A stretch of DNA of 64,000 bases from Sphingopyxis lindanitolerans (lineage in GTDB: Bacteria > Pseudomonadota > Alphaproteobacteria > Sphingomonadales > Sphingomonadaceae). The translations under genes and the position numbers were made by a program. The stretch spans positions 1,766,751 through 1,830,750 of the forward strand of contig NZ_CM009578.1 in NCBI RefSeq assembly GCF_002993885.1, in the 5' to 3' direction. Below, piece after piece: positions 1 through 64,000 of this stretch (its first letter is position 1; every line of letters begins with the position of its first letter). Under the pieces are notes generated by a model. It had not been told where the DNA came from and searched no databases. It saw nothing but the letters and a program-made list of their open reading frames with translations.

Positions 1-171
1 CAGAGCAGAATTGAGATCGGCCCGCCGTGCAATATCGGCGAGCGAAACATCAATTGATCCTCGCTCAACCATGAGATTGGCCGTTGCCTCAACCAGCCGA
101 TCGCGCGGCGGGGTTTCCGGCTCGGCTGTCTTGGCCCGTCGGCCTCTTGGTTTCATCGCAGGCGCCCTCAT
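1..171 (-). CDS. TetR-family transcriptional regulator (N-terminal part, cut by window edge)
   Basis: The minus strand opens with ATG at 171 and reads without a stop to the window edge. The 57 visible residues begin with a basic leader rich in Arg and Lys, then PRDRLVEATANLMVERG and VSLADIARRADLN. This is the first helix and the start of the helix-turn-helix of TetR repressors. An in-frame ATG five codons later could also be the start. The ligand-binding domain lies outside the window. It is outside the left ISL3 copy, so any role in controlling the cargo between the IS copies is only a possibility. Confidence 0.72.
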   Translation of the reverse strand, partial: MRAPAMKPRGRRAKTAEPETPPRDRLVEATANLMVERGSIDVSLADIARRADLNSAL

Positions 172-459
172 CGATCTCCCCAGCGCTTCCTGAATTCGGT
201 CCTGTCGTGCCGACAGGACTCAAGCATACCAGCCGCACCGGCTTTAACAATGGCATAGCGACCGCCTGGGCCGCGCGGCGATGCCAGTATTGCACTTGGA
301 GACCGCGGCGCAGTCTCGCAGGTAGACCAGGCTCGAAAATGGCTTGAGGCGATAAAAACATCTCATGCTCTGTATCAGCGGTTCCCCGAGCCGCTCCGTC
401 CTCGCTTTGCGCCACATCGCAAGATTGCCCACCTGGAGTGTGGATCGGCGTGCAAAAAG
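172..459. other. Flank of the left ISL3 copy; no intact gene
   Basis: This 288-bp stretch lies between the divergent tetR start and the ISL3 end. No complete gene is seen. From about 265 to 440 the plus strand has an open frame with protein-like composition (for example QARKWLEAIKTSHALYQR and PLRPRFAPHRKIAHLE), which may be the end of a disrupted gene. It runs into GTGTGGATCGGCGTGCAAA (438-456), which resembles the end of an IS21-type element and is mirrored on the far side of the IS copy. Confidence 0.35.
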
Positions 460-483
460 GGCTCTGACTCACTTTTGGTGCAA
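460..483. repeat. Left terminal inverted repeat of ISL3 copy 1
   Basis: 24 bp starting GGCTCTGACTCACTTTTGG; exact complement at 2095-2118. The same repeat bounds copy 2 at 12461-12484 and 14096-14119. Confidence 0.9.
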
Positions 484-525
484 GTGCGTTGATAGTGGCG
501 AGTTTCCCCGAAGGAGGACATCGCC

Positions 526-2109
526 ATGCATGGGAGAGGTTTTCGCGAAGCCATTGCGCCAATAGGATTGGTGATCGACAAGGTCGAGTATGCCGCCAAT
601 CAGATACTGATCACCGGGCGATCCCGATTTCGAGTTTCGATCTGCCCGAACTGCTGCCGCCCATCTGCGCGTGTCCACAGTCGATATCACCGTACACTCG
701 CCGATCTACCATCTCATGGCCGGCCGGTTCGGATTACTCTTGTCGCCCGGCGTTTTCGTTGCGCCACATCTCGGTGCGCCACGCGTATCTTCGTTGAACG
801 CTTTCCTCCGGATGTGGCTGCAACATTTGCCCGGCGTACGGCCCGCCTGGATTCTATCGTACATCACCTTGGGCTGGCGCTGGGTGGGCGTCCGGCGGCC
901 AGCTTGGCGCGCCGCCTTCTGATGCCGGTCAGCAAGGACACATTGCTTCGAACTGTGCGTCGGCGCTTCAAGGGCGCTCAGGTGAAGCCGACGATCATCG
1001 GCATCGACGACTGGGCGTGGAAGCGCGGACAGCGATATGGCACGATCGTCTGTGATCTGGAGCGCCGACAGATTATCGACCTCCTCCCCGATCGTGGCGT
1101 CGCCACCGTGGAAGCGTGGCTCAAGGCCCGGCCGGAGATCTGCATTATCTCGCGTGATCGCGGTGGCGGGTACCGCCATGCGGCCGCGCGGGCCTTGCCT
1201 GGCGCCCTGCAGATTGCCGATCGCTGGCATTTGATGGAGAATGCCAGCCAGGCGTTCCTCGACGCTGTCCGTAAATCTATGCGCGCCATTCGCCAGGCAC
1301 TTCAATCCGCCGAACCCGATCCAGAACTCCTCACCTGCGCTGAGCGGCTTCAATACGAAGGCTTCAAGCGGCGTCAGGATGCCGATGATACGATCCGCTC
1401 GCTGCTTGGGAAAGGGGCGTCCATCAAGGCGGTTGTTCGCGCGACCGGCTATGCCCGCAAGACCGTACGCCAGGTCGCTCGTGGCGGACGATCCGATATG
1501 TTCCGCACCCGGCTTAGCTCTCTCGACCCGTGGCTCGGGACGCTCGATGCCGAATGGCGTTCCGGTTGCCGGAATGGTGCCGAACTCTGGCGGCGGCTCA
1601 AAATCATCGGCTTTAACGGAAGCCTGCGTGTCGTTGCAGAATGGGCGACGCGGCGGAGGCGCAACGAGGCAGCTCCGAACAACGTGTCGCGCGTCATTCC
1701 ATCAGCCCGTGTGATTGCCCGGCTTATGACGATGGCCCGCGATCAACTCTCGAAATCAGAAGCCACGCTTATCGCGACGATTGAAGCCGCCGTGCCGGCG
1801 CTCGTCGTCGTTCGAAATCTTGCCGACCGATTCCACCGGATCATCAGGCAACAGAAAGACTTCGAGCTCGCCACATGGATCGACGAAGCCCGGAAAACTC
1901 CGCTTCGTTCGTTTGCGAATGGCTTGAGCGACGACTGGAATGCCGTGAAGGCCGCTATCGTGGAGCCCTGGTCCAACGGGCAAACGGAAGGACAGATCAC
2001 GAAGTTGAAGCTCGTCAAACGCCAGATGTATGGACGCGCCAAGCTCGATTTGCTGCGGGCGAGGCTGATGCCACCTCGCGATCATCCCTCTGTATTGCAC
2101 CAAAAGTGA
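526..2109 (+). CDS. ISL3-family transposase, copy 1
   Basis: A 527-residue DDE transposase that should cut and insert its own element. The N-terminus has a zinc-finger-like cysteine region (ICPNCC, then FRCATSRC) used by ISL3 transposases for DNA binding. Catalytic acidic candidates are in GIDDWAWKRG, IADRWHLMEN and WSNGQTEGQITK, the last being the highly typical ISL3 C-terminal block with the catalytic Glu. The ATG at 526 follows AAGGAGG at a suitable distance. The final residues VLHQK are encoded by the terminal repeat. The length is normal for the family and no frameshift is seen, so the element may be active. Its product is identical to that of copy 2. Confidence 0.93.
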   Translation: MHGRGFREAIAPIGLVIDKVEYAANQILITGRSRFRVSICPNCCRPSARVHSRYHRTLADLPSHGRPVRITLVARRFRCATSRCATRIFVERFPPDVAATFARRTARLDSIVHHLGLALGGRPAASLARRLLMPVSKDTLLRTVRRRFKGAQVKPTIIGIDDWAWKRGQRYGTIVCDLERRQIIDLLPDRGVATVEAWLKARPEICIISRDRGGGYRHAAARALPGALQIADRWHLMENASQAFLDAVRKSMRAIRQALQSAEPDPELLTCAERLQYEGFKRRQDADDTIRSLLGKGASIKAVVRATGYARKTVRQVARGGRSDMFRTRLSSLDPWLGTLDAEWRSGCRNGAELWRRLKIIGFNGSLRVVAEWATRRRRNEAAPNNVSRVIPSARVIARLMTMARDQLSKSEATLIATIEAAVPALVVVRNLADRFHRIIRQQKDFELATWIDEARKTPLRSFANGLSDDWNAVKAAIVEPWSNGQTEGQITKLKLVKRQMYGRAKLDLLRARLMPPRDHPSVLHQK

Positions 2110-2118
2110 GTCAGAGCC

Positions 2119-2317
2119 CCGTTTGCACGCCGATTGACACACCTGGAGCCCTTGGCGCGCGGAATGACCGCACCGCCGAGATGCAAACTTGTCATCATTT
2201 AATTAATCGAGTAATTCTAGGCTCGGACCGCGGCCGGCTCGATCCTGCGAAGATCGGGTTTTGATCCCGAATCCTGAGGCCTCGAGATGTTGAAGGTCAA
2301 AAATAGTGGAGAGACCG
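2119..2317. promoter_or_regulatory. Upstream region of the first lipocalin-like gene, with IS21-end-like sequence
   Basis: Directly after the IS comes GTTTGCACGCCGATTGACA (2121-2139), resembling an IS21-type terminal sequence with TGACA at its outer end. Further on, an AT-rich block contains TAATTA-N6-TAATTC (2200-2217), related to sites before the second lipocalin-like gene. GGAGAG just ahead of the ATG at 2318 is a good ribosome binding site. Confidence 0.4.
2200..2217. promoter_or_regulatory. TAATTA-type repeat, candidate operator A
   Basis: TAATTA, six bases (ATCGAG), TAATTC. It matches the perfect TAATTA-N6-TAATTA at 4888-4905 in half-sites and spacing. It lies 100 bp before the first lipocalin-like gene. 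The binding protein is unknown. Confidence 0.35.
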
Positions 2318-3325
2318 ATGAGCCTGTATTCTGCGATTGATTTGCCCCATCACCCTGGAAATCATCCGTTCTGGCAGGAATCCTGGGTATTGGTGTTTCG
2401 TGATCCGGACACTGGCCTCGTCGGCTTCCTGCGCACGGGATCCTATGTGAATCAGAAGACCACGCAGACGCATTGGGGGATGGCATTCCCCGACGGAACC
2501 CGCTTCCGTCGCCACCTGCTCGACCGTCCTCTGGAGGCAGGCGATCGAACCGATGTCATGGCCAGTTCCGGAACGATGCGATTCACGATTCCCGATATGG
2601 AATATTGTCGCTTCGAGGCGTTCGACGACGATGCGGAAGCGGACCTGCGCATCTATGATTGGTATCCTTCGCAGGAATGGGAGGTGGTCGGAGGACCGGG
2701 TCATGGAACATTGACTTCGGGAGGCGACGATCATGGCCACCCGGAAAGCGCCGGCCGGGTGGAAGGCCGCGTCCGGATCGGCGACCGGGTGGTCACGATC
2801 GAGAATGGCATCGGCTACCGCGATCATGGCTACGGACCGCGCCCGCTACCGATGTTTCGCTCGGCGCGCTGGCATGCCGGCACGGTGGGCGAGAAGCTGA
2901 GCTACTCGCTGCTCACGATGCAGGCCGAGGATGGCGCCTTCGCCAAGATGGGCTATGTGATGCTCGATGGAAAGCGCGAGCCTATCCGGGATTTCCATAC
3001 CGTCAATTGCACGCTGGGCGACGGCCTCTCGTCGATCGGCGGCTGGACTGTGGCGCAGCTCGAGAACGGCCAGACCCTTCGTATCGACGTCGAAGCTGTC
3101 GATGGCGTCGTGACTTCCACAGACCTCAACAATGGCGGTCCGAACTCTTCTCCGGCAGGGATCGAAGTTCTGTCTATCCCCAGGTGGCAAGGCCTGGAGG
3201 GCGTGTGCGATTTCAACATGATCGATAATGCCCATCGCGGCAATCAGGCGGTGTCGCACCTCTTTCTCGCCAACACGAACGACGGAATTTCCCAGCGGGG
3301 ATTTGACCCCTCCTGGCTCCGCTAA
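2318..3325 (+). CDS. CrtC/AttH lipocalin-like protein, paralogue 1
   Basis: A 335-residue protein of a poorly described family related by motif to the AttH/carotenoid-hydratase (CrtC) lipocalin-like fold (DUF7064/7065-type). The N-terminus has HPFWQES (residues 16-22), shared with the two paralogues at 4968 and 7142. The mid-protein signature YRDHGYGPR (167-175) is the family's RDHSWG block in a variant form. No signal peptide or membrane segment is seen, so it is probably cytoplasmic. It converges on the kinase gene at 3448. ATG 2318 was chosen over GTG 2306 because GGAGAG sits just before it. The reaction is unknown; a hydratase, isomerase or lipid-binding role is inference from fold only. 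Confidence 0.7.
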   Translation: MSLYSAIDLPHHPGNHPFWQESWVLVFRDPDTGLVGFLRTGSYVNQKTTQTHWGMAFPDGTRFRRHLLDRPLEAGDRTDVMASSGTMRFTIPDMEYCRFEAFDDDAEADLRIYDWYPSQEWEVVGGPGHGTLTSGGDDHGHPESAGRVEGRVRIGDRVVTIENGIGYRDHGYGPRPLPMFRSARWHAGTVGEKLSYSLLTMQAEDGAFAKMGYVMLDGKREPIRDFHTVNCTLGDGLSSIGGWTVAQLENGQTLRIDVEAVDGVVTSTDLNNGGPNSSPAGIEVLSIPRWQGLEGVCDFNMIDNAHRGNQAVSHLFLANTNDGISQRGFDPSWLR

Positions 3326-3333
3326 AAAAGGCA

Positions 3334-3364
3334 GGCGACCGCATATGTAACTGCTGCGGTCGCC
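3334..3364. terminator. Inverted repeat between converging genes, possible terminator
   Basis: GGCGACCGCA (3334-3343) pairs with TGCGGTCGCC (3355-3364) across an 11-base loop, just after the first lipocalin-like gene. There is no clear T tract on either side, so termination is uncertain. Confidence 0.4.
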
Positions 3365-3447
3365 GCAGCCGCAAGGACTCGCGATCTCGCGAGCGTCGCA
3401 GTGCGGAGAGGACGCTCGGGGTCGAGCGAACAAGTGGACCCTAAATT

Positions 3448-4584
3448 TCAGTCGATCGTGCCCGACGGCGGCAGCAAAATCTCCAGTCCGACCCTGGCGG
3501 CCAAATCCGCGGCGATCTTCGGCCCGCGTTCGATGACTGGCAACAACTGGCGCAATATGGGCTCCGGGAAATGCCGGAACGTCAGCACGTTGATGACCGC
3601 CAGCCGATAGGCCGTAAACAGCTCGAAATAGGGCATGTTGCGAAGCTTGCGCCCCGACAGTCGCTCATATTCTGCAATCCGCTGCTGATAACTCAGCGTC
3701 CCTTCCAGAGCCGGGACATCATTCTGGATGATCTGGTCGCCCATATGCGTGAAACAGACATCGCATTCGGGCGTCCCGAGAAAGCTCATCTCCCAATCGA
3801 CCACGGCCGACACCGCAGTCCCGAGATAGAGATAATTGCCGAAGTTCGCGTCGCCATGACACAGGACCGTATCAATGTCGGCCGGCTCATTTGCGACAAG
3901 CCAATCCCGGAGCGGTCGCAGCGCTTCGAGATAGGGCTTGCAGTCGGCATATTCGAGCGAATCCCAATACCAATTTACCTCGCGCTCGATCGGACGCGCA
4001 CCCGCCGCGCGCTTTTCCAGCCATTCGAGCCCGAGCGCCCGCCAGTCCAGCGCATGCACGCGCGCGAGCGCTTCGAGATAGCCCAGTTGCATCTCGCGCC
4101 GCGCTGCCGGCTCAGCGTCGGCGATGATGCCCGAAGTCATCCAGGTCATCGGCGCGCTCGCCCCCTCGACCATTCCCATCACATAGCCCGGGCGACCGAG
4201 AAGGTTGCCGTCCGGATCGAGCCAGATCTGTGGCGGAACCGGCACATCGGTGGCTTCAAGCGCGCGCTGCAGGTTGAACTGCGCGGTGACGTCATAGGCG
4301 TGGAACAGGCCGCGCGTCGGCATGAAACGCAAGACGAGACCCGACGAGCGCGGCTCGCCGTCTTCGGTCCAGCTTGCCTCGAACAGAAGAGTTCCGTTCG
4401 AACCACCCGCAGCTGTGCCGACTTCGCGCACGTTGGCGACTCGGACGTCCGAGACTCCCGCCTGCGCGCCGATAAACTGCATGAGCCGGTCGCCCCATTG
4501 ATCGGGAGTGGTTTCGGCGAACCGCGCACCACGCTGATGCTTGACGATAGCTGCGCCAATCTGATCGACATCGAGTTCCGACAT
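3448..4584 (-). CDS. APH/ChoK-family phosphotransferase, kinase 1
   Basis: A 378-residue kinase of the aminoglycoside-phosphotransferase fold, of the group that includes the kinase domains of ACAD10/ACAD11 and bacterial LvaA. The nucleotide-loop region is GGSNGTLLFEA (about 60-70). The catalytic loop is HGDANFGN (His243, Asp245, Asn250), followed by the metal-binding DWE (Asp263). These are all the residues expected of an active kinase. ATG 4584 is preceded by GGGAGAG. The gene is divergent from the second lipocalin-like gene across 383 bp. Known relatives phosphorylate hydroxyl groups on acyl-CoAs, sugars or choline; the substrate here is unknown, and an antibiotic-resistance role is unlikely given the neighbours. 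Confidence 0.82.
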   Translation of the reverse strand: MSELDVDQIGAAIVKHQRGARFAETTPDQWGDRLMQFIGAQAGVSDVRVANVREVGTAAGGSNGTLLFEASWTEDGEPRSSGLVLRFMPTRGLFHAYDVTAQFNLQRALEATDVPVPPQIWLDPDGNLLGRPGYVMGMVEGASAPMTWMTSGIIADAEPAARREMQLGYLEALARVHALDWRALGLEWLEKRAAGARPIEREVNWYWDSLEYADCKPYLEALRPLRDWLVANEPADIDTVLCHGDANFGNYLYLGTAVSAVVDWEMSFLGTPECDVCFTHMGDQIIQNDVPALEGTLSYQQRIAEYERLSGRKLRNMPYFELFTAYRLAVINVLTFRHFPEPILRQLLPVIERGPKIAADLAARVGLEILLPPSGTID

Positions 4585-4967
4585 GACTCTCCCGTTTCTG
4601 TTCTGCCGCGCGGCCGGCTCTCGACCGCAGGTTGGCGCCCATCGCCCAGGCGGGATCCTCGGGCGATCATCCGCGGTGCTCGAACGATTGTGCCATGTTT
4701 CGTGACCGCAGACGACGCTCCCGCAACGAGGGCGAAGCACCATCGGGCCCATTGAGCAGCGAAAGTCAACGGATAATTAATTGAATACCTAAAAAATTCG
4801 TGGCGCGTGCCCGCTGCCCGCTCCTCCGCCGCAACGCACCGTTAAACCCGCCGCAGCAGCAGCCCTGTTGACGGCGGAAAGAAAATATAATTAGCTGCGT
4901 AATTAATGAACGAACGATTCCCGGGTTTCGAGGAATCGCGCGCAATGCGCAATGAAGGGAGGAGGCC
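4585..4967. promoter_or_regulatory. Divergent promoter region of kinase 1 and lipocalin-like gene 2
   Basis: A 383-bp region without a convincing gene. It is clearly more AT-rich than its surroundings between about 4765 and 4915. It holds a partial TAATTA repeat (4774-4791) and the perfect repeat at 4888-4905, 114 bp apart, which could allow one regulator to control both directions. Confidence 0.45.
4888..4905. promoter_or_regulatory. TAATTA-N6-TAATTA, candidate operator C
   Basis: Two TAATTA hexamers separated by GCTGCG. Each hexamer is itself a palindrome and their spacing is 12 bp, a little over one helical turn. It lies 63 bp before the ATG at 4968. Relatives lie at 2200-2217 (one mismatch) and 4774-4791 (degenerate second half). 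Confidence 0.4.
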
Positions 4968-5975
4968 ATGGAAATTTCGAAACTGTCACCGCTGCCGGAT
5001 GATGTCGAGCTTCCGCACGATCCTGGGGAAGATCCGCAATGGCAGGAAAGCATTGTCCTTGGCTGGGCCGATCCCTCCCAGGAAATCGGCGGCTTCATCC
5101 GGATCGGCCATCAACCGATCCTCGGCCTTACCCGGTCCTGCTTTGGCGTGACCTCGCGTAACGGGCTCAACTATTCCCGCACAGCTGAAGGGCTTCCTCT
5201 TCGCGAAGCCGACCGGACCGTCGACACGTTCCATGCCGATGGTTTCCAGTCCGCCACATTCGGCGTCCGCTCAAGCCGGTGGCGTGCCAGCGACGAGAAT
5301 GTCGATCTCGATATCCAGGTCCGCGATGTGCACGCACCCTATGATTTCTGGGACCTCACTGGCATGCGGAACGAAACGAGCCGCGTGATGGCAGCCAATC
5401 ATCTCCAGGCCGGCGGCACTTTTTCGGGGTCCGTTCGAATCGGCGATGAGCCCGAGCGCGCCATTTCGGGCTTTACTTATCGCGACCATAGCTGGGGCCC
5501 ACGGCACATGGATAACCCCAATGCCGACATGTATGCCGCCTGGTGGCTCGTGGGCTCGCTTGGTGAGGATTTTTCTTTTGGCTTCGGCGGCGGGCGCATG
5601 CGCTCCGGGCTCGAAAGTCTTTTCGGCTATATCGTAAAGGATGGCGAAGTGGACACCGCCGTGATCGAGGATGCGTCCGTGCTGATGGCATTTGACGGGC
5701 TATCCAATCGGGGCGGAACCGTCGTGGCCGTTTCGGAAAAATTTGGCCGGCTGACGTTCGAGGCCGAAGGATATGGCAATGTCTGGCTTGAACTTGGTCA
5801 GAAGCATTTCGAGATGGCGATGCCATGCACAATACGTTGCGGCAATCGCACGGGCGGTGGCCTCATCGACACGATCTTGAACCCACGCAATGGAACCGAT
5901 CGTCCGACCTTCGTGGCGAGCGGCAGACTCGACAACGGTCTTTACCGCAGCCGGGCCGGGTTGAATCATCCATGA
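4968..5975 (+). CDS. CrtC/AttH lipocalin-like protein, paralogue 2
   Basis: 335 residues, the same family as the genes at 2318 and 7142. It has DPQWQES near residues 22-28 and the best-preserved signature, YRDHSWGPR (171-179). The matching ends and length show duplication of one ancestral gene followed by strong divergence. No signal peptide is seen. ATG 4968 is preceded by GGGAGGAGG, a strong ribosome site. Its stop codon overlaps the start of kinase 2 (ATGA at 5972-5975), so the two should be translated together, which suggests they act on the same substrate in consecutive steps. Confidence 0.72.
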   Translation: MEISKLSPLPDDVELPHDPGEDPQWQESIVLGWADPSQEIGGFIRIGHQPILGLTRSCFGVTSRNGLNYSRTAEGLPLREADRTVDTFHADGFQSATFGVRSSRWRASDENVDLDIQVRDVHAPYDFWDLTGMRNETSRVMAANHLQAGGTFSGSVRIGDEPERAISGFTYRDHSWGPRHMDNPNADMYAAWWLVGSLGEDFSFGFGGGRMRSGLESLFGYIVKDGEVDTAVIEDASVLMAFDGLSNRGGTVVAVSEKFGRLTFEAEGYGNVWLELGQKHFEMAMPCTIRCGNRTGGGLIDTILNPRNGTDRPTFVASGRLDNGLYRSRAGLNHP

Positions 5976-7102
5976 GCGGCGCGCAGACGATCGACCGCGA
6001 GGCGATGCGGACAGGCCTTCAGGCCTGGCTGCGGCAGAAATTCGCCGAACTGGGCGACCTGACCTTGTCGCCCCTGCGTTTTCCCAGCGGCACGGGTAAC
6101 TCCGCTGAAACGATGTTCGCTACCATGGCTTATGAAGCCGATGGCGAACATCGTGAACGCGCACTCGTCATCAGGCGACAACTCGCTGGGACGGACCTTT
6201 TCCTTGACGCCGATATCAGGCTGCCGCACCGGATGATGGAGGCGCTCGCGCTCCACCCCCATATTCCTGCCCCGCGCGCGCTCGGTGTCGAACCCGACCC
6301 GGCGCCGATCGGGAGCCCCTTCCTCGTGATGGAGGCGATCGAAGGACGGGTCGTTGACCAGGTGCCGAATTATAACGTCGAAGGGTGGCTCGCCGATTTG
6401 CCGATCGAACAGCGACGCGAGATATGGCTGCGAGCGATCGGAACGCTGGCGCGGCTCCACCGGATCGACTGGCGGCAAGGCTTTTCCTTTCTGGACGACC
6501 GCCAGCGGGGCGAACCCGGCATCGATCAGTTCCTTGCCTGGACCAGAGACTGGTATATCTGGGCCAAAGCTGGTCGCCGGCTCGAAGTTGCCGACGCCGC
6601 CCTCGACTATCTCATGGCAAACAAGCCCCGGGACACCGATGTCAGCGTCCTTTGGGGCGATCCGACACCTGCCAATATGATGTTCGGACCCGACCTCAGC
6701 GTAGCAGCCCTGATCGACTTCGAAATGGCTTCCCTCGGTCCCGGCGAAGCAGATCTCGCGTGGTGGCTCGAGGCCGAGGAAAATTTCTCGACGCTGTCGG
6801 GGGTAGCGCGGCTCGAGGGTCTGCCAAGCCGCGCCGAGATCATCGCCCATTACGAAGCCGAACGCGGTCGGCCGGTTGCCGATCTGGACTATTATTCGAT
6901 GCTCGCCTGGTTCCGCATGAACATCGTGGGAATTCGCTTCTCGGATCGCCTCGTCGGCGAAGGGCGGATGCCAGCGGGGACGGACGTGCTGACAAACAAT
7001 CCCGCGACGATGCTGATGGCGCGCAAACTCGGTATGCCGGACGCATCGCCGGGCGAAGGTTTCATGGCGATGGTCAATGGTATGGCCGGTGCGGGGGCGT
7101 GA
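5972..7102 (+). CDS. APH/ChoK-family phosphotransferase, kinase 2 (HGD replaced by WGD)
   Basis: 376 residues, same fold as kinases 1 and 3. The nucleotide-loop region is SGTGNSAETMF (about 39-49). The catalytic loop reads LWGDPTPANMMF: the usual His is Trp228, while catalytic Asp230 and Asn235 are kept. The metal site is DFE (Asp249) instead of DWE. The ATG at 5972 overlaps the stop of the lipocalin-like gene by four bases, which fixes the start. Loss of the His is seen in some acyl-CoA-type members of this superfamily, so activity is still likely. Substrate unknown. Confidence 0.8.
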   Translation: MSGAQTIDREAMRTGLQAWLRQKFAELGDLTLSPLRFPSGTGNSAETMFATMAYEADGEHRERALVIRRQLAGTDLFLDADIRLPHRMMEALALHPHIPAPRALGVEPDPAPIGSPFLVMEAIEGRVVDQVPNYNVEGWLADLPIEQRREIWLRAIGTLARLHRIDWRQGFSFLDDRQRGEPGIDQFLAWTRDWYIWAKAGRRLEVADAALDYLMANKPRDTDVSVLWGDPTPANMMFGPDLSVAALIDFEMASLGPGEADLAWWLEAEENFSTLSGVARLEGLPSRAEIIAHYEAERGRPVADLDYYSMLAWFRMNIVGIRFSDRLVGEGRMPAGTDVLTNNPATMLMARKLGMPDASPGEGFMAMVNGMAGAGA

Positions 7103-7141
7103 TCTTTAGTCATTACAAACAGAAAAGAAGGGATTGAGGTA

Positions 7142-8143
7142 ATGGAAGCCGTGTTCTCGGATCATTGGGATTGCCCGCACCAGTTCAGCGACGAACCTAG
7201 CTGGCAGGAGAGCGATTGCTACTGGTTCTATGATGTCAAATTGGGCGTGGGAGGCTTCCATCGCATCGGCCAGAAGCCGAACAAGGGCACGGGCCAGCTG
7301 ATGCTGTTCGTCTTCAAGACGGGCGGTGAACGATTTGTCCTCAACAGCGCCCCGCGCAACGAGGTACAATTGGGTGCGGACGCGCGCCAGTCCCGCAAGC
7401 AGGTCGTTGGCAGCCACACGGCCGAGGCTCTCGGCGACGGCAGGATGCGCTACACTTGGGACGAGCCTGAGTCTTCGGCTGATATCGAATTCTACGAGAG
7501 CTTCTATACACCGCGCAACTGGCCGTCGGGCAAGAATACAGAGCATTTCGAAGAAGCTACCAATTCCGATGGTCACCTCGAATGCGGCGGCCGCATTCGC
7601 GGGAAAGTCCGAATTGGCGACAATGAATATGAAATTGACGCTCTTGCCCATCGCGACCGGTCATGGGGGAAGCGCAGCGACAGCGCGCCCATGATGCATC
7701 GATATCGCATGTACACCGGCACCTGTGGTTCCGAACTCAGCTTCGCGGGCTTCTTTCTCGATTTCAACGAAACGACCCCGATGACAATGGGCTTCGTCGA
7801 TCGCAACGGCAAGCAGGAGGCGATCACCAACCTGCGGGTTGCCGTGACTTTTGATTATGATGGCCTGACTCCGCTCGGGAGCATCGGCATCATGACGCTT
7901 GAGTCCGGCGAGCAGCTCAGGATCGAATCCAAGGTCGTTCAGGGGTTCCTCACACCTCTGCCGGCGATGGGCACATTCTCGCAGGACAATATCTCGACCT
8001 TTGAATATGGCGGGAAAACAGGGTTCGTCGATCTCGAAATGTGCACGAACCCTGGCCGGGGTTCATATATCCCGAACCAGGCGGACGTCAGTTTTCTTGC
8101 GATTGCCGAGGGGCTCAGCAAGGCCGAGGATTATATTATTTGA
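7142..8143 (+). CDS. CrtC/AttH lipocalin-like protein, paralogue 3
   Basis: 333 residues, third member of the family. It has EPSWQES (about 18-24) and the signature HRDRSWGKR (170-178), in which the usual His after Asp is Arg. It follows kinase 2 after 39 bp on the same strand, so genes 4968, 5972 and 7142 probably form one transcript. A purine-rich AAGGGATTGAGG precedes the ATG. Its transcript ends at a strong shared hairpin (8251-8282). The changed residue in the signature may mark a different substrate or a non-catalytic partner. Confidence 0.72.
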   Translation: MEAVFSDHWDCPHQFSDEPSWQESDCYWFYDVKLGVGGFHRIGQKPNKGTGQLMLFVFKTGGERFVLNSAPRNEVQLGADARQSRKQVVGSHTAEALGDGRMRYTWDEPESSADIEFYESFYTPRNWPSGKNTEHFEEATNSDGHLECGGRIRGKVRIGDNEYEIDALAHRDRSWGKRSDSAPMMHRYRMYTGTCGSELSFAGFFLDFNETTPMTMGFVDRNGKQEAITNLRVAVTFDYDGLTPLGSIGIMTLESGEQLRIESKVVQGFLTPLPAMGTFSQDNISTFEYGGKTGFVDLEMCTNPGRGSYIPNQADVSFLAIAEGLSKAEDYII

Positions 8144-8250
8144 ATCGACGTGGGTTGCCGGCGCCCGGAAAAGGCGCCGGCACGGCGACGCCCAACCGGC
8201 AATCGCGTTTGAGAATGCGCGAAAGTGCCGGACCCGATGCTAATGATAGA

Positions 8251-8282
8251 GGGGCCGCGCAGCTGGCAAGCTGCGCGGCCCC
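8251..8282. terminator. Bidirectional hairpin terminator
   Basis: A perfect 14-bp stem, GGGGCCGCGCAGCT (8251-8264) with AGCTGCGCGGCCCC (8269-8282), loop GGCA. It sits between the converging ends of the 7142 gene and the 8340 gene. T runs are weak on both sides, but the stem is very stable. Confidence 0.7.
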
Positions 8283-8339
8283 TGTCCATTGTGTTGCTTC
8301 TCGGGCCGGGTGCTGTCCGCCATGCCCCGATCCGCGGCG

Positions 8340-9437
8340 TCAATCGCCGTATATGCGTTTCGCGTTGGCGAGTTCGGCATGAAGGTGGGCGAGATAATAG
8401 GTCCAGACCTGTTCGAAGGCTGGCTGGAAGCTCCGCCCCGATAGCAGGATGCACTGCGTCTTGAAGAGAGGAAACAGTTTGAAAAAGTCATAATGTTCCG
8501 CCGGAGCGCCGGCCTCTTCCTCGAACCGAGCAAGATATTCTGCCTCGGTCGGTGTCCCGTCGACATGCTTGTCGAGCTGTTTCATCGTCTCGGTGAGGAA
8601 GACGATGAGCGCAAGGTCGGCCTCATTATGGCCGAGATAGGCGAGTTCCCAATCGAGCACAGCCGCAAGCCGCCCGTCGCGAAACATCACATTCGCGATC
8701 TGGGAATCGCCCTGTACAAGCGTTCCCTCGCGAACGGCTGGCTGGTGCGCGACCATCCAGCGGTGAGCCTCGACGATGGGGTCGAGCTTCGGATCGTCCG
8801 GCTCGGAGCTTAGTTTTGCTTCCGCGAGGAACCAGTTGAGTTCGCGTTCGATATCGGTTTCACCGCTGCCGCGCGCGAGCAGATGCGGCAGTTCCTCGCG
8901 ACCGATCGCCTCGCGGCGCAGGCGACCATGAAAGCCAGCGGCTTCAAGCATCATCGCCTTGCGCGCTTCCGGACTGACGTCGGCGAGCGGCCCCTTGGAG
9001 TACATTGCGGACGCGGGAGGCGTGCCCTCGATCCGCGCCATGACGAAGGACGGATAGCCGACAGCCGAACCGTCCGCGTCAAGCCATAGCGGCTCGGGCA
9101 CGGGCAGACCGCGCTTGTATGCCGCGACGAGAGTCAGGAACTCGTCAGAAAAGCTCTTCTGCTTGATCATGGTCGTGCCAGGCGCGTAACGCGCGACCAT
9201 GTCTTCCCGGCGACGCTCGCCGCTCCGCCCGAACTCGGCCGTGAACAACAGAATGCCGTTGCTGGCACCGGATGATTGCGGGACAATGAAATTGCTGAGC
9301 GTGACGGGGCCTTCGATGCCGGGCTGCGCAGCAATGAAGGCTGCCAGCCGATCTGCGTCAATTTCCGGGTAGCCCGACTTCGCAGCCGCGACCGACTTGT
9401 CGTAGAACCCCTGCAATTCTTCAGTTTCCGCACTCAT
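8340..9437 (-). CDS. APH/ChoK-family phosphotransferase, kinase 3 (HGD replaced by QGD)
   Basis: 365 residues. The nucleotide-loop region is SSGASNGILLFTA (about 55-67), strongly like kinase 1. The catalytic loop is VQGDSQIANVMF, with Gln242 in place of the usual His and catalytic Asp244 and Asn249 kept. The metal site is DWE (Asp262). It lies 67 bp behind the TonB-dependent receptor on the same strand, so receptor and kinase are probably co-transcribed, linking substrate import to phosphorylation. Substrate unknown. Confidence 0.8.
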   Translation of the reverse strand: MSAETEELQGFYDKSVAAAKSGYPEIDADRLAAFIAAQPGIEGPVTLSNFIVPQSSGASNGILLFTAEFGRSGERRREDMVARYAPGTTMIKQKSFSDEFLTLVAAYKRGLPVPEPLWLDADGSAVGYPSFVMARIEGTPPASAMYSKGPLADVSPEARKAMMLEAAGFHGRLRREAIGREELPHLLARGSGETDIERELNWFLAEAKLSSEPDDPKLDPIVEAHRWMVAHQPAVREGTLVQGDSQIANVMFRDGRLAAVLDWELAYLGHNEADLALIVFLTETMKQLDKHVDGTPTEAEYLARFEEEAGAPAEHYDFFKLFPLFKTQCILLSGRSFQPAFEQVWTYYLAHLHAELANAKRIYGD

Positions 9438-9504
9438 TTCAAATCAACTTTCCGTGTTCAATATTCTTCGGCGACGGGCCGGCCCGCAGGCCGGCCCTGG
9501 TGCC

Positions 9505-11745
9505 TCAGCGGATTTTCAGTGCCAGTTCCACACCATAGGTGCGTGGCGGATTATAGACCCCCGTGACCCCATTGAGCTGCACCACAGTCCCCTGGATATA
9601 ATTTGTCTTGGTGATGTTCCGGACAAAGCCACGCACGGTGACCAATTCATTGGGTTCGTACGTCACGAATGCATTATACAGTTCATATGCATTCTGCCGC
9701 AGCGAGGGATCATTATATTCGCGGAGGCGGTATCCGCTTGTGAAATAGGCCTCGCCGCGAAGCGTGATCTTGCCCGAGCCGACGGGAAATTCGAGTTGCG
9801 TGCCGATCGTACCGGACGCACCCGGAGCCTTGTTGAGAGCCCGTCCCGCCAAATCGGTACCATCGGGCTCGCCAAAGATCGCGCCACCCGTCGACAGGAA
9901 GCGCTTATATTCGCTGTGTACGAAGCTCGCGTTGCCATCGAAGCTCAGCATATCATTGACCTGCAGCCGCCCGTCGATGTCCAGCCCGTAGATCTCGCTT
10001 TTCGGAGCGCCTACGACATTGGTCCCGAATATCGTCGACTGCTCGACCGAGATATTCTTGTAATCATAGTAGAAGGCCGAGAGGTTAAGCGTCGCACGCC
10101 TGTCAAGAAACCGCGTCTTGAGTCCCGTCTCGATGGCGTTGACCGTTTCCGGTTTATACTGATTGCCGCAGGTACTGTTGGAAAAGCCGCCGGACTTGTA
10201 CCCACGCGACAACTGCCCATAGGCCATGACATCGTCCGACAGATCATGCTGCAGGCCTATGCGTCCCGTAGCCGACCAGTCGGTCACGCGCTGAAGCGGT
10301 GCGCCCGGACTGCAATCGGTCTGAACGACCGTGCCGCCGGGAAGCTGGAACGTCACCAACAGATCATTTTGCGACCGCTCGTAAAGACCCCGGACGCCAC
10401 CAAACAGCCGGGTAGCGTCGCTCACGCTGATCGTGGCATCTGCGAATATGGAGGCGCTTTCGCGCTTCGAGCGGCCGTTGGACACACGGATGAGTGCGGA
10501 CGGGCTGCCAAGCAGCCGTCCGTCGAGGGTAACTGAGCCGGTCGTTCGGTTGATTTCATTATAGTAAAAGGCCCCCACCAGCCAGTCCACCGGCCCACTG
10601 TCGCCCTTGAGGTTGAATTCCTGTGAGAAGGTCGAAACCCGGACACCCTGGGCGATCGGAATGGTCAGATTTGCAAAGATCGGGTCATTCGGATTTCCTT
10701 GCGCCAACGAGTCCAGCGAATTGTAATTGACGCGCAGGCGAGAAGCGCCGGTGATCGAGACAAGATTTACGTTGCCGCCGAGATCGAACGTGTTTTTCAG
10801 CGATGCCAGCGCGATGGACCGATTGCCGTCAAAAATGAGCGGTGAGTTCAACCGGCGAGGGGTGACGATCGTATCCTGGATCGGCAAGGACAGGCGGTTG
10901 AGGTCATAGGGCTGACGCACCGGGCCGTTGCTGGCTTCGCGCCGGTAGGTCAGGCGCGCTTCCATATCCCACCCGGGCGACACGTCGGCGTCGATACCGA
11001 AACGGCCACCGATGTAGCGCAGATCGTCGAGATCCTGGCCGGTCTGGAGATTCTTGACATAGCCATCGCGTTGGCCACCTTCGATGTAGAGCCGCGCGCG
11101 CACTCCGTCGCTAAGCGGGCCGCTGACATAAGCCGAGCCTTTGAGGTCGTCATAATTCCCGTAGCCCGCCGTAACGCCCGCTTCGAACTCGCGGGTAGGC
11201 GCCGCCGATATGAAGTTGACGATACCCGCCGTGGAATTCTTGCCGTAAAGTGTCCCTTGCGGGCCACGCAGCACTTCGATCCCGCCAAGGTCGAACTGGC
11301 CGAGGCCAGCGCCCTGAGGGCTCGAAAGATAGACGCCGTCGAGATGCAAGGAGACCGAATTTTCGCCCGCGCCGGTCGTGAAGGTGGTGCCGACGCCGCG
11401 AATGGAAATGTTGGAGTTGCCGGAAACAGGGTCGAACTTGAGGCCCGCAACCGCCCCCTGAAGCTCTTCAAGACCGCCAATCTGGCGATCCTCGATCATG
11501 CCCGCGTCGAGCGCGTTAATTACTGCAGGAACATCTTGGAGATTCTGGGACCGCTTCTGAGCTGTCACAATAATTTCGTTTAGCCCCGTCGAACTTCCAT
11601 CGGTGTTGGCCGAGGCATCACGGCTTGCTGGCGCCTCGCTTCCCTCGATAGTGTCAGCCGCGCTGGCAGACGTCGATACACCGAGCATGATGCCCGCCAT
11701 TGCCAACGCGGACACTGTGGCAAGCTGGTTTGATCGATTAATCAC
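9505..11745 (-). CDS. TonB-dependent outer-membrane receptor of the cargo
   Basis: 746 residues. A signal peptide is visible (about 1-29, ending TSASAA). It is followed by a TonB-box-like NEIIVTAQKR, a plug domain with SIRGVGTTF and EVLRGPQGTLYGKNSTAG, and a long C-terminal beta-barrel ending in YGVELALKIR. This is the typical large receptor that sphingomonads use for organic substrates rather than iron alone. The start is GTG 11745, with GGGAGAG eight bases before it. It heads the transcript that continues into kinase 3. Ligand unknown; given its partners, a terpenoid, steroid or other hydrophobic molecule is plausible but unproven. Confidence 0.9.
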   Translation of the reverse strand: MINRSNQLATVSALAMAGIMLGVSTSASAADTIEGSEAPASRDASANTDGSSTGLNEIIVTAQKRSQNLQDVPAVINALDAGMIEDRQIGGLEELQGAVAGLKFDPVSGNSNISIRGVGTTFTTGAGENSVSLHLDGVYLSSPQGAGLGQFDLGGIEVLRGPQGTLYGKNSTAGIVNFISAAPTREFEAGVTAGYGNYDDLKGSAYVSGPLSDGVRARLYIEGGQRDGYVKNLQTGQDLDDLRYIGGRFGIDADVSPGWDMEARLTYRREASNGPVRQPYDLNRLSLPIQDTIVTPRRLNSPLIFDGNRSIALASLKNTFDLGGNVNLVSITGASRLRVNYNSLDSLAQGNPNDPIFANLTIPIAQGVRVSTFSQEFNLKGDSGPVDWLVGAFYYNEINRTTGSVTLDGRLLGSPSALIRVSNGRSKRESASIFADATISVSDATRLFGGVRGLYERSQNDLLVTFQLPGGTVVQTDCSPGAPLQRVTDWSATGRIGLQHDLSDDVMAYGQLSRGYKSGGFSNSTCGNQYKPETVNAIETGLKTRFLDRRATLNLSAFYYDYKNISVEQSTIFGTNVVGAPKSEIYGLDIDGRLQVNDMLSFDGNASFVHSEYKRFLSTGGAIFGEPDGTDLAGRALNKAPGASGTIGTQLEFPVGSGKITLRGEAYFTSGYRLREYNDPSLRQNAYELYNAFVTYEPNELVTVRGFVRNITKTNYIQGTVVQLNGVTGVYNPPRTYGVELALKIR

Positions 11746-12186
11746 TTCAGTCTCTCCCTTCCCATTCGCGCGTCTCGGCGCGCATCCTTATTTTTGCGGG
11801 CTGTGATCTTTGAGGCGCAGACATGCAGCGTGCCCAGCGGCTAAGCGGTAGGCGCCGCACACCCGGCTAAAATCTTCAAAAATATATGATTTTCCATCCT
11901 CCCGTCGACTAGCTCAAGCCAGCCCCGAAACCCGCATAGTTTCAACTGGTCTGCGCCAGCATTCAGGCATAAATCCCCCAAGTGGTCATAATTGTCAATA
12001 TAATAACGTTTTCTCCCAGTTTGCTTTTCAATTCGCCCCTTGAGTCGGGCTGATTGATCGGAAAATGAAGTTTGATCGCAACCCCGCAAAGCGCTCGATC
12101 CTGATTTGCCGGCAGACTTGTCCGCGCCGGAAACGCAGCATCCGCCACATCAGAAATGGCAACACGCCGCTAAGAGGGACCTGGGC
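11746..12186. other. Upstream region of the TonB receptor; no gene seen
   Basis: About 440 bp. It should hold the receptor's promoter (minus strand). AT-rich stretches occur around 11875-11890 and 11985-12015. No protein-like open frame of convincing length is seen on either strand, and no TAATTA-N6-TAATTA site was found. Degraded mobile-element sequence probably begins after about 12060. Confidence 0.4.
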
Positions 12187-12418
12187 CGGCAAGATCGGGA
12201 CCTTGGCAAAGCAGTTGTTACGGCTCGACCTGATGCTGCTCGATAAGCTTGGATATCCGCCCTTCAGACGAAGGGAGGGCGCTGCTCCCTCTGATCAGCA
12301 AGGCCTATGAGCGCTTCAGTGTGCACATCACTACAAACCCCGCGTTAGCAGACTGGCCCATCATCTTCGGTGATCCCAAGATGACTACGGCGCTGCTCGA
12401 CCGCGCGATCTCGTCAGG
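12187..12418 (+). pseudogene. istB-like ATPase remnant (frameshifted)
   Basis: The plus strand encodes GTLAKQLLRLDLMLLDKLGY (from about 12197), then in another frame LISKAYERFSVHITTNPA and [16 protein letters not shown]. This is the middle to C-terminal part of the IS21-family helper ATPase IstB. The first and second parts are in different frames, with the shift near 12265-12285, and the N-terminal P-loop is absent. It is related to, but clearly different from, the istB piece at 14257, so it comes from another IS21-type element. Confidence 0.75.
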
Positions 12419-12439
12419 ACCGGGGAGGAAAGCCAGCGA

Positions 12440-12460
12440 TGTCAAACGGCGTTCAAAAGG
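12440..12460. repeat. IS21-type end-like sequence interrupted by ISL3 copy 2
   Basis: TGTCAAACGGCGTTCAAAAGG resembles the TGT-starting ends of IS21-type elements and the sequences beside ISL3 copy 1 (ATCGGCGTGCAAA). Across ISL3 copy 2 it continues as GAAGAGGGACCCC, which lies downstream of the minus-strand istB. The ISL3 copy therefore appears to have landed inside the terminal region of that element. Confidence 0.45.
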
Positions 12461-14119
12461 GGCTCTGACTCACTTTTGGTGCAATACAGAGGGATGATCG
12501 CGAGGTGGCATCAGCCTCGCCCGCAGCAAATCGAGCTTGGCGCGTCCATACATCTGGCGTTTGACGAGCTTCAACTTCGTGATCTGTCCTTCCGTTTGCC
12601 CGTTGGACCAGGGCTCCACGATAGCGGCCTTCACGGCATTCCAGTCGTCGCTCAAGCCATTCGCAAACGAACGAAGCGGAGTTTTCCGGGCTTCGTCGAT
12701 CCATGTGGCGAGCTCGAAGTCTTTCTGTTGCCTGATGATCCGGTGGAATCGGTCGGCAAGATTTCGAACGACGACGAGCGCCGGCACGGCGGCTTCAATC
12801 GTCGCGATAAGCGTGGCTTCTGATTTCGAGAGTTGATCGCGGGCCATCGTCATAAGCCGGGCAATCACACGGGCTGATGGAATGACGCGCGACACGTTGT
12901 TCGGAGCTGCCTCGTTGCGCCTCCGCCGCGTCGCCCATTCTGCAACGACACGCAGGCTTCCGTTAAAGCCGATGATTTTGAGCCGCCGCCAGAGTTCGGC
13001 ACCATTCCGGCAACCGGAACGCCATTCGGCATCGAGCGTCCCGAGCCACGGGTCGAGAGAGCTAAGCCGGGTGCGGAACATATCGGATCGTCCGCCACGA
13101 GCGACCTGGCGTACGGTCTTGCGGGCATAGCCGGTCGCGCGAACAACCGCCTTGATGGACGCCCCTTTCCCAAGCAGCGAGCGGATCGTATCATCGGCAT
13201 CCTGACGCCGCTTGAAGCCTTCGTATTGAAGCCGCTCAGCGCAGGTGAGGAGTTCTGGATCGGGTTCGGCGGATTGAAGTGCCTGGCGAATGGCGCGCAT
13301 AGATTTACGGACAGCGTCGAGGAACGCCTGGCTGGCATTCTCCATCAAATGCCAGCGATCGGCAATCTGCAGGGCGCCAGGCAAGGCCCGCGCGGCCGCA
13401 TGGCGGTACCCGCCACCGCGATCACGCGAGATAATGCAGATCTCCGGCCGGGCCTTGAGCCACGCTTCCACGGTGGCGACGCCACGATCGGGGAGGAGGT
13501 CGATAATCTGTCGGCGCTCCAGATCACAGACGATCGTGCCATATCGCTGTCCGCGCTTCCACGCCCAGTCGTCGATGCCGATGATCGTCGGCTTCACCTG
13601 AGCGCCCTTGAAGCGCCGACGCACAGTTCGAAGCAATGTGTCCTTGCTGACCGGCATCAGAAGGCGGCGCGCCAAGCTGGCCGCCGGACGCCCACCCAGC
13701 GCCAGCCCAAGGTGATGTACGATAGAATCCAGGCGGGCCGTACGCCGGGCAAATGTTGCAGCCACATCCGGAGGAAAGCGTTCAACGAAGATACGCGTGG
13801 CGCACCGAGATGTGGCGCAACGAAAACGCCGGGCGACAAGAGTAATCCGAACCGGCCGGCCATGAGATGGTAGATCGGCGAGTGTACGGTGATATCGACT
13901 GTGGACACGCGCAGATGGGCGGCAGCAGTTCGGGCAGATCGAAACTCGAAATCGGGATCGCCCGGTGATCAGTATCTGATTGGCGGCATACTCGACCTTG
14001 TCGATCACCAATCCTATTGGCGCAATGGCTTCGCGAAAACCTCTCCCATGCATGGCGATGTCCTCCTTCGGGGAAACTCGCCACTATCAACGCACTTGCA
14101 CCAAAAGTGAGTCAGAGCC
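12461..14119 (-). mobile_element. ISL3-family insertion sequence, copy 2 (inverted)
   Basis: 1,659 bp with the same 24-bp terminal repeats as copy 1 (12461-12484 and 14096-14119), transposase reading leftwards. Size and encoded protein equal copy 1. No perfect target duplication (TCAAAAGG on the left, GAAGAGGG on the right). It separates an IS21-type end from the istB fragment at 14257. Confidence 0.9.
12470..14053 (-). CDS. ISL3-family transposase, copy 2
   Basis: 527 residues, identical in sequence to the product at 526-2109, with the same cysteine-rich N-terminus and the same catalytic blocks (GIDDWAWKRG, IADRWHLMEN, SNGQTEG). No stop or frameshift is seen. Full identity of the two copies means recent duplication or ongoing gene conversion, and both could supply transposase for the whole bracketed region. 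Confidence 0.93.
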   Translation of the reverse strand: MHGRGFREAIAPIGLVIDKVEYAANQILITGRSRFRVSICPNCCRPSARVHSRYHRTLADLPSHGRPVRITLVARRFRCATSRCATRIFVERFPPDVAATFARRTARLDSIVHHLGLALGGRPAASLARRLLMPVSKDTLLRTVRRRFKGAQVKPTIIGIDDWAWKRGQRYGTIVCDLERRQIIDLLPDRGVATVEAWLKARPEICIISRDRGGGYRHAAARALPGALQIADRWHLMENASQAFLDAVRKSMRAIRQALQSAEPDPELLTCAERLQYEGFKRRQDADDTIRSLLGKGASIKAVVRATGYARKTVRQVARGGRSDMFRTRLSSLDPWLGTLDAEWRSGCRNGAELWRRLKIIGFNGSLRVVAEWATRRRRNEAAPNNVSRVIPSARVIARLMTMARDQLSKSEATLIATIEAAVPALVVVRNLADRFHRIIRQQKDFELATWIDEARKTPLRSFANGLSDDWNAVKAAIVEPWSNGQTEGQITKLKLVKRQMYGRAKLDLLRARLMPPRDHPSVLHQK

Positions 14120-14256
14120 GAAGAGGGACCCCTTTTTCGGATATGATGCTGGTTAGTTGAGGGTCGCCTTGCGCTGCGTGCGGCGGAGGGCGGGCGTAGC
14201 CCGACCGGAGGCGCGCGCAGCGCAAGATAGATTTTTGAAGGCGCCGAAGGTGGCGG
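14120..14256. repeat. 3' non-coding part of an IS21-type remnant with a long hairpin
   Basis: On the minus strand this follows the istB stop. CTTGCGCTGCG (about 14170-14180) pairs with CGCAGCGCAAG (about 14215-14225), and the inner bases form further GC-rich pairs. Such a hairpin after istB is common in IS21-type elements. It ends in AAAAAGGGGTCCCTCTTC against ISL3 copy 2. Confidence 0.45.
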
Positions 14257-14604
14257 TCAGCTGCGGTTTTTGAAGCGCCAGCTGTCGTTGCCCGTCTCGA
14301 TGATATCGCAGTGGTGGGTGACGCGGTCGAGCAGCGCCGTAGTCATCTTGGGATCACCGAAGACGGTGGGCCACTCGCCGAAGGCGAGGTTGGTGGTGAT
14401 GATGACGCTGGTGCGCTCATAAAGCTTGCTGATGAGGTGGAACAGCAACTGCCCTCCGGAGCGGGCGAACGGCAGATAACCGAGCTCGTCGAGCACGATC
14501 AGGTCGAGCCGCGACAGCTGCGCCGCCAGGGTCCCGCCCTTGCCGATCCGGGTCTCCTCTTCGAGGCGTGTCACCATCGACGCGAGCCTTTGTGCCGTGG
14601 GCAC
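14257..14604 (-). pseudogene. istB-like ATPase, N-terminally truncated
   Basis: About 115 residues matching the C-terminal half of Ist[21 protein letters not shown], the Walker B-type [26 protein letters not shown] and [19 protein letters not shown], with a natural stop. The usual length is about 240-260 residues. The N-terminal half with the P-loop is missing; the sequence beyond about 14610 no longer matches. The istA partner is absent. It is non-functional debris and marks the right edge of the accessory island. Confidence 0.8.
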
Positions 14605-14824
14605 GAGGTTTTTACGCCCTAGAATCCGGTGATTGCTGGGTGATTGCTGGTTGGATTACCACTGGGATTATTCCCCATAAAATCTATATTTTACAATATT
14701 TTAATTGAATAGGGGCATGAAATCTGGTATTTTCGCTACCGCCGCCGGTAAACGGGCACGATAACCCCGCGCTTCGCAGAAATTTATTAGCATTTTCGGC
14801 GTAAGCGGCAGGCGGGGGTGTGGC
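14605..14824. other. AT-rich junction between island and core chromosome
   Basis: 220 bp without a gene. It contains an 11-bp tandem duplication (GGTGATTGCTG, 14628-14638 and 14639-14649) and an AT-rich stretch (14675-14715) that may serve as promoter for the next gene. It probably marks the boundary where the mobile-element debris ends. Confidence 0.4.
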
Positions 14825-15949
14825 TTGTATCACGCGCGATTCAATCCCGGCGCCGTCACCGACGCGCCATCGGCGTCCGTCCCGTCCGCGCGCATGGTCG
14901 ATCTCGCCGGAGCTGGCGATGCCGATTGGCTGGCGGCGGAATGGGAGCGTCTCGAAGCCGGCGGGCGCTGGCCGACGCAGACGCACGCCTTCGCGACCGC
15001 GCTCGATCCACTATTGGTCGGCCAGCAGCGCCGCCTGTTCTGCGTCCTGCGCGATTCGGCGATCGCGGCGCTGTTACCGCTCTGCCGCGAGCCGGGCTGG
15101 CGGGCGCGCTGGCGCATGGCGGGATCGTGCGAATTGTTCGAACCCGGAGACCTTTTGTGCGAAGAAGCGGACGATGCGGCGGCGCTGACGCTGGCGCTCC
15201 GCACCCTCGATCGGCCGCTCTCGCTTGATCGCATTCCTGTCGAATCGCCGCTGCTCGCCGTGCTTCGCGCAGCGATGGCAGGCCACGGCTGGCTCTCGAT
15301 CCGACCGGGCACACCCTGTCCGATGATCCGGCTCGACGCGGGCTGGCGCGATCCCGAAAGCCGCTTCAACGCCGGGCGCCGGTCCGATTTCCGGCGCGCC
15401 GCACGCCGCGCCGCGGCGCTGGGACAGGTGCGCTACGAAACGCTGGCGCCGTCGCTCGCCGAATTCGATGCTCTCTTCGACGAAGCGGTCGGCGTCGAGG
15501 CGCGAAGCTGGAAGCGCGAAGCCGGAAGCGCGATCGCGGTCGATCGCCTGCGCGAAACCTTTTTCCGTCGCTTTTTCCGCGCCGCGGCGGCGCGCGGAAA
15601 CTTTCGCCTCTCGTTCCTGCGCATCGACGGCGAAGCGGTGGCGATGCAGCTCGCGCTGATCTGGTCGGGGCGATATTGGCTGTTCAAGATCGGTCACGAC
15701 GACCGGTTCGGCAAATGCTCGCCGGGCACCTTGCTAATGCTCCACGCGCTGCGCTGGGCCGCCGAACAGGGGCTCCAAAGCTTCGAGCTGCTGGGCGAGA
15801 CCGAAACATGGATCACCCGGTTCTGGACGCAGGACCATCACGCCTGCGTGCGCGTGCGCACCTATCCCTGCACCGTCGCGGGCATGGTCGCCTTCGTCTC
15901 CGACGGGTGCGTCTGGGCCGTGCAGCGGCTGCGATCACGAAAGCGATGA
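14825..15949 (+). CDS. CelD/BcsL-family GNAT acetyltransferase
   Basis: 374 residues if started at TTG 14825; ATG 14894 (MVDLAG) is an alternative 23 codons later. The protein has the double-GNAT-like layout of the CelD/BcsL (Acetyltransf_6) family, with a C-terminal core containing LSFLRIDGEAVAMQLALIW, YWLFKIGHDDRFGKCSPGTL and FELLGETETWITRFW. Members transfer acyl groups during polysaccharide or cell-envelope glycan modification. The stop overlaps the start of the next gene by four bases, so the two are translationally coupled. Confidence 0.75.
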   Translation: MYHARFNPGAVTDAPSASVPSARMVDLAGAGDADWLAAEWERLEAGGRWPTQTHAFATALDPLLVGQQRRLFCVLRDSAIAALLPLCREPGWRARWRMAGSCELFEPGDLLCEEADDAAALTLALRTLDRPLSLDRIPVESPLLAVLRAAMAGHGWLSIRPGTPCPMIRLDAGWRDPESRFNAGRRSDFRRAARRAAALGQVRYETLAPSLAEFDALFDEAVGVEARSWKREAGSAIAVDRLRETFFRRFFRAAAARGNFRLSFLRIDGEAVAMQLALIWSGRYWLFKIGHDDRFGKCSPGTLLMLHALRWAAEQGLQSFELLGETETWITRFWTQDHHACVRVRTYPCTVAGMVAFVSDGCVWAVQRLRSRKR

Positions 15950-16788
15950 CATCCTCGTCGTTCTGGAACTGGCTGCGCGAGCGCCGCTATGCTCTTCCCC
16001 ATGCGCTGGGCAATATGCTGCCCGCGCCCGGACCGGCGGACGCCGCCGCGCTGTGCGATCGGCTGCGCCGACAGGGAATCGCGGCGACCGTGGGCTATTT
16101 TCAAGGCGACCGCGACACGCCCGACACGATCGTCCAATCCTATCGTGCCCTGCTGGCGACGGGGGCCTGTTCGTACCTGTCGGTCAAGGCGCCCCCGCTC
16201 GATTTCAATCCCGGCCACCTGCGCGCGGTCGCCGATGCCGCCACGATGGCGGGGACGGTGCTGATGCTCGATTCCCATGGCCCCGCCGATGCCGAGGCGA
16301 CGATCGCGGCGAGCGAAGCCTTGCGCGCCGATTTTCCGCAGACGGGTTGCGCGCTGCCAGCGCGCTGGCGGCGCAGCCTTGGCGACGCGGCGCGGCTTCG
16401 CGACACGCCGACGCGACTGCGCATCGTCAAGGGCGAGTGGGCCGACCCCGACGGCGATCCGGATGATATCGATGCCGCCTATCTGGCGTTGATCGAACGG
16501 CTGGCGGGCCGCACCGCGCCCGTGGCGGTCGCAACGCACGACCCGAGGCTCGTCGGCCGCGCGCTCGACCGGCTGGTCGCCGCCGGGACGCCGTGCGAGC
16601 TCGAGCAATTGCGCGGGCTGCCGCGCCGCCGCACGATGGCGGAGGCGCGGCGGCGTGACGTGCCGATTCGTATCTATATTCCCTTTGGCCCCGGCTGGTG
16701 GCCCTATGCGATCGACAAGGCGCTCGCGCGCCCGCATCTGCCCCTATGGTGGCTGCGCGACCGCCTCGGCCTGCCCGATCGCGGATAG
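15946..16788 (+). CDS. Proline-dehydrogenase-like (PRODH fold) protein
   Basis: 280 residues. Similarity to flavin-dependent proline dehydrogenases is seen in YLSVKAPPL (strand with the conserved Lys), VLMLDSHGPADAE, RLRIVKGEWADP and VAVATHDPRLVGRAL, and in the C-terminal RIYIPFGPGWWPY. The normal family motif at the end is a Tyr/Arg-containing helix that binds proline, here replaced by a longer basic tail. Substrate may therefore differ from proline. ATG 15946 overlaps the previous stop (ATGA). The odd pairing with a CelD/BcsL acetyltransferase is noted as a finding. Confidence 0.65.
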   Translation: MTSSSFWNWLRERRYALPHALGNMLPAPGPADAAALCDRLRRQGIAATVGYFQGDRDTPDTIVQSYRALLATGACSYLSVKAPPLDFNPGHLRAVADAATMAGTVLMLDSHGPADAEATIAASEALRADFPQTGCALPARWRRSLGDAARLRDTPTRLRIVKGEWADPDGDPDDIDAAYLALIERLAGRTAPVAVATHDPRLVGRALDRLVAAGTPCELEQLRGLPRRRTMAEARRRDVPIRIYIPFGPGWWPYAIDKALARPHLPLWWLRDRLGLPDRG

Positions 16789-16793
16789 CGGGA

Positions 16794-16831
16794 AAATAAA
16801 ATGGGGCGGCCTCGTTGTGAGTGCCGCCCCA
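16794..16831 (-). terminator. Rho-independent terminator of the small secreted protein gene
   Basis: On the minus strand TGGGGCGGC (16831-16823) pairs with GCCGCCCCA (16810-16802) and is followed at once by TTTTATTTT. This is a textbook intrinsic terminator. Confidence 0.85.
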
Positions 16832-16897
16832 GTTTGAGGGTCCGCCGGGAGAGGGAGAGGGCGGACCGGAGAGGGGTGTCAGGTGCCTAGGCGCCTA

Positions 16898-17236
16898 TTA
16901 ACGCGATGCCATCCGGCTGTCGGTTTCGACTTCGGCAACGCCGGCAAGCTTGAGCGCGGCGCGGAACTGCTTGGCGGCGGCGCGTTCATTGCCGGCTTCG
17001 CAGAGCTTGTTGCCGGTTGCGACGAAGCGCTTCGCGCTGGCCTGCTTGTCGCTGTCGACGCCGTTGGCGGCGGTATAGGCCTGTTCGGCGAGAGCCGAGC
17101 AGCGATAATCGCTGCTGCCCGTCTGGGCATAGGCCGGCGACGTCGAGGCGATCAGGCCGGTGAAAGCCAGCGCCGAAGCCGCGACGATCGCGAAGGCAGC
17201 GGGAAAGCGGCGGAAAGAGGAGATCTGATTGGCCAT
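16898..17236 (-). CDS. Small secreted protein of unknown function
   Basis: 112 residues. A signal peptide is visible (basic start SSFRRF, hydrophobic core to about residue 35, cleavage near AYAQT). The mature part contains two Cys (YRCSAL and KLCEAG) that could form a disulphide, and a helical segment with repeated Ala/Lys. It resembles tetratricopeptide-like helices but is too short for certainty. ATG 17236 has GAGAGG-type purines upstream. Monocistronic, divergent from the LysR gene, with its own terminator. Confidence 0.65.
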   Translation of the reverse strand: MANQISSFRRFPAAFAIVAASALAFTGLIASTSPAYAQTGSSDYRCSALAEQAYTAANGVDSDKQASAKRFVATGNKLCEAGNERAAAKQFRAALKLAGVAEVETDSRMASR

Positions 17237-17319
17237 GGGAGAGGTTCCTTTCGTTTCGTTGTGCAACTTATCTAGTCGCGCTTGCGCGCATATATAATCC
17301 TCTATAATCTGCAAGTGCT

Positions 17320-18255
17320 TTGAAGCAGGATTTAACAATCCCCCATGGGGCGCTCGACGGGATCGAAGCGTTTCTTCGCGTCGCGGAAAGGCGGAGCTTT
17401 TCCGCCGCGGCGGCCGATCTCGGCGTCTCGCCCTCGGCGATCAGCCAGACGGTCAAGGCGCTCGAGGCGCGCGTCGGCGCGCCGCTGTTCATGCGCACCA
17501 CGCGCAGCGTTGGGCTAACCCAGGCGGGCGAGATGTTCCTCGAACGCGCCGCCCCCGCCTATACCGGGCTGGCCGACGCCTATGAAGCGGCGCGCAACCT
17601 TGGCAACCGGCCCGCGGGACGGCTGCGCATCAATCTGATGCGCGGCGCGGTGCAGCCGTTGTTCGAGCCGATCATCGCGGGCTTCGTCGATGCCTATCCC
17701 GAGATCGAGCTGGAGATTTACGCCGACGACGCCCTCGCCGACCTGAGCGCCGGGGGCTTCGACGCGGGCGTGCGCATGGGCGAATCGCTCGATGCCGATG
17801 TCATCGCAATCCGTCTGACCGGCCCTTTCCGCTTCGTCGCGGCGGCGTCGCCGGCCTATCTCGACCGGTTCGGCCGCCCTGAAACCCCCGAACAATTGAA
17901 GGATCATCGCTGCATCCGCTTTCGCCTCGCGACCGGGGCCATGATGCCCTGGACCTTCGCGCGAGGAAATCGCGAGGTCGAGGTCGCGGTTTCGGGGCCG
18001 GTCATCGTCAACGACTGGATCGCGGCGCTGGTCGCGATGCGCACCGGGGTCGCCATGGGGATGCTCGCCGAGCCGATGGCCAAGAAGATGGTCGAGACGG
18101 GCGAGCTCGAACTGGTGCTGTCCGACTATGCCGATGCGACCAGCGGCCTTTTCCTCTATTATCCCAGCCGCAAGCAGGTGATGCCGAAACTGCGCGCCTT
18201 CATCGACTATGTGCGCGAATATCTGCCCGAGAATATCACTGCCGCCGCCGGGTGA
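17320..18255 (+). CDS. LysR-family transcriptional regulator
   Basis: 311 residues. The N-terminal winged helix-turn-helix is clear: LDGIEAFLRVAERRSFSAAA, then LGVSPSAISQTVKALEARVG and LFMRTTRSVGLTQAGE. A periplasmic-binding-like effector domain follows (RLRINLMRGAVQPLF to the end). The likely start is TTG 17320. A TATAAT lies only 13 bp before it (17302-17307), so either the mRNA leader is very short or another promoter is used. It is divergent from the small secreted protein, the usual arrangement for a LysR target. Confidence 0.85.
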   Translation: MKQDLTIPHGALDGIEAFLRVAERRSFSAAAADLGVSPSAISQTVKALEARVGAPLFMRTTRSVGLTQAGEMFLERAAPAYTGLADAYEAARNLGNRPAGRLRINLMRGAVQPLFEPIIAGFVDAYPEIELEIYADDALADLSAGGFDAGVRMGESLDADVIAIRLTGPFRFVAAASPAYLDRFGRPETPEQLKDHRCIRFRLATGAMMPWTFARGNREVEVAVSGPVIVNDWIAALVAMRTGVAMGMLAEPMAKKMVETGELELVLSDYADATSGLFLYYPSRKQVMPKLRAFIDYVREYLPENITAAAG

Positions 18256-18368
18256 AGCCTTGGTTCGGCGCAGAAACAAATCCCTTCATCGCCCGCAGAA
18301 AAATTGGGCTGGCGAATCCCCGCAAAAGGCGGCAGCCCGTTCTCAATTAGAACAGTTGGGATGAATAT

Positions 18369-19136
18369 ATGACCGAACTTGCGTCCATCGACATCGCGGC
18401 GCTTCTGCCTTTCATCCTGATCGGCTTCGCCGCGCAGCTCGTCGACGGCGCGCTCGGCATGGCGTTCGGGGTGATCTGCAACACGCTGCTCGTCGCGGTG
18501 ATGGGCGTGCCGCCCGCGACCGCGTCGGCCCGCATCCATGTCGTCGAGGTGTTCACGACCGGCGTGTCGGGGATCAGCCACCTGCTTCATCGCAATATCG
18601 AATGGCCGCTGTTCTGGAAACTGCTCCTTCCCGGCGTCGTCGGCGGCGTGCTTGGCGCCTATGTGCTGACCTCGCTCCACGCCGATATCGTGAAGCCCTT
18701 CGTGCTCGGCTATCTGGTTCTGATAGGCGTCTGGCTGCTCGTGCGCGGCCTTCTTTATCCACCCAAGTTCCAGAAGCCCACGGTGATCGCGCCGCTCGGC
18801 CTCGTCGGCGGCTTCCTCGACGCCGCGGGCGGCGGCGGCTGGGGGCCAGTCGTGACTTCGAACCTGCTCGTCCAGGGCGCCGAGCCGCGCAAGGTCGTCG
18901 GCACGGTGAACAGCGTCGAATTCTTCCTGACGCTCGCGGTTTCGGCGACCTTCATCTGGAATATCGGTTTTGCCGACGTCGCCGGCGCGACACTCGGCCT
19001 GCTCATCGGCGGCGTGCTCGCGGCGCCGCTCGGCGCTTTCATGGCAAAGCGCTTCTCGCCCAAGCTGATGCTGGTGCTCGTCGGGGTGGTGCTGATCCTG
19101 ACCAGCGCCTTCGGGCTGTACCGGGTGTTGATGTAG
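18369..19136 (+). CDS. TSUP-family (TauE/SafE) membrane exporter
   Basis: 255 residues with about eight hydrophobic segments in two similar halves. The typical entry motif FAAQLVDGALGMAFGV (about 20-35) and its counterpart GLVGGFLDAAGGGGWGPV in the second half identify the sulfite/sulfoacetate exporter (TSUP) family, which moves small sulfur-containing or organic anions across the inner membrane. Substrate cannot be told. It follows LysR after 113 bp; co-transcription is possible. Confidence 0.85.
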   Translation: MTELASIDIAALLPFILIGFAAQLVDGALGMAFGVICNTLLVAVMGVPPATASARIHVVEVFTTGVSGISHLLHRNIEWPLFWKLLLPGVVGGVLGAYVLTSLHADIVKPFVLGYLVLIGVWLLVRGLLYPPKFQKPTVIAPLGLVGGFLDAAGGGGWGPVVTSNLLVQGAEPRKVVGTVNSVEFFLTLAVSATFIWNIGFADVAGATLGLLIGGVLAAPLGAFMAKRFSPKLMLVLVGVVLILTSAFGLYRVLM

Positions 19137-19138
19137 TC

Positions 19139-19178
19139 AGTCGTCATTGCGAGGAGCGTAGCGACGAAGAATGCCATC
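19139..19178. repeat. Interspersed repeat (CGTCATTGCGAG type)
   Basis: GTCATTGCGAGGAGCGTAGC just after the TSUP stop. The same family occurs at 51485-51560. A common bacterial interspersed sequence of unknown function. Confidence 0.6.
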
Positions 19179-19183
19179 GCGCC

Positions 19184-19732
19184 TCAATTCGCCGGCCTGG
19201 TCTCGTCGATCTTGTCGATCCATTCGGGAAAGAAGCTCGGCTCGCGCGCCGACCAGCCCGGCGCGGTCGCGGCGGCTTCGCTGATCGACTGGAGCAGGGT
19301 CTTGCGCTTGTCGGGGTGGAGATGCGGCAGCGACGCCGCCGCGCAAAAGGCGCCGGGCAGCCACGGCCGGGCATGCGCGCCAAGCAGCCGTTCGTATAGG
19401 AAGCGATAGGAAGCGAAACCCGGAAGCCGGTCCTGCCCAAGGTCGAACGCCGACACCGCGACGAGCGGCGCGATGAAGCCTTCGAGCGCGTCGAGCCCGC
19501 TGTCGTCGGGAATATGCCCGCGTATCTCGCCGATCCGGCGATAGACCCGCGCCTGAACGCGGATCGCGGTTTCCTCGACCATATCGCGCGACCAGCGCGC
19601 GATCGCATCGTCGCGTTCGAGCCCGATGTCGAGCGAGCGGCGGATGTATCGCTGCGTCGCCGCCGGAAAGCCCGCGAATTCCTTGATTTCCGAAATGGAC
19701 AGGTCGCCGGCCGGTCCCGATCGCGTCGCCAT
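19184..19732 (-). CDS. Protein of unknown function
   Basis: About 182 residues, no recognised domain. It is largely helical, with GDLSISEIKEFAGFPAATQ near the start, several acidic-basic helices and FPEWIDKIDETRPAN at the end. No signal peptide or membrane segment if ATG 19732 is used; GGGAG lies seven bases before this ATG, whereas the ATG at 19738 is too close to it. It converges on the TSUP gene and is divergent from the KAS III-like gene. Confidence 0.6.
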   Translation of the reverse strand: MATRSGPAGDLSISEIKEFAGFPAATQRYIRRSLDIGLERDDAIARWSRDMVEETAIRVQARVYRRIGEIRGHIPDDSGLDALEGFIAPLVAVSAFDLGQDRLPGFASYRFLYERLLGAHARPWLPGAFCAAASLPHLHPDKRKTLLQSISEAAATAPGWSAREPSFFPEWIDKIDETRPAN

Positions 19733-19925
19733 CGTCATGCTCCCGCACGGCGCCCGGGGAGCCATCCCCCCGGAGGCCTGCATCGCACAGTCTGCCACCA
19801 AAAGGGTTAGCGGTAGGTTAACCACAATATCGGCGATCATTCACTATGATTGCGAACCGTTGCGCGGCGCCACGCGCGCGCCTAATCAGCGGGACTTGAA
19901 ACCATAAGATGCCTGAGGGTCCATC

Positions 19926-21062
19926 ATGTCGCACATCCCCCAGCCGGTCCTGTCCGCGACCGGCCTCTTCACCCCCGCCGAGCGCATCACCAACGACGAA
20001 CTGGTCGCCAGTTTCAACGCCTATGTCGCGCGGCATAATCGCGAAAACGCCGCCGCTATCGCAGCGGGCGAAGTCGCCGAGCTCACCGAATCGAGCGTCG
20101 AATTCATCGAAAAGGCGAGCGGCATCGGCTCGCGTTTCGTCGTCGACAAGGCGGGCATCCTCGACCCCGCGCATATGGCCCCGCGCCTGCCCGAACGGAG
20201 CAATGACGAATTGTCGATCCTTGCCGAGATCGGCGTCGCGGCGGCAAATGACGCGCTCGCCCGCGCCGGCCGCGACGCGGGTGATGTCGATGCGGTGCTG
20301 TGCGCCGCGTCGAACATGCAGCGCGCCTATCCGGCGATGGCGGTCGAGATCCAGGACGCGCTCGGCATCGACGGCTTCGGCTTCGACATGAATGTCGCCT
20401 GCTCGTCGGCGACCTTCGGCATCCAGACCGCCGCCGACTATATCCGTGCGGGCCACGCGAAAAGCGTCCTCGTCGTGAACCCCGAAATCTGCTCGGGCCA
20501 CCTCAACTGGCGCGACCGCGACAGCCATTTCATCTTCGGCGACGTCGCGACCGCGATCCTCGTCGAGGCCAAGGATATGGCGCCCGCGGGGCATTGGGAC
20601 ATTCTCGGCACCAAATTAAAGACCGTCTTCTCGAACAATATCCGCAACAATTTCGGCTTCCTCAATCGCGCTCACGGCGGGATCGACCAGTCGGCGCCGA
20701 AGACCGACAAGCTCTTCGTCCAGGAGGGCCGCAAGGTCTTCAAGGAAGTCGTGCCGATGGTCGCGGCGATGATCGTCGAGCAGATGGAAAAGCTCGGCCT
20801 GCAAGGCGCCGACATGCGCCGGCTGTGGCTCCATCAGGCGAACACCAACATGAACCGGCTGATCGCCCATCGCGTGCTGGGCCACGAGGCGAGCGAAGAC
20901 GAGAGCCCGACCGTGCTCGACACCTATGGCAATACCTCGAGCGCCGGATCGATCATCGCCTTCCACCTTCATCACGAGGATATGCGGGCGGGCGACACCG
21001 GCCTGATCTGCTCGTTCGGCGCGGGCTATTCGGCGGGAACGGTATTCGTGCGAAAGACCTAA
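19926..21062 (+). CDS. Beta-ketoacyl-ACP synthase III-like enzyme
   Basis: 378 residues of the thiolase-like fold. The full catalytic triad of KAS III is present: Cys159 in NVACSSATFG, His303 in WLHQANTNMN, Asn336 in DTYGNTSSAG. It would condense an acyl-CoA or acyl-ACP primer with a malonyl group. It is longer than classical FabH (about 320) because of an N-terminal insertion (residues 30-90), as in FabH relatives that handle long or unusual primers. It stands alone rather than in a plsX-fabH-ihf cluster, so it may not be the housekeeping FabH. Confidence 0.8.
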   Translation: MSHIPQPVLSATGLFTPAERITNDELVASFNAYVARHNRENAAAIAAGEVAELTESSVEFIEKASGIGSRFVVDKAGILDPAHMAPRLPERSNDELSILAEIGVAAANDALARAGRDAGDVDAVLCAASNMQRAYPAMAVEIQDALGIDGFGFDMNVACSSATFGIQTAADYIRAGHAKSVLVVNPEICSGHLNWRDRDSHFIFGDVATAILVEAKDMAPAGHWDILGTKLKTVFSNNIRNNFGFLNRAHGGIDQSAPKTDKLFVQEGRKVFKEVVPMVAAMIVEQMEKLGLQGADMRRLWLHQANTNMNRLIAHRVLGHEASEDESPTVLDTYGNTSSAGSIIAFHLHHEDMRAGDTGLICSFGAGYSAGTVFVRKT

Positions 21063-22135
21063 GGCACGAAGGTCGTGAACAGATAGACCGCGAACAGCAT
21101 CAGATGGATCGCGCCCTGCAGCACCGTGGTGCGGCCGTTCGCGAGCGTCTGAGACGCGACGATCAACGACAGGAACAGGAGAACCGTCGACTTGGCGTCG
21201 AGTCCAAGGCTGATCGGCATGTCGACCACAATAGACAGGATGGCGACCGCCGGAATGGTGAGGCCGATCGTCGCGAGCGCTGAACCGAGTGCGAGATTGA
21301 GGCTGGTCTGCAAGCGGTCAGCCTTCGCGGCGCGCACCGCGGCGACCCCCTCGGGCGCGAGGATCAACGCCGCGATCAGCACGCCGAGCACCGCGGGCGG
21401 CGCGCCGGCCGAGGCCAGTGCCGCGCCGATCGCCGGCGACAGGCTTTTGGCGAGCAGCACCACCGCGAACAGGCAGGCAAGCAGCAGGCCGAGCGACGCG
21501 AAGGTGCGCCGCAGGCTCGGCGGATCGGCGTGCACATCGGGTTCGTCCTGCGCCTCGCCCTGCGGCAGGAAATAGTCGCGGTGGCGCACCGTCTGCACCA
21601 GCGCGAACGTCGCATAGAGGATCAGCGACACCGCCGCGACGAACCCCAGTTGCGTCTGCGAATAGAAAGGCCCCGGCACGCTCGAGGTGAAATTGGGCAG
21701 CACCAGCGTGACCACCGTCAACACCGTAAGCGTCGCAAGCGCCGCGCCCATGCCGGTGCGCTGAAATCTTTGTTCATGGTGGCGGATCGCGCCGCTGAGC
21801 AGGCAAAGACCCATCAAGAGGTTTAGGATCACCATCACCGCCGCGAACACCGTATCGCGCGCCAAGGTCTGCGCCTTTTCGGGCTCGGCCTGCATCAGCG
21901 TCAGGACCAGCCCGACCTCGATCACCGTCACCGCGAGCGCAAGGATCAGCGTGCCGAACGGCTCGCCGACGCGGTGCGCCACGACCTCGGCATGATGGAC
22001 CGCTGTCACCACCGACGCAGCGAGGACCAGTCCGGCGAAATAGGGATTGAGCGCCACGCCGAGGCTCGCCAGCGCGACGAGGAAACCGAGAATGGGAAAG
22101 ATGTCGGGAGCGCTGCGGCGCATTTTGCTTTTCAT
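21059..22135 (-). CDS. chaA: Calcium/cation:proton antiporter, ChaA type
   Basis: 358 residues, about ten membrane segments in two repeats. The two alpha-repeat motifs of the CaCA superfamily are visible: EPFGTLILALAVTVIEVGL in the first half and LAPEGVAAVRAAKADRLQ with NLALGSALATIGLTIP in the second. The acidic residues in these motifs bind the cation. It would exchange Ca2+, Na+ or K+ for protons across the inner membrane. The 3' end overlaps that of the convergent KAS III gene by four bases. Confidence 0.8.
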   Translation of the reverse strand: MKSKMRRSAPDIFPILGFLVALASLGVALNPYFAGLVLAASVVTAVHHAEVVAHRVGEPFGTLILALAVTVIEVGLVLTLMQAEPEKAQTLARDTVFAAVMVILNLLMGLCLLSGAIRHHEQRFQRTGMGAALATLTVLTVVTLVLPNFTSSVPGPFYSQTQLGFVAAVSLILYATFALVQTVRHRDYFLPQGEAQDEPDVHADPPSLRRTFASLGLLLACLFAVVLLAKSLSPAIGAALASAGAPPAVLGVLIAALILAPEGVAAVRAAKADRLQTSLNLALGSALATIGLTIPAVAILSIVVDMPISLGLDAKSTVLLFLSLIVASQTLANGRTTVLQGAIHLMLFAVYLFTTFVP

Positions 22136-22230
22136 GCGGCTTTATTGCAGCCGCCTTTTTCGATGGCTACCCTTCACGGGATTTAATTCGGGCTGTGCCC
22201 GCCACCTTCGCGGGGGAACAGGGGCTTTCT

Positions 22231-22995
22231 CTATTGCGCGCGCACCGGCAATCCCGCAGCGGCCAGCCGGGCATGCGCCTCGGCGATCGTCGCTTCGCCG
22301 AAATGAAAGATGCTCGCTGCCAGCACCGCGCTCGCGCCGCCGTCGATCACCCCGGCGACGAGATGGTCGAGATTGCCGACCCCGCCGCTCGCGATGACCG
22401 GCACCGACACCGCATCGGCGACCGCGCGGACGAGCGCGAGGTCGTAACCATCCTTGGTCCCGTCGCGGTCCATGCTGGTCACGAGCAGTTCGCCCGCGCC
22501 CAGTTCGGCGAGCCGCACCGCATGCGCGATCGCATCGATCCCGGTCGCCTGGCGCCCGCCGTGGGTAAAAATCTCCCACCGGCCATCTTCGACCCGCCGC
22601 GCGTCGATGCTGCCGACCGCGCACTGGCTGCCGAAACGGTCGGCGATGTCGGCGACCAGTTCGGGCCGCGCCACCGCCGCGCTGTTCACCGCGACCTTGT
22701 CGGCGCCCGCGAGCAGCAGCGCGCGCGCATCCTCGGCGCTGCGCACCCCGCCGCCGACGGTGAGCGGCATGAAGCAGACCGCGGCGGTGCGGCTGACCAT
22801 GTCGAGCAGGGTGCTGCGCCCCTGATGGCTGGCGCTGATGTCGAGGAAGCAAAGCTCGTCGGCGCCCGCGGCGTCATAGGCGCGCGCCGCCTCGACCGGA
22901 TCGCCGGCGTCGCGCAGATCGACGAAATTGACGCCCTTGACGACGCGCCCGTCGGCGACGTCGAGGCAGGGGATGACGCGGACGCGGACGGTCAT
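22231..22995 (-). CDS. hisF: Imidazole glycerol phosphate synthase, cyclase subunit
   Basis: 254 residues, complete. It closes the imidazole ring from PRFAR and the ammonia delivered by HisH, giving IGP and AICAR. The (beta/alpha)8 barrel has the catalytic Asp in [17 protein letters not shown] (Asp11) and the second acid in [16 protein letters not shown]. The phosphate-binding loops VGGGVRS and ASGGVG are intact. It is the last of the hisB-hisH-hisA-hisF genes and is separated from hisA by a palindromic repeat. AICAR is used by PurH, encoded further on. Confidence 0.96.
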
Positions 22996-22997
22996 CT

Positions 22998-23070
22998 GCT
23001 CCCCTCCCGCTGGCGGGAGGGGTTGGGGGAGGGTCTGTTGCGGGAGTGCGTCATGATCACATGCCCTCCC

Positions 23071-23098
<28 letters not shown>
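22998..23098. repeat. Inverted pair of GC-rich palindromes between hisF and hisA
   Basis: Two arms (about 22998-23034 and 23063-23098), each with a palindrome of type CCCCTCCCGC-GGCGGGAGGGG, in opposite orientation around TCATGATCACATG. The second arm extends into hisA and contains its stop codon. The same kind of pair lies at 24424-24530. Confidence 0.8.
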
Positions 23099-23813
<715 letters not shown>

Positions 23814-23826
<13 letters not shown>

Positions 23827-24422
23827 GCAAGGAATCTTTCAAGGGTCGCAAGGCCATAGGCCTGGCTTTTTTCGGGATGATATTGGACGCCGACGATATT
23901 GTCCTTCGCCACCGCGGCAACGAACGTCGCGCCATGGCTACTCGTTGCCGCGACATCGACGGTATCGGCGAAATGATAGGAGTGAAGATAATAGGCCTCG
24001 CCCGCCGCGATCACCGGATGCGCAAAGGCCGGGACAACATCGTTCCAGCCCATGTGCGGGATGCGCAGGCCCGGCGCCGGAGCGAACGCGCGCACCGTGC
24101 CGCCGATCCAACCCAGACCGGCGTGCCGCCCATGTTCCTCGCCCGCGTCGGCGAGCAATTGCATGCCGACGCAAATGCCGAGGAAGGGCGCGCCCTCGCC
24201 GCGCACCCGCCGCTCCATCGCCTCGACCAACCCCGGAATCGCGGACAGCCCGTTCATGCACGCGGCAAACGCCCCGACACCGGGCAGCACGATGCGATCG
24301 GCCTTGGCGACGGCTTCGGGATCGGCGGTAACGGCCACATTGTCCGCGCCCGCCGCGACAAGCGCATTGTGCACCGAGCGAAGATTGCCCGCGCCATAGT
24401 CGATCAGGGCAATAGCGCTCAA
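23814..24422 (-). CDS. hisH: Imidazole glycerol phosphate synthase, glutaminase subunit
   Basis: 202 residues. A class I glutamine amidotransferase that makes ammonia for HisF. The nucleophile Cys lies in [11 protein letters not shown] and the partner His-Glu in [10 protein letters not shown]; the oxyanion-side PGVGAF is also present. The start appears to be TTG 24422, as no ATG is available in a suitable place. It follows hisB after a 106-bp spacer filled by a repeat pair. Confidence 0.95.
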
Positions 24423-24423
24423 A

Positions 24424-24530
24424 TCCCCCTCCCGCTTGCGGGAGGGGTTAGGGGAGGGGATGTTCGATTAGTGGCGGCGACCTGGAACAGGCCCTCCCCC
24501 GACCCCTCCCGCAAGCGGGAGGGGAGATTC
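24424..24530. repeat. Inverted pair of GC-rich palindromes between hisH and hisB
   Basis: Arms around 24424-24461 (CCCTCCCGCTTGCGGGAGGG) and 24500-24528 (CCCCTCCCGCAAGCGGGAGG), opposite in orientation. Same design as the pair between hisF and hisA. RNA hairpins from these could modulate expression within the operon. Confidence 0.8.
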
Positions 24531-25128
24531 ACAGCACCCCCTTCGTGCTCGGGATGGTATCGCCCTTGCGCGGGTCGATCTCGACCCCCTGCCGCAAGGC
24601 GCGCGCTAGCGCCTTGTACATGCTTTCGGCAATATGATGGTTGTTCTCACCGTACAGCGTTTCGATGTGCAGCGTGATCCCCGCCGCCTGCGCAAAGCTA
24701 TGGAACCAGTGCGGAAACATCTCAGTATCCATCTCGCCGAGCCGCGGCTGCGAGAAGGTTGATTTATAAACGCAATGCGGGCGACCCGAAATATCGAGCA
24801 CGCAGCGAGTCAGCGTTTCATCCATCGGCGCATGGGCTTCGCCGTAGCGCGCGATGCCGCGCTTGTCGCCGAGCGCCTTTGCCACCGCTTCGCCCAACGC
24901 GAGCGCGCTGTCCTCGACCGTGTGATGCTGGTCGATATGCAGATCGCCCTTCACCGTCATCGCGATGTCGATCAGCGAATGACGCGACAATTGCTCGACC
25001 ATATGGTCGAGGAAACCGATGCCGGTGGACACCGAATAATCGCCGCTGCCGTCGAGATTGACGGCGATCGCGATATCCGTTTCCTTGGTCGTGCGCTGGA
25101 CGGTGGCGGTTCGCATGGCCGACGCCAT
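24529..25128 (-). CDS. hisB: Imidazoleglycerol-phosphate dehydratase
   Basis: About 199 residues. It dehydrates IGP to imidazole acetol phosphate. Two copies of the metal-binding His signature are visible: [13 protein letters not shown] with [16 protein letters not shown], and the second [11 protein letters not shown] with [13 protein letters not shown]. There is no HisB phosphatase domain, as expected outside enterobacteria. ATG 25128 has AGG at short distance; ATG 25116 ([12 protein letters not shown]) is the other possible start. It is the first gene of this his cluster and is divergent from sspB. Confidence 0.94.
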
Positions 25129-25213
25129 AGAGCCTATTTTTCGTGTTGCAAGGCGACTCTCCCCGCTCGCCCCCTCTTGACCGCCGCCCGCGCGGCGTTC
25201 ATCCCCCTCCGCC

Positions 25214-25696
25214 ATGAGCGACGATGTCCACGACAGCCTGATTCCCTACGACGAAATCGTGCAGGATGCGCTGCGCGCCGTGGTCGGCCGCGTGCTGAGC
25301 CAGCTCGAAGGGCACGACAGCCTCCCCGGCGCCCATCATTTCTATATCACCTTCAAGACGCAGGCACCGGGGGTCGATATTCCCGCGCATCTGATCGCCA
25401 AATTCCCTGACGAGATGACGATCGTCCTCCAGAACCGCTTCTGGGATCTGACGGTCGAGGCGGATCATTTCAGCGTCGGCCTGTCTTTCAACCAGACGCC
25501 GTCGATGCTCGTGATTCCCTATGCGGCGATCACCGCCTTCGTCGATCCCTCGGTCGATTTCGGATTGCAATTCCAGGTCAGCGACGATGAGGTCGCCGAT
25601 CCCGAACCGCATGACGAGGCCGACAACGACCGCCCGGAGGCGACTGGCGAAGACGGGTCCAACGTCGTGACGGTGGATTTCGGCAAGAAACGCTGA
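25214..25696 (+). CDS. sspB: SspB-like ClpXP adaptor
   Basis: 160 residues, alpha-proteobacterial SspB type. The N-terminal domain (about 1-125), with [18 protein letters not shown] and [26 protein letters not shown], binds ssrA-tagged proteins. A disordered acidic linker follows, then the C-terminal [10 protein letters not shown], the short tail that docks on ClpX. It hands tagged peptides to the ClpXP protease in the cytoplasm. Confidence 0.9.
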
Positions 25697-25699
25697 GCG

Positions 25700-26011
25700 A
25701 TGGGAGCCAATTGGCCTCCCAGCCGCTTCTGGCAATTTTGGGCGCTCGCCGGGATGCTCGTCCTCACCGCCGTTTTCTGGTGGGGGGTCGAGGGCTATGC
25801 CTATTATGAGGGCGGCTATGCGCGGGGTCCGATCGCCGACGGCCTGTTGCGCTTCAGCCTCCTGATCCTGACCCCCGCGCTCGCCCTCATGTGGCTGGCG
25901 GCCGCCTGGCTGCGCCGCCGGGTCGGCGAAACCGGATATTGGCAGCTGCTCGGCCTGGTCGCGGGAATCTGGGCGGGCGCCGTTTTGGTGACGAGGATGC
26001 TTCTGGTATGA
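25700..26011 (+). CDS. Small membrane protein of unknown function
   Basis: 103 residues with three likely membrane helices (about 12-29, 48-69 and 81-100) and a basic loop [10 protein letters not shown]. It starts three bases after sspB and its stop overlaps the fumC start (ATGA, 26008-26011), so sspB, this gene and fumC form a tight transcript. No family recognised. Confidence 0.7.
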
Positions 26012-27402
26012 GCACGCGCGTTGAAAGCGACAGCATCGGCGACATCGCGGTTCCGGCAGCCTCCTATTGGGGCGCGCAGACCGAACGCAGCCGGCACAAT
26101 TTCGCCTTTCCGCCGCACGAGCGGATGCCGGTGCCGATCGTCCACGCGCTCGCGCGGATCAAGGGCGCAGCGGCCCAGGTCAATCGCGCCCACGGGCTCG
26201 ACCCCGTGCTGGCGGACGCGATCGCCGAAGCGGCGGCGGCGGTCGCCGCGGGCCGATATGACGACCAGTTTCCGCTCGCCATCTGGCAGACGGGCAGCGG
26301 CACCCAATCGAACATGAATGCGAACGAGGTGATCGCCGGGGTCGCGAACGAGACGCTGGCGGGCCAGCGCGGCGGCAAGTCGCCCGTCCATCCGAACGAT
26401 CATGTCAACATGGGCCAGTCGTCGAACGACAGCTTTCCGACCGCGCTCCACGTCGCGGTGGCGGTGGAGACGGTGGCACGGCTGCTCCCCGCGCTCGCTC
26501 AGCTCACCGATGCGCTCGCCGCCAAGACCGAAGCGTGGGGCGATATCGTCAAGATCGGCCGCACCCATTTGCAGGACGCGACCCCGCTGACGCTCGGCCA
26601 GGAGTTTTCGGGATATGTCGCCCAGCTCGCCGCCGCCCGCGCGCGGATCGAAGGCGCGCTCGCGCACGATATCTGCCAGCTCGCGCAGGGCGGCACAGCG
26701 GTCGGCACCGGGCTCAACGCGCCCGCGGGCTTCGACGTCGCGATGGCGGCCGAGCTGTCGAAAAGCACCGGCATCGCCTTCGAACCCGCGCCGAACAAGT
26801 TCGAGGCGCTCGGATCGAACGATGGTCTCGTCTTCTTCTCGGGGGCGCTGAACAGCCTCGCCGTCGCCTTGACCAAGATTGCCAACGACATCCGCCTGCT
26901 CGGCTCGGGCCCGCGCGCCGGGCTCGGCGAACTCGACCTGCCCGCGAACGAGCCGGGCAGCTCGATCATGCCGGGCAAGGTCAATCCGACCCAGTGCGAG
27001 ATGCTGACGATGGTCGCAGCCCAGGTGATCGGCAATCATCAGGCGGTGACCGTCGGCGGCCTGCAGGGACACCTCGAACTCAATGTCTTCAAGCCGCTGA
27101 TCGGATCGAACGTGCTGCGCTCGATCGATTTGCTCGCCATCGGCATGGCGGGTTTTACCGAGCATTGCGTCGTCGGGATCGAACCGAACCGCGCGCGGAT
27201 CGACGAATTGATGAACCGCTCGCTGATGCTCGTCACCGCGCTCGCGCCCGAAATCGGCTATGACAAGGCGGCGAAGATCGCGAAACACGCGCATGAGACC
27301 GGGTCGACGCTGCGCGACGCCGCGCTCGAGCTGGGCTATGTCGATGGCGCGACCTTCGACCGGGTGGTCGATCCGCGCACGATGCTCGGCGCGGGTCGCT
27401 GA
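26008..27402 (+). CDS. fumC: Class II fumarate hydratase
   Basis: 464 residues. It interconverts fumarate and malate in the TCA cycle without an iron-sulfur cluster. The fumarase/aspartase signature [16 protein letters not shown] is intact, as are [33 protein letters not shown] and [16 protein letters not shown], which form the active site between subunits of a tetramer. The start is fixed by overlap with the preceding gene. Confidence 0.96.
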
Positions 27403-27448
27403 CCGGAACCTCGGGCACCGTCCGGGGATTGATGGGGGAGGAAGGAAG

Positions 27449-27787
27449 ATGAAGATGGTGGGACGGATCATCGGCGGTGTCCTCGGCAGCGCCATCGGGC
27501 GGCAGAAGAATAACCACCCCGTCGCGGGCGCGATGATCGGCGCGGGCACGCTGTTCGCGGCGCGGCGCCTGTTCCCGCAGCGCTATGCCGTACTCGCCGC
27601 GACCGCCGCGGCCGCCTATCTCACCAAGCGATGGGCCGACCGCGCCGAGGCGCGCAAGGCGACCGAAGCGGCGCAGGCGTCCGATCCCGAACAGGCGAAC
27701 GGCGCCGCGACCGACGGCGAAAGCCTGGGCGAAGCGCTGCCGCCAGCGATTCCGGTTGCGAGCAACGGACGGGCAGCAATTCACTGA
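27449..27787 (+). CDS. Small glycine-rich membrane-associated protein, unknown
   Basis: 112 residues. The N-terminal GRIIGGVLGSAIG and GAMIGAGTLFAARRLF are glycine-zipper-like, followed by an alanine-rich segment and a charged C-terminal tail. GGGGAGGAAGG precedes the ATG. Possibly a small envelope protein. It follows fumC after 46 bp. Confidence 0.6.
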   Translation: MKMVGRIIGGVLGSAIGRQKNNHPVAGAMIGAGTLFAARRLFPQRYAVLAATAAAAYLTKRWADRAEARKATEAAQASDPEQANGAATDGESLGEALPPAIPVASNGRAAIH

Positions 27788-27840
27788 GTCATCATTCCCG
27801 ATTGAAAACCCGTGTTCCCCCGCGATAATGTTTCAATCGA

Positions 27841-28404
27841 TCAGCCATCCGCCTGCCATTGCTTCACCGCCTCGATGGGCGAGACCAGCATGAGAATGTT
27901 GAGCGTCAGATTGTCGCGGATCGCCCACAGGGTGAACAGTTCGAAAGCGATCGCGATCAGGACGGTCGTCCACCAGCGCATCCGGCTCGCGGCGAGGAAG
28001 CCGAGCATCATGAACGCCGCGTCGGAGACCGAGTTCAGGACCGAATCGCCCGAATAGCCATAGGCCATCGTCACTTCGCGATAGCGGTCGATGATGATGC
28101 TCGAATTTTCCAATATCTCCCACGCGCCCTCGATCCCGATCGCGACCGCCAGCGCCGGCCATAAGGGCGCGCGCGGTATCAGCAGCCGCGACAGCCACAA
28201 GAAGATGAAGCCGTGGATGATGTGGCTGAAGCTGTACCAGTCCGAGATCTGCTGGCTGTTCTGGTTCGACTGGACGGTGCCGTGCCACAGGCTCACCGTG
28301 CCGCACGGACAGATCGGCGGCCGCCCCATCGCGATCAGGATCGCGGCAAGCAGCGCGAGAAGCGCGATGGCGACCAGCCAGCCCGTTCGTGACATTCCCG
28401 CCAT
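27841..28404 (-). CDS. DUF2585 (UPF0314) membrane protein
   Basis: 187 residues with about five membrane helices. Typical features of the family are the conserved [29 protein letters not shown] and [18 protein letters not shown]. Its function is unknown; the family is restricted mainly to Alphaproteobacteria. It is divergent from gmk with only 47 bp between starts. Confidence 0.85.
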
Positions 28405-28451
28405 ACGCCCTTCCCGCTTGACCGCTGCCCCTACCCGCGCGAATAGCGCGC

Positions 28452-29114
28452 ATGGCTGAAAGCGTCCACCTGAACCGCCGCGGCGTGTTGTTCGTGCTCT
28501 CCTCGCCCTCGGGAGCAGGCAAAACCACCATCTCGAAAAAGATGCTCGCCGCCGACGGCGAGATCGCGCTGTCGATCTCGGCGACGACCCGTCCGCCGCG
28601 CCCGGGCGAGCGCGACGGCATCGATTATCATTTCGTCGATGTCGATACCTTCAAGCAGATGGCGGCCGACGGCGAGTTTCTCGAATGGGCGCATGTCTTT
28701 GGCCACCGCTACGGCACGCCCCGCGCGCGGGTCGACGAATTGCTCGACACGGGCAAGGACGTGCTGTTCGACATCGACTGGCAGGGCGCGCAGCAACTCT
28801 ATCAGGAAGCGGGGCCCGACGTCGTGCGGGTCTTCGTGCTGCCGCCGACGATGGAAGAACTCGAGCGCCGCCTGCGGTCGCGGGGCACCGACAGCGACGA
28901 GGTGATCGCCGCGCGCATGGAACGCGCCGCGAACGAGATCAGCCACTGGGACGGCTATGATTATGTGCTGATCAACGACGCGGTCGAGGAATGCTATGGC
29001 GAGGTGATGGCGATCCTGCGCGCCGAGCGGCTGAAGCGCCGCCGCCAGATCGGTCTGATCGGCTTCGCGCGCGACCTGATCCGCTCGGTGCCCGAAGCCG
29101 ATACGAAGCTGTAA
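28452..29114 (+). CDS. gmk: Guanylate kinase
   Basis: 220 residues. It phosphorylates GMP to GDP. The P-loop [14 protein letters not shown] and the GMP-binding block [17 protein letters not shown] ([20 protein letters not shown]) are complete, as is DWQGAQQL. The C-terminal extension after about residue 190 is usual in this group. Its transcript ends at a 25-bp perfect hairpin. Confidence 0.95.
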
Positions 29115-29130
29115 CGCTGATATGAATGAG

Positions 29131-29189
29131 CCGCGTGTCCCCGCGAAGGCGGGTGATGGACACCCGCCTTCGCGGGGACACGCGGCTTT
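29131..29189 (+). terminator. Long perfect hairpin after gmk (repeat acting as terminator)
   Basis: A 25-bp perfect stem (29131-29155 with 29161-29185), loop ATGGA, followed by CTTTTC. The core CCCCGCGAAGGCGGG is a repeat found in several other gaps. It can end gmk and, read the other way, precedes nothing on the minus strand except the thioesterase 3' end. Confidence 0.75.
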
Positions 29190-29192
29190 TCT

Positions 29193-29630
29193 CTATACCG
29201 CCTGCGCCAGTTTCGCTTCCAACTCCGCGACCATCTCCGCGCGCAGCGGCTTGGCCTGCCCGTCGGTTCGGCAGACGACGACCGTATCGCAGGTCGCGAT
29301 CGCGTGGCCGTTCTGGAACATCGCCTGGACGATCGTCCAGCTCGAGGTGCCGAGCCGGCCGATGCCGGTCGCGATCTGGACCGGATCGGGGAAATTACCC
29401 TCGGCGAGATAGTTGATTTCGACCGCCGCGACCATCGTGCGCTCGTTCGCCGGGCGTTCGCTCAACGGACGGACGTCGCGGTTCAGCAGCACCCGGCCGC
29501 TCTCGAACAGCGCGGCAAAGGCCACATTGTTGAGGTGGCCGTTGATGTCCATGTCCTGAAAGCGCGTCTGCAACTCGATGCGGACGGGGTAGCTGGCGGC
29601 ATCGAGCCGCCAGCTTTCCGGTTTCGCCAT
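29193..29630 (-). CDS. Hot-dog-fold acyl-CoA thioesterase
   Basis: 145 residues of the 4-hydroxybenzoyl-CoA-thioesterase type. The active-site Asp is in RFQDMDINGHLNNVAFAALFE, which also holds the HLNN motif. It would hydrolyse acyl-CoA thioesters. It starts one base after the SDR stop and ends the operon running from the acyl-CoA dehydrogenase. Confidence 0.82.
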   Translation of the reverse strand: MAKPESWRLDAASYPVRIELQTRFQDMDINGHLNNVAFAALFESGRVLLNRDVRPLSERPANERTMVAAVEINYLAEGNFPDPVQIATGIGRLGTSSWTIVQAMFQNGHAIATCDTVVVCRTDGQAKPLRAEMVAELEAKLAQAV

Positions 29631-29631
29631 A

Positions 29632-30414
<783 letters not shown>

Positions 30415-30440
30415 ACGGACATCCTTTCCAAAATATAAGC

Positions 30441-30536
30441 GAGTATTCCGGCGAAAGCCGGGACCCAGGGCGTCAATATGCAGCGTCTGCGCAAGGCCGC
30501 CCTAGGCTCCTGCTTTCGCAGGAGCACATGAAGAGT
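30441..30536. repeat. Spacer with GC-rich repeat
   Basis: Contains TATTCCGGCGAAAGCCGGGA and CTCCTGCTTTCGCAGGAGC, two short palindromes of the kind often found between sphingomonad genes. Confidence 0.55.
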
Positions 30537-31706
30537 TTAAAGCCGCTCGACGATGGTGACGTTGGCCTGGCCGCCGCCTTCGCACATCGTCTGGAGACCA
30601 TATTTGCCGCCGGTCGCGTCGAGCACGCCGAGCAGGGTCGCCATCAGCTTGGCGCCGCTAGCGCCGAGCGGGTGGCCGAGCGCGATCGCGCCGCCATGGA
30701 CGTTGATCCGCGCCGGGTCGGCGCCGAGATATTTGAGCCAGGCGAGCGGCACCGGCGCGAACGCCTCGTTGACTTCATAGGCGTCGATATCGCCGATCGT
30801 CATCCCCGCCTTCTTCAGCGCGCGTTCGGTCGCGAACAGCGGCTCCTCAAGCATGATGACCGGATCGCCCGCGGTCACCGACACATGGTGGATGCGCGCG
30901 CGCGGGGTCAGGCCATGGTCTTTCAGCGCCTGTTCCGAGCAGATCAGCACCGCCGAGGCGCCGTCGCAAATCTGGCTCGCCGAAGCGGCGGTGATCGAAC
31001 CGCCTTCCTGGAGCAGCTTGACGCCCGCAATGCCTTCGAGCGTCGCGTCGAAGCGGATGCCCTCGTCGACAAGGTGGATATCCTTGCCCTCGGGGGTTTC
31101 GATCTCGATGCCGACGATTTCCTTCTGGAAGCGGCCCGCCTCGGTCGCCACCTTGGCGCGGCGATGGCTTTCGAGCGCGAAGGCGTCGAGGTCGGCCTTG
31201 GTGAAGCCGTGCTTCTGGACGATCATCTCGGCGCCCGCGAACTGGCTGAACATGAGGCCGGGATATTTTTCCTCGAGCCGCGGCGACTTATAATTGCCCA
31301 TGCCTTCCTTCATATAGAGCATCGCGGTCGAGCCCATGGGCACGCGCGACATGCTTTCGATGCCGCTGGCGAGGACGATGTCCTGCGTTCCCGACAAAAT
31401 GCCCTGCGCCGCGAATTGCATCGCCTGCTGCGACGAACCGCATTGGCGGTCGATCGTAACCGCGGGGATGCTGTCGGGCAGTTTCGAGGCGAGGACGGCA
31501 TAGCGCCCCAGATCCCCCGTCTGCTGGCCGCCCTGCGACACGCAGCCAGTGATCACGTCGTCGATCTTCGAGGTGTCGAAATCATTGCGCTCCGCAATCG
31601 CGTCGAACACCGCGGCGCCGAGGTCGACGGGGTGGACGCCGGCGAGCCGGCCGCCGCGCTTGCCGCCAGCGGTGCGGACGGCATCGACGATATAAGCAGT
31701 AGCCAT
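30537..31706 (-). CDS. Acetyl-CoA acyltransferase (thiolase)
   Basis: 389 residues. The acyl-accepting Cys89 is in TIDRQCGSSQQA, His345 in GHPLGASGAKL and Cys375 in MCEGGGQANV, the three catalytic residues of degradative thiolases. It would cleave 3-ketoacyl-CoA to acetyl-CoA and a shortened acyl-CoA. It lies between the acyl-CoA dehydrogenase and the SDR, forming three beta-oxidation steps in one transcription unit. Confidence 0.92.
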   Translation of the reverse strand: MATAYIVDAVRTAGGKRGGRLAGVHPVDLGAAVFDAIAERNDFDTSKIDDVITGCVSQGGQQTGDLGRYAVLASKLPDSIPAVTIDRQCGSSQQAMQFAAQGILSGTQDIVLASGIESMSRVPMGSTAMLYMKEGMGNYKSPRLEEKYPGLMFSQFAGAEMIVQKHGFTKADLDAFALESHRRAKVATEAGRFQKEIVGIEIETPEGKDIHLVDEGIRFDATLEGIAGVKLLQEGGSITAASASQICDGASAVLICSEQALKDHGLTPRARIHHVSVTAGDPVIMLEEPLFATERALKKAGMTIGDIDAYEVNEAFAPVPLAWLKYLGADPARINVHGGAIALGHPLGASGAKLMATLLGVLDATGGKYGLQTMCEGGGQANVTIVERL

Positions 31707-31728
31707 GGGGAGTTCCTTTCCGAGTAAT

Positions 31729-31816
31729 CGTCGCCCCCGCGAAGGCGGGGGCCGTTGGAGGCGCCAGGCAACGCCGAATTAGGACGCCAGCGGCCCCCGC
31801 CTTCGCGGGGGCGACG
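31729..31816. repeat. 26-bp inverted repeat between thiolase and acyl-CoA dehydrogenase
   Basis: CGTCGCCCCCGCGAAGGCGG type arms at 31729-31754 and 31791-31816, 36 bp apart. Same core as the hairpin after gmk. Confidence 0.75.
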
Positions 31817-31819
31817 GGC

Positions 31820-32974
31820 TTAAAGTTTCCGCCCGATCAGTTCCTTCATGATCTCGTTCGTGCCGCCGAAGATGCGCGTCACGCGCGCCGCGCGCCAGGC
31901 ACGGGCGATCGGATATTCGTTCATATAGCCTGCGCCGCCGTGAAGCTGGAGGCATTTGTCCATCATTTCCCACTGAAGCTCGGTGTGCCACAGCTTCGCC
32001 GCGGCGCCCTCTTCGGGGGTCAGCTCCTTTTTCAGGTGGCGGGCGAGCGCCCAGTCGAGATGCGCCCAGCCGACCTGCAGCTTGGTCTTGAGGTCGGCGA
32101 GGACGAAGCGCGTGTTCTGGAAATCGAGGATCGGCTTGCCGAACGCCTTGCGGTCGCGGGTGAATTCGACCGTGTCGTCGAACGCGCGCTGCGCCGACGC
32201 CTGCGCCGACACCGCGATCGACAGCCGTTCCTGCGGCAGCTCGCTCATCAGATAGATGAAGCCCTGCCCCTCTTCGCCAAGACAGTTGGTGATCGGCACA
32301 CGGACGTCCTCGAAGAACATCTCCGACGTATCGGCCTCATCCTGCCCGATCTTGTCGAGGTTGCGGCCGCGCTTGTAACCTTCGCGATCGGCCTCGACGA
32401 GCACGATCGACACGCCCTTCCACGCCGGCTGGACCTCGGTATCGGTCTTGACGCACACTAGGATCAGGTCGGCGTTCTGGCCGTTGGTGATATAGGTTTT
32501 CGACCCGTTGATGACATAGTGATTGCCATCCTTCTTCGCGGTCGTGCGCATCCCCTGAAGATCGCTGCCAGTGCCCGGTTCGGTCATCGCGATCGCGGTG
32601 ATCACCTCGCCCGCGACCATCTTGGGCAGCCAGTGCTTCTTCTGCTCTTCGCTGCCATATTTGACGATATAGCTGGTGACGATGTCGGACTGGAGCGAAA
32701 AGCCCGTCGTCACGCGGCCGTAATAGGCGCTTTCCTCATCGACGATCGCATTATAGCCGAAATCGAGGCCGAGGCCGCCATAGGCTTCGGGAACCGTCGG
32801 GCAGAGCATGCCGAGTTCGCCCGCCTTGGGCCAGATCGACTTGGGAACGATCCCGTCCTCGGCCCATTGCGCCTGGTGGGGCGCGACTTCCTTTTCGAGG
32901 AACTGGCGCACCGTGGCGCGAAACGCCTCATGATCGTCGGTGTAGGCCGAGCGCGAGAGATTATCGAGCGACAT
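31820..32974 (-). CDS. Acyl-CoA dehydrogenase
   Basis: 384 residues. The flavin and substrate motifs AIAMTEPGTGSDLQGM, TYITNGQNAD, RKAFGKPILDFQNTRF and LQLHGGAGYMNEYPIAR are clear, with the catalytic Glu in the last block, and the C-terminal IFGGTNEIMKELIGRKL. It oxidises acyl-CoA to enoyl-CoA using FAD. ATG 32974 was preferred over 32977 because AGGAAG is spaced better. First gene of the operon. Confidence 0.92.
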   Translation of the reverse strand: MSLDNLSRSAYTDDHEAFRATVRQFLEKEVAPHQAQWAEDGIVPKSIWPKAGELGMLCPTVPEAYGGLGLDFGYNAIVDEESAYYGRVTTGFSLQSDIVTSYIVKYGSEEQKKHWLPKMVAGEVITAIAMTEPGTGSDLQGMRTTAKKDGNHYVINGSKTYITNGQNADLILVCVKTDTEVQPAWKGVSIVLVEADREGYKRGRNLDKIGQDEADTSEMFFEDVRVPITNCLGEEGQGFIYLMSELPQERLSIAVSAQASAQRAFDDTVEFTRDRKAFGKPILDFQNTRFVLADLKTKLQVGWAHLDWALARHLKKELTPEEGAAAKLWHTELQWEMMDKCLQLHGGAGYMNEYPIARAWRAARVTRIFGGTNEIMKELIGRKL

Positions 32975-33124
32975 CATCTTCCTTTCGTGACGGCGGCCGG
33001 ACGCAATCGGGGAGCCGGACGCGCGAGCGGTCGCGCCTCGCGGCACGGCCTTCGCCGCCACTGGACCTTACGTTTACGTCCACGTCAAGCAGAAATGCCG
33101 TTACGGCAGGAAGTTCCTTCATCG

Positions 33125-33230
33125 CTGTCCACCTTTCCTCGTCATCCCGGACTTGATCCGGGATCCATGAATTCGGCACAGCGGGAATGGACGCCGGATC
33201 AAGTCCGGGGTGACGAAGGGAAAACGGGGT
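33125..33230. repeat. Inverted repeat in the divergent gap before the SMP-30 gene
   Basis: CGTCATCCCGGACTTGATCC (33139-33158) and its near complement ending GGTGACGA (about 33198-33222) face each other. The gap from 32975 to 33325 (351 bp) otherwise shows no gene. Confidence 0.65.
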
Positions 33231-33325
33231 GGCGGCGGGCGAGTCGAGCTCCATCACGCGCCGACGAAGACGAATAGGTTTGCGGCCGCTGGGCAGCGAC
33301 TGCGCCGCGCGCTAAGCCCTCACCC

Positions 33326-34195
33326 ATGGCCCAACTTTTCCTCGACGCCGGCGCGATGCTCGGCGAATCGCCGCGCTGGCACGCCGCCGAAGCGCGCCTC
33401 TATTGGGTCGACATCGACGCGCAGCGCATCCACCGCACCGACCCGGCGACGGGGGATACCGAGACGATGCAACTCGGCTGCCCGGTCGGCTGCGTCGCGC
33501 CGCGCGCCGGCGGCGGGCTGGTCATGGGGCTCAAGGACGGTTGCGCGCTGACCGACGCCTGGGGCGAGGAACCGCGTGCCTTTGGTCCGCAGATGCTGGC
33601 GGGCATCCCCGAACAGCGCTTCAACGACGGATGCGTCGATGCCGCGGGCCGTTTCTGGGTCGGCAGCGTGACGAGCGACAAATCCAACCCGGGCGCCATG
33701 CTTTTCCGCCTCGACCCCGACGGATCGCTGACACCGATGATCGGCGGGCTGCTCACCAGCAACGGCGCCGCCTTCAGCCCCGATGGCGACACCTTCTATC
33801 ACGCCGACACGCCGACCCACGCGATCAACGCCTATGCCGTCGATCCTGCGACCGGCCTGCTCGGCGAAGGGCGGCTGTTCCACCGGTTCGAGCAGGGCAA
33901 GGGCCGCCCCGACGGCGGCACCGTCGATGCCGAGGGATGTTATTGGTCGGCGCTGTGGGACGGCTGGCGCGTCGTGCGCCTGTCGCCCGCGGGCGAGCTG
34001 CTCCAGACCGTCGAACTGCCGGTCCAGCGCCCCTCGATGATCGCGATCGGCGGGGCGGACATGCGGACCGCTTTCGTCACCAGCGCGGGCAAGACTCTGA
34101 CCGACGAAGAACGCGCGCGCCAGCCGCACGCGGGCGGACTCTTCACCTTCCGCGTCGATGTGCCGGGGCTCGTGCAGCCGGGGTTCGGGGGCTGA
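33326..34195 (+). CDS. SMP-30/gluconolactonase family protein
   Basis: 289 residues forming the six-bladed propeller of SMP-30/regucalcin lactonases. Metal ligands are expected in LGESPRWHAAEARLYWVDID (Glu), NDGCVDAAGRFWVGS (Asn-Asp), LTSNGAAFSPDGDTFYHADT (Asn) and GKGRPDGGTVDAEGCYW (Asp). It would hydrolyse a sugar or organic lactone. No signal peptide, so cytoplasmic. Confidence 0.88.
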   Translation: MAQLFLDAGAMLGESPRWHAAEARLYWVDIDAQRIHRTDPATGDTETMQLGCPVGCVAPRAGGGLVMGLKDGCALTDAWGEEPRAFGPQMLAGIPEQRFNDGCVDAAGRFWVGSVTSDKSNPGAMLFRLDPDGSLTPMIGGLLTSNGAAFSPDGDTFYHADTPTHAINAYAVDPATGLLGEGRLFHRFEQGKGRPDGGTVDAEGCYWSALWDGWRVVRLSPAGELLQTVELPVQRPSMIAIGGADMRTAFVTSAGKTLTDEERARQPHAGGLFTFRVDVPGLVQPGFGG

Positions 34196-34282
34196 CAAGC
34201 CCCACTCTTGCACCTTGCGCCCACCTCGGGTTATGGCCGCTCCATATGGTTTCGCTCGAAACCAGTCTTCCGGGGAGATACG

Positions 34283-36463
34283 ATGATGCCGCGCCGCGCG
34301 CAGCCTTTTGTCCGTTTGTCGGTCCTGCTTGCATCGACCGCCATGTTGATGGGTTATAGTCCGATGACCATTGCCGCCGAAACCGCCCCAACGCCCGCCG
34401 CGACCGCGGATGCGAACCCGATGCTCCAGCCGTGGACCGGCCCCTATGAGGGGGTGCCGCCGTGGGACAAGCTCGACCCCGAACTCTTCCCCGACGCCTT
34501 CCAGAAGGGCATGGCCGAAGTGAAGGCCGAGGTGCAGGCGGTGATCGACAATCCCGCCGAACCGACATTCGAAAATACCCACGTCCCGATGCAACTCGCG
34601 GGCGAGACGATGGACCGGGTCTTCGCGCTGTGGGGCGTCCAGACCTCGAACAAGTCGAACGACCGTGTCGAGGACATCGACGCCGAATGGAGCCCCAAGC
34701 TCACCACATTCTATACCGAGCTGTTCCTCGAACCCAAGCTTTTCGCCCGCCACAAGGCGGTCTATGACAAGCGCCTGACCAGCGGCCTCAACGCCCAGCA
34801 GATCCGCATCGTCGAGCGCAGCTATGACGAGATGGTGCGCGACGGCGCGAACCTGTCGCCCGCGAACAAGGCGAAGCTCGTCGATTTGAACGCGAAGCTC
34901 GAAGGCCTGTTCTCGACCTTTTCGTCGAAGCTGCTCGGCGACGAAAAGCTCTATACCTATGTGACCGACAAGACCGAGCTCGACGGGCTAGCGCCGGGTT
35001 TCATCGCTTCGCTCGCCGACGCCGCCGAAGCGCAGGGCAAGCCCGGCCAGTGGGCGATCAAGAACACCCGTTCGTCGGCGCAGCCGGTGCTGCAAAGCGC
35101 GGCGAACCGCGCGCTGCGCGAGAAGGTGTGGCGCGCGTTCGTCAATCGCGGCGACAATGGCGACGCGAACGACACCAACGCGACGATCGCCGACATATTG
35201 AAACTGCGCCAGGAGCGCGCGGTGCTGCTCGGTTTCGCGACCCACGCGAACTACCGCATGGCCGACACGATGGCGAAGACCCCCGAAAACGCCATGGGCC
35301 TGATGATGAAGGTGTGGCCCGCCGCGGTCGCGCGCGTCCATGAGGAGGTCGCCGACATGCAGGCGATCGCCGACGCCGAGGCGAAGGCCGGCAAGGGACC
35401 GAAGGTCACGATCGAGCCGTGGGACTATCGCTATTATGCGGAGAAGGTCCGCAAGGCGAAATACGACCTCGATGAAAGCGAGGTGAAACCCTATCTCCAG
35501 CTCGACAAGCTGCGCGACGCGATGTTCTGGGAGGCGGGGCAACTCTATGACCTCGGCTTCCGCGAAAACACCGGCACGATCCCCGTCTTCGATCCCAAGG
35601 TGAAGACGTTCGAGGTCTACAACCTCAAGACGAACGCCAATGTCGGCGTCCTCTATCTCGACAATTTCGCGCGCGACGGGAAGCGCTCGGGCGCGTGGAT
35701 GACGACCTATCGCAGCGAACAGGGGCTCGGCGGCGAACGCAATGTTCTGGCGTCGAACAACAATAATTTCACCGAGGGCTCGAAGGGCGAGCCGACGCTG
35801 GTCAGCCTCGACGATGCGACCACCCTGTTTCACGAATTCGGGCACGGCATCCATTATCTGCTGCAGCACGTCTATTACCCCGCGCTCGCCGGGGTGCCGC
35901 GCGACTTCGTCGAATATCCGAGCCAGGTGAACGAGAATTGGCTGATGACGCCCGAGGTGCTGTCGAAATTCGCGACACACTATCAGACCGGCGAGCCGAT
36001 GCCGCAAGCGCTGGTCGACAAGATTCTCGCCTCGAACAAGTTCAACCAGGGGTTCGAGACGGTCGAATATCTGGCGAGCGCGATCCTCGACATGAAGCTC
36101 CACGACCGCAAGGTGCCGGTGACCGATATCGACAAGTTCGAGCGCGAGACGCTTGCCGAAATCGGCATGCCGAAGGAAATCGTCATGCGGCACCGCCTGC
36201 CGCAATTCGGCCACCTGTTCAGCAGCGACGCCTATTCGGCGGGCTATTATAGCTATCTCTGGTCCGAAACGATGGACGCCGACACCTGGGCGGCGTTCCA
36301 GGAGGCCGGCGGGCCATGGGACCGCAAGGTCGCCGACAGGTTCCGCACCATATTGCTGATGACGGGCAACGAGACCGACCGCGCCGAAGCCTATCGCGCC
36401 TTCCGCGGGCGCGATCCCGACGTCAAGGCCTTGCTCAGAAAGCGCGGTTTTCCGACCGAATAG
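34283..36463 (+). CDS. M3-family metallopeptidase (peptidyl-dipeptidase Dcp type), exported
   Basis: 726 residues. Signal peptide about 1-30 (SVLLASTAMLMGYSPMTIAAE). The zinc motif HEFGHGIHYLLQ is complete and is followed by the downstream Glu region FVEYPSQVNENW and the substrate-binding SAGYYSYLWSE. It is close to Dcp/oligopeptidase A and would cut dipeptides from peptide C-termini in the periplasm. ATG 34283 follows GGGGAG at five bases. Confidence 0.92.
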   Translation: MMPRRAQPFVRLSVLLASTAMLMGYSPMTIAAETAPTPAATADANPMLQPWTGPYEGVPPWDKLDPELFPDAFQKGMAEVKAEVQAVIDNPAEPTFENTHVPMQLAGETMDRVFALWGVQTSNKSNDRVEDIDAEWSPKLTTFYTELFLEPKLFARHKAVYDKRLTSGLNAQQIRIVERSYDEMVRDGANLSPANKAKLVDLNAKLEGLFSTFSSKLLGDEKLYTYVTDKTELDGLAPGFIASLADAAEAQGKPGQWAIKNTRSSAQPVLQSAANRALREKVWRAFVNRGDNGDANDTNATIADILKLRQERAVLLGFATHANYRMADTMAKTPENAMGLMMKVWPAAVARVHEEVADMQAIADAEAKAGKGPKVTIEPWDYRYYAEKVRKAKYDLDESEVKPYLQLDKLRDAMFWEAGQLYDLGFRENTGTIPVFDPKVKTFEVYNLKTNANVGVLYLDNFARDGKRSGAWMTTYRSEQGLGGERNVLASNNNNFTEGSKGEPTLVSLDDATTLFHEFGHGIHYLLQHVYYPALAGVPRDFVEYPSQVNENWLMTPEVLSKFATHYQTGEPMPQALVDKILASNKFNQGFETVEYLASAILDMKLHDRKVPVTDIDKFERETLAEIGMPKEIVMRHRLPQFGHLFSSDAYSAGYYSYLWSETMDADTWAAFQEAGGPWDRKVADRFRTILLMTGNETDRAEAYRAFRGRDPDVKALLRKRGFPTE

Positions 36464-36554
36464 AGGCGATGGGACAAAGGGAGCTTCGGCTCCCTTTGTT
36501 TTGGGCGGAAGTTGGTGAAAGTGTCGCGCAGCGTGGGTTGACGTCCCTCCAAAA

Positions 36555-36584
36555 CGATATAAATATGATATCATCATTATATCG
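36555..36584. promoter_or_regulatory. 30-bp near-perfect palindrome before the SPFH operon
   Basis: Outer arms CGATATAA (36555-36562) and TTATATCG (36577-36584), inner TGATATCA (36566-36573), all sharing one centre between 36569 and 36570. 26 of 30 positions pair. It lies 18 bp before the SPFH ATG, where a bound repressor would block transcription. The pattern suggests a GntR- or PadR-type regulator. Confidence 0.65.
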
Positions 36585-36602
36585 AATGATTCGGAGGGAA
36601 AG

Positions 36603-37508
36603 ATGGTCGATACGGGAACACCCGCGCTGAACCGCAGTCGCGAGACGCGCGCAAACACGCAGAGCGGTTATCTGATGCTGCTCATCTGGCTGGTGCTGCT
36701 TGGCGTCGCCATCTGGGCGGGGGCCTCCAATATCGGGAGCGACGGGGCCGATTGGAATTGGACATGGGCGCTGGTCGTCGTGAGCGCGGTCGCCGGGACG
36801 ATCATCCTGTGCGGTTTCTACCTGATCAATCCCAACGAGGCGGCGGCGATCCAGTTGTTCGGCGCCTATAAGGGCACCGACCGCGAAAGCGGGCTGCGCT
36901 GGGTTCTGCCCTGGCTGTCGCGCAAGAAGATCGCGGTGCGCGCGAACAATGTCATTTCGGACAAGATCAAGGTCAACGACCTGCGCGGCAATCCGATCGA
37001 AATGGCGGCGCAGGTCGTATGGCGCGTCACCGACACCGCGCAGGCGCTGTTCGACGTCGACGATTACAAGGAATTCGTGATGGCGCAGATGGAGGCCGCG
37101 GTGCGCTCGATCGGATCGCGCTATCCCTATGACGATATCGAGCATCAGGAAATCACGCTGCGCGGCAACCATGACGAGGTCGGAGTCGAACTGCGCAAGG
37201 CGCTGATCGAACGGCTGAGCGTCGCGGGCATCACCGTCGACGAATGCGGTCTGACGCATTTGGCCTATGCGCAGGAAATCGCGGGCGCGATGCTCCGCCG
37301 CCAGCAGGCCGAAGCGGTGATCGCGGCGCGCAAGAAGCTGGTCGAAGGCGCGGTGACGATGGTCGAGATGGCGCTGACCCAACTCAGTGAGAAGAATGTC
37401 GTCGAACTCGACGACGAGCGCAAGGCGGCGATGGTGTCGAACCTGATGGTCGTCCTGTGCGGCGAGCGCGACACCCAGCCCGTCGTCAACGCCGGCTCGC
37501 TCTATTGA
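36603..37508 (+). CDS. SPFH/band 7 membrane protein
   Basis: 301 residues. Two membrane helices (about 24-41 and 57-76) are followed by an SPFH domain ([18 protein letters not shown] to about 220) with [15 protein letters not shown] and [19 protein letters not shown], and a helical end. Related to slipins and flotillin-like scaffold proteins. Role unknown. GGAGGG precedes the ATG. It heads a transcript with a ribbon-helix-helix protein and a small membrane protein. Confidence 0.85.
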
Positions 37509-37519
37509 TCCAGATATTC

Positions 37520-37604
37520 CGTTCGTGTCGAGCGACGTCGAGACGTCCCATGGGGGCACACGGCCGCCCGACATCTCGACGTCGCTCGATGCGAACGGGA
37601 AGTG
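37520..37604. repeat. Inverted repeat (CGTTCGTGTCGAGCGACGTCG type)
   Basis: CCGTTCGTGTCGAGCGACG and its mirrored CGTCGCTCGATGCGAACGG enclose CCCATGGGGG. A common sphingomonad interspersed palindrome; it lies between the SPFH and ribbon-helix-helix genes. Confidence 0.7.
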
Positions 37605-37616
37605 AGGTTTAGCCCG

Positions 37617-37820
37617 ATGCCCGCGCCAGCCAAGAAAGCCTTTGCCCTCCGCCTCGATCCGGCACTCTTCGCCGCGATCGAGCGGCTGGCCTCGGTCGAA
37701 CTGCGCAGCGCCAATGCCGAGATCGAAATCCTGCTGCGCGAAGCGCTGGCCCGCCGCGGCGTGAGCGTGAAACAGTCGGACGCGCCGAAACGCGGCCGCC
37801 CGCCCGGAAAGGAAAGCTGA
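37617..37820 (+). CDS. Ribbon-helix-helix (Arc-like) DNA-binding protein
   Basis: 67 residues. KKAFALRLDPALFAAIERLA followed by ELRSANAEIEILLREAL is the strand-helix-helix pattern of Arc/MetJ-type proteins that bind DNA as dimers; the tail is basic (KRGRPPGK). It probably regulates its own operon, possibly by the palindrome at 36555. GAGG lies nine bases before ATG 37617. Confidence 0.75.
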   Translation: MPAPAKKAFALRLDPALFAAIERLASVELRSANAEIEILLREALARRGVSVKQSDAPKRGRPPGKES

Positions 37821-37821
37821 G

Positions 37822-38064
37822 ATGCTGCACCTGATATTCGACGGCCGCCCCTGGTTCCGCCCGAAGAATCGCGGCTATGGCTCGGGCCTGCCAGTCGCAT
37901 GGCAGGGCTGGGCCCTGTTGGCGGCGCATGTCGCGCTGATCGCCGGAGTCTCGATGCTGTTGCAGGGTCGGCCGGCGGTGATGAGCATCTTCGTCATCCT
38001 GGCGGCCGTCGCGCCGCTGCCGCTCTATCGCGCCAAGACCGAGGGCGGCTGGCGCTGGCGGTGA
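37822..38064 (+). CDS. Small membrane protein of the SPFH operon
   Basis: 80 residues with two hydrophobic helices (about 26-46 and 51-70) and basic ends (GGWRWR). The start lies one base after the ribbon-helix-helix stop, so they are co-translated. No family recognised. Confidence 0.65.
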   Translation: MLHLIFDGRPWFRPKNRGYGSGLPVAWQGWALLAAHVALIAGVSMLLQGRPAVMSIFVILAAVAPLPLYRAKTEGGWRWR

Positions 38065-38284
38065 TGATTCGGCGATGATGGCGTTTGTCCCCTGGCATCC
38101 TGCTCTGGCTGCGTTCCCCCGCGAAGGCGGGGGAACACGGCCTGTGTGCAGGCTCAGCCATAGCACCCTTGTGGAGAGGGGCACCCGCCTTCGCGGGGGC
38201 TCGGCGGTTTTAATGCAAGATGGGTGTGGATAGCGCCCCGCCCCCGCTTGCCCCCCACGCGACAGATGGTTAAGGCCGGTCCCC
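38065..38284. repeat. Gap with CCCGCGAAGGCGGG-type repeats
   Basis: GTTCCCCCGCGAAGGCGGGG (38113-38132) and CACCCGCCTTCGCGGGGGCT (about 38181-38200) form an imperfect inverted pair. No gene is seen in these 220 bp. Confidence 0.65.
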
Positions 38285-38956
38285 ATGACCGCCGCCCCGT
38301 CCTCCGTCCGCATCGCCCCCTCGATCCTCAGCGCCGATTTCGCGCGGCTGGGCGAGGAAGTGCGCGCGATCGAGGCGGCGGGGGCCGACTGGGTGCATAT
38401 CGACGTGATGGACGGCCATTTCGTGCCGAATCTGACGATCGGCCCGATGGTCGTGAAGGCGCTGCGCCCGCATTCGGCGCTGCCCTTTGACGTCCATCTG
38501 ATGATTTCGCCGGTGGACGGCTTCCTCGACGCTTTCGCCGCCGCGGGCGCCGACATCATCACCGTCCATCCCGAGGCGGGGCCGCATATCCACCGCAGCA
38601 TCCAGCACATCAAGTCGCTCGGCAAGCAGGCGGGCGTCTCGCTCAACCCCGCGACTCCGGCGAAGATGCTCGACTATCTGATCGACGACATCGACCTTGT
38701 CCTGATCATGAGCGTCAATCCGGGTTTCGGCGGCCAGAGCTTCATCTCCAGCCAGCTTCGCAAGATCGAAGCAGTGCGGAAGATGATCGAGAAATCGGGC
38801 CGCGACATCCGGCTGGAAGTCGATGGCGGCATCGACGCAGGCACCGCGCCGCTCGCCATCGCGGCGGGCGCCGACGTCCTCGTCGCCGGGACCGCGACCT
38901 TCAAGGGCGGGCCCGACGCTTACGCCAACAATATCCGGCGCCTGCGCGGCGCCTGA
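38285..38956 (+). CDS. rpe: Ribulose-phosphate 3-epimerase
   Basis: 223 residues. Interconverts ribulose 5-phosphate and xylulose 5-phosphate. Metal-binding His and Asp in [18 protein letters not shown] and FDVHLMI, and the phosphate loops [12 protein letters not shown] and [10 protein letters not shown], are complete. It is followed after three bases by the heparinase-like gene. Confidence 0.95.
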
Positions 38957-38959
38957 TCG

Positions 38960-40738
38960 GTGGAGGGGAGACCGCCCATCTCTGCCCCATCCAGCCCGAT
39001 TCCCGATCCGGGCGACGACGCCGCGCCGATCGACGACAGCATCGAGCCGGGCAAGCGGCTGATCCGCCTGCCCGCCGACAAGGGGCTGTCGCTCGGCGAT
39101 CGCCTCGCCAACCAGATCACCCGCCTGACCTGGCGCACGCCGCTCCACGCCTTTCGCCTGAAAGGGCGCTTTCCGCTGAAGCTGCTCGGCGTGCCGGCCG
39201 ATCCCGTGCCCGGCGACATGCGCGCGGGCACCGCGATCCGCGCCGGTCATTTCCTGCATCGCGGGCTGAAGCTGCCGCTCGGCAAGCTCGATTTCGCCGC
39301 GCTCACCGTCGCGCCGGCCTTTGCCGACTATCTCCACAGCTTCGCCTGGCTGCGCGACCTTGCCGCGACCGGCACCCGCGCCGACGGCGCCCCGATCGCC
39401 GAGGCGGTCGTCCGCCAGTGGCTCGCCGCGCATGGCGAGATGGTCGGCGAACCCGCATGGAAAGCCGACAACACCGGCTGGCGCATCCTGTTCTGGGCCG
39501 CGCATGCGCCGCTGATCCTGTCGTCGAGCGACCTTATCTATCGCTCGGCGGTGCTCAACCATCTCGCCCGCGCCGCGCGGCATCTCGACCGCGTCGCCGA
39601 CAAGACGCGCCCCGGCACCGGCCAGCTCGTCGCGTGGATCGGCATCGTCGCCGCGTCGCTGTTGATGCCCGGCGGCGAGCCGCGCCAGATTTTCGGCGAA
39701 GCCGGCCTCCGCAAGGTCATCGAGACGAGCTTCTATGCCGACGGCGGCAATATCGCGCGCTCGCCGCAGGCGCAGCTCGACGCCGTGATGGCGCTGGCGA
39801 TGCTCGCGCGCGTCTATGACATGCGCCGCATCGAGGTGCCGCCCTTCGTGCAGGAGGTGCTGGCGCGCGCCGTTCCCGCGCTGCTCGGCCTCGCCCACAG
39901 CGACGGCGGCATGGGCAATTGGCAGGGCAGCGGCGCGACGTCCGCGCTGCATATCCAATATGTCGTCGCCGCGAGCGGCGTGCGGACCCGCCCGCTCAAA
40001 CAGGCCCGCGACTGGGGCTATCAGCGGGTCGTCGCGAACAAGGTCGTGCTGCTCGCCGACGCCGCGCCGCCGCCGATCGCGCGAGTGACCGAAGCGGGCT
40101 GCGCCTCGACCCTCGCGTTCGAACTGTCGGACGGCGACGAGCGCATCGTCGTCAATTGCGGCGGCGCGGCGCTGACCGGCGCGACGATCCCCGCCGATCT
40201 GGCGCGCGGTCTCCGCACCACCGCCGCCCATTCGACGCTGACCATTGCCGACAGCAACTCGACCGCGATCCTGCCGAGCGGCGCGCTCGGCCGCGGGGTC
40301 ACCGAGGTCGAGCTCGACCGGCGCGAGACGCCGCAGGGCAGCCGCGTCGAGATGAGCCACGACGGCTATGCCCGCCGCCACGGCTTCATCCACCGCCGCC
40401 TGCTGATCCTGGCCCCCAACGGCCGCGAGCTGCGCGGCGAGGACATGCTGCTCCCCGCCCCGCGCAGCCGCCGCAAGGGCGACAAGCGTTTCACGCTGCG
40501 CTTTCACCTGGGCCGCAACCTGTCGGCGAGCCTGACCGCCGACAGACTGGGCGCGTTGCTGCGTATCGCGGGCGGACCGCTGTGGCAGTTCCGCACCTCC
40601 GAAGGCGCGCTCGACATCGAGGAAAGCCTGTGGGTCGACGGCGACGGCCGCCCGCACCCGACCGAACAGCTCGTCGTTACCGGCACCGCGCCGGCCGGCG
40701 GCGCCAGCATCGGCTGGATTTTCAAGCATATCGGCTGA
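38960..40738 (+). CDS. Heparinase II/III-family protein
   Basis: 592 residues. An alpha/alpha-toroid N-terminal region (FADYLHSFAWLRDLA, WRILFWAAHAPLILS, FYADGGNIARSPQAQLDAVM) and a beta-sandwich C-terminal region (LRTTAAHSTLTIADSNST, SHDGYARRHGFIHRRLLIL) match heparinase II/III-like polysaccharide lyases, with the conserved Asn-Ile-Ser/Arg substrate loop and HSTL block. No signal peptide is obvious, which is unusual for a lyase acting on extracellular polysaccharide. GTG 38960 overlaps its own Shine-Dalgarno-like GGAGGGGAG, so the true start may lie a little further on. Confidence 0.8.
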   Translation: MEGRPPISAPSSPIPDPGDDAAPIDDSIEPGKRLIRLPADKGLSLGDRLANQITRLTWRTPLHAFRLKGRFPLKLLGVPADPVPGDMRAGTAIRAGHFLHRGLKLPLGKLDFAALTVAPAFADYLHSFAWLRDLAATGTRADGAPIAEAVVRQWLAAHGEMVGEPAWKADNTGWRILFWAAHAPLILSSSDLIYRSAVLNHLARAARHLDRVADKTRPGTGQLVAWIGIVAASLLMPGGEPRQIFGEAGLRKVIETSFYADGGNIARSPQAQLDAVMALAMLARVYDMRRIEVPPFVQEVLARAVPALLGLAHSDGGMGNWQGSGATSALHIQYVVAASGVRTRPLKQARDWGYQRVVANKVVLLADAAPPPIARVTEAGCASTLAFELSDGDERIVVNCGGAALTGATIPADLARGLRTTAAHSTLTIADSNSTAILPSGALGRGVTEVELDRRETPQGSRVEMSHDGYARRHGFIHRRLLILAPNGRELRGEDMLLPAPRSRRKGDKRFTLRFHLGRNLSASLTADRLGALLRIAGGPLWQFRTSEGALDIEESLWVDGDGRPHPTEQLVVTGTAPAGGASIGWIFKHIG

Positions 40739-41056
40739 CAGCATCAAGCAAATCGCCGCCCTTTCCCCTCCCCCGTCATGCTGAACTCGTTTCAGCATCC
40801 ATGGCCCGCGCTCTCGTAAAGCGCGGCGCCCTATTCGAGGACAGGCCATGGACCCTGAAACAAGTTCAGGGTGACGATGGAATGAGACGTGAAACGCCAT
40901 CGCGTGAACCTTGGCCTCCCTCTCTGCGATCCCTGCCGCCTCCACATGAATTTCCTTCTCCGCGCCTCGGCTGACCCTTCCAAAACCTTGCCCAACGGCG
41001 ATCAGCGGCCTAGGGCGGCGGCGACTCCTTCCATCGCCAGCCGAGGCCCCCTCCCC
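40739..41056. repeat. Gap with inverted TCATGCTGAAC / GTTCAGGGTGA repeats
   Basis: CGTCATGCTGAACTCGTTTC (from 40777) and CCTGAAACAAGTTCAGGGTG (about 40855-40874) form an imperfect inverted pair around a palindrome with CATGG at each end. No gene is seen in the 318 bp apart from the purH leader. Confidence 0.65.
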
Positions 41057-42649
41057 ATGACCGATCTCGTCCCCGTCCGCCGCGCCCTTCTGTCCGTCAG
41101 CGACAAGGCTGGCCTCGCCGAGCTTGCCGCCGCGCTCACGCGCCACGGCGTCGAGCTGGTGTCGACCGGCGGCACCGCGAAGGCGCTGCGCGAGGCGGGG
41201 CACGACGTTCTCGACGTCGCCGACCTCACCGGCTTTCCCGAGATGATGGACGGCCGCGTCAAGACGCTGCACCCGACCGTCCATGGCGGCATCCTCGCGG
41301 TGCGCGACGATGCCGCGCATGTCGCCGCGATGGAGGCGCACGGCATCGGCGCGATCGACCTGGTCGTCGTCAACCTCTACCCCTTCGCCGCCACGGTCGC
41401 GAAGGGCGCGGCGCGCGACGAGATCATCGAGAATATCGACATCGGCGGCCCCGCGATGGTGCGCTCGGCGGCCAAGAACCACGCCTTCGTAAACATCGTC
41501 ACCGAGCCCGAGGATTATGCCGCGGTGATGGCGGAGATGGACGCCAACGGCGGCGCGACGACGCTCGCCTTGCGGAGGCGCCTCGCCGCGACGGCCTTTG
41601 CCCACACCGCGACCTATGACGGGATGATCGCGAGCTGGTTCGCCTTTGCCGACCAGGGCAAGCTGTTCCCCGACACACTGCCGCTGACCGCCAAGCTGTC
41701 CACCGAGCTGCGCTATGGCGAGAATCCGCACCAGCAGGCCGCGCTCTACCTGCCCGCCGGTCCTGCATCGCGCGGCATCGCGCAGGCGCAGCAGGTCCAG
41801 GGCAAGGAACTCAGCTATAATAATATCAACGACGCCGACGCTGCGCTCGAACTGGTCGCCGAATTTCGCGAAGCCGGCCCGACCTGCGTCATCGTCAAGC
41901 ACGCCAACCCGTGCGGCGTCGCGAGCGCGGCGACGATCGCCGAGGCCTATGACGCGGCGCTGGCATGCGACGATGTCTCGGCGTTCGGCGGGATCATCGC
42001 GGTCAACCGGCCGCTCGACGGCGCGACCGCCGAAGCGATCAGCGGCATTTTCACCGAAGTCGTCTGCGCCCCCGATGCCGACGCCGACGCGCGCGCGGTG
42101 TTCGCGAAGAAGAAGAATCTGCGCCTGCTGCTCACCGGCGAACTGCCCGACCCGGCGCGCGGCGGACTGGTGATGAAGACGATCGCGGGTGGCTGGCTCG
42201 CGCAGGCCCGCGACAATGGCCGCATCACCCGCGCCGACCTGAAAGTCGTCACCGAGCGCGCGCCGACCGAGGAGGAACTCGCCGACGCGCTGTTCGCCTG
42301 GACGATCGCCAAGCATGTGAAATCGAACGCCATCGTCTATGCCAAGGGCGGATCGACCGCGGGCATCGGCGCCGGGCAGATGAACCGCCGCGACAGCGCG
42401 CGCATCGCGGCGGTGAAGGCGCGCGAGGCGGCCGAGACGCACGGCTGGGCGCAGCCGCGCACCGTCGGCAGCGCGGTCGCGAGCGACGCCTTCTTCCCCT
42501 TCGCCGACGGGCTGCTCGCGGCGGTCGAGGCGGGCGCGACGTGCGTGATCCAGCCGGGCGGATCGATCCGCGACGACGAGGTGATCGCGGCGGCGAACGA
42601 AGCCGGACTGGCGATGCTGTTCACCGGGATGCGGCATTTCCGGCATTGA
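41057..42649 (+). CDS. purH: Bifunctional AICAR transformylase/IMP cyclohydrolase
   Basis: 530 residues. N-terminal IMP cyclohydrolase domain ([45 protein letters not shown]) and C-terminal formyltransferase domain ([42 protein letters not shown] with the catalytic Lys-His, and [15 protein letters not shown]). It catalyses the last two steps of purine synthesis. AICAR also arises from HisF-HisH encoded in this window. Confidence 0.96.
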
Positions 42650-42655
42650 TGAGAT

Positions 42656-42722
42656 TGCGCCCTCCCCTGAAGGAGAGGGGCTTTAAGCCGTCTCGACTTC
42701 GCTCGACACGAACGGCATAGGG
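42656..42722. repeat. Repeat-bearing gap before the YqaA-like gene
   Basis: CCCTCCCCTGAAGGAGAGGGG palindrome and CGTCTCGACTTCGCTCGAC, a half of the repeat at 37520. Confidence 0.5.
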
Positions 42723-42753
42723 TGGCTGCGTCTCTCGCCAACCAAGGACCAGC

Positions 42754-43434
42754 ATGACCGCCACCACCGCCCGCCCGTCCTTCATCCAGCGCATGTACAA
42801 TTGGACGATGGAGAAATCGGCGCATCCGCACGCCGAGCTGTGGCTGGCGCTGGTGGCGTTCGTCGAGGCGAGCTTTTTCCCGATTCCGCCGCATCCGCTG
42901 CTCGGGCTGATGTGCCTCGCCAATCCGAAGAAGGCGGTGCGTTATGCGCTGATCTGCACGCTCGCGTCGGTCGCGGGCGGGATGCTCGGCTATTCGATCG
43001 GCTATTTTCTTTATGAAAGCGTCGGGCTGTGGCTGCTCGGGGTGCTCGGGCTGACCGACGCCTTTCCGCCCGCCGCCTGTTACCTGCGCGATTATGGCGC
43101 CGAGATCATATTGATCAAGGGCGCGACGCCGATCCCGTTCAAGCTGCTGACGATCACCGCCGGCTTCATCCACATGAATTTCTGGACCTTTCTGTGGGCG
43201 AGCGTCGCGAGCCGGGCCTTTTCCTTCATGCTCGTCGGCATCCTGTTCCGGCTGTTCGGGGCGCCGATCAAGGCGTTCATCGACAAATATCTGGTCTGGG
43301 TCGCGGGCGGCTTCCTCGTCGCGGTGGTCGCGGGTTTCCTCGTCATCGGCGCGCTGTCGGGCGACGGCAAGGCGAAGGAAGCCGACAAATGCAGCGGCGC
43401 GACGCTGGCGAGCATGGGGCTGGAGCGGAGGTAA
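42754..43434 (+). CDS. YqaA-like VTT-domain membrane protein
   Basis: 226 residues, SNARE-associated/VTT (DedA-related) superfamily, YqaA branch. About five hydrophobic segments; characteristic FVEASFFPIPPHPLL, YSIGYFLYESVG and LIKGATPIPFKLLTITAGF, with the re-entrant Gly-Pro-rich motifs of this fold. Probably involved in lipid handling at the inner membrane. Confidence 0.82.
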   Translation: MTATTARPSFIQRMYNWTMEKSAHPHAELWLALVAFVEASFFPIPPHPLLGLMCLANPKKAVRYALICTLASVAGGMLGYSIGYFLYESVGLWLLGVLGLTDAFPPAACYLRDYGAEIILIKGATPIPFKLLTITAGFIHMNFWTFLWASVASRAFSFMLVGILFRLFGAPIKAFIDKYLVWVAGGFLVAVVAGFLVIGALSGDGKAKEADKCSGATLASMGLERR

Positions 43435-43455
43435 GTAACTGGGCGTGAAAACCCA

Positions 43456-43545
43456 GCGTGTCCCCGCGAAGGCGGGGATCCATCTCCCGCCGATTCGAAA
43501 TGGCACCATCCGGTGATGGACCCCCGCCTTCGCGGGGGCACACCC
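43456..43545. repeat. Inverted CCCGCGAAGGCGGG-type repeat between convergent genes
   Basis: GTGTCCCCGCGAAGGCGGGG (43460-43479) faces CCCCCGCCTTCGCGGGGGCA (43522-43541). Probably also serves as terminator for both neighbours. Confidence 0.7.
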
Positions 43546-43563
43546 CTTATATGCCGCGACGTT

Positions 43564-44121
43564 TTACTCGTTCGCTGCCTGGTGCAGCCAGTCCGCATGG
43601 CGCGGCGCTTTCTTGGTCTGGCTCCATTCGTCGAGCATCAACGGCGCGACGCGGGCGAGTTCGGCATATTGCTCCGCCGTCCCGATATCGCAGGCCAGTT
43701 CGATGCGATGCCCATTGGGGTCGAAGAAATAGATCGACTTGAAAATGCCGTGGTGCGTCGGGCCGAGGACATCGACGCCGTTCGCCTCCAGATGCGCTTT
43801 CGCCTGGACCAGTTCGTCAAAGCTGCCGACCTTGAACGCCAGATGCTGCACCCACGCCGGGGTGTTGGTGTCGCGCCCCATGTCGGGCTGGTTGGGCAGT
43901 TCGAAAAACGCCAATATGTTGCCGTTCCCCACGTCGAGAAAGACGTGCATATAGGGGTCATACTCGCCGGTCGACGGCACATGATCCTCGGCAAAAGCGG
44001 TGGTGTAGGTCATGCCGAGCATGGCCTCGTACCAATCGACCGTTTCCTTCGCATCCTTGCAGCGATAGGCGGCGTGGTGGACGCCGCCCAATTTGACCGG
44101 GCTTTTGATCGGGCTCGTCAT
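43564..44121 (-). CDS. VOC-family (glyoxalase-like) protein linked to hpd
   Basis: 185 residues. The glyoxalase/bleomycin-resistance fold: [21 protein letters not shown] (first metal His), [28 protein letters not shown] (second His) and [16 protein letters not shown] (Glu). It may act in the aromatic amino-acid pathway after hpd. Its ATG overlaps the hpd stop by four bases (44118-44121). Confidence 0.82.
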
Positions 44122-45224
44122 TCGGCGGGCTCCTTTTCGACCTCGAGCGCGCCGCGGCGAATCTGGTCGAGTTCCATCGACTTGAACAGCGCGGTGAAAT
44201 TGCCCTCGCCGAAGCCTTCGTCCTTCTTGCGCTGGATGAATTCAAAGAAAACAGGACCGATCACCGTCTGCCCAAAGATCTGGAGCAGCAGCCGCGGGTC
44301 GCCTTCGGTGGTCGAGCCGTCGAGCAATATGCCGCGCGACTTCAAGGCGTCGACCGGCTCGCCATGGCCGGGCAGGCGTTCGGCGAGCAGTTCGTAATAG
44401 GTTTCGGGCGGCGACGGCGCGAAGGGATTGCCGAGCGCTTTCAGCCGATCCCACGAATCGTAAAGATCGTCGCAGGCAAAGGCGATGTGCTGGATACCCT
44501 CGCCATTATAGGCGCGCAGATATTCCTCGATCTGGCCGCCGCCGCCCGCGCCTTCTTCGTTGAGCGGGATGCGGATCTTGCCGTCGGGGGCGGTCATCGC
44601 CTTCGACGTCAGCCCGGTATATTCGCCCTTGATGTCGAAATAGCGGATCTCGCGGAAGCCCGCGATACGCTCGTAAAAAGCCGCCCAATGCGCCATCCGG
44701 CCGCCGTAGACATTGTGGGTCAGGTGATCGATGATCTTGAGTCCCGCGCCGACCGGATTGCGGTCGACGCCATCCTCATAAACGAAGTCGATGTCATAGA
44801 TCGACAGATCGCCGCCCCCATTTTTCCCTTCATAGCGGTCGATCAGATAGATGATCGAGCCGCCGATGCCGCGGATCGCGGGAAGCCGCAGCTCCATCGG
44901 GCCGGTCTTGACGTCGACCGGTTCGGCGCCGCGCGCGATCGCCTCGGCATAGGCCTTCGCCGCGTCGCGGACGCGCCAGCCCATGCCGCATGCCGATGGG
45001 CCATGTTCGGCGGCGAAATAGGCCGCGGGCGATCTGGCCTCGTAATTGGCGATCAGGTTGATCCCGCCCTGGCGCCACAGCGCGACATCCTTCGAGCGGT
45101 GATGCGCGATCCGGGTAAAGCCCATCGCCTGAAACACCGGTTCGAGCATGCCCTTTTCGGGCGCCGAAAATTCGACGAACTCGAAGCCGTCGAGACCCAG
45201 CGGATTGTCGAACAGGTCGGCCAT
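44118..45224 (-). CDS. hpd: 4-hydroxyphenylpyruvate dioxygenase
   Basis: 368 residues. It turns 4-hydroxyphenylpyruvate to homogentisate in tyrosine breakdown, with Fe(II) bound by two His and one Glu. The metal regions are [25 protein letters not shown] and [21 protein letters not shown], the last with the Glu and the C-terminal helix that closes the active site. ATG 45224 follows GAGGGACTGACC. A palindrome (45242-45255) sits 18 bp before the start. Confidence 0.94.
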
Positions 45225-45241
45225 GGTCAGTCCCTCATATG

Positions 45242-45255
45242 GTTTCAATTGAAAC
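45242..45255. promoter_or_regulatory. Palindromic candidate operator before hpd
   Basis: GTTTCAATTGAAAC, a perfect 14-bp palindrome between the hpd start and its probable promoter. MarR-type regulators of tyrosine catabolism bind sites of this kind; no such regulator gene lies in the window. Confidence 0.6.
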
Positions 45256-45307
45256 TAATATGAGGAATTAGGGCGGAGGAGTCAATGCACGCCAACCGCC
45301 CCCCCCC

Positions 45308-45316
45308 TTCAGGGAA
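45308..45316. repeat. Target repeat TTCAGGGAA, left of the IS1595-like element
   Basis: The same nine bases occur at 47851-47859. IS1595 elements usually make an 8-bp duplication; the ninth base may be chance, since the target is itself a CCCTTC-AGGG-AAGGG palindrome. Confidence 0.7.
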
Positions 45317-45470
45317 GGGAACTATATACATACGTGACCCACGAAAATAATTCTCACACCATGTTTGTCTGAGTTTCCAACCGCTTGAGGAAAACGCCAT
45401 TCCTCAGAGTGGGTTAGCGATTTGACAATCATATTCATACAGGCTGAGAGGCGGGTCAAGGAGACACGCT

Positions 45471-46313
45471 ATGCCAAGAGTTTCACTCATTCAGGCTGAT
45501 TGCCTCACCGCCATGAAGGCGATTCCGAACGCCAGCGTCAATATGATACTCTGCGATCTGCCATACGGCACCACGCAGAATAGCTGGGACAGCGTCATTC
45601 CTCTGGACGCCCTCTGGAAACAGTATGAGCGCATCCTGGCACCGCAGGGTGCGGTGGTGCTCACCGCGCAAGGACCGTTTACAGCACGCCTGATGCTCTC
45701 AAATGAGGCGTGGTTCAAATACAAGCTGGTCTGGGAAAAATCCAAGCCGACTAACTTCCTGAACGCTAAAAGGCAGCCGCTTCGCAAGCATGAGGATGTG
45801 TGCGTTTTCTATCCGCGCCAACCCAAATATCAGCCGCAGATGGGCGACGGCGCTGCCTACGACAAGGGTGTCCGCAAGAACCAACTGACCGGCTCCTATG
45901 GCGAGTTCCGGCCCGCCCATATCAAGAGCGAAGGCGGGCGCTATCCAACGGACGTGATCTATCACAAGACAGCCGAGAGCGAGGGGCCAGTCTATCACGC
46001 CACCCAAAAGCCCGTAGGCTTGGGCCGCTATTTGATCCGCACCTACACCGAGCCGGGCGATGTCATTCTCGACAACGCATTTGGCTCGGGGAGCTTCTTG
46101 GTTGCAGCCGCCCTTGAAGGGCGCAACGCGATCGGCATCGAACTGAATGAGGATGTCGAGCTATTCCGCAACGGCACGCTTGACCTAATCGATGTTGCAG
46201 AAAGCCGCTTGCAAGTGGTGTCAGACTGCAAAATTAAGACTTGCCCTACCAGCCCCGCGCTCGAATACCGCAAGGCTGTCGAGTGGGCGCTGGCGGGGCA
46301 ATTGGTTCACTGA
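45471..46313 (+). CDS. DNA methyltransferase (N6-adenine or N4-cytosine, beta class), passenger gene
   Basis: 280 residues. Catalytic motif IV DLPYGTTQ (about 31-38) comes before the SAM-binding motif I DNAFGSGSFLVAAALEGRN (about 207-225), the order of beta-class amino-methyltransferases. HATQKPVGLGRYLIRTYTEPGD is the typical region before motif I. It would methylate DNA at a short site. It lies inside the IS1595-like element and converges on the gene at 46307, with a 7-bp overlap of their ends. Methylation could regulate transposition or protect DNA as half of a restriction system. Confidence 0.88.
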   Translation: MPRVSLIQADCLTAMKAIPNASVNMILCDLPYGTTQNSWDSVIPLDALWKQYERILAPQGAVVLTAQGPFTARLMLSNEAWFKYKLVWEKSKPTNFLNAKRQPLRKHEDVCVFYPRQPKYQPQMGDGAAYDKGVRKNQLTGSYGEFRPAHIKSEGGRYPTDVIYHKTAESEGPVYHATQKPVGLGRYLIRTYTEPGDVILDNAFGSGSFLVAAALEGRNAIGIELNEDVELFRNGTLDLIDVAESRLQVVSDCKIKTCPTSPALEYRKAVEWALAGQLVH

Positions 46314-46861
46314 ATTTCGAGAGTGAACAACCCTGTGTCGTCGCGGGTCAGGACAACCGGACGCCCAGAGAAATCGTTGTTATGGAGAATGCTCTCCATC
46401 TGGCTGGGCCAATGCAGCCACGTGTTGGGGGCGTTGTTGCTATTCTGGCGGGTGTCATCGTGCGTGACGCGGAAGGCGATTGTGCCGATGTTGAGTCCCT
46501 GCACGATCACGGTGAACGGGACATAAGCCTCCTCGACGGGCTTCTTGCCAAACTGGCCCGCTTGCCACGCCACTGCCCCGAACATCTCGTTGCGGAACCA
46601 TGTTTGGAAATCTCCGACCGCTAGCGAACCGCTGGTGAGGCGCAGATAGGGCACGAGGCCGCCCGACGTTTCCTGCTGCGCATCCGTTGCGGAGAGGTTC
46701 TTTTGCCAAGTATGCACTGACGGGGGCATCCTTTCGATTTGTTGGAATCGTGCTGGTGCCGCAGGATTCAGATCCTTTGGGTCAACGCGAGCAAATCGCA
46801 GTAACGCCTCGTCAAATGGAATGTCGAGTCCAAATGGCGGATTGCGCTTCTCGCCGGTCAT
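46307..46861 (-). CDS. Uncharacterised passenger protein, possibly B3-type DNA-binding or restriction-related
   Basis: 184 residues, no firm family. Visible features: FGLDIPFDEALLRFARVDP at the start, GGLVPYLRLTSGSLAVGDF and TWFRNEMFGAVAWQ in the middle, and EAYVPFTVIVQG, TWLHWPSQMESIL and GRPVVLTRDDTGLFTLEIQ at the end. The last part vaguely recalls the B3-like DNA-binding module of PLD-type restriction enzymes, but no catalytic HKD motif is present, so it is not a complete nuclease. The start overlaps the transposase stop by four bases (46858-46861), so it is produced with the transposase. Confidence 0.5.
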   Translation of the reverse strand: MTGEKRNPPFGLDIPFDEALLRFARVDPKDLNPAAPARFQQIERMPPSVHTWQKNLSATDAQQETSGGLVPYLRLTSGSLAVGDFQTWFRNEMFGAVAWQAGQFGKKPVEEAYVPFTVIVQGLNIGTIAFRVTHDDTRQNSNNAPNTWLHWPSQMESILHNNDFSGRPVVLTRDDTGLFTLEIQ

Positions 46862-47769
46862 GCAATTAATTCCTTATATGTGAGACGACCAGAAACCTGA
46901 TTAAGCAAAGCGTTGACGCGCTCGCCTTCGCCGAAACCTCTGCGATTGAAACGCCACGTCATTTCGCTGACATAGCGGTTAAGATGCTTGGGCGACAAAT
47001 AGTGGTGAGTGCCAGTGATCTGACGCTTTAGCAGCGCCCAAAAACCTTCAATTCCGTTGGTGTGATGCACGCCGTTTACATATTCGCCCGCGCTATGGCG
47101 CACCACCCCGTGCGGGAAGCTGCGGCCAAGGTGGCGGTATCCAGCGTGTTCGTCGGTTGAGACGAGGGCAACCGACGGAGATAGAACGGCGTGTGCAAAT
47201 CCGTCCAAAGTCTCTGTGTCCGTGCGAGCGATCACTGTTGCAATGGTATCCCCGCCGCGCTCAAACGCTCCAATGACCGCCGTTTTCCCTGACGTGCCGG
47301 GGCCGTTTTTGGGGTCGCCCTTATGACGGTTAGCCGCCTTTCCGCCCACATAGGTTTCGTCAATCTCGACTTCGCCGTCCAACGGGCGATGGAATGACTG
47401 GGTGTCGGCAGCATGACGAAGGCGCTGCGTCATAAACCAAGCGGTTTTCTGGGTAACGCCAATATCTTTAGCGAGCTGGGTGCTGGCAATGCCTTTCTTA
47501 TATGAAGTCAGCAGCCAAATTGCCATGAACCACTTGCGCAGCTCGATCTTGCTGTCCTCAAAAATGGTGCCGACCTTGATGCTGAACCGCTTGCGGCAAT
47601 CGCCGCATTTGTGAGTGCGCTGGTCGGAAAAGTGATAGACCTTCACGGAGCCACAGTGAGGGCAGAACGCGCCGTCCTTCCAGCGAATAGCGGTCAGATG
47701 GTCAATCGCCGACTGCTCGTCAGGGAATGCCGCCATCATTTGCATGAGATTATCGAATTGCTTAATCAC
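46858..47769 (-). CDS. IS1595-family transposase (ISXO2-like)
   Basis: 303 residues. N-terminal zinc ribbon FCPHCGSVKVYHFSDQRTHKCGDC, then a helix-turn-helix (GIASTQLAKDIGVTQKTAWF) and the ISXO2-like DDE domain: EIDETYVGGKAANRHKG (first Asp), LVSTDEHAGYRHL (second) and HHTNGIEGFWALLKRQITG (Asn-x-x-Glu). Complete and without frameshift, so potentially active. Confidence 0.92.
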   Translation of the reverse strand: MIKQFDNLMQMMAAFPDEQSAIDHLTAIRWKDGAFCPHCGSVKVYHFSDQRTHKCGDCRKRFSIKVGTIFEDSKIELRKWFMAIWLLTSYKKGIASTQLAKDIGVTQKTAWFMTQRLRHAADTQSFHRPLDGEVEIDETYVGGKAANRHKGDPKNGPGTSGKTAVIGAFERGGDTIATVIARTDTETLDGFAHAVLSPSVALVSTDEHAGYRHLGRSFPHGVVRHSAGEYVNGVHHTNGIEGFWALLKRQITGTHHYLSPKHLNRYVSEMTWRFNRRGFGEGERVNALLNQVSGRLTYKELIA

Positions 47770-47810
47770 GTGACACGCTCCGTTTCCGTGCCACTCTTAT
47801 AGGTGATACT

Positions 47811-47833
47811 GTGACCCAATGTCAATGGGTCAC
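47811..47833. repeat. Inverted repeat inside the right end of the IS1595-like element
   Basis: GTGACCCA (47811-47818) and TGGGTCAC (47826-47833) lie 42 bp before the transposase start. The second half is part of the terminal repeat. Transposase binding here could control its own promoter. Confidence 0.5.
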
Positions 47834-47867
47834 GTATGTATATAGTTCCCTTCAGGGAAGGGGTTTA

Positions 47868-49742
47868 TCAGGCCGCCACCGCTCCAAACGCCTCCAGCGC
47901 TTCGCTCGCCGCGATCCAGCGCGCTTCGGCGGCTTCCTGCGCGGCGACGATCTTGCCGCGGCGCTGCGACAATTCGCTCATGGTCAGGCCCTTATATTCG
48001 TTCGCGGCGCCCTGCGGGTCGAACATCGCGCGGTCGATCGCCGACAAGATGACCTCATATTTCGCGAGATCGGCTTCGGCGTCCGACACGTCCTTGCGAA
48101 TCCTTGCCGCCGCCTCGCGCGCCGCAGCGGCGGCCTTGCGGTCTTCCTTCTTGTCGGCCTTCGACACCCGCTCCTTCGTCGGCCCCTTGCCGAGGATCAT
48201 ATCGACATAATCGTCCATGCTGCCGTCATATTCGCGCGCGGTCCCGTCATCGACCAGAACCAGCCGGTCGGCGGTAAGTTCGAGCATGTGGCGGTCATGG
48301 CTGACGAGCACGACCGCGCCGTCGAAGCTGTTCAGCGCCTGCACCAGCGCCTCGCGCGCGTCGACGTCGAGGTGGTTGGTCGGCTCGTCGAGGATCAGCA
48401 GGTGCGGCGCGTCGCGGGTGATCAATGCCAGCGCCAGCCGCGCGCGCTCGCCGCCCGACAGCTTGGCGACCTGGGTCGTCGCCTTGTTGCCCGAAAAGCC
48501 GAACCGGCCGAGCTGCGCGCGGACCGCGCCCTGCGTCTTGCCCTCCATCACGCGCGTCATATGCGCGAGGGGGGTGTCGCTGCCGTCGAGTTCCTCGACC
48601 TGATATTGGGTGAAATAGCCGACCCGCATCTTGCCCGACGCCGCCATCGCGCCCGCCATCGGCGCGAGCTGCGCCGCGAGCAGCCGCGCGAGCGTCGTCT
48701 TGCCATTGCCGTTGCGGCCGAGCAGCGCGATCCGGTCGTCGGGGTCGATCCGCAGGTTCAGGCGCGAGAGCACCGGCCGGTCGGCATAGCCGACGCTCGC
48801 AAGGTCGAGCGTGATCAGCGGCGGCTTCAATTCGTCGGGGCTCGGGAAATCGAAGCTGAGCGTCTGGTCCTCGGCAAGGGCGGCGATCGGCTGCATCTTG
48901 GCGAGCAGTTTTGCGCGCGATTGCGCCTGCTTCGCGGTCGACGCGCGGGCGCTGTTGCGCGCGACAAAGTCCTGCAGCTTCGCGCGCTGGGCATCCTGCG
49001 CGGCCTTCGCCGCGGCAAGCTGCGCCGCGCGTTCGGCGCGCTGGCGCTCGAACGCATCATAGCCGCCGGCGTAGAGCGTCACCTTGCCGCCTTCGAGGTG
49101 GAGAATATTGTCGACGACATTGTTGAGCAGGTCGCGTTCATGGCTGATGACGACAAGCTGCCCCGGATAGGCGCGCAGGAAATTTTCGAGCCACAGCGTG
49201 GCTTCGAGATCGAGGTGGTTCGACGGTTCGTCGAGCAGCAGCAGATCGGGCTCCGAAAACAGCAAGGCCGCCAGCGCGACGCGCATCTTCCACCCGCCCG
49301 AAAAACTGTCGAGCGGCTGGCCCTGCATCTCTTCGTCGAAACCGAGCCCGATGAGGATGCGCGCGGCGCGCGCGGGCGCGGTATAGGCGTCGATCGCGAT
49401 CAGCCGTTCGTGGATGTCGCCGAGCCTGTCCGGGTCCTGCTCGACTTCCGATGCCATCAGCAATTCGGCACGCTCGGTGTCGGCAGCGAGCACGGTGTCG
49501 AACGGCGTTGCCGTCCCGCTCGGCGCTTCCTGCGCGATATAGCCGACCCGCGTCTTGCGCGGCATGTCGATGCTGCCCTCGTCGGCCTCAAGCTGGCCGA
49601 TCATCACTTTCATCAGCGTCGATTTGCCCGCGCCATTGCGTCCGATCAGCCCGACGCGGCTTTTCGCCGGCAAGCTTGCGGTGGCGCGTTCGAGGATGGC
49701 GCGCCCGCCAAGGCGTACAGTGATAGCGTTGATTGTCAGCAT
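47868..49742 (-). CDS. ABC-F family ATPase
   Basis: 624 residues with two ATPase domains and no membrane part. First domain: [39 protein letters not shown]. Second: [41 protein letters not shown] linker and a basic C-terminal coiled coil (KKEDRKAAAAAREAAARIRK) match the Uup/YheS type, acting at the ribosome. ATG 49742 begins MLTINAITV, the usual family start. Confidence 0.9.
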   Translation of the reverse strand: MLTINAITVRLGGRAILERATASLPAKSRVGLIGRNGAGKSTLMKVMIGQLEADEGSIDMPRKTRVGYIAQEAPSGTATPFDTVLAADTERAELLMASEVEQDPDRLGDIHERLIAIDAYTAPARAARILIGLGFDEEMQGQPLDSFSGGWKMRVALAALLFSEPDLLLLDEPSNHLDLEATLWLENFLRAYPGQLVVISHERDLLNNVVDNILHLEGGKVTLYAGGYDAFERQRAERAAQLAAAKAAQDAQRAKLQDFVARNSARASTAKQAQSRAKLLAKMQPIAALAEDQTLSFDFPSPDELKPPLITLDLASVGYADRPVLSRLNLRIDPDDRIALLGRNGNGKTTLARLLAAQLAPMAGAMAASGKMRVGYFTQYQVEELDGSDTPLAHMTRVMEGKTQGAVRAQLGRFGFSGNKATTQVAKLSGGERARLALALITRDAPHLLILDEPTNHLDVDAREALVQALNSFDGAVVLVSHDRHMLELTADRLVLVDDGTAREYDGSMDDYVDMILGKGPTKERVSKADKKEDRKAAAAAREAAARIRKDVSDAEADLAKYEVILSAIDRAMFDPQGAANEYKGLTMSELSQRRGKIVAAQEAAEARWIAASEALEAFGAVAA

Positions 49743-49912
49743 GCGCGCGCGCCTAGCATGTTCGGCGCGCCAGCCCAAGCCCAGGCTGGCATTCGGGTGG
49801 CAAGATCGGCAAGACCGGCCGATGTCCGGTATCGCCTTCGGCGTCGAACCGCACACGCGCTTTGCCGGCCAGCCGGGCGAGCATAAGCGAACGCGCTGTT
49901 AGGGTCAGGACG

Positions 49913-51457
49913 CTAGTGCGACCCGCCCATCGAAATCTGCTTCGGCCGCGGCGCGATCCAGACCGCGATCGCGGCGATCACGAAGATCACCCCCGAGGCG
50001 AGGAAGAGGTGGGACACCCCCAGGGTCGCCGCCTGCGCCTCGACCAGCCGGTCGAGCACGCCGCGCGCCTGGTCGGCGGTCAGTCCCGCGCTTTCCATCG
50101 AGGACAAGGCTGCCGCGGGATTGTTGAGCGCCGATACCAGTTCGGATCGCGAAACGCGGCTCGCGTCGTCCCACGCGGTCGTCGCGATCGCGGTGCCGAC
50201 CGCGCCGCTCAGCGTCCGCAGGAAGCTCATCAGTCCGGCGGCCGAGGTCTGATCCTTCATCGGGACCGAACTCAGCGCCAGCGCGGTCAGCCCGACGAAG
50301 AAGAAGGGCATTCCCATGCCTTGCAGCAGGTGCGGCAGCGCGAGCGACCAATAATCGACCTCGGTGCTCCATCCGGCGCGCAGGACCGACACGAACGCCA
50401 TCCACATGATGCCCGCGCAGATCGAGATGCGGATGTCCGCCTTGCCGATCAGTCCCGCCGCGACCGGCGACAGCAGCACCGCGAACACCCCGATCCAGGC
50501 GACGACGAACCCCGTCTCGGTCGCGGTATAGCCGACGACCTGTTGCAGCCAGAGCGGCGTCAGCACGACCTGCGCAAAAAAGGCGCCAAAGCCCATCGAT
50601 ATGGCGAGAGTCGCGAAACTGAACCCCCGGAAACGGAAGATGCGAAGGTCGACGACCGGATTGGCGTCGGTCAGCTCCCAGATGACGAAGGCGATGAAGC
50701 TGATCGCCGCGACGATCGCGAGCATCACGATCCACGCCGATCCGAACCAGTCATGTTCGCGGCCGGTGTCGAGCATGATCTGGAAAGCGCCGACCGACAC
50801 GACGAGCAGGACCAGGCCGACGACGTCGATCCGCACTTTGGCGCGCTTTGTCTCGAACGTGCCGAGCATGCTCGCGACGCCGAACGCGCAGAGCGCGACG
50901 ACGGGCAGGTTGATGAAGAAGATCCACGGCCAGCTCCAATTGTCGCTGATCAGTCCGCCGAGGATCGGGCCGAGAATCGGCGCGGTCGTGGTCGTCATCG
51001 CCCAGATCGCCAGCCCCATGCCCGCCCGTTCCTTGGGAAAGATGCGCAGCAGCAAAATCTGCGACAGCGGCATCAGCGGGCCGCCCGACAGCCCCTGCAG
51101 GACGCGAAACAGGATCAGCGCGTCGAGCGTGCGCGAAATGCCGCACAGGAAGGAAAAAAAGCCGAAACCGATGATCGAGATGATGAACCAGCGCACCGTC
51201 CCGAACCGCGCCGCGAGCCAGCCGGTGAGCGGCACGCTGATCGCATCGGCGACCGCATAGCTGGTGATCACCCACGTCCCCTGCGTCGGCGACACCGCGA
51301 GCCCGCCCGCGATGTGCGGAACCGAGACATTGGCGATCGTCGAGTCGAGCACGACGACGAAGTTCGCGAGCGCGAGCGCAAAGGCGGCGACGATCAGCTT
51401 TGCGCCGGTCAGCGGTTGCGGTTCGGCCGGGCTGATGGTGGCGGCGATGCTGGCCAT
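49913..51457 (-). CDS. DHA2-family (EmrB/QacA-like) drug efflux transporter
   Basis: 514 residues, about 14 membrane helices. Family motifs are visible: FVVVLDSTIANVSVPHIAGG in the first helix, WVITSYAVADAISVPLTGWLAARFG and PMLSQI-like PLMPLSQILLLRIFPKERAG. It pumps drugs outward using protons. GGAGG lies seven bases before ATG 51457. The third gene of the operon with the adaptor and outer-membrane factor. Confidence 0.92.
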   Translation of the reverse strand: MASIAATISPAEPQPLTGAKLIVAAFALALANFVVVLDSTIANVSVPHIAGGLAVSPTQGTWVITSYAVADAISVPLTGWLAARFGTVRWFIISIIGFGFFSFLCGISRTLDALILFRVLQGLSGGPLMPLSQILLLRIFPKERAGMGLAIWAMTTTTAPILGPILGGLISDNWSWPWIFFINLPVVALCAFGVASMLGTFETKRAKVRIDVVGLVLLVVSVGAFQIMLDTGREHDWFGSAWIVMLAIVAAISFIAFVIWELTDANPVVDLRIFRFRGFSFATLAISMGFGAFFAQVVLTPLWLQQVVGYTATETGFVVAWIGVFAVLLSPVAAGLIGKADIRISICAGIMWMAFVSVLRAGWSTEVDYWSLALPHLLQGMGMPFFFVGLTALALSSVPMKDQTSAAGLMSFLRTLSGAVGTAIATTAWDDASRVSRSELVSALNNPAAALSSMESAGLTADQARGVLDRLVEAQAATLGVSHLFLASGVIFVIAAIAVWIAPRPKQISMGGSH

Positions 51458-51481
51458 GTCAGGCCTCCGTTTCGCCAACTA

Positions 51482-51565
51482 ACCTCGTCATTGCGAGCGG
51501 AGCGAAGCCATCCAGAGCGGTGTCGCGCCGCCCCTGGATTGCCGCGGCGCCCCGGATCAAGTCCG
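51482..51565. repeat. Interspersed repeat (CGTCATTGCGAG type), inside the efflux operon
   Basis: CGTCATTGCGAGCGGAGCGA followed later by CTGGATTGCCGCGGC and TTCTCGCAATGCC, a complete inverted pair between the adaptor and transporter genes. One arm matches the repeat at 19139. Confidence 0.65.
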
Positions 51566-51601
51566 GGACTTCTCGCAATGCCGAACGTGGGGAACCGGAC
51601 A

Positions 51602-52750
51602 TCAGTCGTTTCCGCGCGTGTCGATCGTCGCTTCCATCGACAGGCCGACGCGCAGCGGGTGCGCGCGCAGATCCTTGGGATCGAGCGCGATGCGCACCGG
51701 CAGGCGCTGGACGACCTTGACCCAATTGCCCGTCGCATTCTGCGCGGGGATCAGCGAAAAGGCCGCGCCGGTGCCCCCGGCGATGCCGATCACCTTGCCG
51801 CGATAGACGACGTCGCCGCCATAATAGTCGGAGGTCAGTTCGACCGGCTGGCCGATGCGGATGCGCTTGAACTGGCTTTCCTTGAAATTGGCGTCGACAT
51901 AGGCGGTGTCGACGGGAACGATGATCATGATCGGCGCCCCCGCGGCGATGCGCTGGCCGACCTGCACCTGCCGGTTGGTCACCACGCCATCGACCGGCGC
52001 GCGGATGACCGTGCGTTCGAGGTCGAGCCGCGCCTTGTCGAGCCGCGCCTGCGCCGCCGCGACATCGGGGGCGGTATCGATCGTCGTGCCGCGCACGACG
52101 GCTTCGGCGGCGCCAAGATCACCGCTCGCCGATCCGCGCGTCGCCTCGGCCGAAGCGATGCCCGCCGCCGCGAGATCGCGCGCCGCGCTTGCCGAGGCGA
52201 GCGTCGTGCGCGCCGCGGTCAGCTCTTCGGCCGACACCGCGCCGGTGCCCGCGATGCTTTCCCGCCGCGCCAGCTCGGCGCGCGCCTTGGCGACCAGCGC
52301 ATCGGCATCGCGCAGCCGCGCCCGCGCCTGCGCGATCTCGGCACCGCGCGCGCTGACACGCGCCCGCGCCGCGTCGGCGTTCGCGCTCGATTGCCCATAA
52401 TGCTGGCGCGCCTGGCGCAGCGCCGCTTCGGCATCGGCGACCGCGATGCGCTGGTCGGTCTCGTCGAGGATGACGAGGACGTCGCCCTTTTTGACCATTT
52501 GGGTGCCGCTGACCCGCACCGCCTTGACCGGGCCCGAGACGAGCGCGGTCACCGTCGCCGAATCGGCGCCGACATAGGCGTTGTCGGTCGACACGCGGCC
52601 CGCCTGGGTCAGGACATACCAGAGGCCCCAGATCACCGCGATCGACACGACGGCGATGGCGAGAAGGCGCAGCAGCTTCCTGCGCTTCGCCATCGCGGCG
52701 CCATTTTCAGGGGGAGCCTCGATGTTTGCCGCAGCCGTATCTTCGGCCAT
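51602..52750 (-). CDS. HlyD/EmrA-family membrane fusion protein
   Basis: 382 residues. One N-terminal membrane helix (LLRLLAIAVVSIAVIWGLWY), then the lipoyl-like half (VSGTQMVKKGDVLVILDETD), a long coiled coil (about 100-210) and the second half-motif VIRAPVDGVVTNRQVQVGQ. It links the DHA2 pump to the outer-membrane factor. The AGGAGA upstream is best spaced for ATG 52750; ATG 52756 overlaps the upstream stop. Confidence 0.92.
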   Translation of the reverse strand: MAEDTAAANIEAPPENGAAMAKRRKLLRLLAIAVVSIAVIWGLWYVLTQAGRVSTDNAYVGADSATVTALVSGPVKAVRVSGTQMVKKGDVLVILDETDQRIAVADAEAALRQARQHYGQSSANADAARARVSARGAEIAQARARLRDADALVAKARAELARRESIAGTGAVSAEELTAARTTLASASAARDLAAAGIASAEATRGSASGDLGAAEAVVRGTTIDTAPDVAAAQARLDKARLDLERTVIRAPVDGVVTNRQVQVGQRIAAGAPIMIIVPVDTAYVDANFKESQFKRIRIGQPVELTSDYYGGDVVYRGKVIGIAGGTGAAFSLIPAQNATGNWVKVVQRLPVRIALDPKDLRAHPLRVGLSMEATIDTRGND

Positions 52751-52752
52751 CG

Positions 52753-54198
52753 TCATTCTCCTGTCTTGGTCTGGTAGCCGCCGCCGAGCGCGCGGATCAG
52801 CGCGATATCGAGCGAGAGCCTGCGCGCTTCGAGGTCGGCGACCTGACGCGCGAGCTGGGTCATGCTGTCCTCGGCGACGAGCTGCGCGAGCTGGTTCGAG
52901 AGGCCGGCGCGATAGCGGAGGCCGGCAAGCTGCGCCGCGTCGGTCGCGGCCTTCAGCGCATCCTGCCGGTCGGCAAGCTGGCGCGCCGTCGCGGCGCGGC
53001 TGGCGACGATGTCGGCGACGTCGCGCAGCGCCGCGATCAGCGTGCGGTCGTAATAGGCGACGGCGGTGTCGAAATCGGCGCGAGCGCCGCGATAACGGCC
53101 CTGCAATCGCCCACCGTCGAAGATCGGCAGGCTGATCGCAACGCCGCCATTGCCATAGTCGGACCCCGCCTTGAACAGGTTCGACAGCCCGAGCGACTGG
53201 AGGCCGACGAGCGCCGACAGGTTGATGTTCGGATAGAAATCGGCGCGCGCGACGTCGATGCGCTTTGCCGCCGCATCGGCGCGCAGCCGCGCCGCGACGA
53301 TGTCGGGGCGGCGGCCGATCAGGTCGATCCCCGCCTGCGGCGGCAGGCCGATGCCGGGCGACGCGAGCGTCGGGGGTACGATCGACAGGCCGCGATCGGG
53401 GCCGGCGCCGACGAGCGCGGCGAGCCGGTTGCGCGTCGTCGCGATCGCTTCTTCGAGCGCGGTCACGTCGGCGCGCGCCGAGGCGGCGCGGCTTGCCGCC
53501 TGGCGCTCGGCCGACTGATTCTCGATTCCTGCCGCAGCGCGCTTGCCCGAGATATCGGCGCTCGCGCCGCGCACCCGAACCGCATCCTGCGCGACGGCGA
53601 GCGCCCGGTAATAGCCCGCAAGGTCGGCATAGGCCGAGGCGATTCCGGTGGTCAGCATCAGCCGCGCCTGCGCCGCATCGACGCGCGCCGCCTCGGCCTC
53701 CGAGGTCGCGGCGGCGAGCGCGGCGCGGTTCCGGCCCCACAGGTCGAGATCGAAGCCGAAGGTCGTGGCGACATGGCCGGTGTCCTGAATACCGTCGGGC
53801 ACGAAGGTCGGCGGGATGCCCATATTCTGGCTTTGCTGGACGCCGCCGGCGCTGCCCTCGGCACCGACGCGCGGCAACAGCGCCGCGCCCGCCTGCTGCG
53901 CCATCCCCTCGGCGGCGCGGACGCGCGCGGCGGCGACGCGGATATCGGGCGAACCCTTCAGTCCCTCGGCGATCAGCGCGCCAAGCTGCACGTCGCCAAA
54001 GCCCTGCCACCAGCCCTCGACGGGCCAGGCGGCGGTAGAAGCGAGGACGGCGGAATCGGCGAAGCTCGCCGACGATTCGAACGATTCGGCGGGCGCTGGA
54101 ATCGGCTTCGGGCCCAGGTCGGGAACGCTCGCGCAGCCCGCGAGCAAGCCGAGGGCCGCGCCGGACGCCAGGGAGGAGAGAAAAATTGAGCGGGGCAT
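52753..54198 (-). CDS. Outer-membrane factor lipoprotein, NodT family
   Basis: 481 residues. Signal peptide with lipobox LLAGCASV (acylated Cys about 22), then the two repeated TolC-type units with long helices; GFDLDLWGRNRAALAAATSEAEA and AISLPIFDGGRLQGRYRGA are the family hallmarks. It forms the outer-membrane channel of the tripartite pump. First gene of the operon, divergent from tetR with 53 bp between the starts. Confidence 0.92.
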   Translation of the reverse strand: MPRSIFLSSLASGAALGLLAGCASVPDLGPKPIPAPAESFESSASFADSAVLASTAAWPVEGWWQGFGDVQLGALIAEGLKGSPDIRVAAARVRAAEGMAQQAGAALLPRVGAEGSAGGVQQSQNMGIPPTFVPDGIQDTGHVATTFGFDLDLWGRNRAALAAATSEAEAARVDAAQARLMLTTGIASAYADLAGYYRALAVAQDAVRVRGASADISGKRAAAGIENQSAERQAASRAASARADVTALEEAIATTRNRLAALVGAGPDRGLSIVPPTLASPGIGLPPQAGIDLIGRRPDIVAARLRADAAAKRIDVARADFYPNINLSALVGLQSLGLSNLFKAGSDYGNGGVAISLPIFDGGRLQGRYRGARADFDTAVAYYDRTLIAALRDVADIVASRAATARQLADRQDALKAATDAAQLAGLRYRAGLSNQLAQLVAEDSMTQLARQVADLEARRLSLDIALIRALGGGYQTKTGE

Positions 54199-54208
54199 GG
54201 CTTCCAAC

Positions 54209-54224
54209 GATACTAGCTGGTATC
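54209..54224. promoter_or_regulatory. Candidate TetR operator between efflux operon and regulator
   Basis: GATACTAGCTGGTATC: seven of eight positions in each half pair. A second, linked element is TGGTATCAT (54218-54226) with its complement ATGATACCA (54264-54272). Position between divergent starts fits TetR autoregulation and control of efflux. Confidence 0.65.
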
Positions 54225-54251
54225 ATGCGTCCTTGGCCCTCGGAGGATGCG

Positions 54252-54896
54252 TTGTCAATCGAAATGATACCAGACAGTACGGTTGCTCTCGACGCCGCCG
54301 CCGCCGCGCGCCGCAAGGCGTTCGTCGACGCGGCGCGCGAGGGGTTTTTCACGAACGGCTATGCCGGGACGACGATGTCGTCGATCGCCAGCAAGGTCGG
54401 CGGGTCGAAAACCACGCTGTGGAGCTATTTCCCGTCGAAGGAGGATTTGTTCGAAGCGGTGGTCGACGACATCGTCGAACAATATGGCGACGCGCTCGCG
54501 GTCGACCTGCCGCTCGACGAGCCGGTTCCCGAGGTGCTGCGCCGCTTCGGCAACCTACTGATGACCAAGCTCACCGCGACGCCGATCCTGTCGCTTTTCC
54601 GCCTCGTCGTCGGCGAGGCCGAGCGTTTTCCGCACCTCGCCAAGACGTTCTATGACCGCGGCCCGCGCCGCGGCAAGGCGCGCGCCGCCGAATGGGCGGC
54701 CGAGAAGATGGCGCGCGGCGAGCTGCGCATGGGAAATCCGCTTCGCGCGGTGCAGCATTTCACCGGCCTCTGCCAATCGGGCCTCTACCAGTTCGCGGTG
54801 CTGGGCCTGTCCGAAGGCCGCGACTTGAGTCGGCTCGCCGCCGAGATCGACGATGCGGTCGACATCTTTTACCGCGCGTGGAAGCCCGACGCCTGA
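54252..54896 (+). CDS. TetR-family regulator of the efflux operon
   Basis: About 214 residues. The N-terminal helix-turn-helix is typical: RKAFVDAAREGFFTNGYAGTT, then MSSIASKVGGSKTTLWSYF and SKEDLFEAVV. The C-terminal domain should bind a drug-like ligand and resembles the AcrR/RutR C-terminal type. TTG 54252 is chosen because GGAGG lies five bases ahead; ATG 54225 and ATG 54264 are alternatives. Confidence 0.85.
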   Translation: MSIEMIPDSTVALDAAAAARRKAFVDAAREGFFTNGYAGTTMSSIASKVGGSKTTLWSYFPSKEDLFEAVVDDIVEQYGDALAVDLPLDEPVPEVLRRFGNLLMTKLTATPILSLFRLVVGEAERFPHLAKTFYDRGPRRGKARAAEWAAEKMARGELRMGNPLRAVQHFTGLCQSGLYQFAVLGLSEGRDLSRLAAEIDDAVDIFYRAWKPDA

Positions 54897-54979
54897 TCCG
54901 CTTTCGCGCGAAAGCCGGTTGCCAAATGCGCGCGCTGCGCTATGGGCGGCGGCGCGGGGCGATGTCCCGCATGATCGCA

Positions 54980-55167
54980 CCGGTGCCCCGCAAGGGGCTT
55001 AAAAGGGAACGCGGTGAGAAGGCCGAGCCTTCGAATCCGCGGCTGTCCCTGCAACTGTAAGCGGCGAGCGCGACGCACCGCCCCGGACCCGTCCGGGGCA
55101 GCCACTGGGGCCTATCCCGGGAAGGCGTGCATCAAGCGATGACCCGCGAGCCAGGAGACCTGCCGGC
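54980..55167 (+). ncRNA. Cobalamin riboswitch
   Basis: All the main conserved blocks are visible in order: AAAAGGGAACGCGGTG, CCGCGGCTGTCCCTGCAACT, GTAAGCGG, GCCACTGG, CGGGAAGGCG, and the final GATGACCCGCGAGCCAGGAG with ACCTGCC. It senses adenosylcobalamin or a related corrinoid and should turn off the genes downstream when the vitamin is abundant. Confidence 0.95.
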
Positions 55168-55354
55168 GTGGGTCGCTTATGCCTCGGTCCAGGGAAAGGC
55201 CAGGGCACGGAGAATTCCGTCGAGCGACGACCAGGTGGCCGGGGCCGCCTTGGTGCGGGGGTCGGGCGCTTACGCCCGCCGCGGCCCGTGCACCGGTCGG
55301 TCGCGTCCGCGCTCGACAGGCCCCAGCCTCGCTCACGGCGTGCGGGGGATTCCC
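55168..55354 (+). promoter_or_regulatory. Leader between riboswitch and btuB
   Basis: 187 bp without a gene. The expression platform should lie here. GCGGGGGATTCCC just before the ATG could contain the ribosome binding site; no clear T-tract terminator is seen, so control of translation is more likely. Confidence 0.4.
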
Positions 55355-57292
55355 ATGTTGAAGACCATTTCCATTTCCATGCTCGCCCTGGCGGCGGCAA
55401 CACCGGCCTTTGCCGAAACGGCCGTCGACGCCAACGCCGTCGCCGAGCGGCCGGGGGACGCGATCATCGTCTCGGCCTCGCGCTCGGGCGAGGGTATCGC
55501 GGCCGACAAGCTCGGCGCGTCGGTCACCGTGATCGACGCGCAGACGCTCGAGGACCGCCAGACGCGCATCATCTCCGACGTGCTGCGCGATATTCCGGGG
55601 GTCGCGGTCAGCCGCGCCGGGGCGATCGGCGGCAAGACCGACATTCGCATCCGCGGCAGCGAATCGAACCATGTCCTCGTCCTGATCGACGGCATCGAGG
55701 TCGCCGACCCGTTCCAGGGCGAATATGATTTCGCCGCGCTGACCGCCGACCCCGCCGCGCGGATCGAGGTGCTGCGCGGCCAGCAATCGTCGCTCTATGG
55801 CTCCGACGCGATCGGCGGCGTCATCAACTATATCACCCTGTCGGGCCGCGAGGCGCCCGGTTATCGCGCGCGGATCGAGGGCGGCAGCTTCGGCACGATC
55901 GGCGGCGCCGCGCGCGCCGCGGGCGCATCGGGCGATTTCGATTATGCGCTGTCGGGGTCCTATTATGGCACCAGCGGCTATCCGACCGCGCGCGGCGGCA
56001 CCCGCGATGTCGGATCGGACAGCACGGGCGCGAGCGCGAAGATCAACTGGACGCCCGGCGACGCCGTCAAGCTGACCGGCGTGCTGCGCTACAGCCATAT
56101 CGACGCCGATACCAACAACAGCGACTTTGACATGACGAGCCCGCTGTTCGGCTATATCGTCGACAGCCCCGGCGTGCGCTATACCAACAAGGCGCTTTAT
56201 GGCCTGCTCTCGGCGCAGGTAACGGCGCTCGACGGGCGCTGGGTCAACACGCTTTCGGGCCAGTTCGCCGACACCGTCCGCAAGGGCTATGCAAGCTATG
56301 GCTTCGACTATGGCGACAAGGGCCGCCGGTATAAGGGCAGCTTCACCTCCAGCCTGTCGCTCGGCACCGAAGCATTGACCCACCGGCTCACCGCCGCGGT
56401 CGACCTTGAACGCGAGACCTTCCAGAACCTCACCAATTTCGCGTTTCAGGGCAAGCGCCACACCGACAATATCGGCCTTGTCGGCCAATATGAGCTGATC
56501 GGCGACGCCTTTTCGTTCGGCGCGTCGGTGCGCCACGACGACAATGACCGTTTCGACGACACGACGACGTGGCGCGTGCAGGGCAGCTATCGCCTGCCGA
56601 CCGGCACCCGGTTCCGCGCCGCCTATGGCACCGGGGTCAAGAACCCCGGCTATTTCGACCTCTATGGCTATATCGACGGCCAATATATCGGCAATCCGGG
56701 GCTGAAGCCCGAAAAGTCGAAGGGCTGGGAGGCCGGGATCGAGCAGAGCTTCGGCGCGGATAATTGGGCGACGGTCGGCGCGACCTGGTTCGATTCGAAG
56801 CTGACGGACGAGATTTTCATCGACTATCCGCCGCCGACCTTCGCCGCCACGCCCGCGAACCGCTCCACCGACAGCAAGCAGCACGGCATCGAGGCTTTCG
56901 CCAGCGCGCAGCCGATCGCGCAGCTTCGCTTCGACCTCGCCTATACCTGGCTCAAATCGCGCGAAAACGGCGTCGCCGAAGTCCGGCGCCCGAAGCATAT
57001 CGCGAGCTTCAACACCGTGGTGACGAGCGCCGACCAGCGCCTCGCCGCGACGCTGACGCTTCGCTACAACGGCCGGGCCACCGACAATGCCTATATCCGC
57101 ACCGATTATGTGCCGGTGAGCGTATCGTTGAAGGATTATGTGCTGGTGAACCTGGCGCTCGACTACAAGGTCAGCGACACCATCGCGGTCTTTGGTCGCG
57201 TCGAGAATCTGCTGGGGGAGGATTATGAGGAGATCTTCAGCTTCGTCGGCTCGGGCCGCGCCGCCTATGGCGGCGTCCGGTTGAGCTTCTGA
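55355..57292 (+). CDS. btuB: TonB-dependent vitamin B12 receptor BtuB
   Basis: 645 residues. Signal peptide (about 1-21, ending PAFAE), TonB-box-like DAIIVSASRSGEG, plug domain with IRIRGSESNHVLVLIDGIEV and EVLRGQQSSLYGSDAIGGVIN (the BtuB-type plug), and a 22-strand barrel ending in AYGGVRLSF with the typical last Phe. It takes cobalamin across the outer membrane. First gene behind the riboswitch. Confidence 0.93.
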   Translation: MLKTISISMLALAAATPAFAETAVDANAVAERPGDAIIVSASRSGEGIAADKLGASVTVIDAQTLEDRQTRIISDVLRDIPGVAVSRAGAIGGKTDIRIRGSESNHVLVLIDGIEVADPFQGEYDFAALTADPAARIEVLRGQQSSLYGSDAIGGVINYITLSGREAPGYRARIEGGSFGTIGGAARAAGASGDFDYALSGSYYGTSGYPTARGGTRDVGSDSTGASAKINWTPGDAVKLTGVLRYSHIDADTNNSDFDMTSPLFGYIVDSPGVRYTNKALYGLLSAQVTALDGRWVNTLSGQFADTVRKGYASYGFDYGDKGRRYKGSFTSSLSLGTEALTHRLTAAVDLERETFQNLTNFAFQGKRHTDNIGLVGQYELIGDAFSFGASVRHDDNDRFDDTTTWRVQGSYRLPTGTRFRAAYGTGVKNPGYFDLYGYIDGQYIGNPGLKPEKSKGWEAGIEQSFGADNWATVGATWFDSKLTDEIFIDYPPPTFAATPANRSTDSKQHGIEAFASAQPIAQLRFDLAYTWLKSRENGVAEVRRPKHIASFNTVVTSADQRLAATLTLRYNGRATDNAYIRTDYVPVSVSLKDYVLVNLALDYKVSDTIAVFGRVENLLGEDYEEIFSFVGSGRAAYGGVRLSF

Positions 57293-57311
57293 CCATGAAG
57301 GCACCCGGTTG

Positions 57312-58169
57312 ATGCGCGCGCGCGCGGCCCTCGCGGCGACGCTGGTGCTGGTCGGCACCGGCGCGCTGTGGGCGGCTGCGCCCGCACGCGCGCCGGGGGC
57401 GCCGCCCGCGACGCCCGCGCGCATCGTCTCGACCAATCTGTGCACCGACCAGCTCATCCTCGCGCTCGCCGATCGCGGCCAGATCGCCGGGCTGACGATC
57501 AACGCGGCCGATCCGCAAATGTCGGCCGAAGCGGAGCGGGCGCGCGGCCTGCCGCGGCTCAGCCATTCGGCCGAGCAGATATTGGCGATCGACCCCGACC
57601 TGATCGTCGGCATGCCGGCGAGCGGCAGCGGCGCGCTCGCCGCGCTGCCCGATCCGCATTATCCGCTGCTCGACCTCGACCCGGCGAACAGCCTCGACCA
57701 GATTTATGCCTCGATCCACCAGACCGCGGCGGCGGTCGGCCATCCGCGCCGCGGCGCGGCGCTGATCGCGCGCATGCGGCAGCAGCTTGCCGGGCTTGGC
57801 AAGCCCGGTCGCGGACGCATCGCGGCCTATTACCAGCGGCGCGGCTATATGACCGGCACCGGCACGCTGATCGACGAGATGATGGGGCGCGTCGGGCTGG
57901 TCAATCTCGCCAGGACGCTCGGCAAGCCGCCCCTCGCGCAGCTCAGTCTTGAGGAAATGGTCGCCGCGAAGCCCGATTTCCTGATCGTCGAAAGCGCGAC
58001 CAACACAGTGACCGACCAGGGCAGCGAAATGCTCCACCACCCGGCTCTCGCCGATATTCCGCGCATCAGCGTGCCGGAGGCGTGGACCGTCTGCGGCAGC
58101 CCCGCTTATGCCGACGCGGCGCGCAGCATCGCGCGCCAGATCGAACGGATCGACGGAGGCGGTCGATGA
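57312..58169 (+). CDS. btuF: Cobalamin ABC transporter, substrate-binding protein
   Basis: 285 residues. Signal peptide (about 1-26), then the helical-backbone fold of BtuF: ARIVSTNLCTDQLILALADR, HSAEQILAIDPDLIVG, GHPRRGAALIARMRQQL and TGTLIDEMMGRVGLVN. It carries cobalamin in the periplasm to BtuCD. ATG 57312 or TTG 57309 is the start; the stop overlaps the btuC start (ATGA, 58166-58169). Confidence 0.9.
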   Translation: MRARAALAATLVLVGTGALWAAAPARAPGAPPATPARIVSTNLCTDQLILALADRGQIAGLTINAADPQMSAEAERARGLPRLSHSAEQILAIDPDLIVGMPASGSGALAALPDPHYPLLDLDPANSLDQIYASIHQTAAAVGHPRRGAALIARMRQQLAGLGKPGRGRIAAYYQRRGYMTGTGTLIDEMMGRVGLVNLARTLGKPPLAQLSLEEMVAAKPDFLIVESATNTVTDQGSEMLHHPALADIPRISVPEAWTVCGSPAYADAARSIARQIERIDGGGR

Positions 58170-59155
58170 TGCGGCGCGGGATGCTGATCGCCGCGCTCGC
58201 GGCGCTGACGCTCGTCGCGGCGGTCGCCTCGCTGCGCTTCGGCCCCGTCGACCTTTCGATCGCCCGGCTCGCCGCCGCCGCGACCGGGCATGGCGACCGC
58301 GTCGCGGCGATCATCCTGTTCGACCTCCGCCTGCCGCGCACGTTGCTCGCGCTCGCGGTCGGCGCGATCCTCGGCCTTGCGGGGGCGGCGCTGCAGGGCT
58401 TTCTGCGCAACCCGCTCGCCGAGCCGTCGGTGCTCGGCACCTCGAACGCCGCCGCGCTCGGCGGAGTCGCCGCGCTCTATTTCGGCTTTGCGCAGGCGCA
58501 CCCCGCCGCGCTGCCCTTGCTGTCGATCGGCGCGGCGCTGCTGTCGCTCGTGCTGCTCTTCGCGCTGGCGGGGCGTTCGGAAAGCCCGCTGACGCTGATT
58601 CTCGCGGGTATCGCGGTGGGCACGCTCGCGGTCGCGGGGACCAGCCTCGCGCTCAACCTGTCGCCCAACCCCTTCGCGGCGATGGAGATCATGAGCTGGC
58701 TGCTCGGCAGTCTCGAAAACCGATCGTTCCAGCATGTCTGGATCGCGCTGCCCTGCGTTGCCCTCGGCACCGCGATGCTGCTGTGGAACGGCCGCGCGCT
58801 CGACGCGCTGACGCTCGGCGAGGAGGCGGCGCAGGCGCTCGGCGTCGATATCGGGCGGACGCGGCTGCGGCTGCTTGCCGGCACCGCGATCGGGGTCGGC
58901 GGCGCAGTCGCGGTGTCGGGAGCGATCGGCTTCGTCGGCCTCATCGTCCCGCACCTCATCCGTCCGCTCACCGACCGCAGCCCGTCGGCGATCCTCCTTC
59001 CCTCCGCCATCGGCGGCGCGGCGCTGCTGACGCTTGCCGACCTTGGCGTGCGGATCATCCCGACGACCAATGAGCTGAAGCTCGGCGTCGTCACCGCCTT
59101 CCTCGGCGTGCCGGTCTTCCTCATCCACCTGATGCGGGAGAAACGCCTGTGGTGA
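58166..59155 (+). CDS. btuC: Cobalamin ABC transporter, permease
   Basis: 329 residues, about ten membrane helices of the FecCD type. DLRLPRTLLALAVGAILGLAG and GFLRNPLAEPSVLGTSNAAALG are the family signature near the start, and GAIGFVGLIVPHLIRPLTD carries the coupling helix that contacts the ATPase. Overlaps btuF and btuD. Confidence 0.93.
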   Translation: MMRRGMLIAALAALTLVAAVASLRFGPVDLSIARLAAAATGHGDRVAAIILFDLRLPRTLLALAVGAILGLAGAALQGFLRNPLAEPSVLGTSNAAALGGVAALYFGFAQAHPAALPLLSIGAALLSLVLLFALAGRSESPLTLILAGIAVGTLAVAGTSLALNLSPNPFAAMEIMSWLLGSLENRSFQHVWIALPCVALGTAMLLWNGRALDALTLGEEAAQALGVDIGRTRLRLLAGTAIGVGGAVAVSGAIGFVGLIVPHLIRPLTDRSPSAILLPSAIGGAALLTLADLGVRIIPTTNELKLGVVTAFLGVPVFLIHLMREKRLW

Positions 59156-59931
59156 CGATCGCGCTCGAACGGGTCGGCGTCGCGCTCGGCCGCCGCGCCG
59201 TCGTCCGCGATGTCGACGCGACGTTCGCGCCGGGGACGCTGACCGCCATCGTCGGCCCCAATGGCGCGGGCAAGTCGACGCTCGCGCGCGCGATGCTCGC
59301 GCTTGTCCCCGCGACCGGGACGGTGCGGATCGACGGCGCCGACGCCGCGACGATGCCGCGTCCCGACCTCGCCCGCCGCATCGCCTATCTGCCGCAAGGG
59401 CAGGTGCTGCACTGGCCGCTGACCGTCGAGCGGCTCGTCGGGCTCGGCCGCCTGCCGCACCTTGCCCCGATGTCGCGCCTCACCGATGCCGATGCCGCCG
59501 CGATCGAACGCGCGATGGACCGCGCCGCGGTGCGGACGCTGCGCGACCGGATCGCGACCGAATTGTCGGGCGGCGAGCGCGCGCGCGTCCTTTTCGCCCG
59601 CGCGCTCGCGGTCGAGGCGCCGGCGCTGATCGCTGACGAGCCGCTCGCCAGCCTCGACCCCGGCCACCAGATCGACGTGATGACCCTGCTACGCGGCGAA
59701 GCCGATGCCGGCGGGCTCGTCATCGCGGTGCTCCACGACCTGACCATGGCGGCGCGCTATTGCGACCGGCTGATGATCGTCGATGGCGGCCGCATCGTCG
59801 CCGACGGACGTCCGGGCGAGGTGCTGACCCCCGGCTTGCTGCGCGCGGTTTATGGCATCGATGCCCGCGTCGAGAGCGGCGGCGACTGGCCGACGGTGAC
59901 GACGCTCGGCCGCGTGCGTGGAAGCGATTGA
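59149..59931 (+). CDS. btuD: Cobalamin ABC transporter, ATPase
   Basis: 260 residues. Walker [15 protein letters not shown], signature [16 protein letters not shown] and Walker [14 protein letters not shown] with the H-loop [10 protein letters not shown]. Two GTG codons in tandem (59149, 59152) can both start it; the gene overlaps btuC by seven bases. Confidence 0.93.
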
Positions 59932-59938
59932 GTCCGCC

Positions 59939-61420
59939 ATGGGCGCGTTGATGCTGCAAGGCACCGGGTCCGATGTCGGCAAGTCGGTGCTTGTCGCGGG
60001 CCTCTGCCGCGCGCTGACCAATCGCGGCCTGTCGGTCCGCCCGTTCAAGCCGCAGAATATGTCGAACAATGCCGCAGTCACCGTCGACGGCGGCGAAATC
60101 GGGCGCGCGCAGGCGTTGCAGGCGCTCGCCTGCCGGGTCGCACCGCACAGCGACATGAACCCGGTGCTGCTGAAACCGCAGGCCGACCGCACCTCGCAGC
60201 TCATCGTCCACGGCCGCGTGCGCGGCACGCTCGGCGCCGCGAATTTCCGCGAAGCGCGCGGGCCGCTGCTCGCCGAGGTCCTGGAAAGCTATGCCCGGCT
60301 CCGCGCCGCATGCGACCTGGTGATCGTCGAGGGCGCGGGATCGCCCGCCGAGATCAACCTGCGCCGCGGCGACATCGCCAACATGGGCTTCGCGCGCGCG
60401 GCGAACGTCCCGGTCCTGCTCGTCGGCGACATCGACCGCGGCGGCGTCATCGCGTCGATCGTCGGGACGAAGGCGGTCATCGATCCGGGCGATGCCGCGA
60501 TGATCCGGGGCTTTCTGATCAACAAGTTTCGCGGCGATCCCGCGCTGTTCGACGACGGCTATCGCGAAATCGAGCGGCGCAGCGGATGGCGCGGTTTCGG
60601 GGTGGTTCCCTGGATCGACGCGGTCAAATATCTGCCGAGCGAGGATGCGGTGGTCCTCGATCGCAGGGCGGCGGCACCCGACGGCGCGATGATCGTCGCT
60701 TGCCCGATCCTGCCGCGCATCGCCAATTTCGACGATCTCGATCCGCTGAAGCTCGAACCCGGCGTGCGGCTGGTGATGGTGCCGCCGGGCCAGCCGATTC
60801 CCGCCGAAGCGGCGCTGATCGTCCTGCCGGGGTCGAAGGCGACCCGCGCCGACCTCGCCGCGCTGCGCGCCGAAGGATGGGACGTCGACATAAGCGCCCA
60901 TGTCCGCCGCGGCGGACATGTGCTGGGGCTGTGCGGCGGCTATCAGATGCTCGGCCGCCGGATTGCCGACGCCGAAGGGATCGAGGGCGCGCCGGGGTGC
61001 GCCGACGGTCTCGGCCTGCTCGACGTCGAAACGCGCCTGGCACCCACGAAAACCCTTCGCGCCGTGACGGGCAGCGCGCTCGGCGCCCCGATCACCGGCT
61101 ATGAAATACATATGGGGGAAACGACGGGGGCCGGAACCGCGCGCGCCTTCGCGGCGATCGCGGGGCAGCCGGAGGGCGCGATCAGCGCCGACGGCCGCGT
61201 GATGGGCAGCTATGTCCATGGTCTGCTGGCGAGCGCCGACCTCCGCCGCGCCTTGCTTACGCGACTGGGCGCCGTCGGCGGCGGGCAGGATCATGACGCC
61301 GCGGTGGACAGCGCGCTCGACGCGGTCGCCGCCGAACTCGAACGCCATGTCGCGATCGACGAGCTGATCGCCATCGCGCGGCAGGAAAGCGGGTCGGGAT
61401 TGCGGGGCGAACGCGCCTGA
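59939..61420 (+). CDS. cobQ: Adenosylcobyric acid synthase
   Basis: 493 residues. N-terminal ATP-binding domain with [20 protein letters not shown] and [11 protein letters not shown], plus the C-terminal glutaminase with the nucleophile Cys in [14 protein letters not shown] and the His in GSYVHGLL. It amidates adenosylcobyrinic acid diamide at four side chains. ATG 59939 is used; GTG 59918 is seven codons upstream. Seven bases after btuD. Its place in the B12-uptake operon suggests a salvage or remodelling role. Confidence 0.94.
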
Positions 61421-61522
61421 TCGCGGCGGCGCGCGCAGGGGCGCTGGCGGCGATCCTTAAACCCGACACCTGCGCCGGACGCAAAAAAGCCCGCCGATCC
61501 AGTGGAAAGGCGGGCCTTTTAT
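61421..61522. terminator. Bidirectional terminator region between cobQ and tRNA-fMet
   Basis: GCCCGCC (61489-61495) pairs with GGCGGGC (61509-61515). CTTTTATT follows on the plus strand and TTTTTTG on the minus strand, so it can end both cobQ and the tRNA. Confidence 0.85.
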
Positions 61523-61599
<77 letters not shown>

Positions 61600-61642
61600 T
61601 CAACCGATATGCAGCACTCCTTTCGGGAGCGCCGGAACAGCA

Positions 61643-61668
61643 AAAGGCCGGCATTTCTGCCGGCCTTT
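61643..61668 (-). terminator. Hairpin between 5S rRNA and tRNA-fMet
   Basis: An 11-bp perfect stem AAAGGCCGGCA (61643-61653) with TGCCGGCCTTT (61658-61668), loop TTTC. On the minus strand the stem ends in TTTTGC. May partly terminate or mark processing of the rRNA transcript before the tRNA. Confidence 0.65.
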
Positions 61669-61712
61669 AACTTTGTGAATGGGTTTCCGTTTCGACCTTA
61701 CGTCGGCTGCAA

Positions 61713-61829
61713 TGCCTGGCGACGTCCTACTCTTCCAGGGCTTGAGCCATAGTACCATCGGCGCTGTCAGGTTTCACGTCCGAGTTCGAGATGGGATCGG
61801 GTGGGTCACTGACGCCATGGTCACCAAGC
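61713..61829 (-). rRNA. rrf: 5S ribosomal RNA
   Basis: About 117 bases on the minus strand. Characteristic blocks CCCGATCCCATCTCGAACTC and TGGTACTATGG, and ends that pair (GCTTGGTGACC with the final GTCGCCAGGC). Boundaries good to a few bases. Confidence 0.93.
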
Positions 61830-61945
61830 AATGAAGCCGGCGTAGGTCAAAAGGGGGTTCAATCGATGCCCGTGCAATATGGACTGCTTTACAATCATCC
61901 ACACATGCGGACAAACCGATCAGGCTTGTCGTTGATGGTGGGACT
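61830..61945. other. 23S-5S spacer
   Basis: 116 bp, no gene; contains AT-rich processing sequence. Part of the rRNA transcript on the minus strand. Confidence 0.6.

Positions 61946-64000
<2,055 letters not shown>

What the first reader, a model, noticed from the sequence alone, without database searches (positions are those of the whole stretch)
2318..11745. Undescribed pathway: three kinases, three lipocalin-like paralogues and a TonB receptor
The genes alternate lipocalin-like/kinase/lipocalin-like/kinase/lipocalin-like/kinase/receptor. One pair overlaps by four bases and the receptor is in line with kinase 3. Kinases of this fold include the ACAD10/11 and LvaA type that phosphorylate hydroxyacyl-CoAs, and the partner family is related to CrtC, a hydratase of isoprenoid double bonds. 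A cycle in which water is added to a C=C bond and the new hydroxyl is phosphorylated, to be eliminated or isomerised later, fits the pairs, but it is only a hypothesis. I know of no described system with this set.
Basis: partly seen in the sequence, partly recalled or inferred. Interest (0 to 1): 0.82.

Follow-up and report, generated by a model that had tools for sequence, protein, structure and literature searches.

The report
Kinase-lyase pairs for removing hindered hydroxyls
The six alternating genes look like sets of an enzyme pair that removes a hard-to-oxidise hydroxyl group by first phosphorylating it and then ejecting the phosphate, a trick known from a cholesterol-eating anaerobe, here in a Sphingopyxis-type bacterium on DNA that appears to have been shared recently between species.

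Summary
In detail: three DUF7065/DUF7064 proteins (LIP1-3), three APH-fold kinases (KIN1-3) and a TonB receptor lie at 2306-11745; LIP2/KIN2 overlap by four bases. It is not wholly undescribed. A profile of 58 family members matches 25-phosphosteroid lyase (25-PSL) at E 7.8e-34. The kinases match Rv3168 and 25-hydroxysteroid kinase (25-HSK) best. Together 25-HSK and 25-PSL dehydrate a tertiary alcohol at the cost of ATP. The Asp of the RDHSWG motif is invariant in 58 of 58 and reads Asn in the product-bound 25-PSL entry. So the partner is most likely a phospholyase, not a hydratase. Pairing is conserved: 46 of 71 family genes in relatives have a same-strand kinase within 200 bp, about 1% expected. 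The seven genes end a >=51 kb catabolic island, 99% identical in four other Sphingopyxis genomes beside DNA 80-88% identical. The substrate is unknown; a polyhydroxylated isoprenoid is my guess. 50 of 58 members match NCBI's 'Rv3169 family', so Rv3168-Rv3169 may be such a pair too.

The parts
2306..3325 (+). LIP1, DUF7065/DUF7064 protein, putative phospho-alcohol lyase (motif variant RDHGYGPR at residue 172)
   Evidence: PF23212 8.4e-22, PF23213 5.1e-13
3448..4752 (-). KIN1, APH-fold kinase of the 25-HSK/Rv3168 kind; likelier start at 4584
   Evidence: PF01636 5.5e-23; 25-HSK chain 9fsg E 5.6e-34
4968..5975 (+). LIP2, DUF7065/DUF7064 protein, putative phospho-alcohol lyase; RDHSWGPR at residues 172-179, D173 invariant
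   Evidence: (model pLDDT 92.7)
5972..7102 (+). KIN2, APH-fold kinase; start ATG overlaps the LIP2 stop codon by four bases
7142..8143 (+). LIP3, DUF7065/DUF7064 protein, putative phospho-alcohol lyase (RDRSWGKR, the same RDRSWG as 25-PSL)
8340..9437 (-). KIN3, APH-fold kinase of the 25-HSK/Rv3168 kind
9505..11745 (-). TonB-dependent receptor, 67 bp upstream of KIN3 on the same strand
460..2146 (+). ISL3-family element, left copy (transposase 526-2109); exact inverted repeat of 12433-14119; this site is empty in four other Sphingopyxis genomes
12433..14119 (-). ISL3-family element, right copy (transposase 12470-14053); site empty in two relatives, other sequence there in a third
1..171 (-). 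5' part of a TetR regulator gene (G000:C1:1766265-1766921), the next gene of the same cluster to the left

Best explanation
KIN1-3 and LIP1-3 are kinase/phospholyase sets that carry out ATP-dependent dehydration of hindered, probably tertiary, hydroxyl groups. The kinase moves the gamma-phosphate of ATP onto the hydroxyl; the lipocalin-fold lyase then takes a proton from the neighbouring carbon, with the Asp of RD-x-SWG as a likely acid/base, and expels phosphate, leaving a C=C bond. Hydroxyls that cannot be oxidised and that block beta-oxidation are removed in this way. The genes sit at the right end of a >=51 kb catabolic island of a Sphingopyxis-type bacterium that also encodes a P450 close to P450terp, alcohol and aldehyde dehydrogenases, an AMP-binding (CoA ligase type) enzyme, acyl-CoA dehydrogenases, enoyl-CoA hydratases, a thiolase, two further kinases and a second TonB receptor; the receptors would bring the compound in. 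Shown: families, motif conservation, homology to 25-HSK and 25-PSL, conserved pairing, island. Inferred: activity, direction, and which kinase serves which lyase. Guessed: the substrate, an isoprenoid with several tertiary alcohols.
For: Profile of 58 family members (the window's three among them) against PDB sequences: 25-PSL E 7.8e-34 and 9.5e-32, next AttH 6e-5, kievitone hydratase 0.0084. Foldseek: the five best hits of the LIP2 model are 25-PSL chains, E 3.3e-13 to 1e-11. D173 is identical in 58 of 58; in the printed alignments the 9fzn/9g2i chain reads RDRSWG and the 9g4c chain, with phosphate and desmost-1,4-diene-3-one, reads RNRSWG (titles). Kinases: KIN1 best is 25-HSK (5.6e-34), KIN2 and KIN3 best are Rv3168 then 25-HSK, KIN5 likewise; GD....N and D(W/F)E are present in all five kinases of the cluster. 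Pairing: 46 of 71 family genes have a same-strand kinase within 200 bp, 54 of 71 within 600 bp; 0 of 20 control stretches hold one. The kinase chemistry is documented for 25-HSK (PMC8449060, parts 1-3 of 5 read). Cluster content.
Against: LIP2 alone and a narrow profile (22 sequences) find no PDB chain at E<=1 and E<=10; the link to 25-PSL runs through the wider family. By structural Z AttH (24.9) scores above 25-PSL (22.4), and kievitone hydratase (21.7) and pericyclases (about 21) are close, so the fold does not discriminate. LIP1 departs from the motif (S to G, W to Y). The KIN2 model is poor (pLDDT 63.7). Only LIP2/KIN2 overlap; KIN1 and KIN3 are on the opposite strand from the LIPs next to them. 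Distances of 45 paired LIPs and kinases agree across genomes (r 0.78, 0 of 5000 permutations) but not clearly among pairs inside one genome (r 0.15, 539 of 5000 permutations reach it). 12 of 71 relatives' genes had no kinase in the stretch fetched (some stretches end at contig ends), and 7 of 20 full-length Rv3169-type loci had none within 1.5 kb. Gaps use the first possible start codon and so lean short.
Confidence: 0.72

Rival explanations
1. Hydratase model: the LIPs are CrtC/kievitone-hydratase-type enzymes that add water to C=C bonds, and the kinases phosphorylate the new hydroxyl.
Against: The sequence profile prefers 25-PSL by about 30 orders of magnitude of E-value over kievitone hydratase. 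Pfam does not give CrtC for LIP1-3 at E<=0.001.
Confidence: 0.1
2. The kinases act on hydroxyacyl-CoAs (ACAD10/11 or LvaA kind) and the LIPs isomerise, bind or dehydrate phosphoacyl-CoAs.
For: Two ACAD11 entries are among the six PDB matches of each of KIN1-3; acyl-CoA dehydrogenases, an AMP-binding enzyme and enoyl-CoA hydratases are in the same island. KIN4 lies beside an SDR and an acyl-CoA dehydrogenase gene.
Against: ACAD11 scores 53, 33 and 43 bits against 121, 126 and 81 for the best 25-HSK/Rv3168 match of KIN1, KIN2, KIN3.
Confidence: 0.12
3. The LIPs are carriers or binding proteins for hydrophobic compounds, without catalysis, and the kinases modify or detoxify foreign compounds.
For: Lipocalin-like barrels often bind hydrophobic ligands (general knowledge); a PDB molecule name of 25-HSK is 'aminoglycoside phosphotransferase-like protein'.
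Against: An Asp invariant in 58 of 58 at the position that differs in the product-bound 25-PSL entry; catabolic neighbourhood.
Confidence: 0.06

Closest known systems
25-hydroxysteroid kinase / 25-phosphosteroid lyase (25-HSK/25-PSL) of Sterolibacterium denitrificans (that the PDB entries come from this species is inferred)
   Same: Same two protein families, kinase GD....N and D(W/F)E motifs, and the RD-x-SWG core motif; the surroundings here look catabolic and hold a P450 close to P450terp.
   Different: In S. denitrificans one kinase gene serves several sterols, no lyase candidate lay near it, and hydroxylation is oxygen-independent (PMC8449060, parts 1-3 of 5 read). Here three lyase-like genes and four kinases with 25-HSK/Rv3168 as best match (KIN1, 2, 3, 5) lie together, one pair overlapping, with a P450. 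Identity in structural alignment is low: 14% LIP2 to 25-PSL, 22-24% KIN2 to 25-HSK/Rv3168.
Rv3168-Rv3169 operon of Mycobacterium tuberculosis
   Same: Kinase next to a protein of this family: 50 of 58 family members here match NCBI's Rv3169 family at E<=0.001; KIN2 and KIN3 match the Rv3168 structure best.
   Different: One pair, under the TetR-type repressor Rv3167c (PMC5340868, passages read); no biochemical function was given in the passages seen. LIP2 and LIP3 score far below the NCBI cut-off (about 28 against 150 bits), LIP1 not at E<=0.001.
CrtC / kievitone hydratase / AttH and fungal lipocalin-like Diels-Alderases
   Same: Fold.
   Different: Weak sequence scores (AttH 6e-5, kievitone hydratase 0.0084) and, for those with known function, other chemistry.

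Membership tests
25-phosphosteroid lyase family (DUF7065/DUF7064, Rv3169 family) | Sequence homology over most of the chain | tested here: met
   Profile of 58 members, 25-PSL E 7.8e-34 over chain residues 17-353 of 362; LIP1-3 over Pfam cut-offs for both domains. LIP2 alone finds nothing.
25-phosphosteroid lyase family (DUF7065/DUF7064, Rv3169 family) | Asp of the RD-x-SWG motif | tested here: met
   D in LIP1, LIP2, LIP3 and in 58 of 58; that this Asp is catalytic is inferred from the Asn in the product-bound entry.
25-phosphosteroid lyase family (DUF7065/DUF7064, Rv3169 family) | Phosphate elimination from a tertiary phosphoester | not testable with these tools
   Needs an assay.
25-hydroxysteroid kinase / Rv3168 kind | Closest solved relative by sequence is 25-HSK or Rv3168, ahead of ACAD11 | tested here: met
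   KIN1, KIN2, KIN3, KIN5; KIN4 not tested.
25-hydroxysteroid kinase / Rv3168 kind | Kinase motifs GD....N and D(W/F)E | tested here: met
   All five kinases; that these are the catalytic residues of the APH fold is recalled.
25-hydroxysteroid kinase / Rv3168 kind | Phosphorylates tertiary steroid alcohols | not testable with these tools
   Needs an assay.
CrtC-type hydratases | Membership by sequence | tested here: inconclusive
   Pfam gives DUF7065/DUF7064 and not CrtC for LIP1-3 at E<=0.001; the profile score for a CrtC-domain protein is marginal, E 0.0084.
ACAD10/11 hydroxyacyl-CoA kinases | Closest solved relative by sequence is ACAD11 | tested here: not met
   ACAD11 ranks fourth (KIN1), fifth (KIN2), third (KIN3), fourth (KIN5); KIN4 not tested.
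NCBI Rv3169 subfamily (NF053593) | Score over 150 bits | tested here: not met
   LIP2 27.6 and LIP3 27.9 bits, LIP1 no match at E<=0.001: related, but not this subfamily.

The most novel reading that the evidence does not exclude
DUF7065/DUF7064 (the Rv3169 family) as a whole is a class of phospho-alcohol lyases that, with Rv3168-type kinases, form a general two-enzyme ATP-dependent dehydratase, spread across Alphaproteobacteria and mycobacteria and not limited to anaerobic sterol degraders. In this island three such sets strip several tertiary hydroxyls from one polyhydroxylated isoprenoid (for example an ecdysteroid with its 14-, 20- and 25-hydroxyls, a cucurbitacin or a dammarane; these structures are recalled), an aerobic route, and the route travels between Sphingopyxis species as one block.
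Probability: 0.4. Interest if true: 0.8.

Novelty: new variant of a known kind. Interest (0 to 1): 0.64.

Why it matters
It gives a testable function to two Pfam domains of unknown function and to APH-fold kinases beside them. The pair Rv3168-Rv3169 of M. tuberculosis, without a biochemical role in the passages I saw, would fall in the same class. [quoted passage not shown] Tertiary alcohols are a bottleneck in breaking down steroids, terpenoids and many pollutants (general knowledge).

Tried and rejected

Led nowhere: papers with DUF7064 or DUF7065, 0; papers naming 9FSG, 9FT5, 9FU5 or 9O56, 0; aminoglycoside phosphotransferase with tertiary alcohol and three further terms, 0; Sphingopyxis with steroid/terpenoid terms, 0; ecdysteroid degradation, 20 papers of which 10 were listed, none of the ten by title on bacteria. 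Two papers name 25-phosphosteroid lyase (PMC8449060, PMC11061730), one of them again; a search on ATP-dependent dehydration gave PMC8449060 and PMC7411048. The publication behind entries 9fzn/9g2i/9g4c was not seen. CrtC family in the own genome: no match, but no control rang either. (genome as file) was not available.
Full report
WHAT IS THERE. The window lies in G000:C1:1766751-1830750, a genome of Sphingopyxis kind (the nearest named records are Sphingopyxis). One search shows the seven frames. Pfam assigns LIP1-3 to DUF7065+DUF7064 and KIN1-3 to APH, all above cut-off. The order is LIP1> <KIN1 LIP2> KIN2> LIP3> <KIN3 <receptor. LIP2 ends and KIN2 begins in the four bases ATGA, 5972-5975. 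LIP3 follows KIN2 by 39 bp. The receptor precedes KIN3 by 67 bp on one strand. So LIP2-KIN2-LIP3 looks like one operon and receptor-KIN3 like another (inference from spacing); LIP1 and KIN1 stand alone and face each other.

THE KNOWN CHEMISTRY. In S. denitrificans 25-HSK phosphorylates the tertiary C25 hydroxyl, and a lyase eliminates phosphate to give the delta-24 alkene (PMC8449060, parts 1-3 of 5 read; PMC11061730 passages; PMC7411048 abstract). In 2021 the lyase gene was unknown and no candidate lay near the kinase gene.

CONSERVED PAIRING. DUF7065 was found in 24 of 199 genomes of the family, the own included. I fetched 60 stretches around the hits (three hits on short contigs of G152 and the three of the window were left out). 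In them are 71 family genes; 46 of 71 have a same-strand kinase within 200 bp, 54 of 71 within 600 bp, and 12 of 71 have none in the stretch. From the APH counts of the 24 genomes about 1% would be expected within 200 bp (rough estimate). Twenty control stretches from four of these genomes hold no such kinase and no LIP. The narrower Rv3169 model matches 21 of 398 genomes of a phylum sample, DUF7065 only 2 of 398, the own included in both. Of the 20 full-length Rv3169-type loci 13 have an APH-like kinase within about 1.5 kb, some with low scores (24-62 bits); with two more loci scanned it is 15 of 22. 50 of 58 LIPs match the Rv3169 model at E<=0.001. Rv3168-Rv3169 is an operon next to the repressor gene Rv3167c (PMC5340868 passages). 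The window's genome has two more LIP-family genes, at C1:838.8 kb and C1:1467.8 kb, each beside an APH gene.

THE ISLAND. To the left, outside the window, lie TetR regulators, TonB receptor 2 and KIN5, an AsnC-type regulator, an amidohydrolase, SDRs, KIN4, four acyl-CoA dehydrogenases, alcohol dehydrogenases, enoyl-CoA hydratases, a P450, a nitronate-monooxygenase-like gene, an aldehyde dehydrogenase (a second by eye), an AMP-binding enzyme, a thiolase, a thiolase-like/enoyl-CoA hydratase fusion and a CoA transferase. The P450 is closest to P450terp (436 bits) and 3tkt (408 bits); that these are CYP108 is recalled. Four other Sphingopyxis genomes hold C1:1728264-1779200 at 99.2-99.7% identity without the ISL3 copies (two of them match at least as far left as 1706761, where the fetched stretch ends), while DNA to the right, from window 16796 on, is 80-88% identical in the two relatives where 700 bp or more aligned. 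GC is 0.58-0.62 up to about 15 kb and 0.64-0.69 beyond. In a genus sample 5 of 80 genomes, the own included, carry LIP3 at 100% as rounded by the tool, and each also shows LIP1 and LIP2 matches beside it; 21 of 80 have any match. So the set appears to have spread as one block, which supports one pathway.

OTHER RELATIVES. One search gave 13 loci. Beside the three near-identical ones, seven (L036-L042: Novosphingobium, Sphingopyxis, a Caulobacteraceae genome) are 38-40% identical to LIP2 and have a KIN3-like kinase directly upstream of the LIP; five of the seven also have a P450 45-46% identical to ours with a TonB receptor next to it, and five have an amidohydrolase like ours within the 20 kb. 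Of the remaining three, L043 and L044 have kinase matches within about 1.5 kb, L045 has none.

MECHANISM AND SUBSTRATE. Shown: families, motif, pairing, island. Inferred: ATP-dependent phosphorylation and phosphate elimination. Guess: several tertiary alcohols on one isoprenoid. The own genome has three KshA_C matches (best 1.6e-58), so steroid ring breakdown elsewhere in it is possible. No substrate is established. KIN4 next to an SDR and an acyl-CoA dehydrogenase may be the ACAD10/11 kind (recalled, not tested).

VERDICT. The finding is real and the pairing conserved. It is a new variant of a known kind, not an unknown kind.

Noticed in passing
G000:C1:1728264-1779200, window 1-12461 included: A block of at least 51 kb is 99.2-99.7% identical in four other Sphingopyxis genomes, beside DNA of 80-88% identity and higher GC: apparently a recently shared genomic island.
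   Followed up: partly
window 460-2146 and 12433-14119: Two identical inverted ISL3 copies, not seen in the fetched stretches of four relatives; they bracket the seven genes and could in principle move or invert them.
   Followed up: partly
window 12269-12405 and 14322-14458: Inverted 137-nt repeat, 80% complementary, around the right ISL3 copy; the frame at 14257-14604 reads like an IS21-type ATPase remnant (by eye).
   Followed up: no
G000:C1:1467778-1468824 (L137): A full-length Rv3169-type gene (373 bits) with an APH-like gene directly after it, apart from the island.
   Followed up: partly
L042:15122-17278, also read in L036 and L040 by eye: A molybdopterin oxidoreductase gene near the kinase/LIP pair in relatives; steroid C25 hydroxylases of S. 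denitrificans are molybdenum enzymes too, but whether this one is related was not tested.
   Followed up: no
G000:C1:1204615-1205208, 1198670-1199254 and 563383-563982: KshA_C-type oxygenase matches, a hint that the strain may open steroid rings.
   Followed up: no
L062:9067-11256 (G094): Two LIP-family frames called on opposite strands with overlapping ends beside a kinase, perhaps a divergent pair.
   Followed up: no
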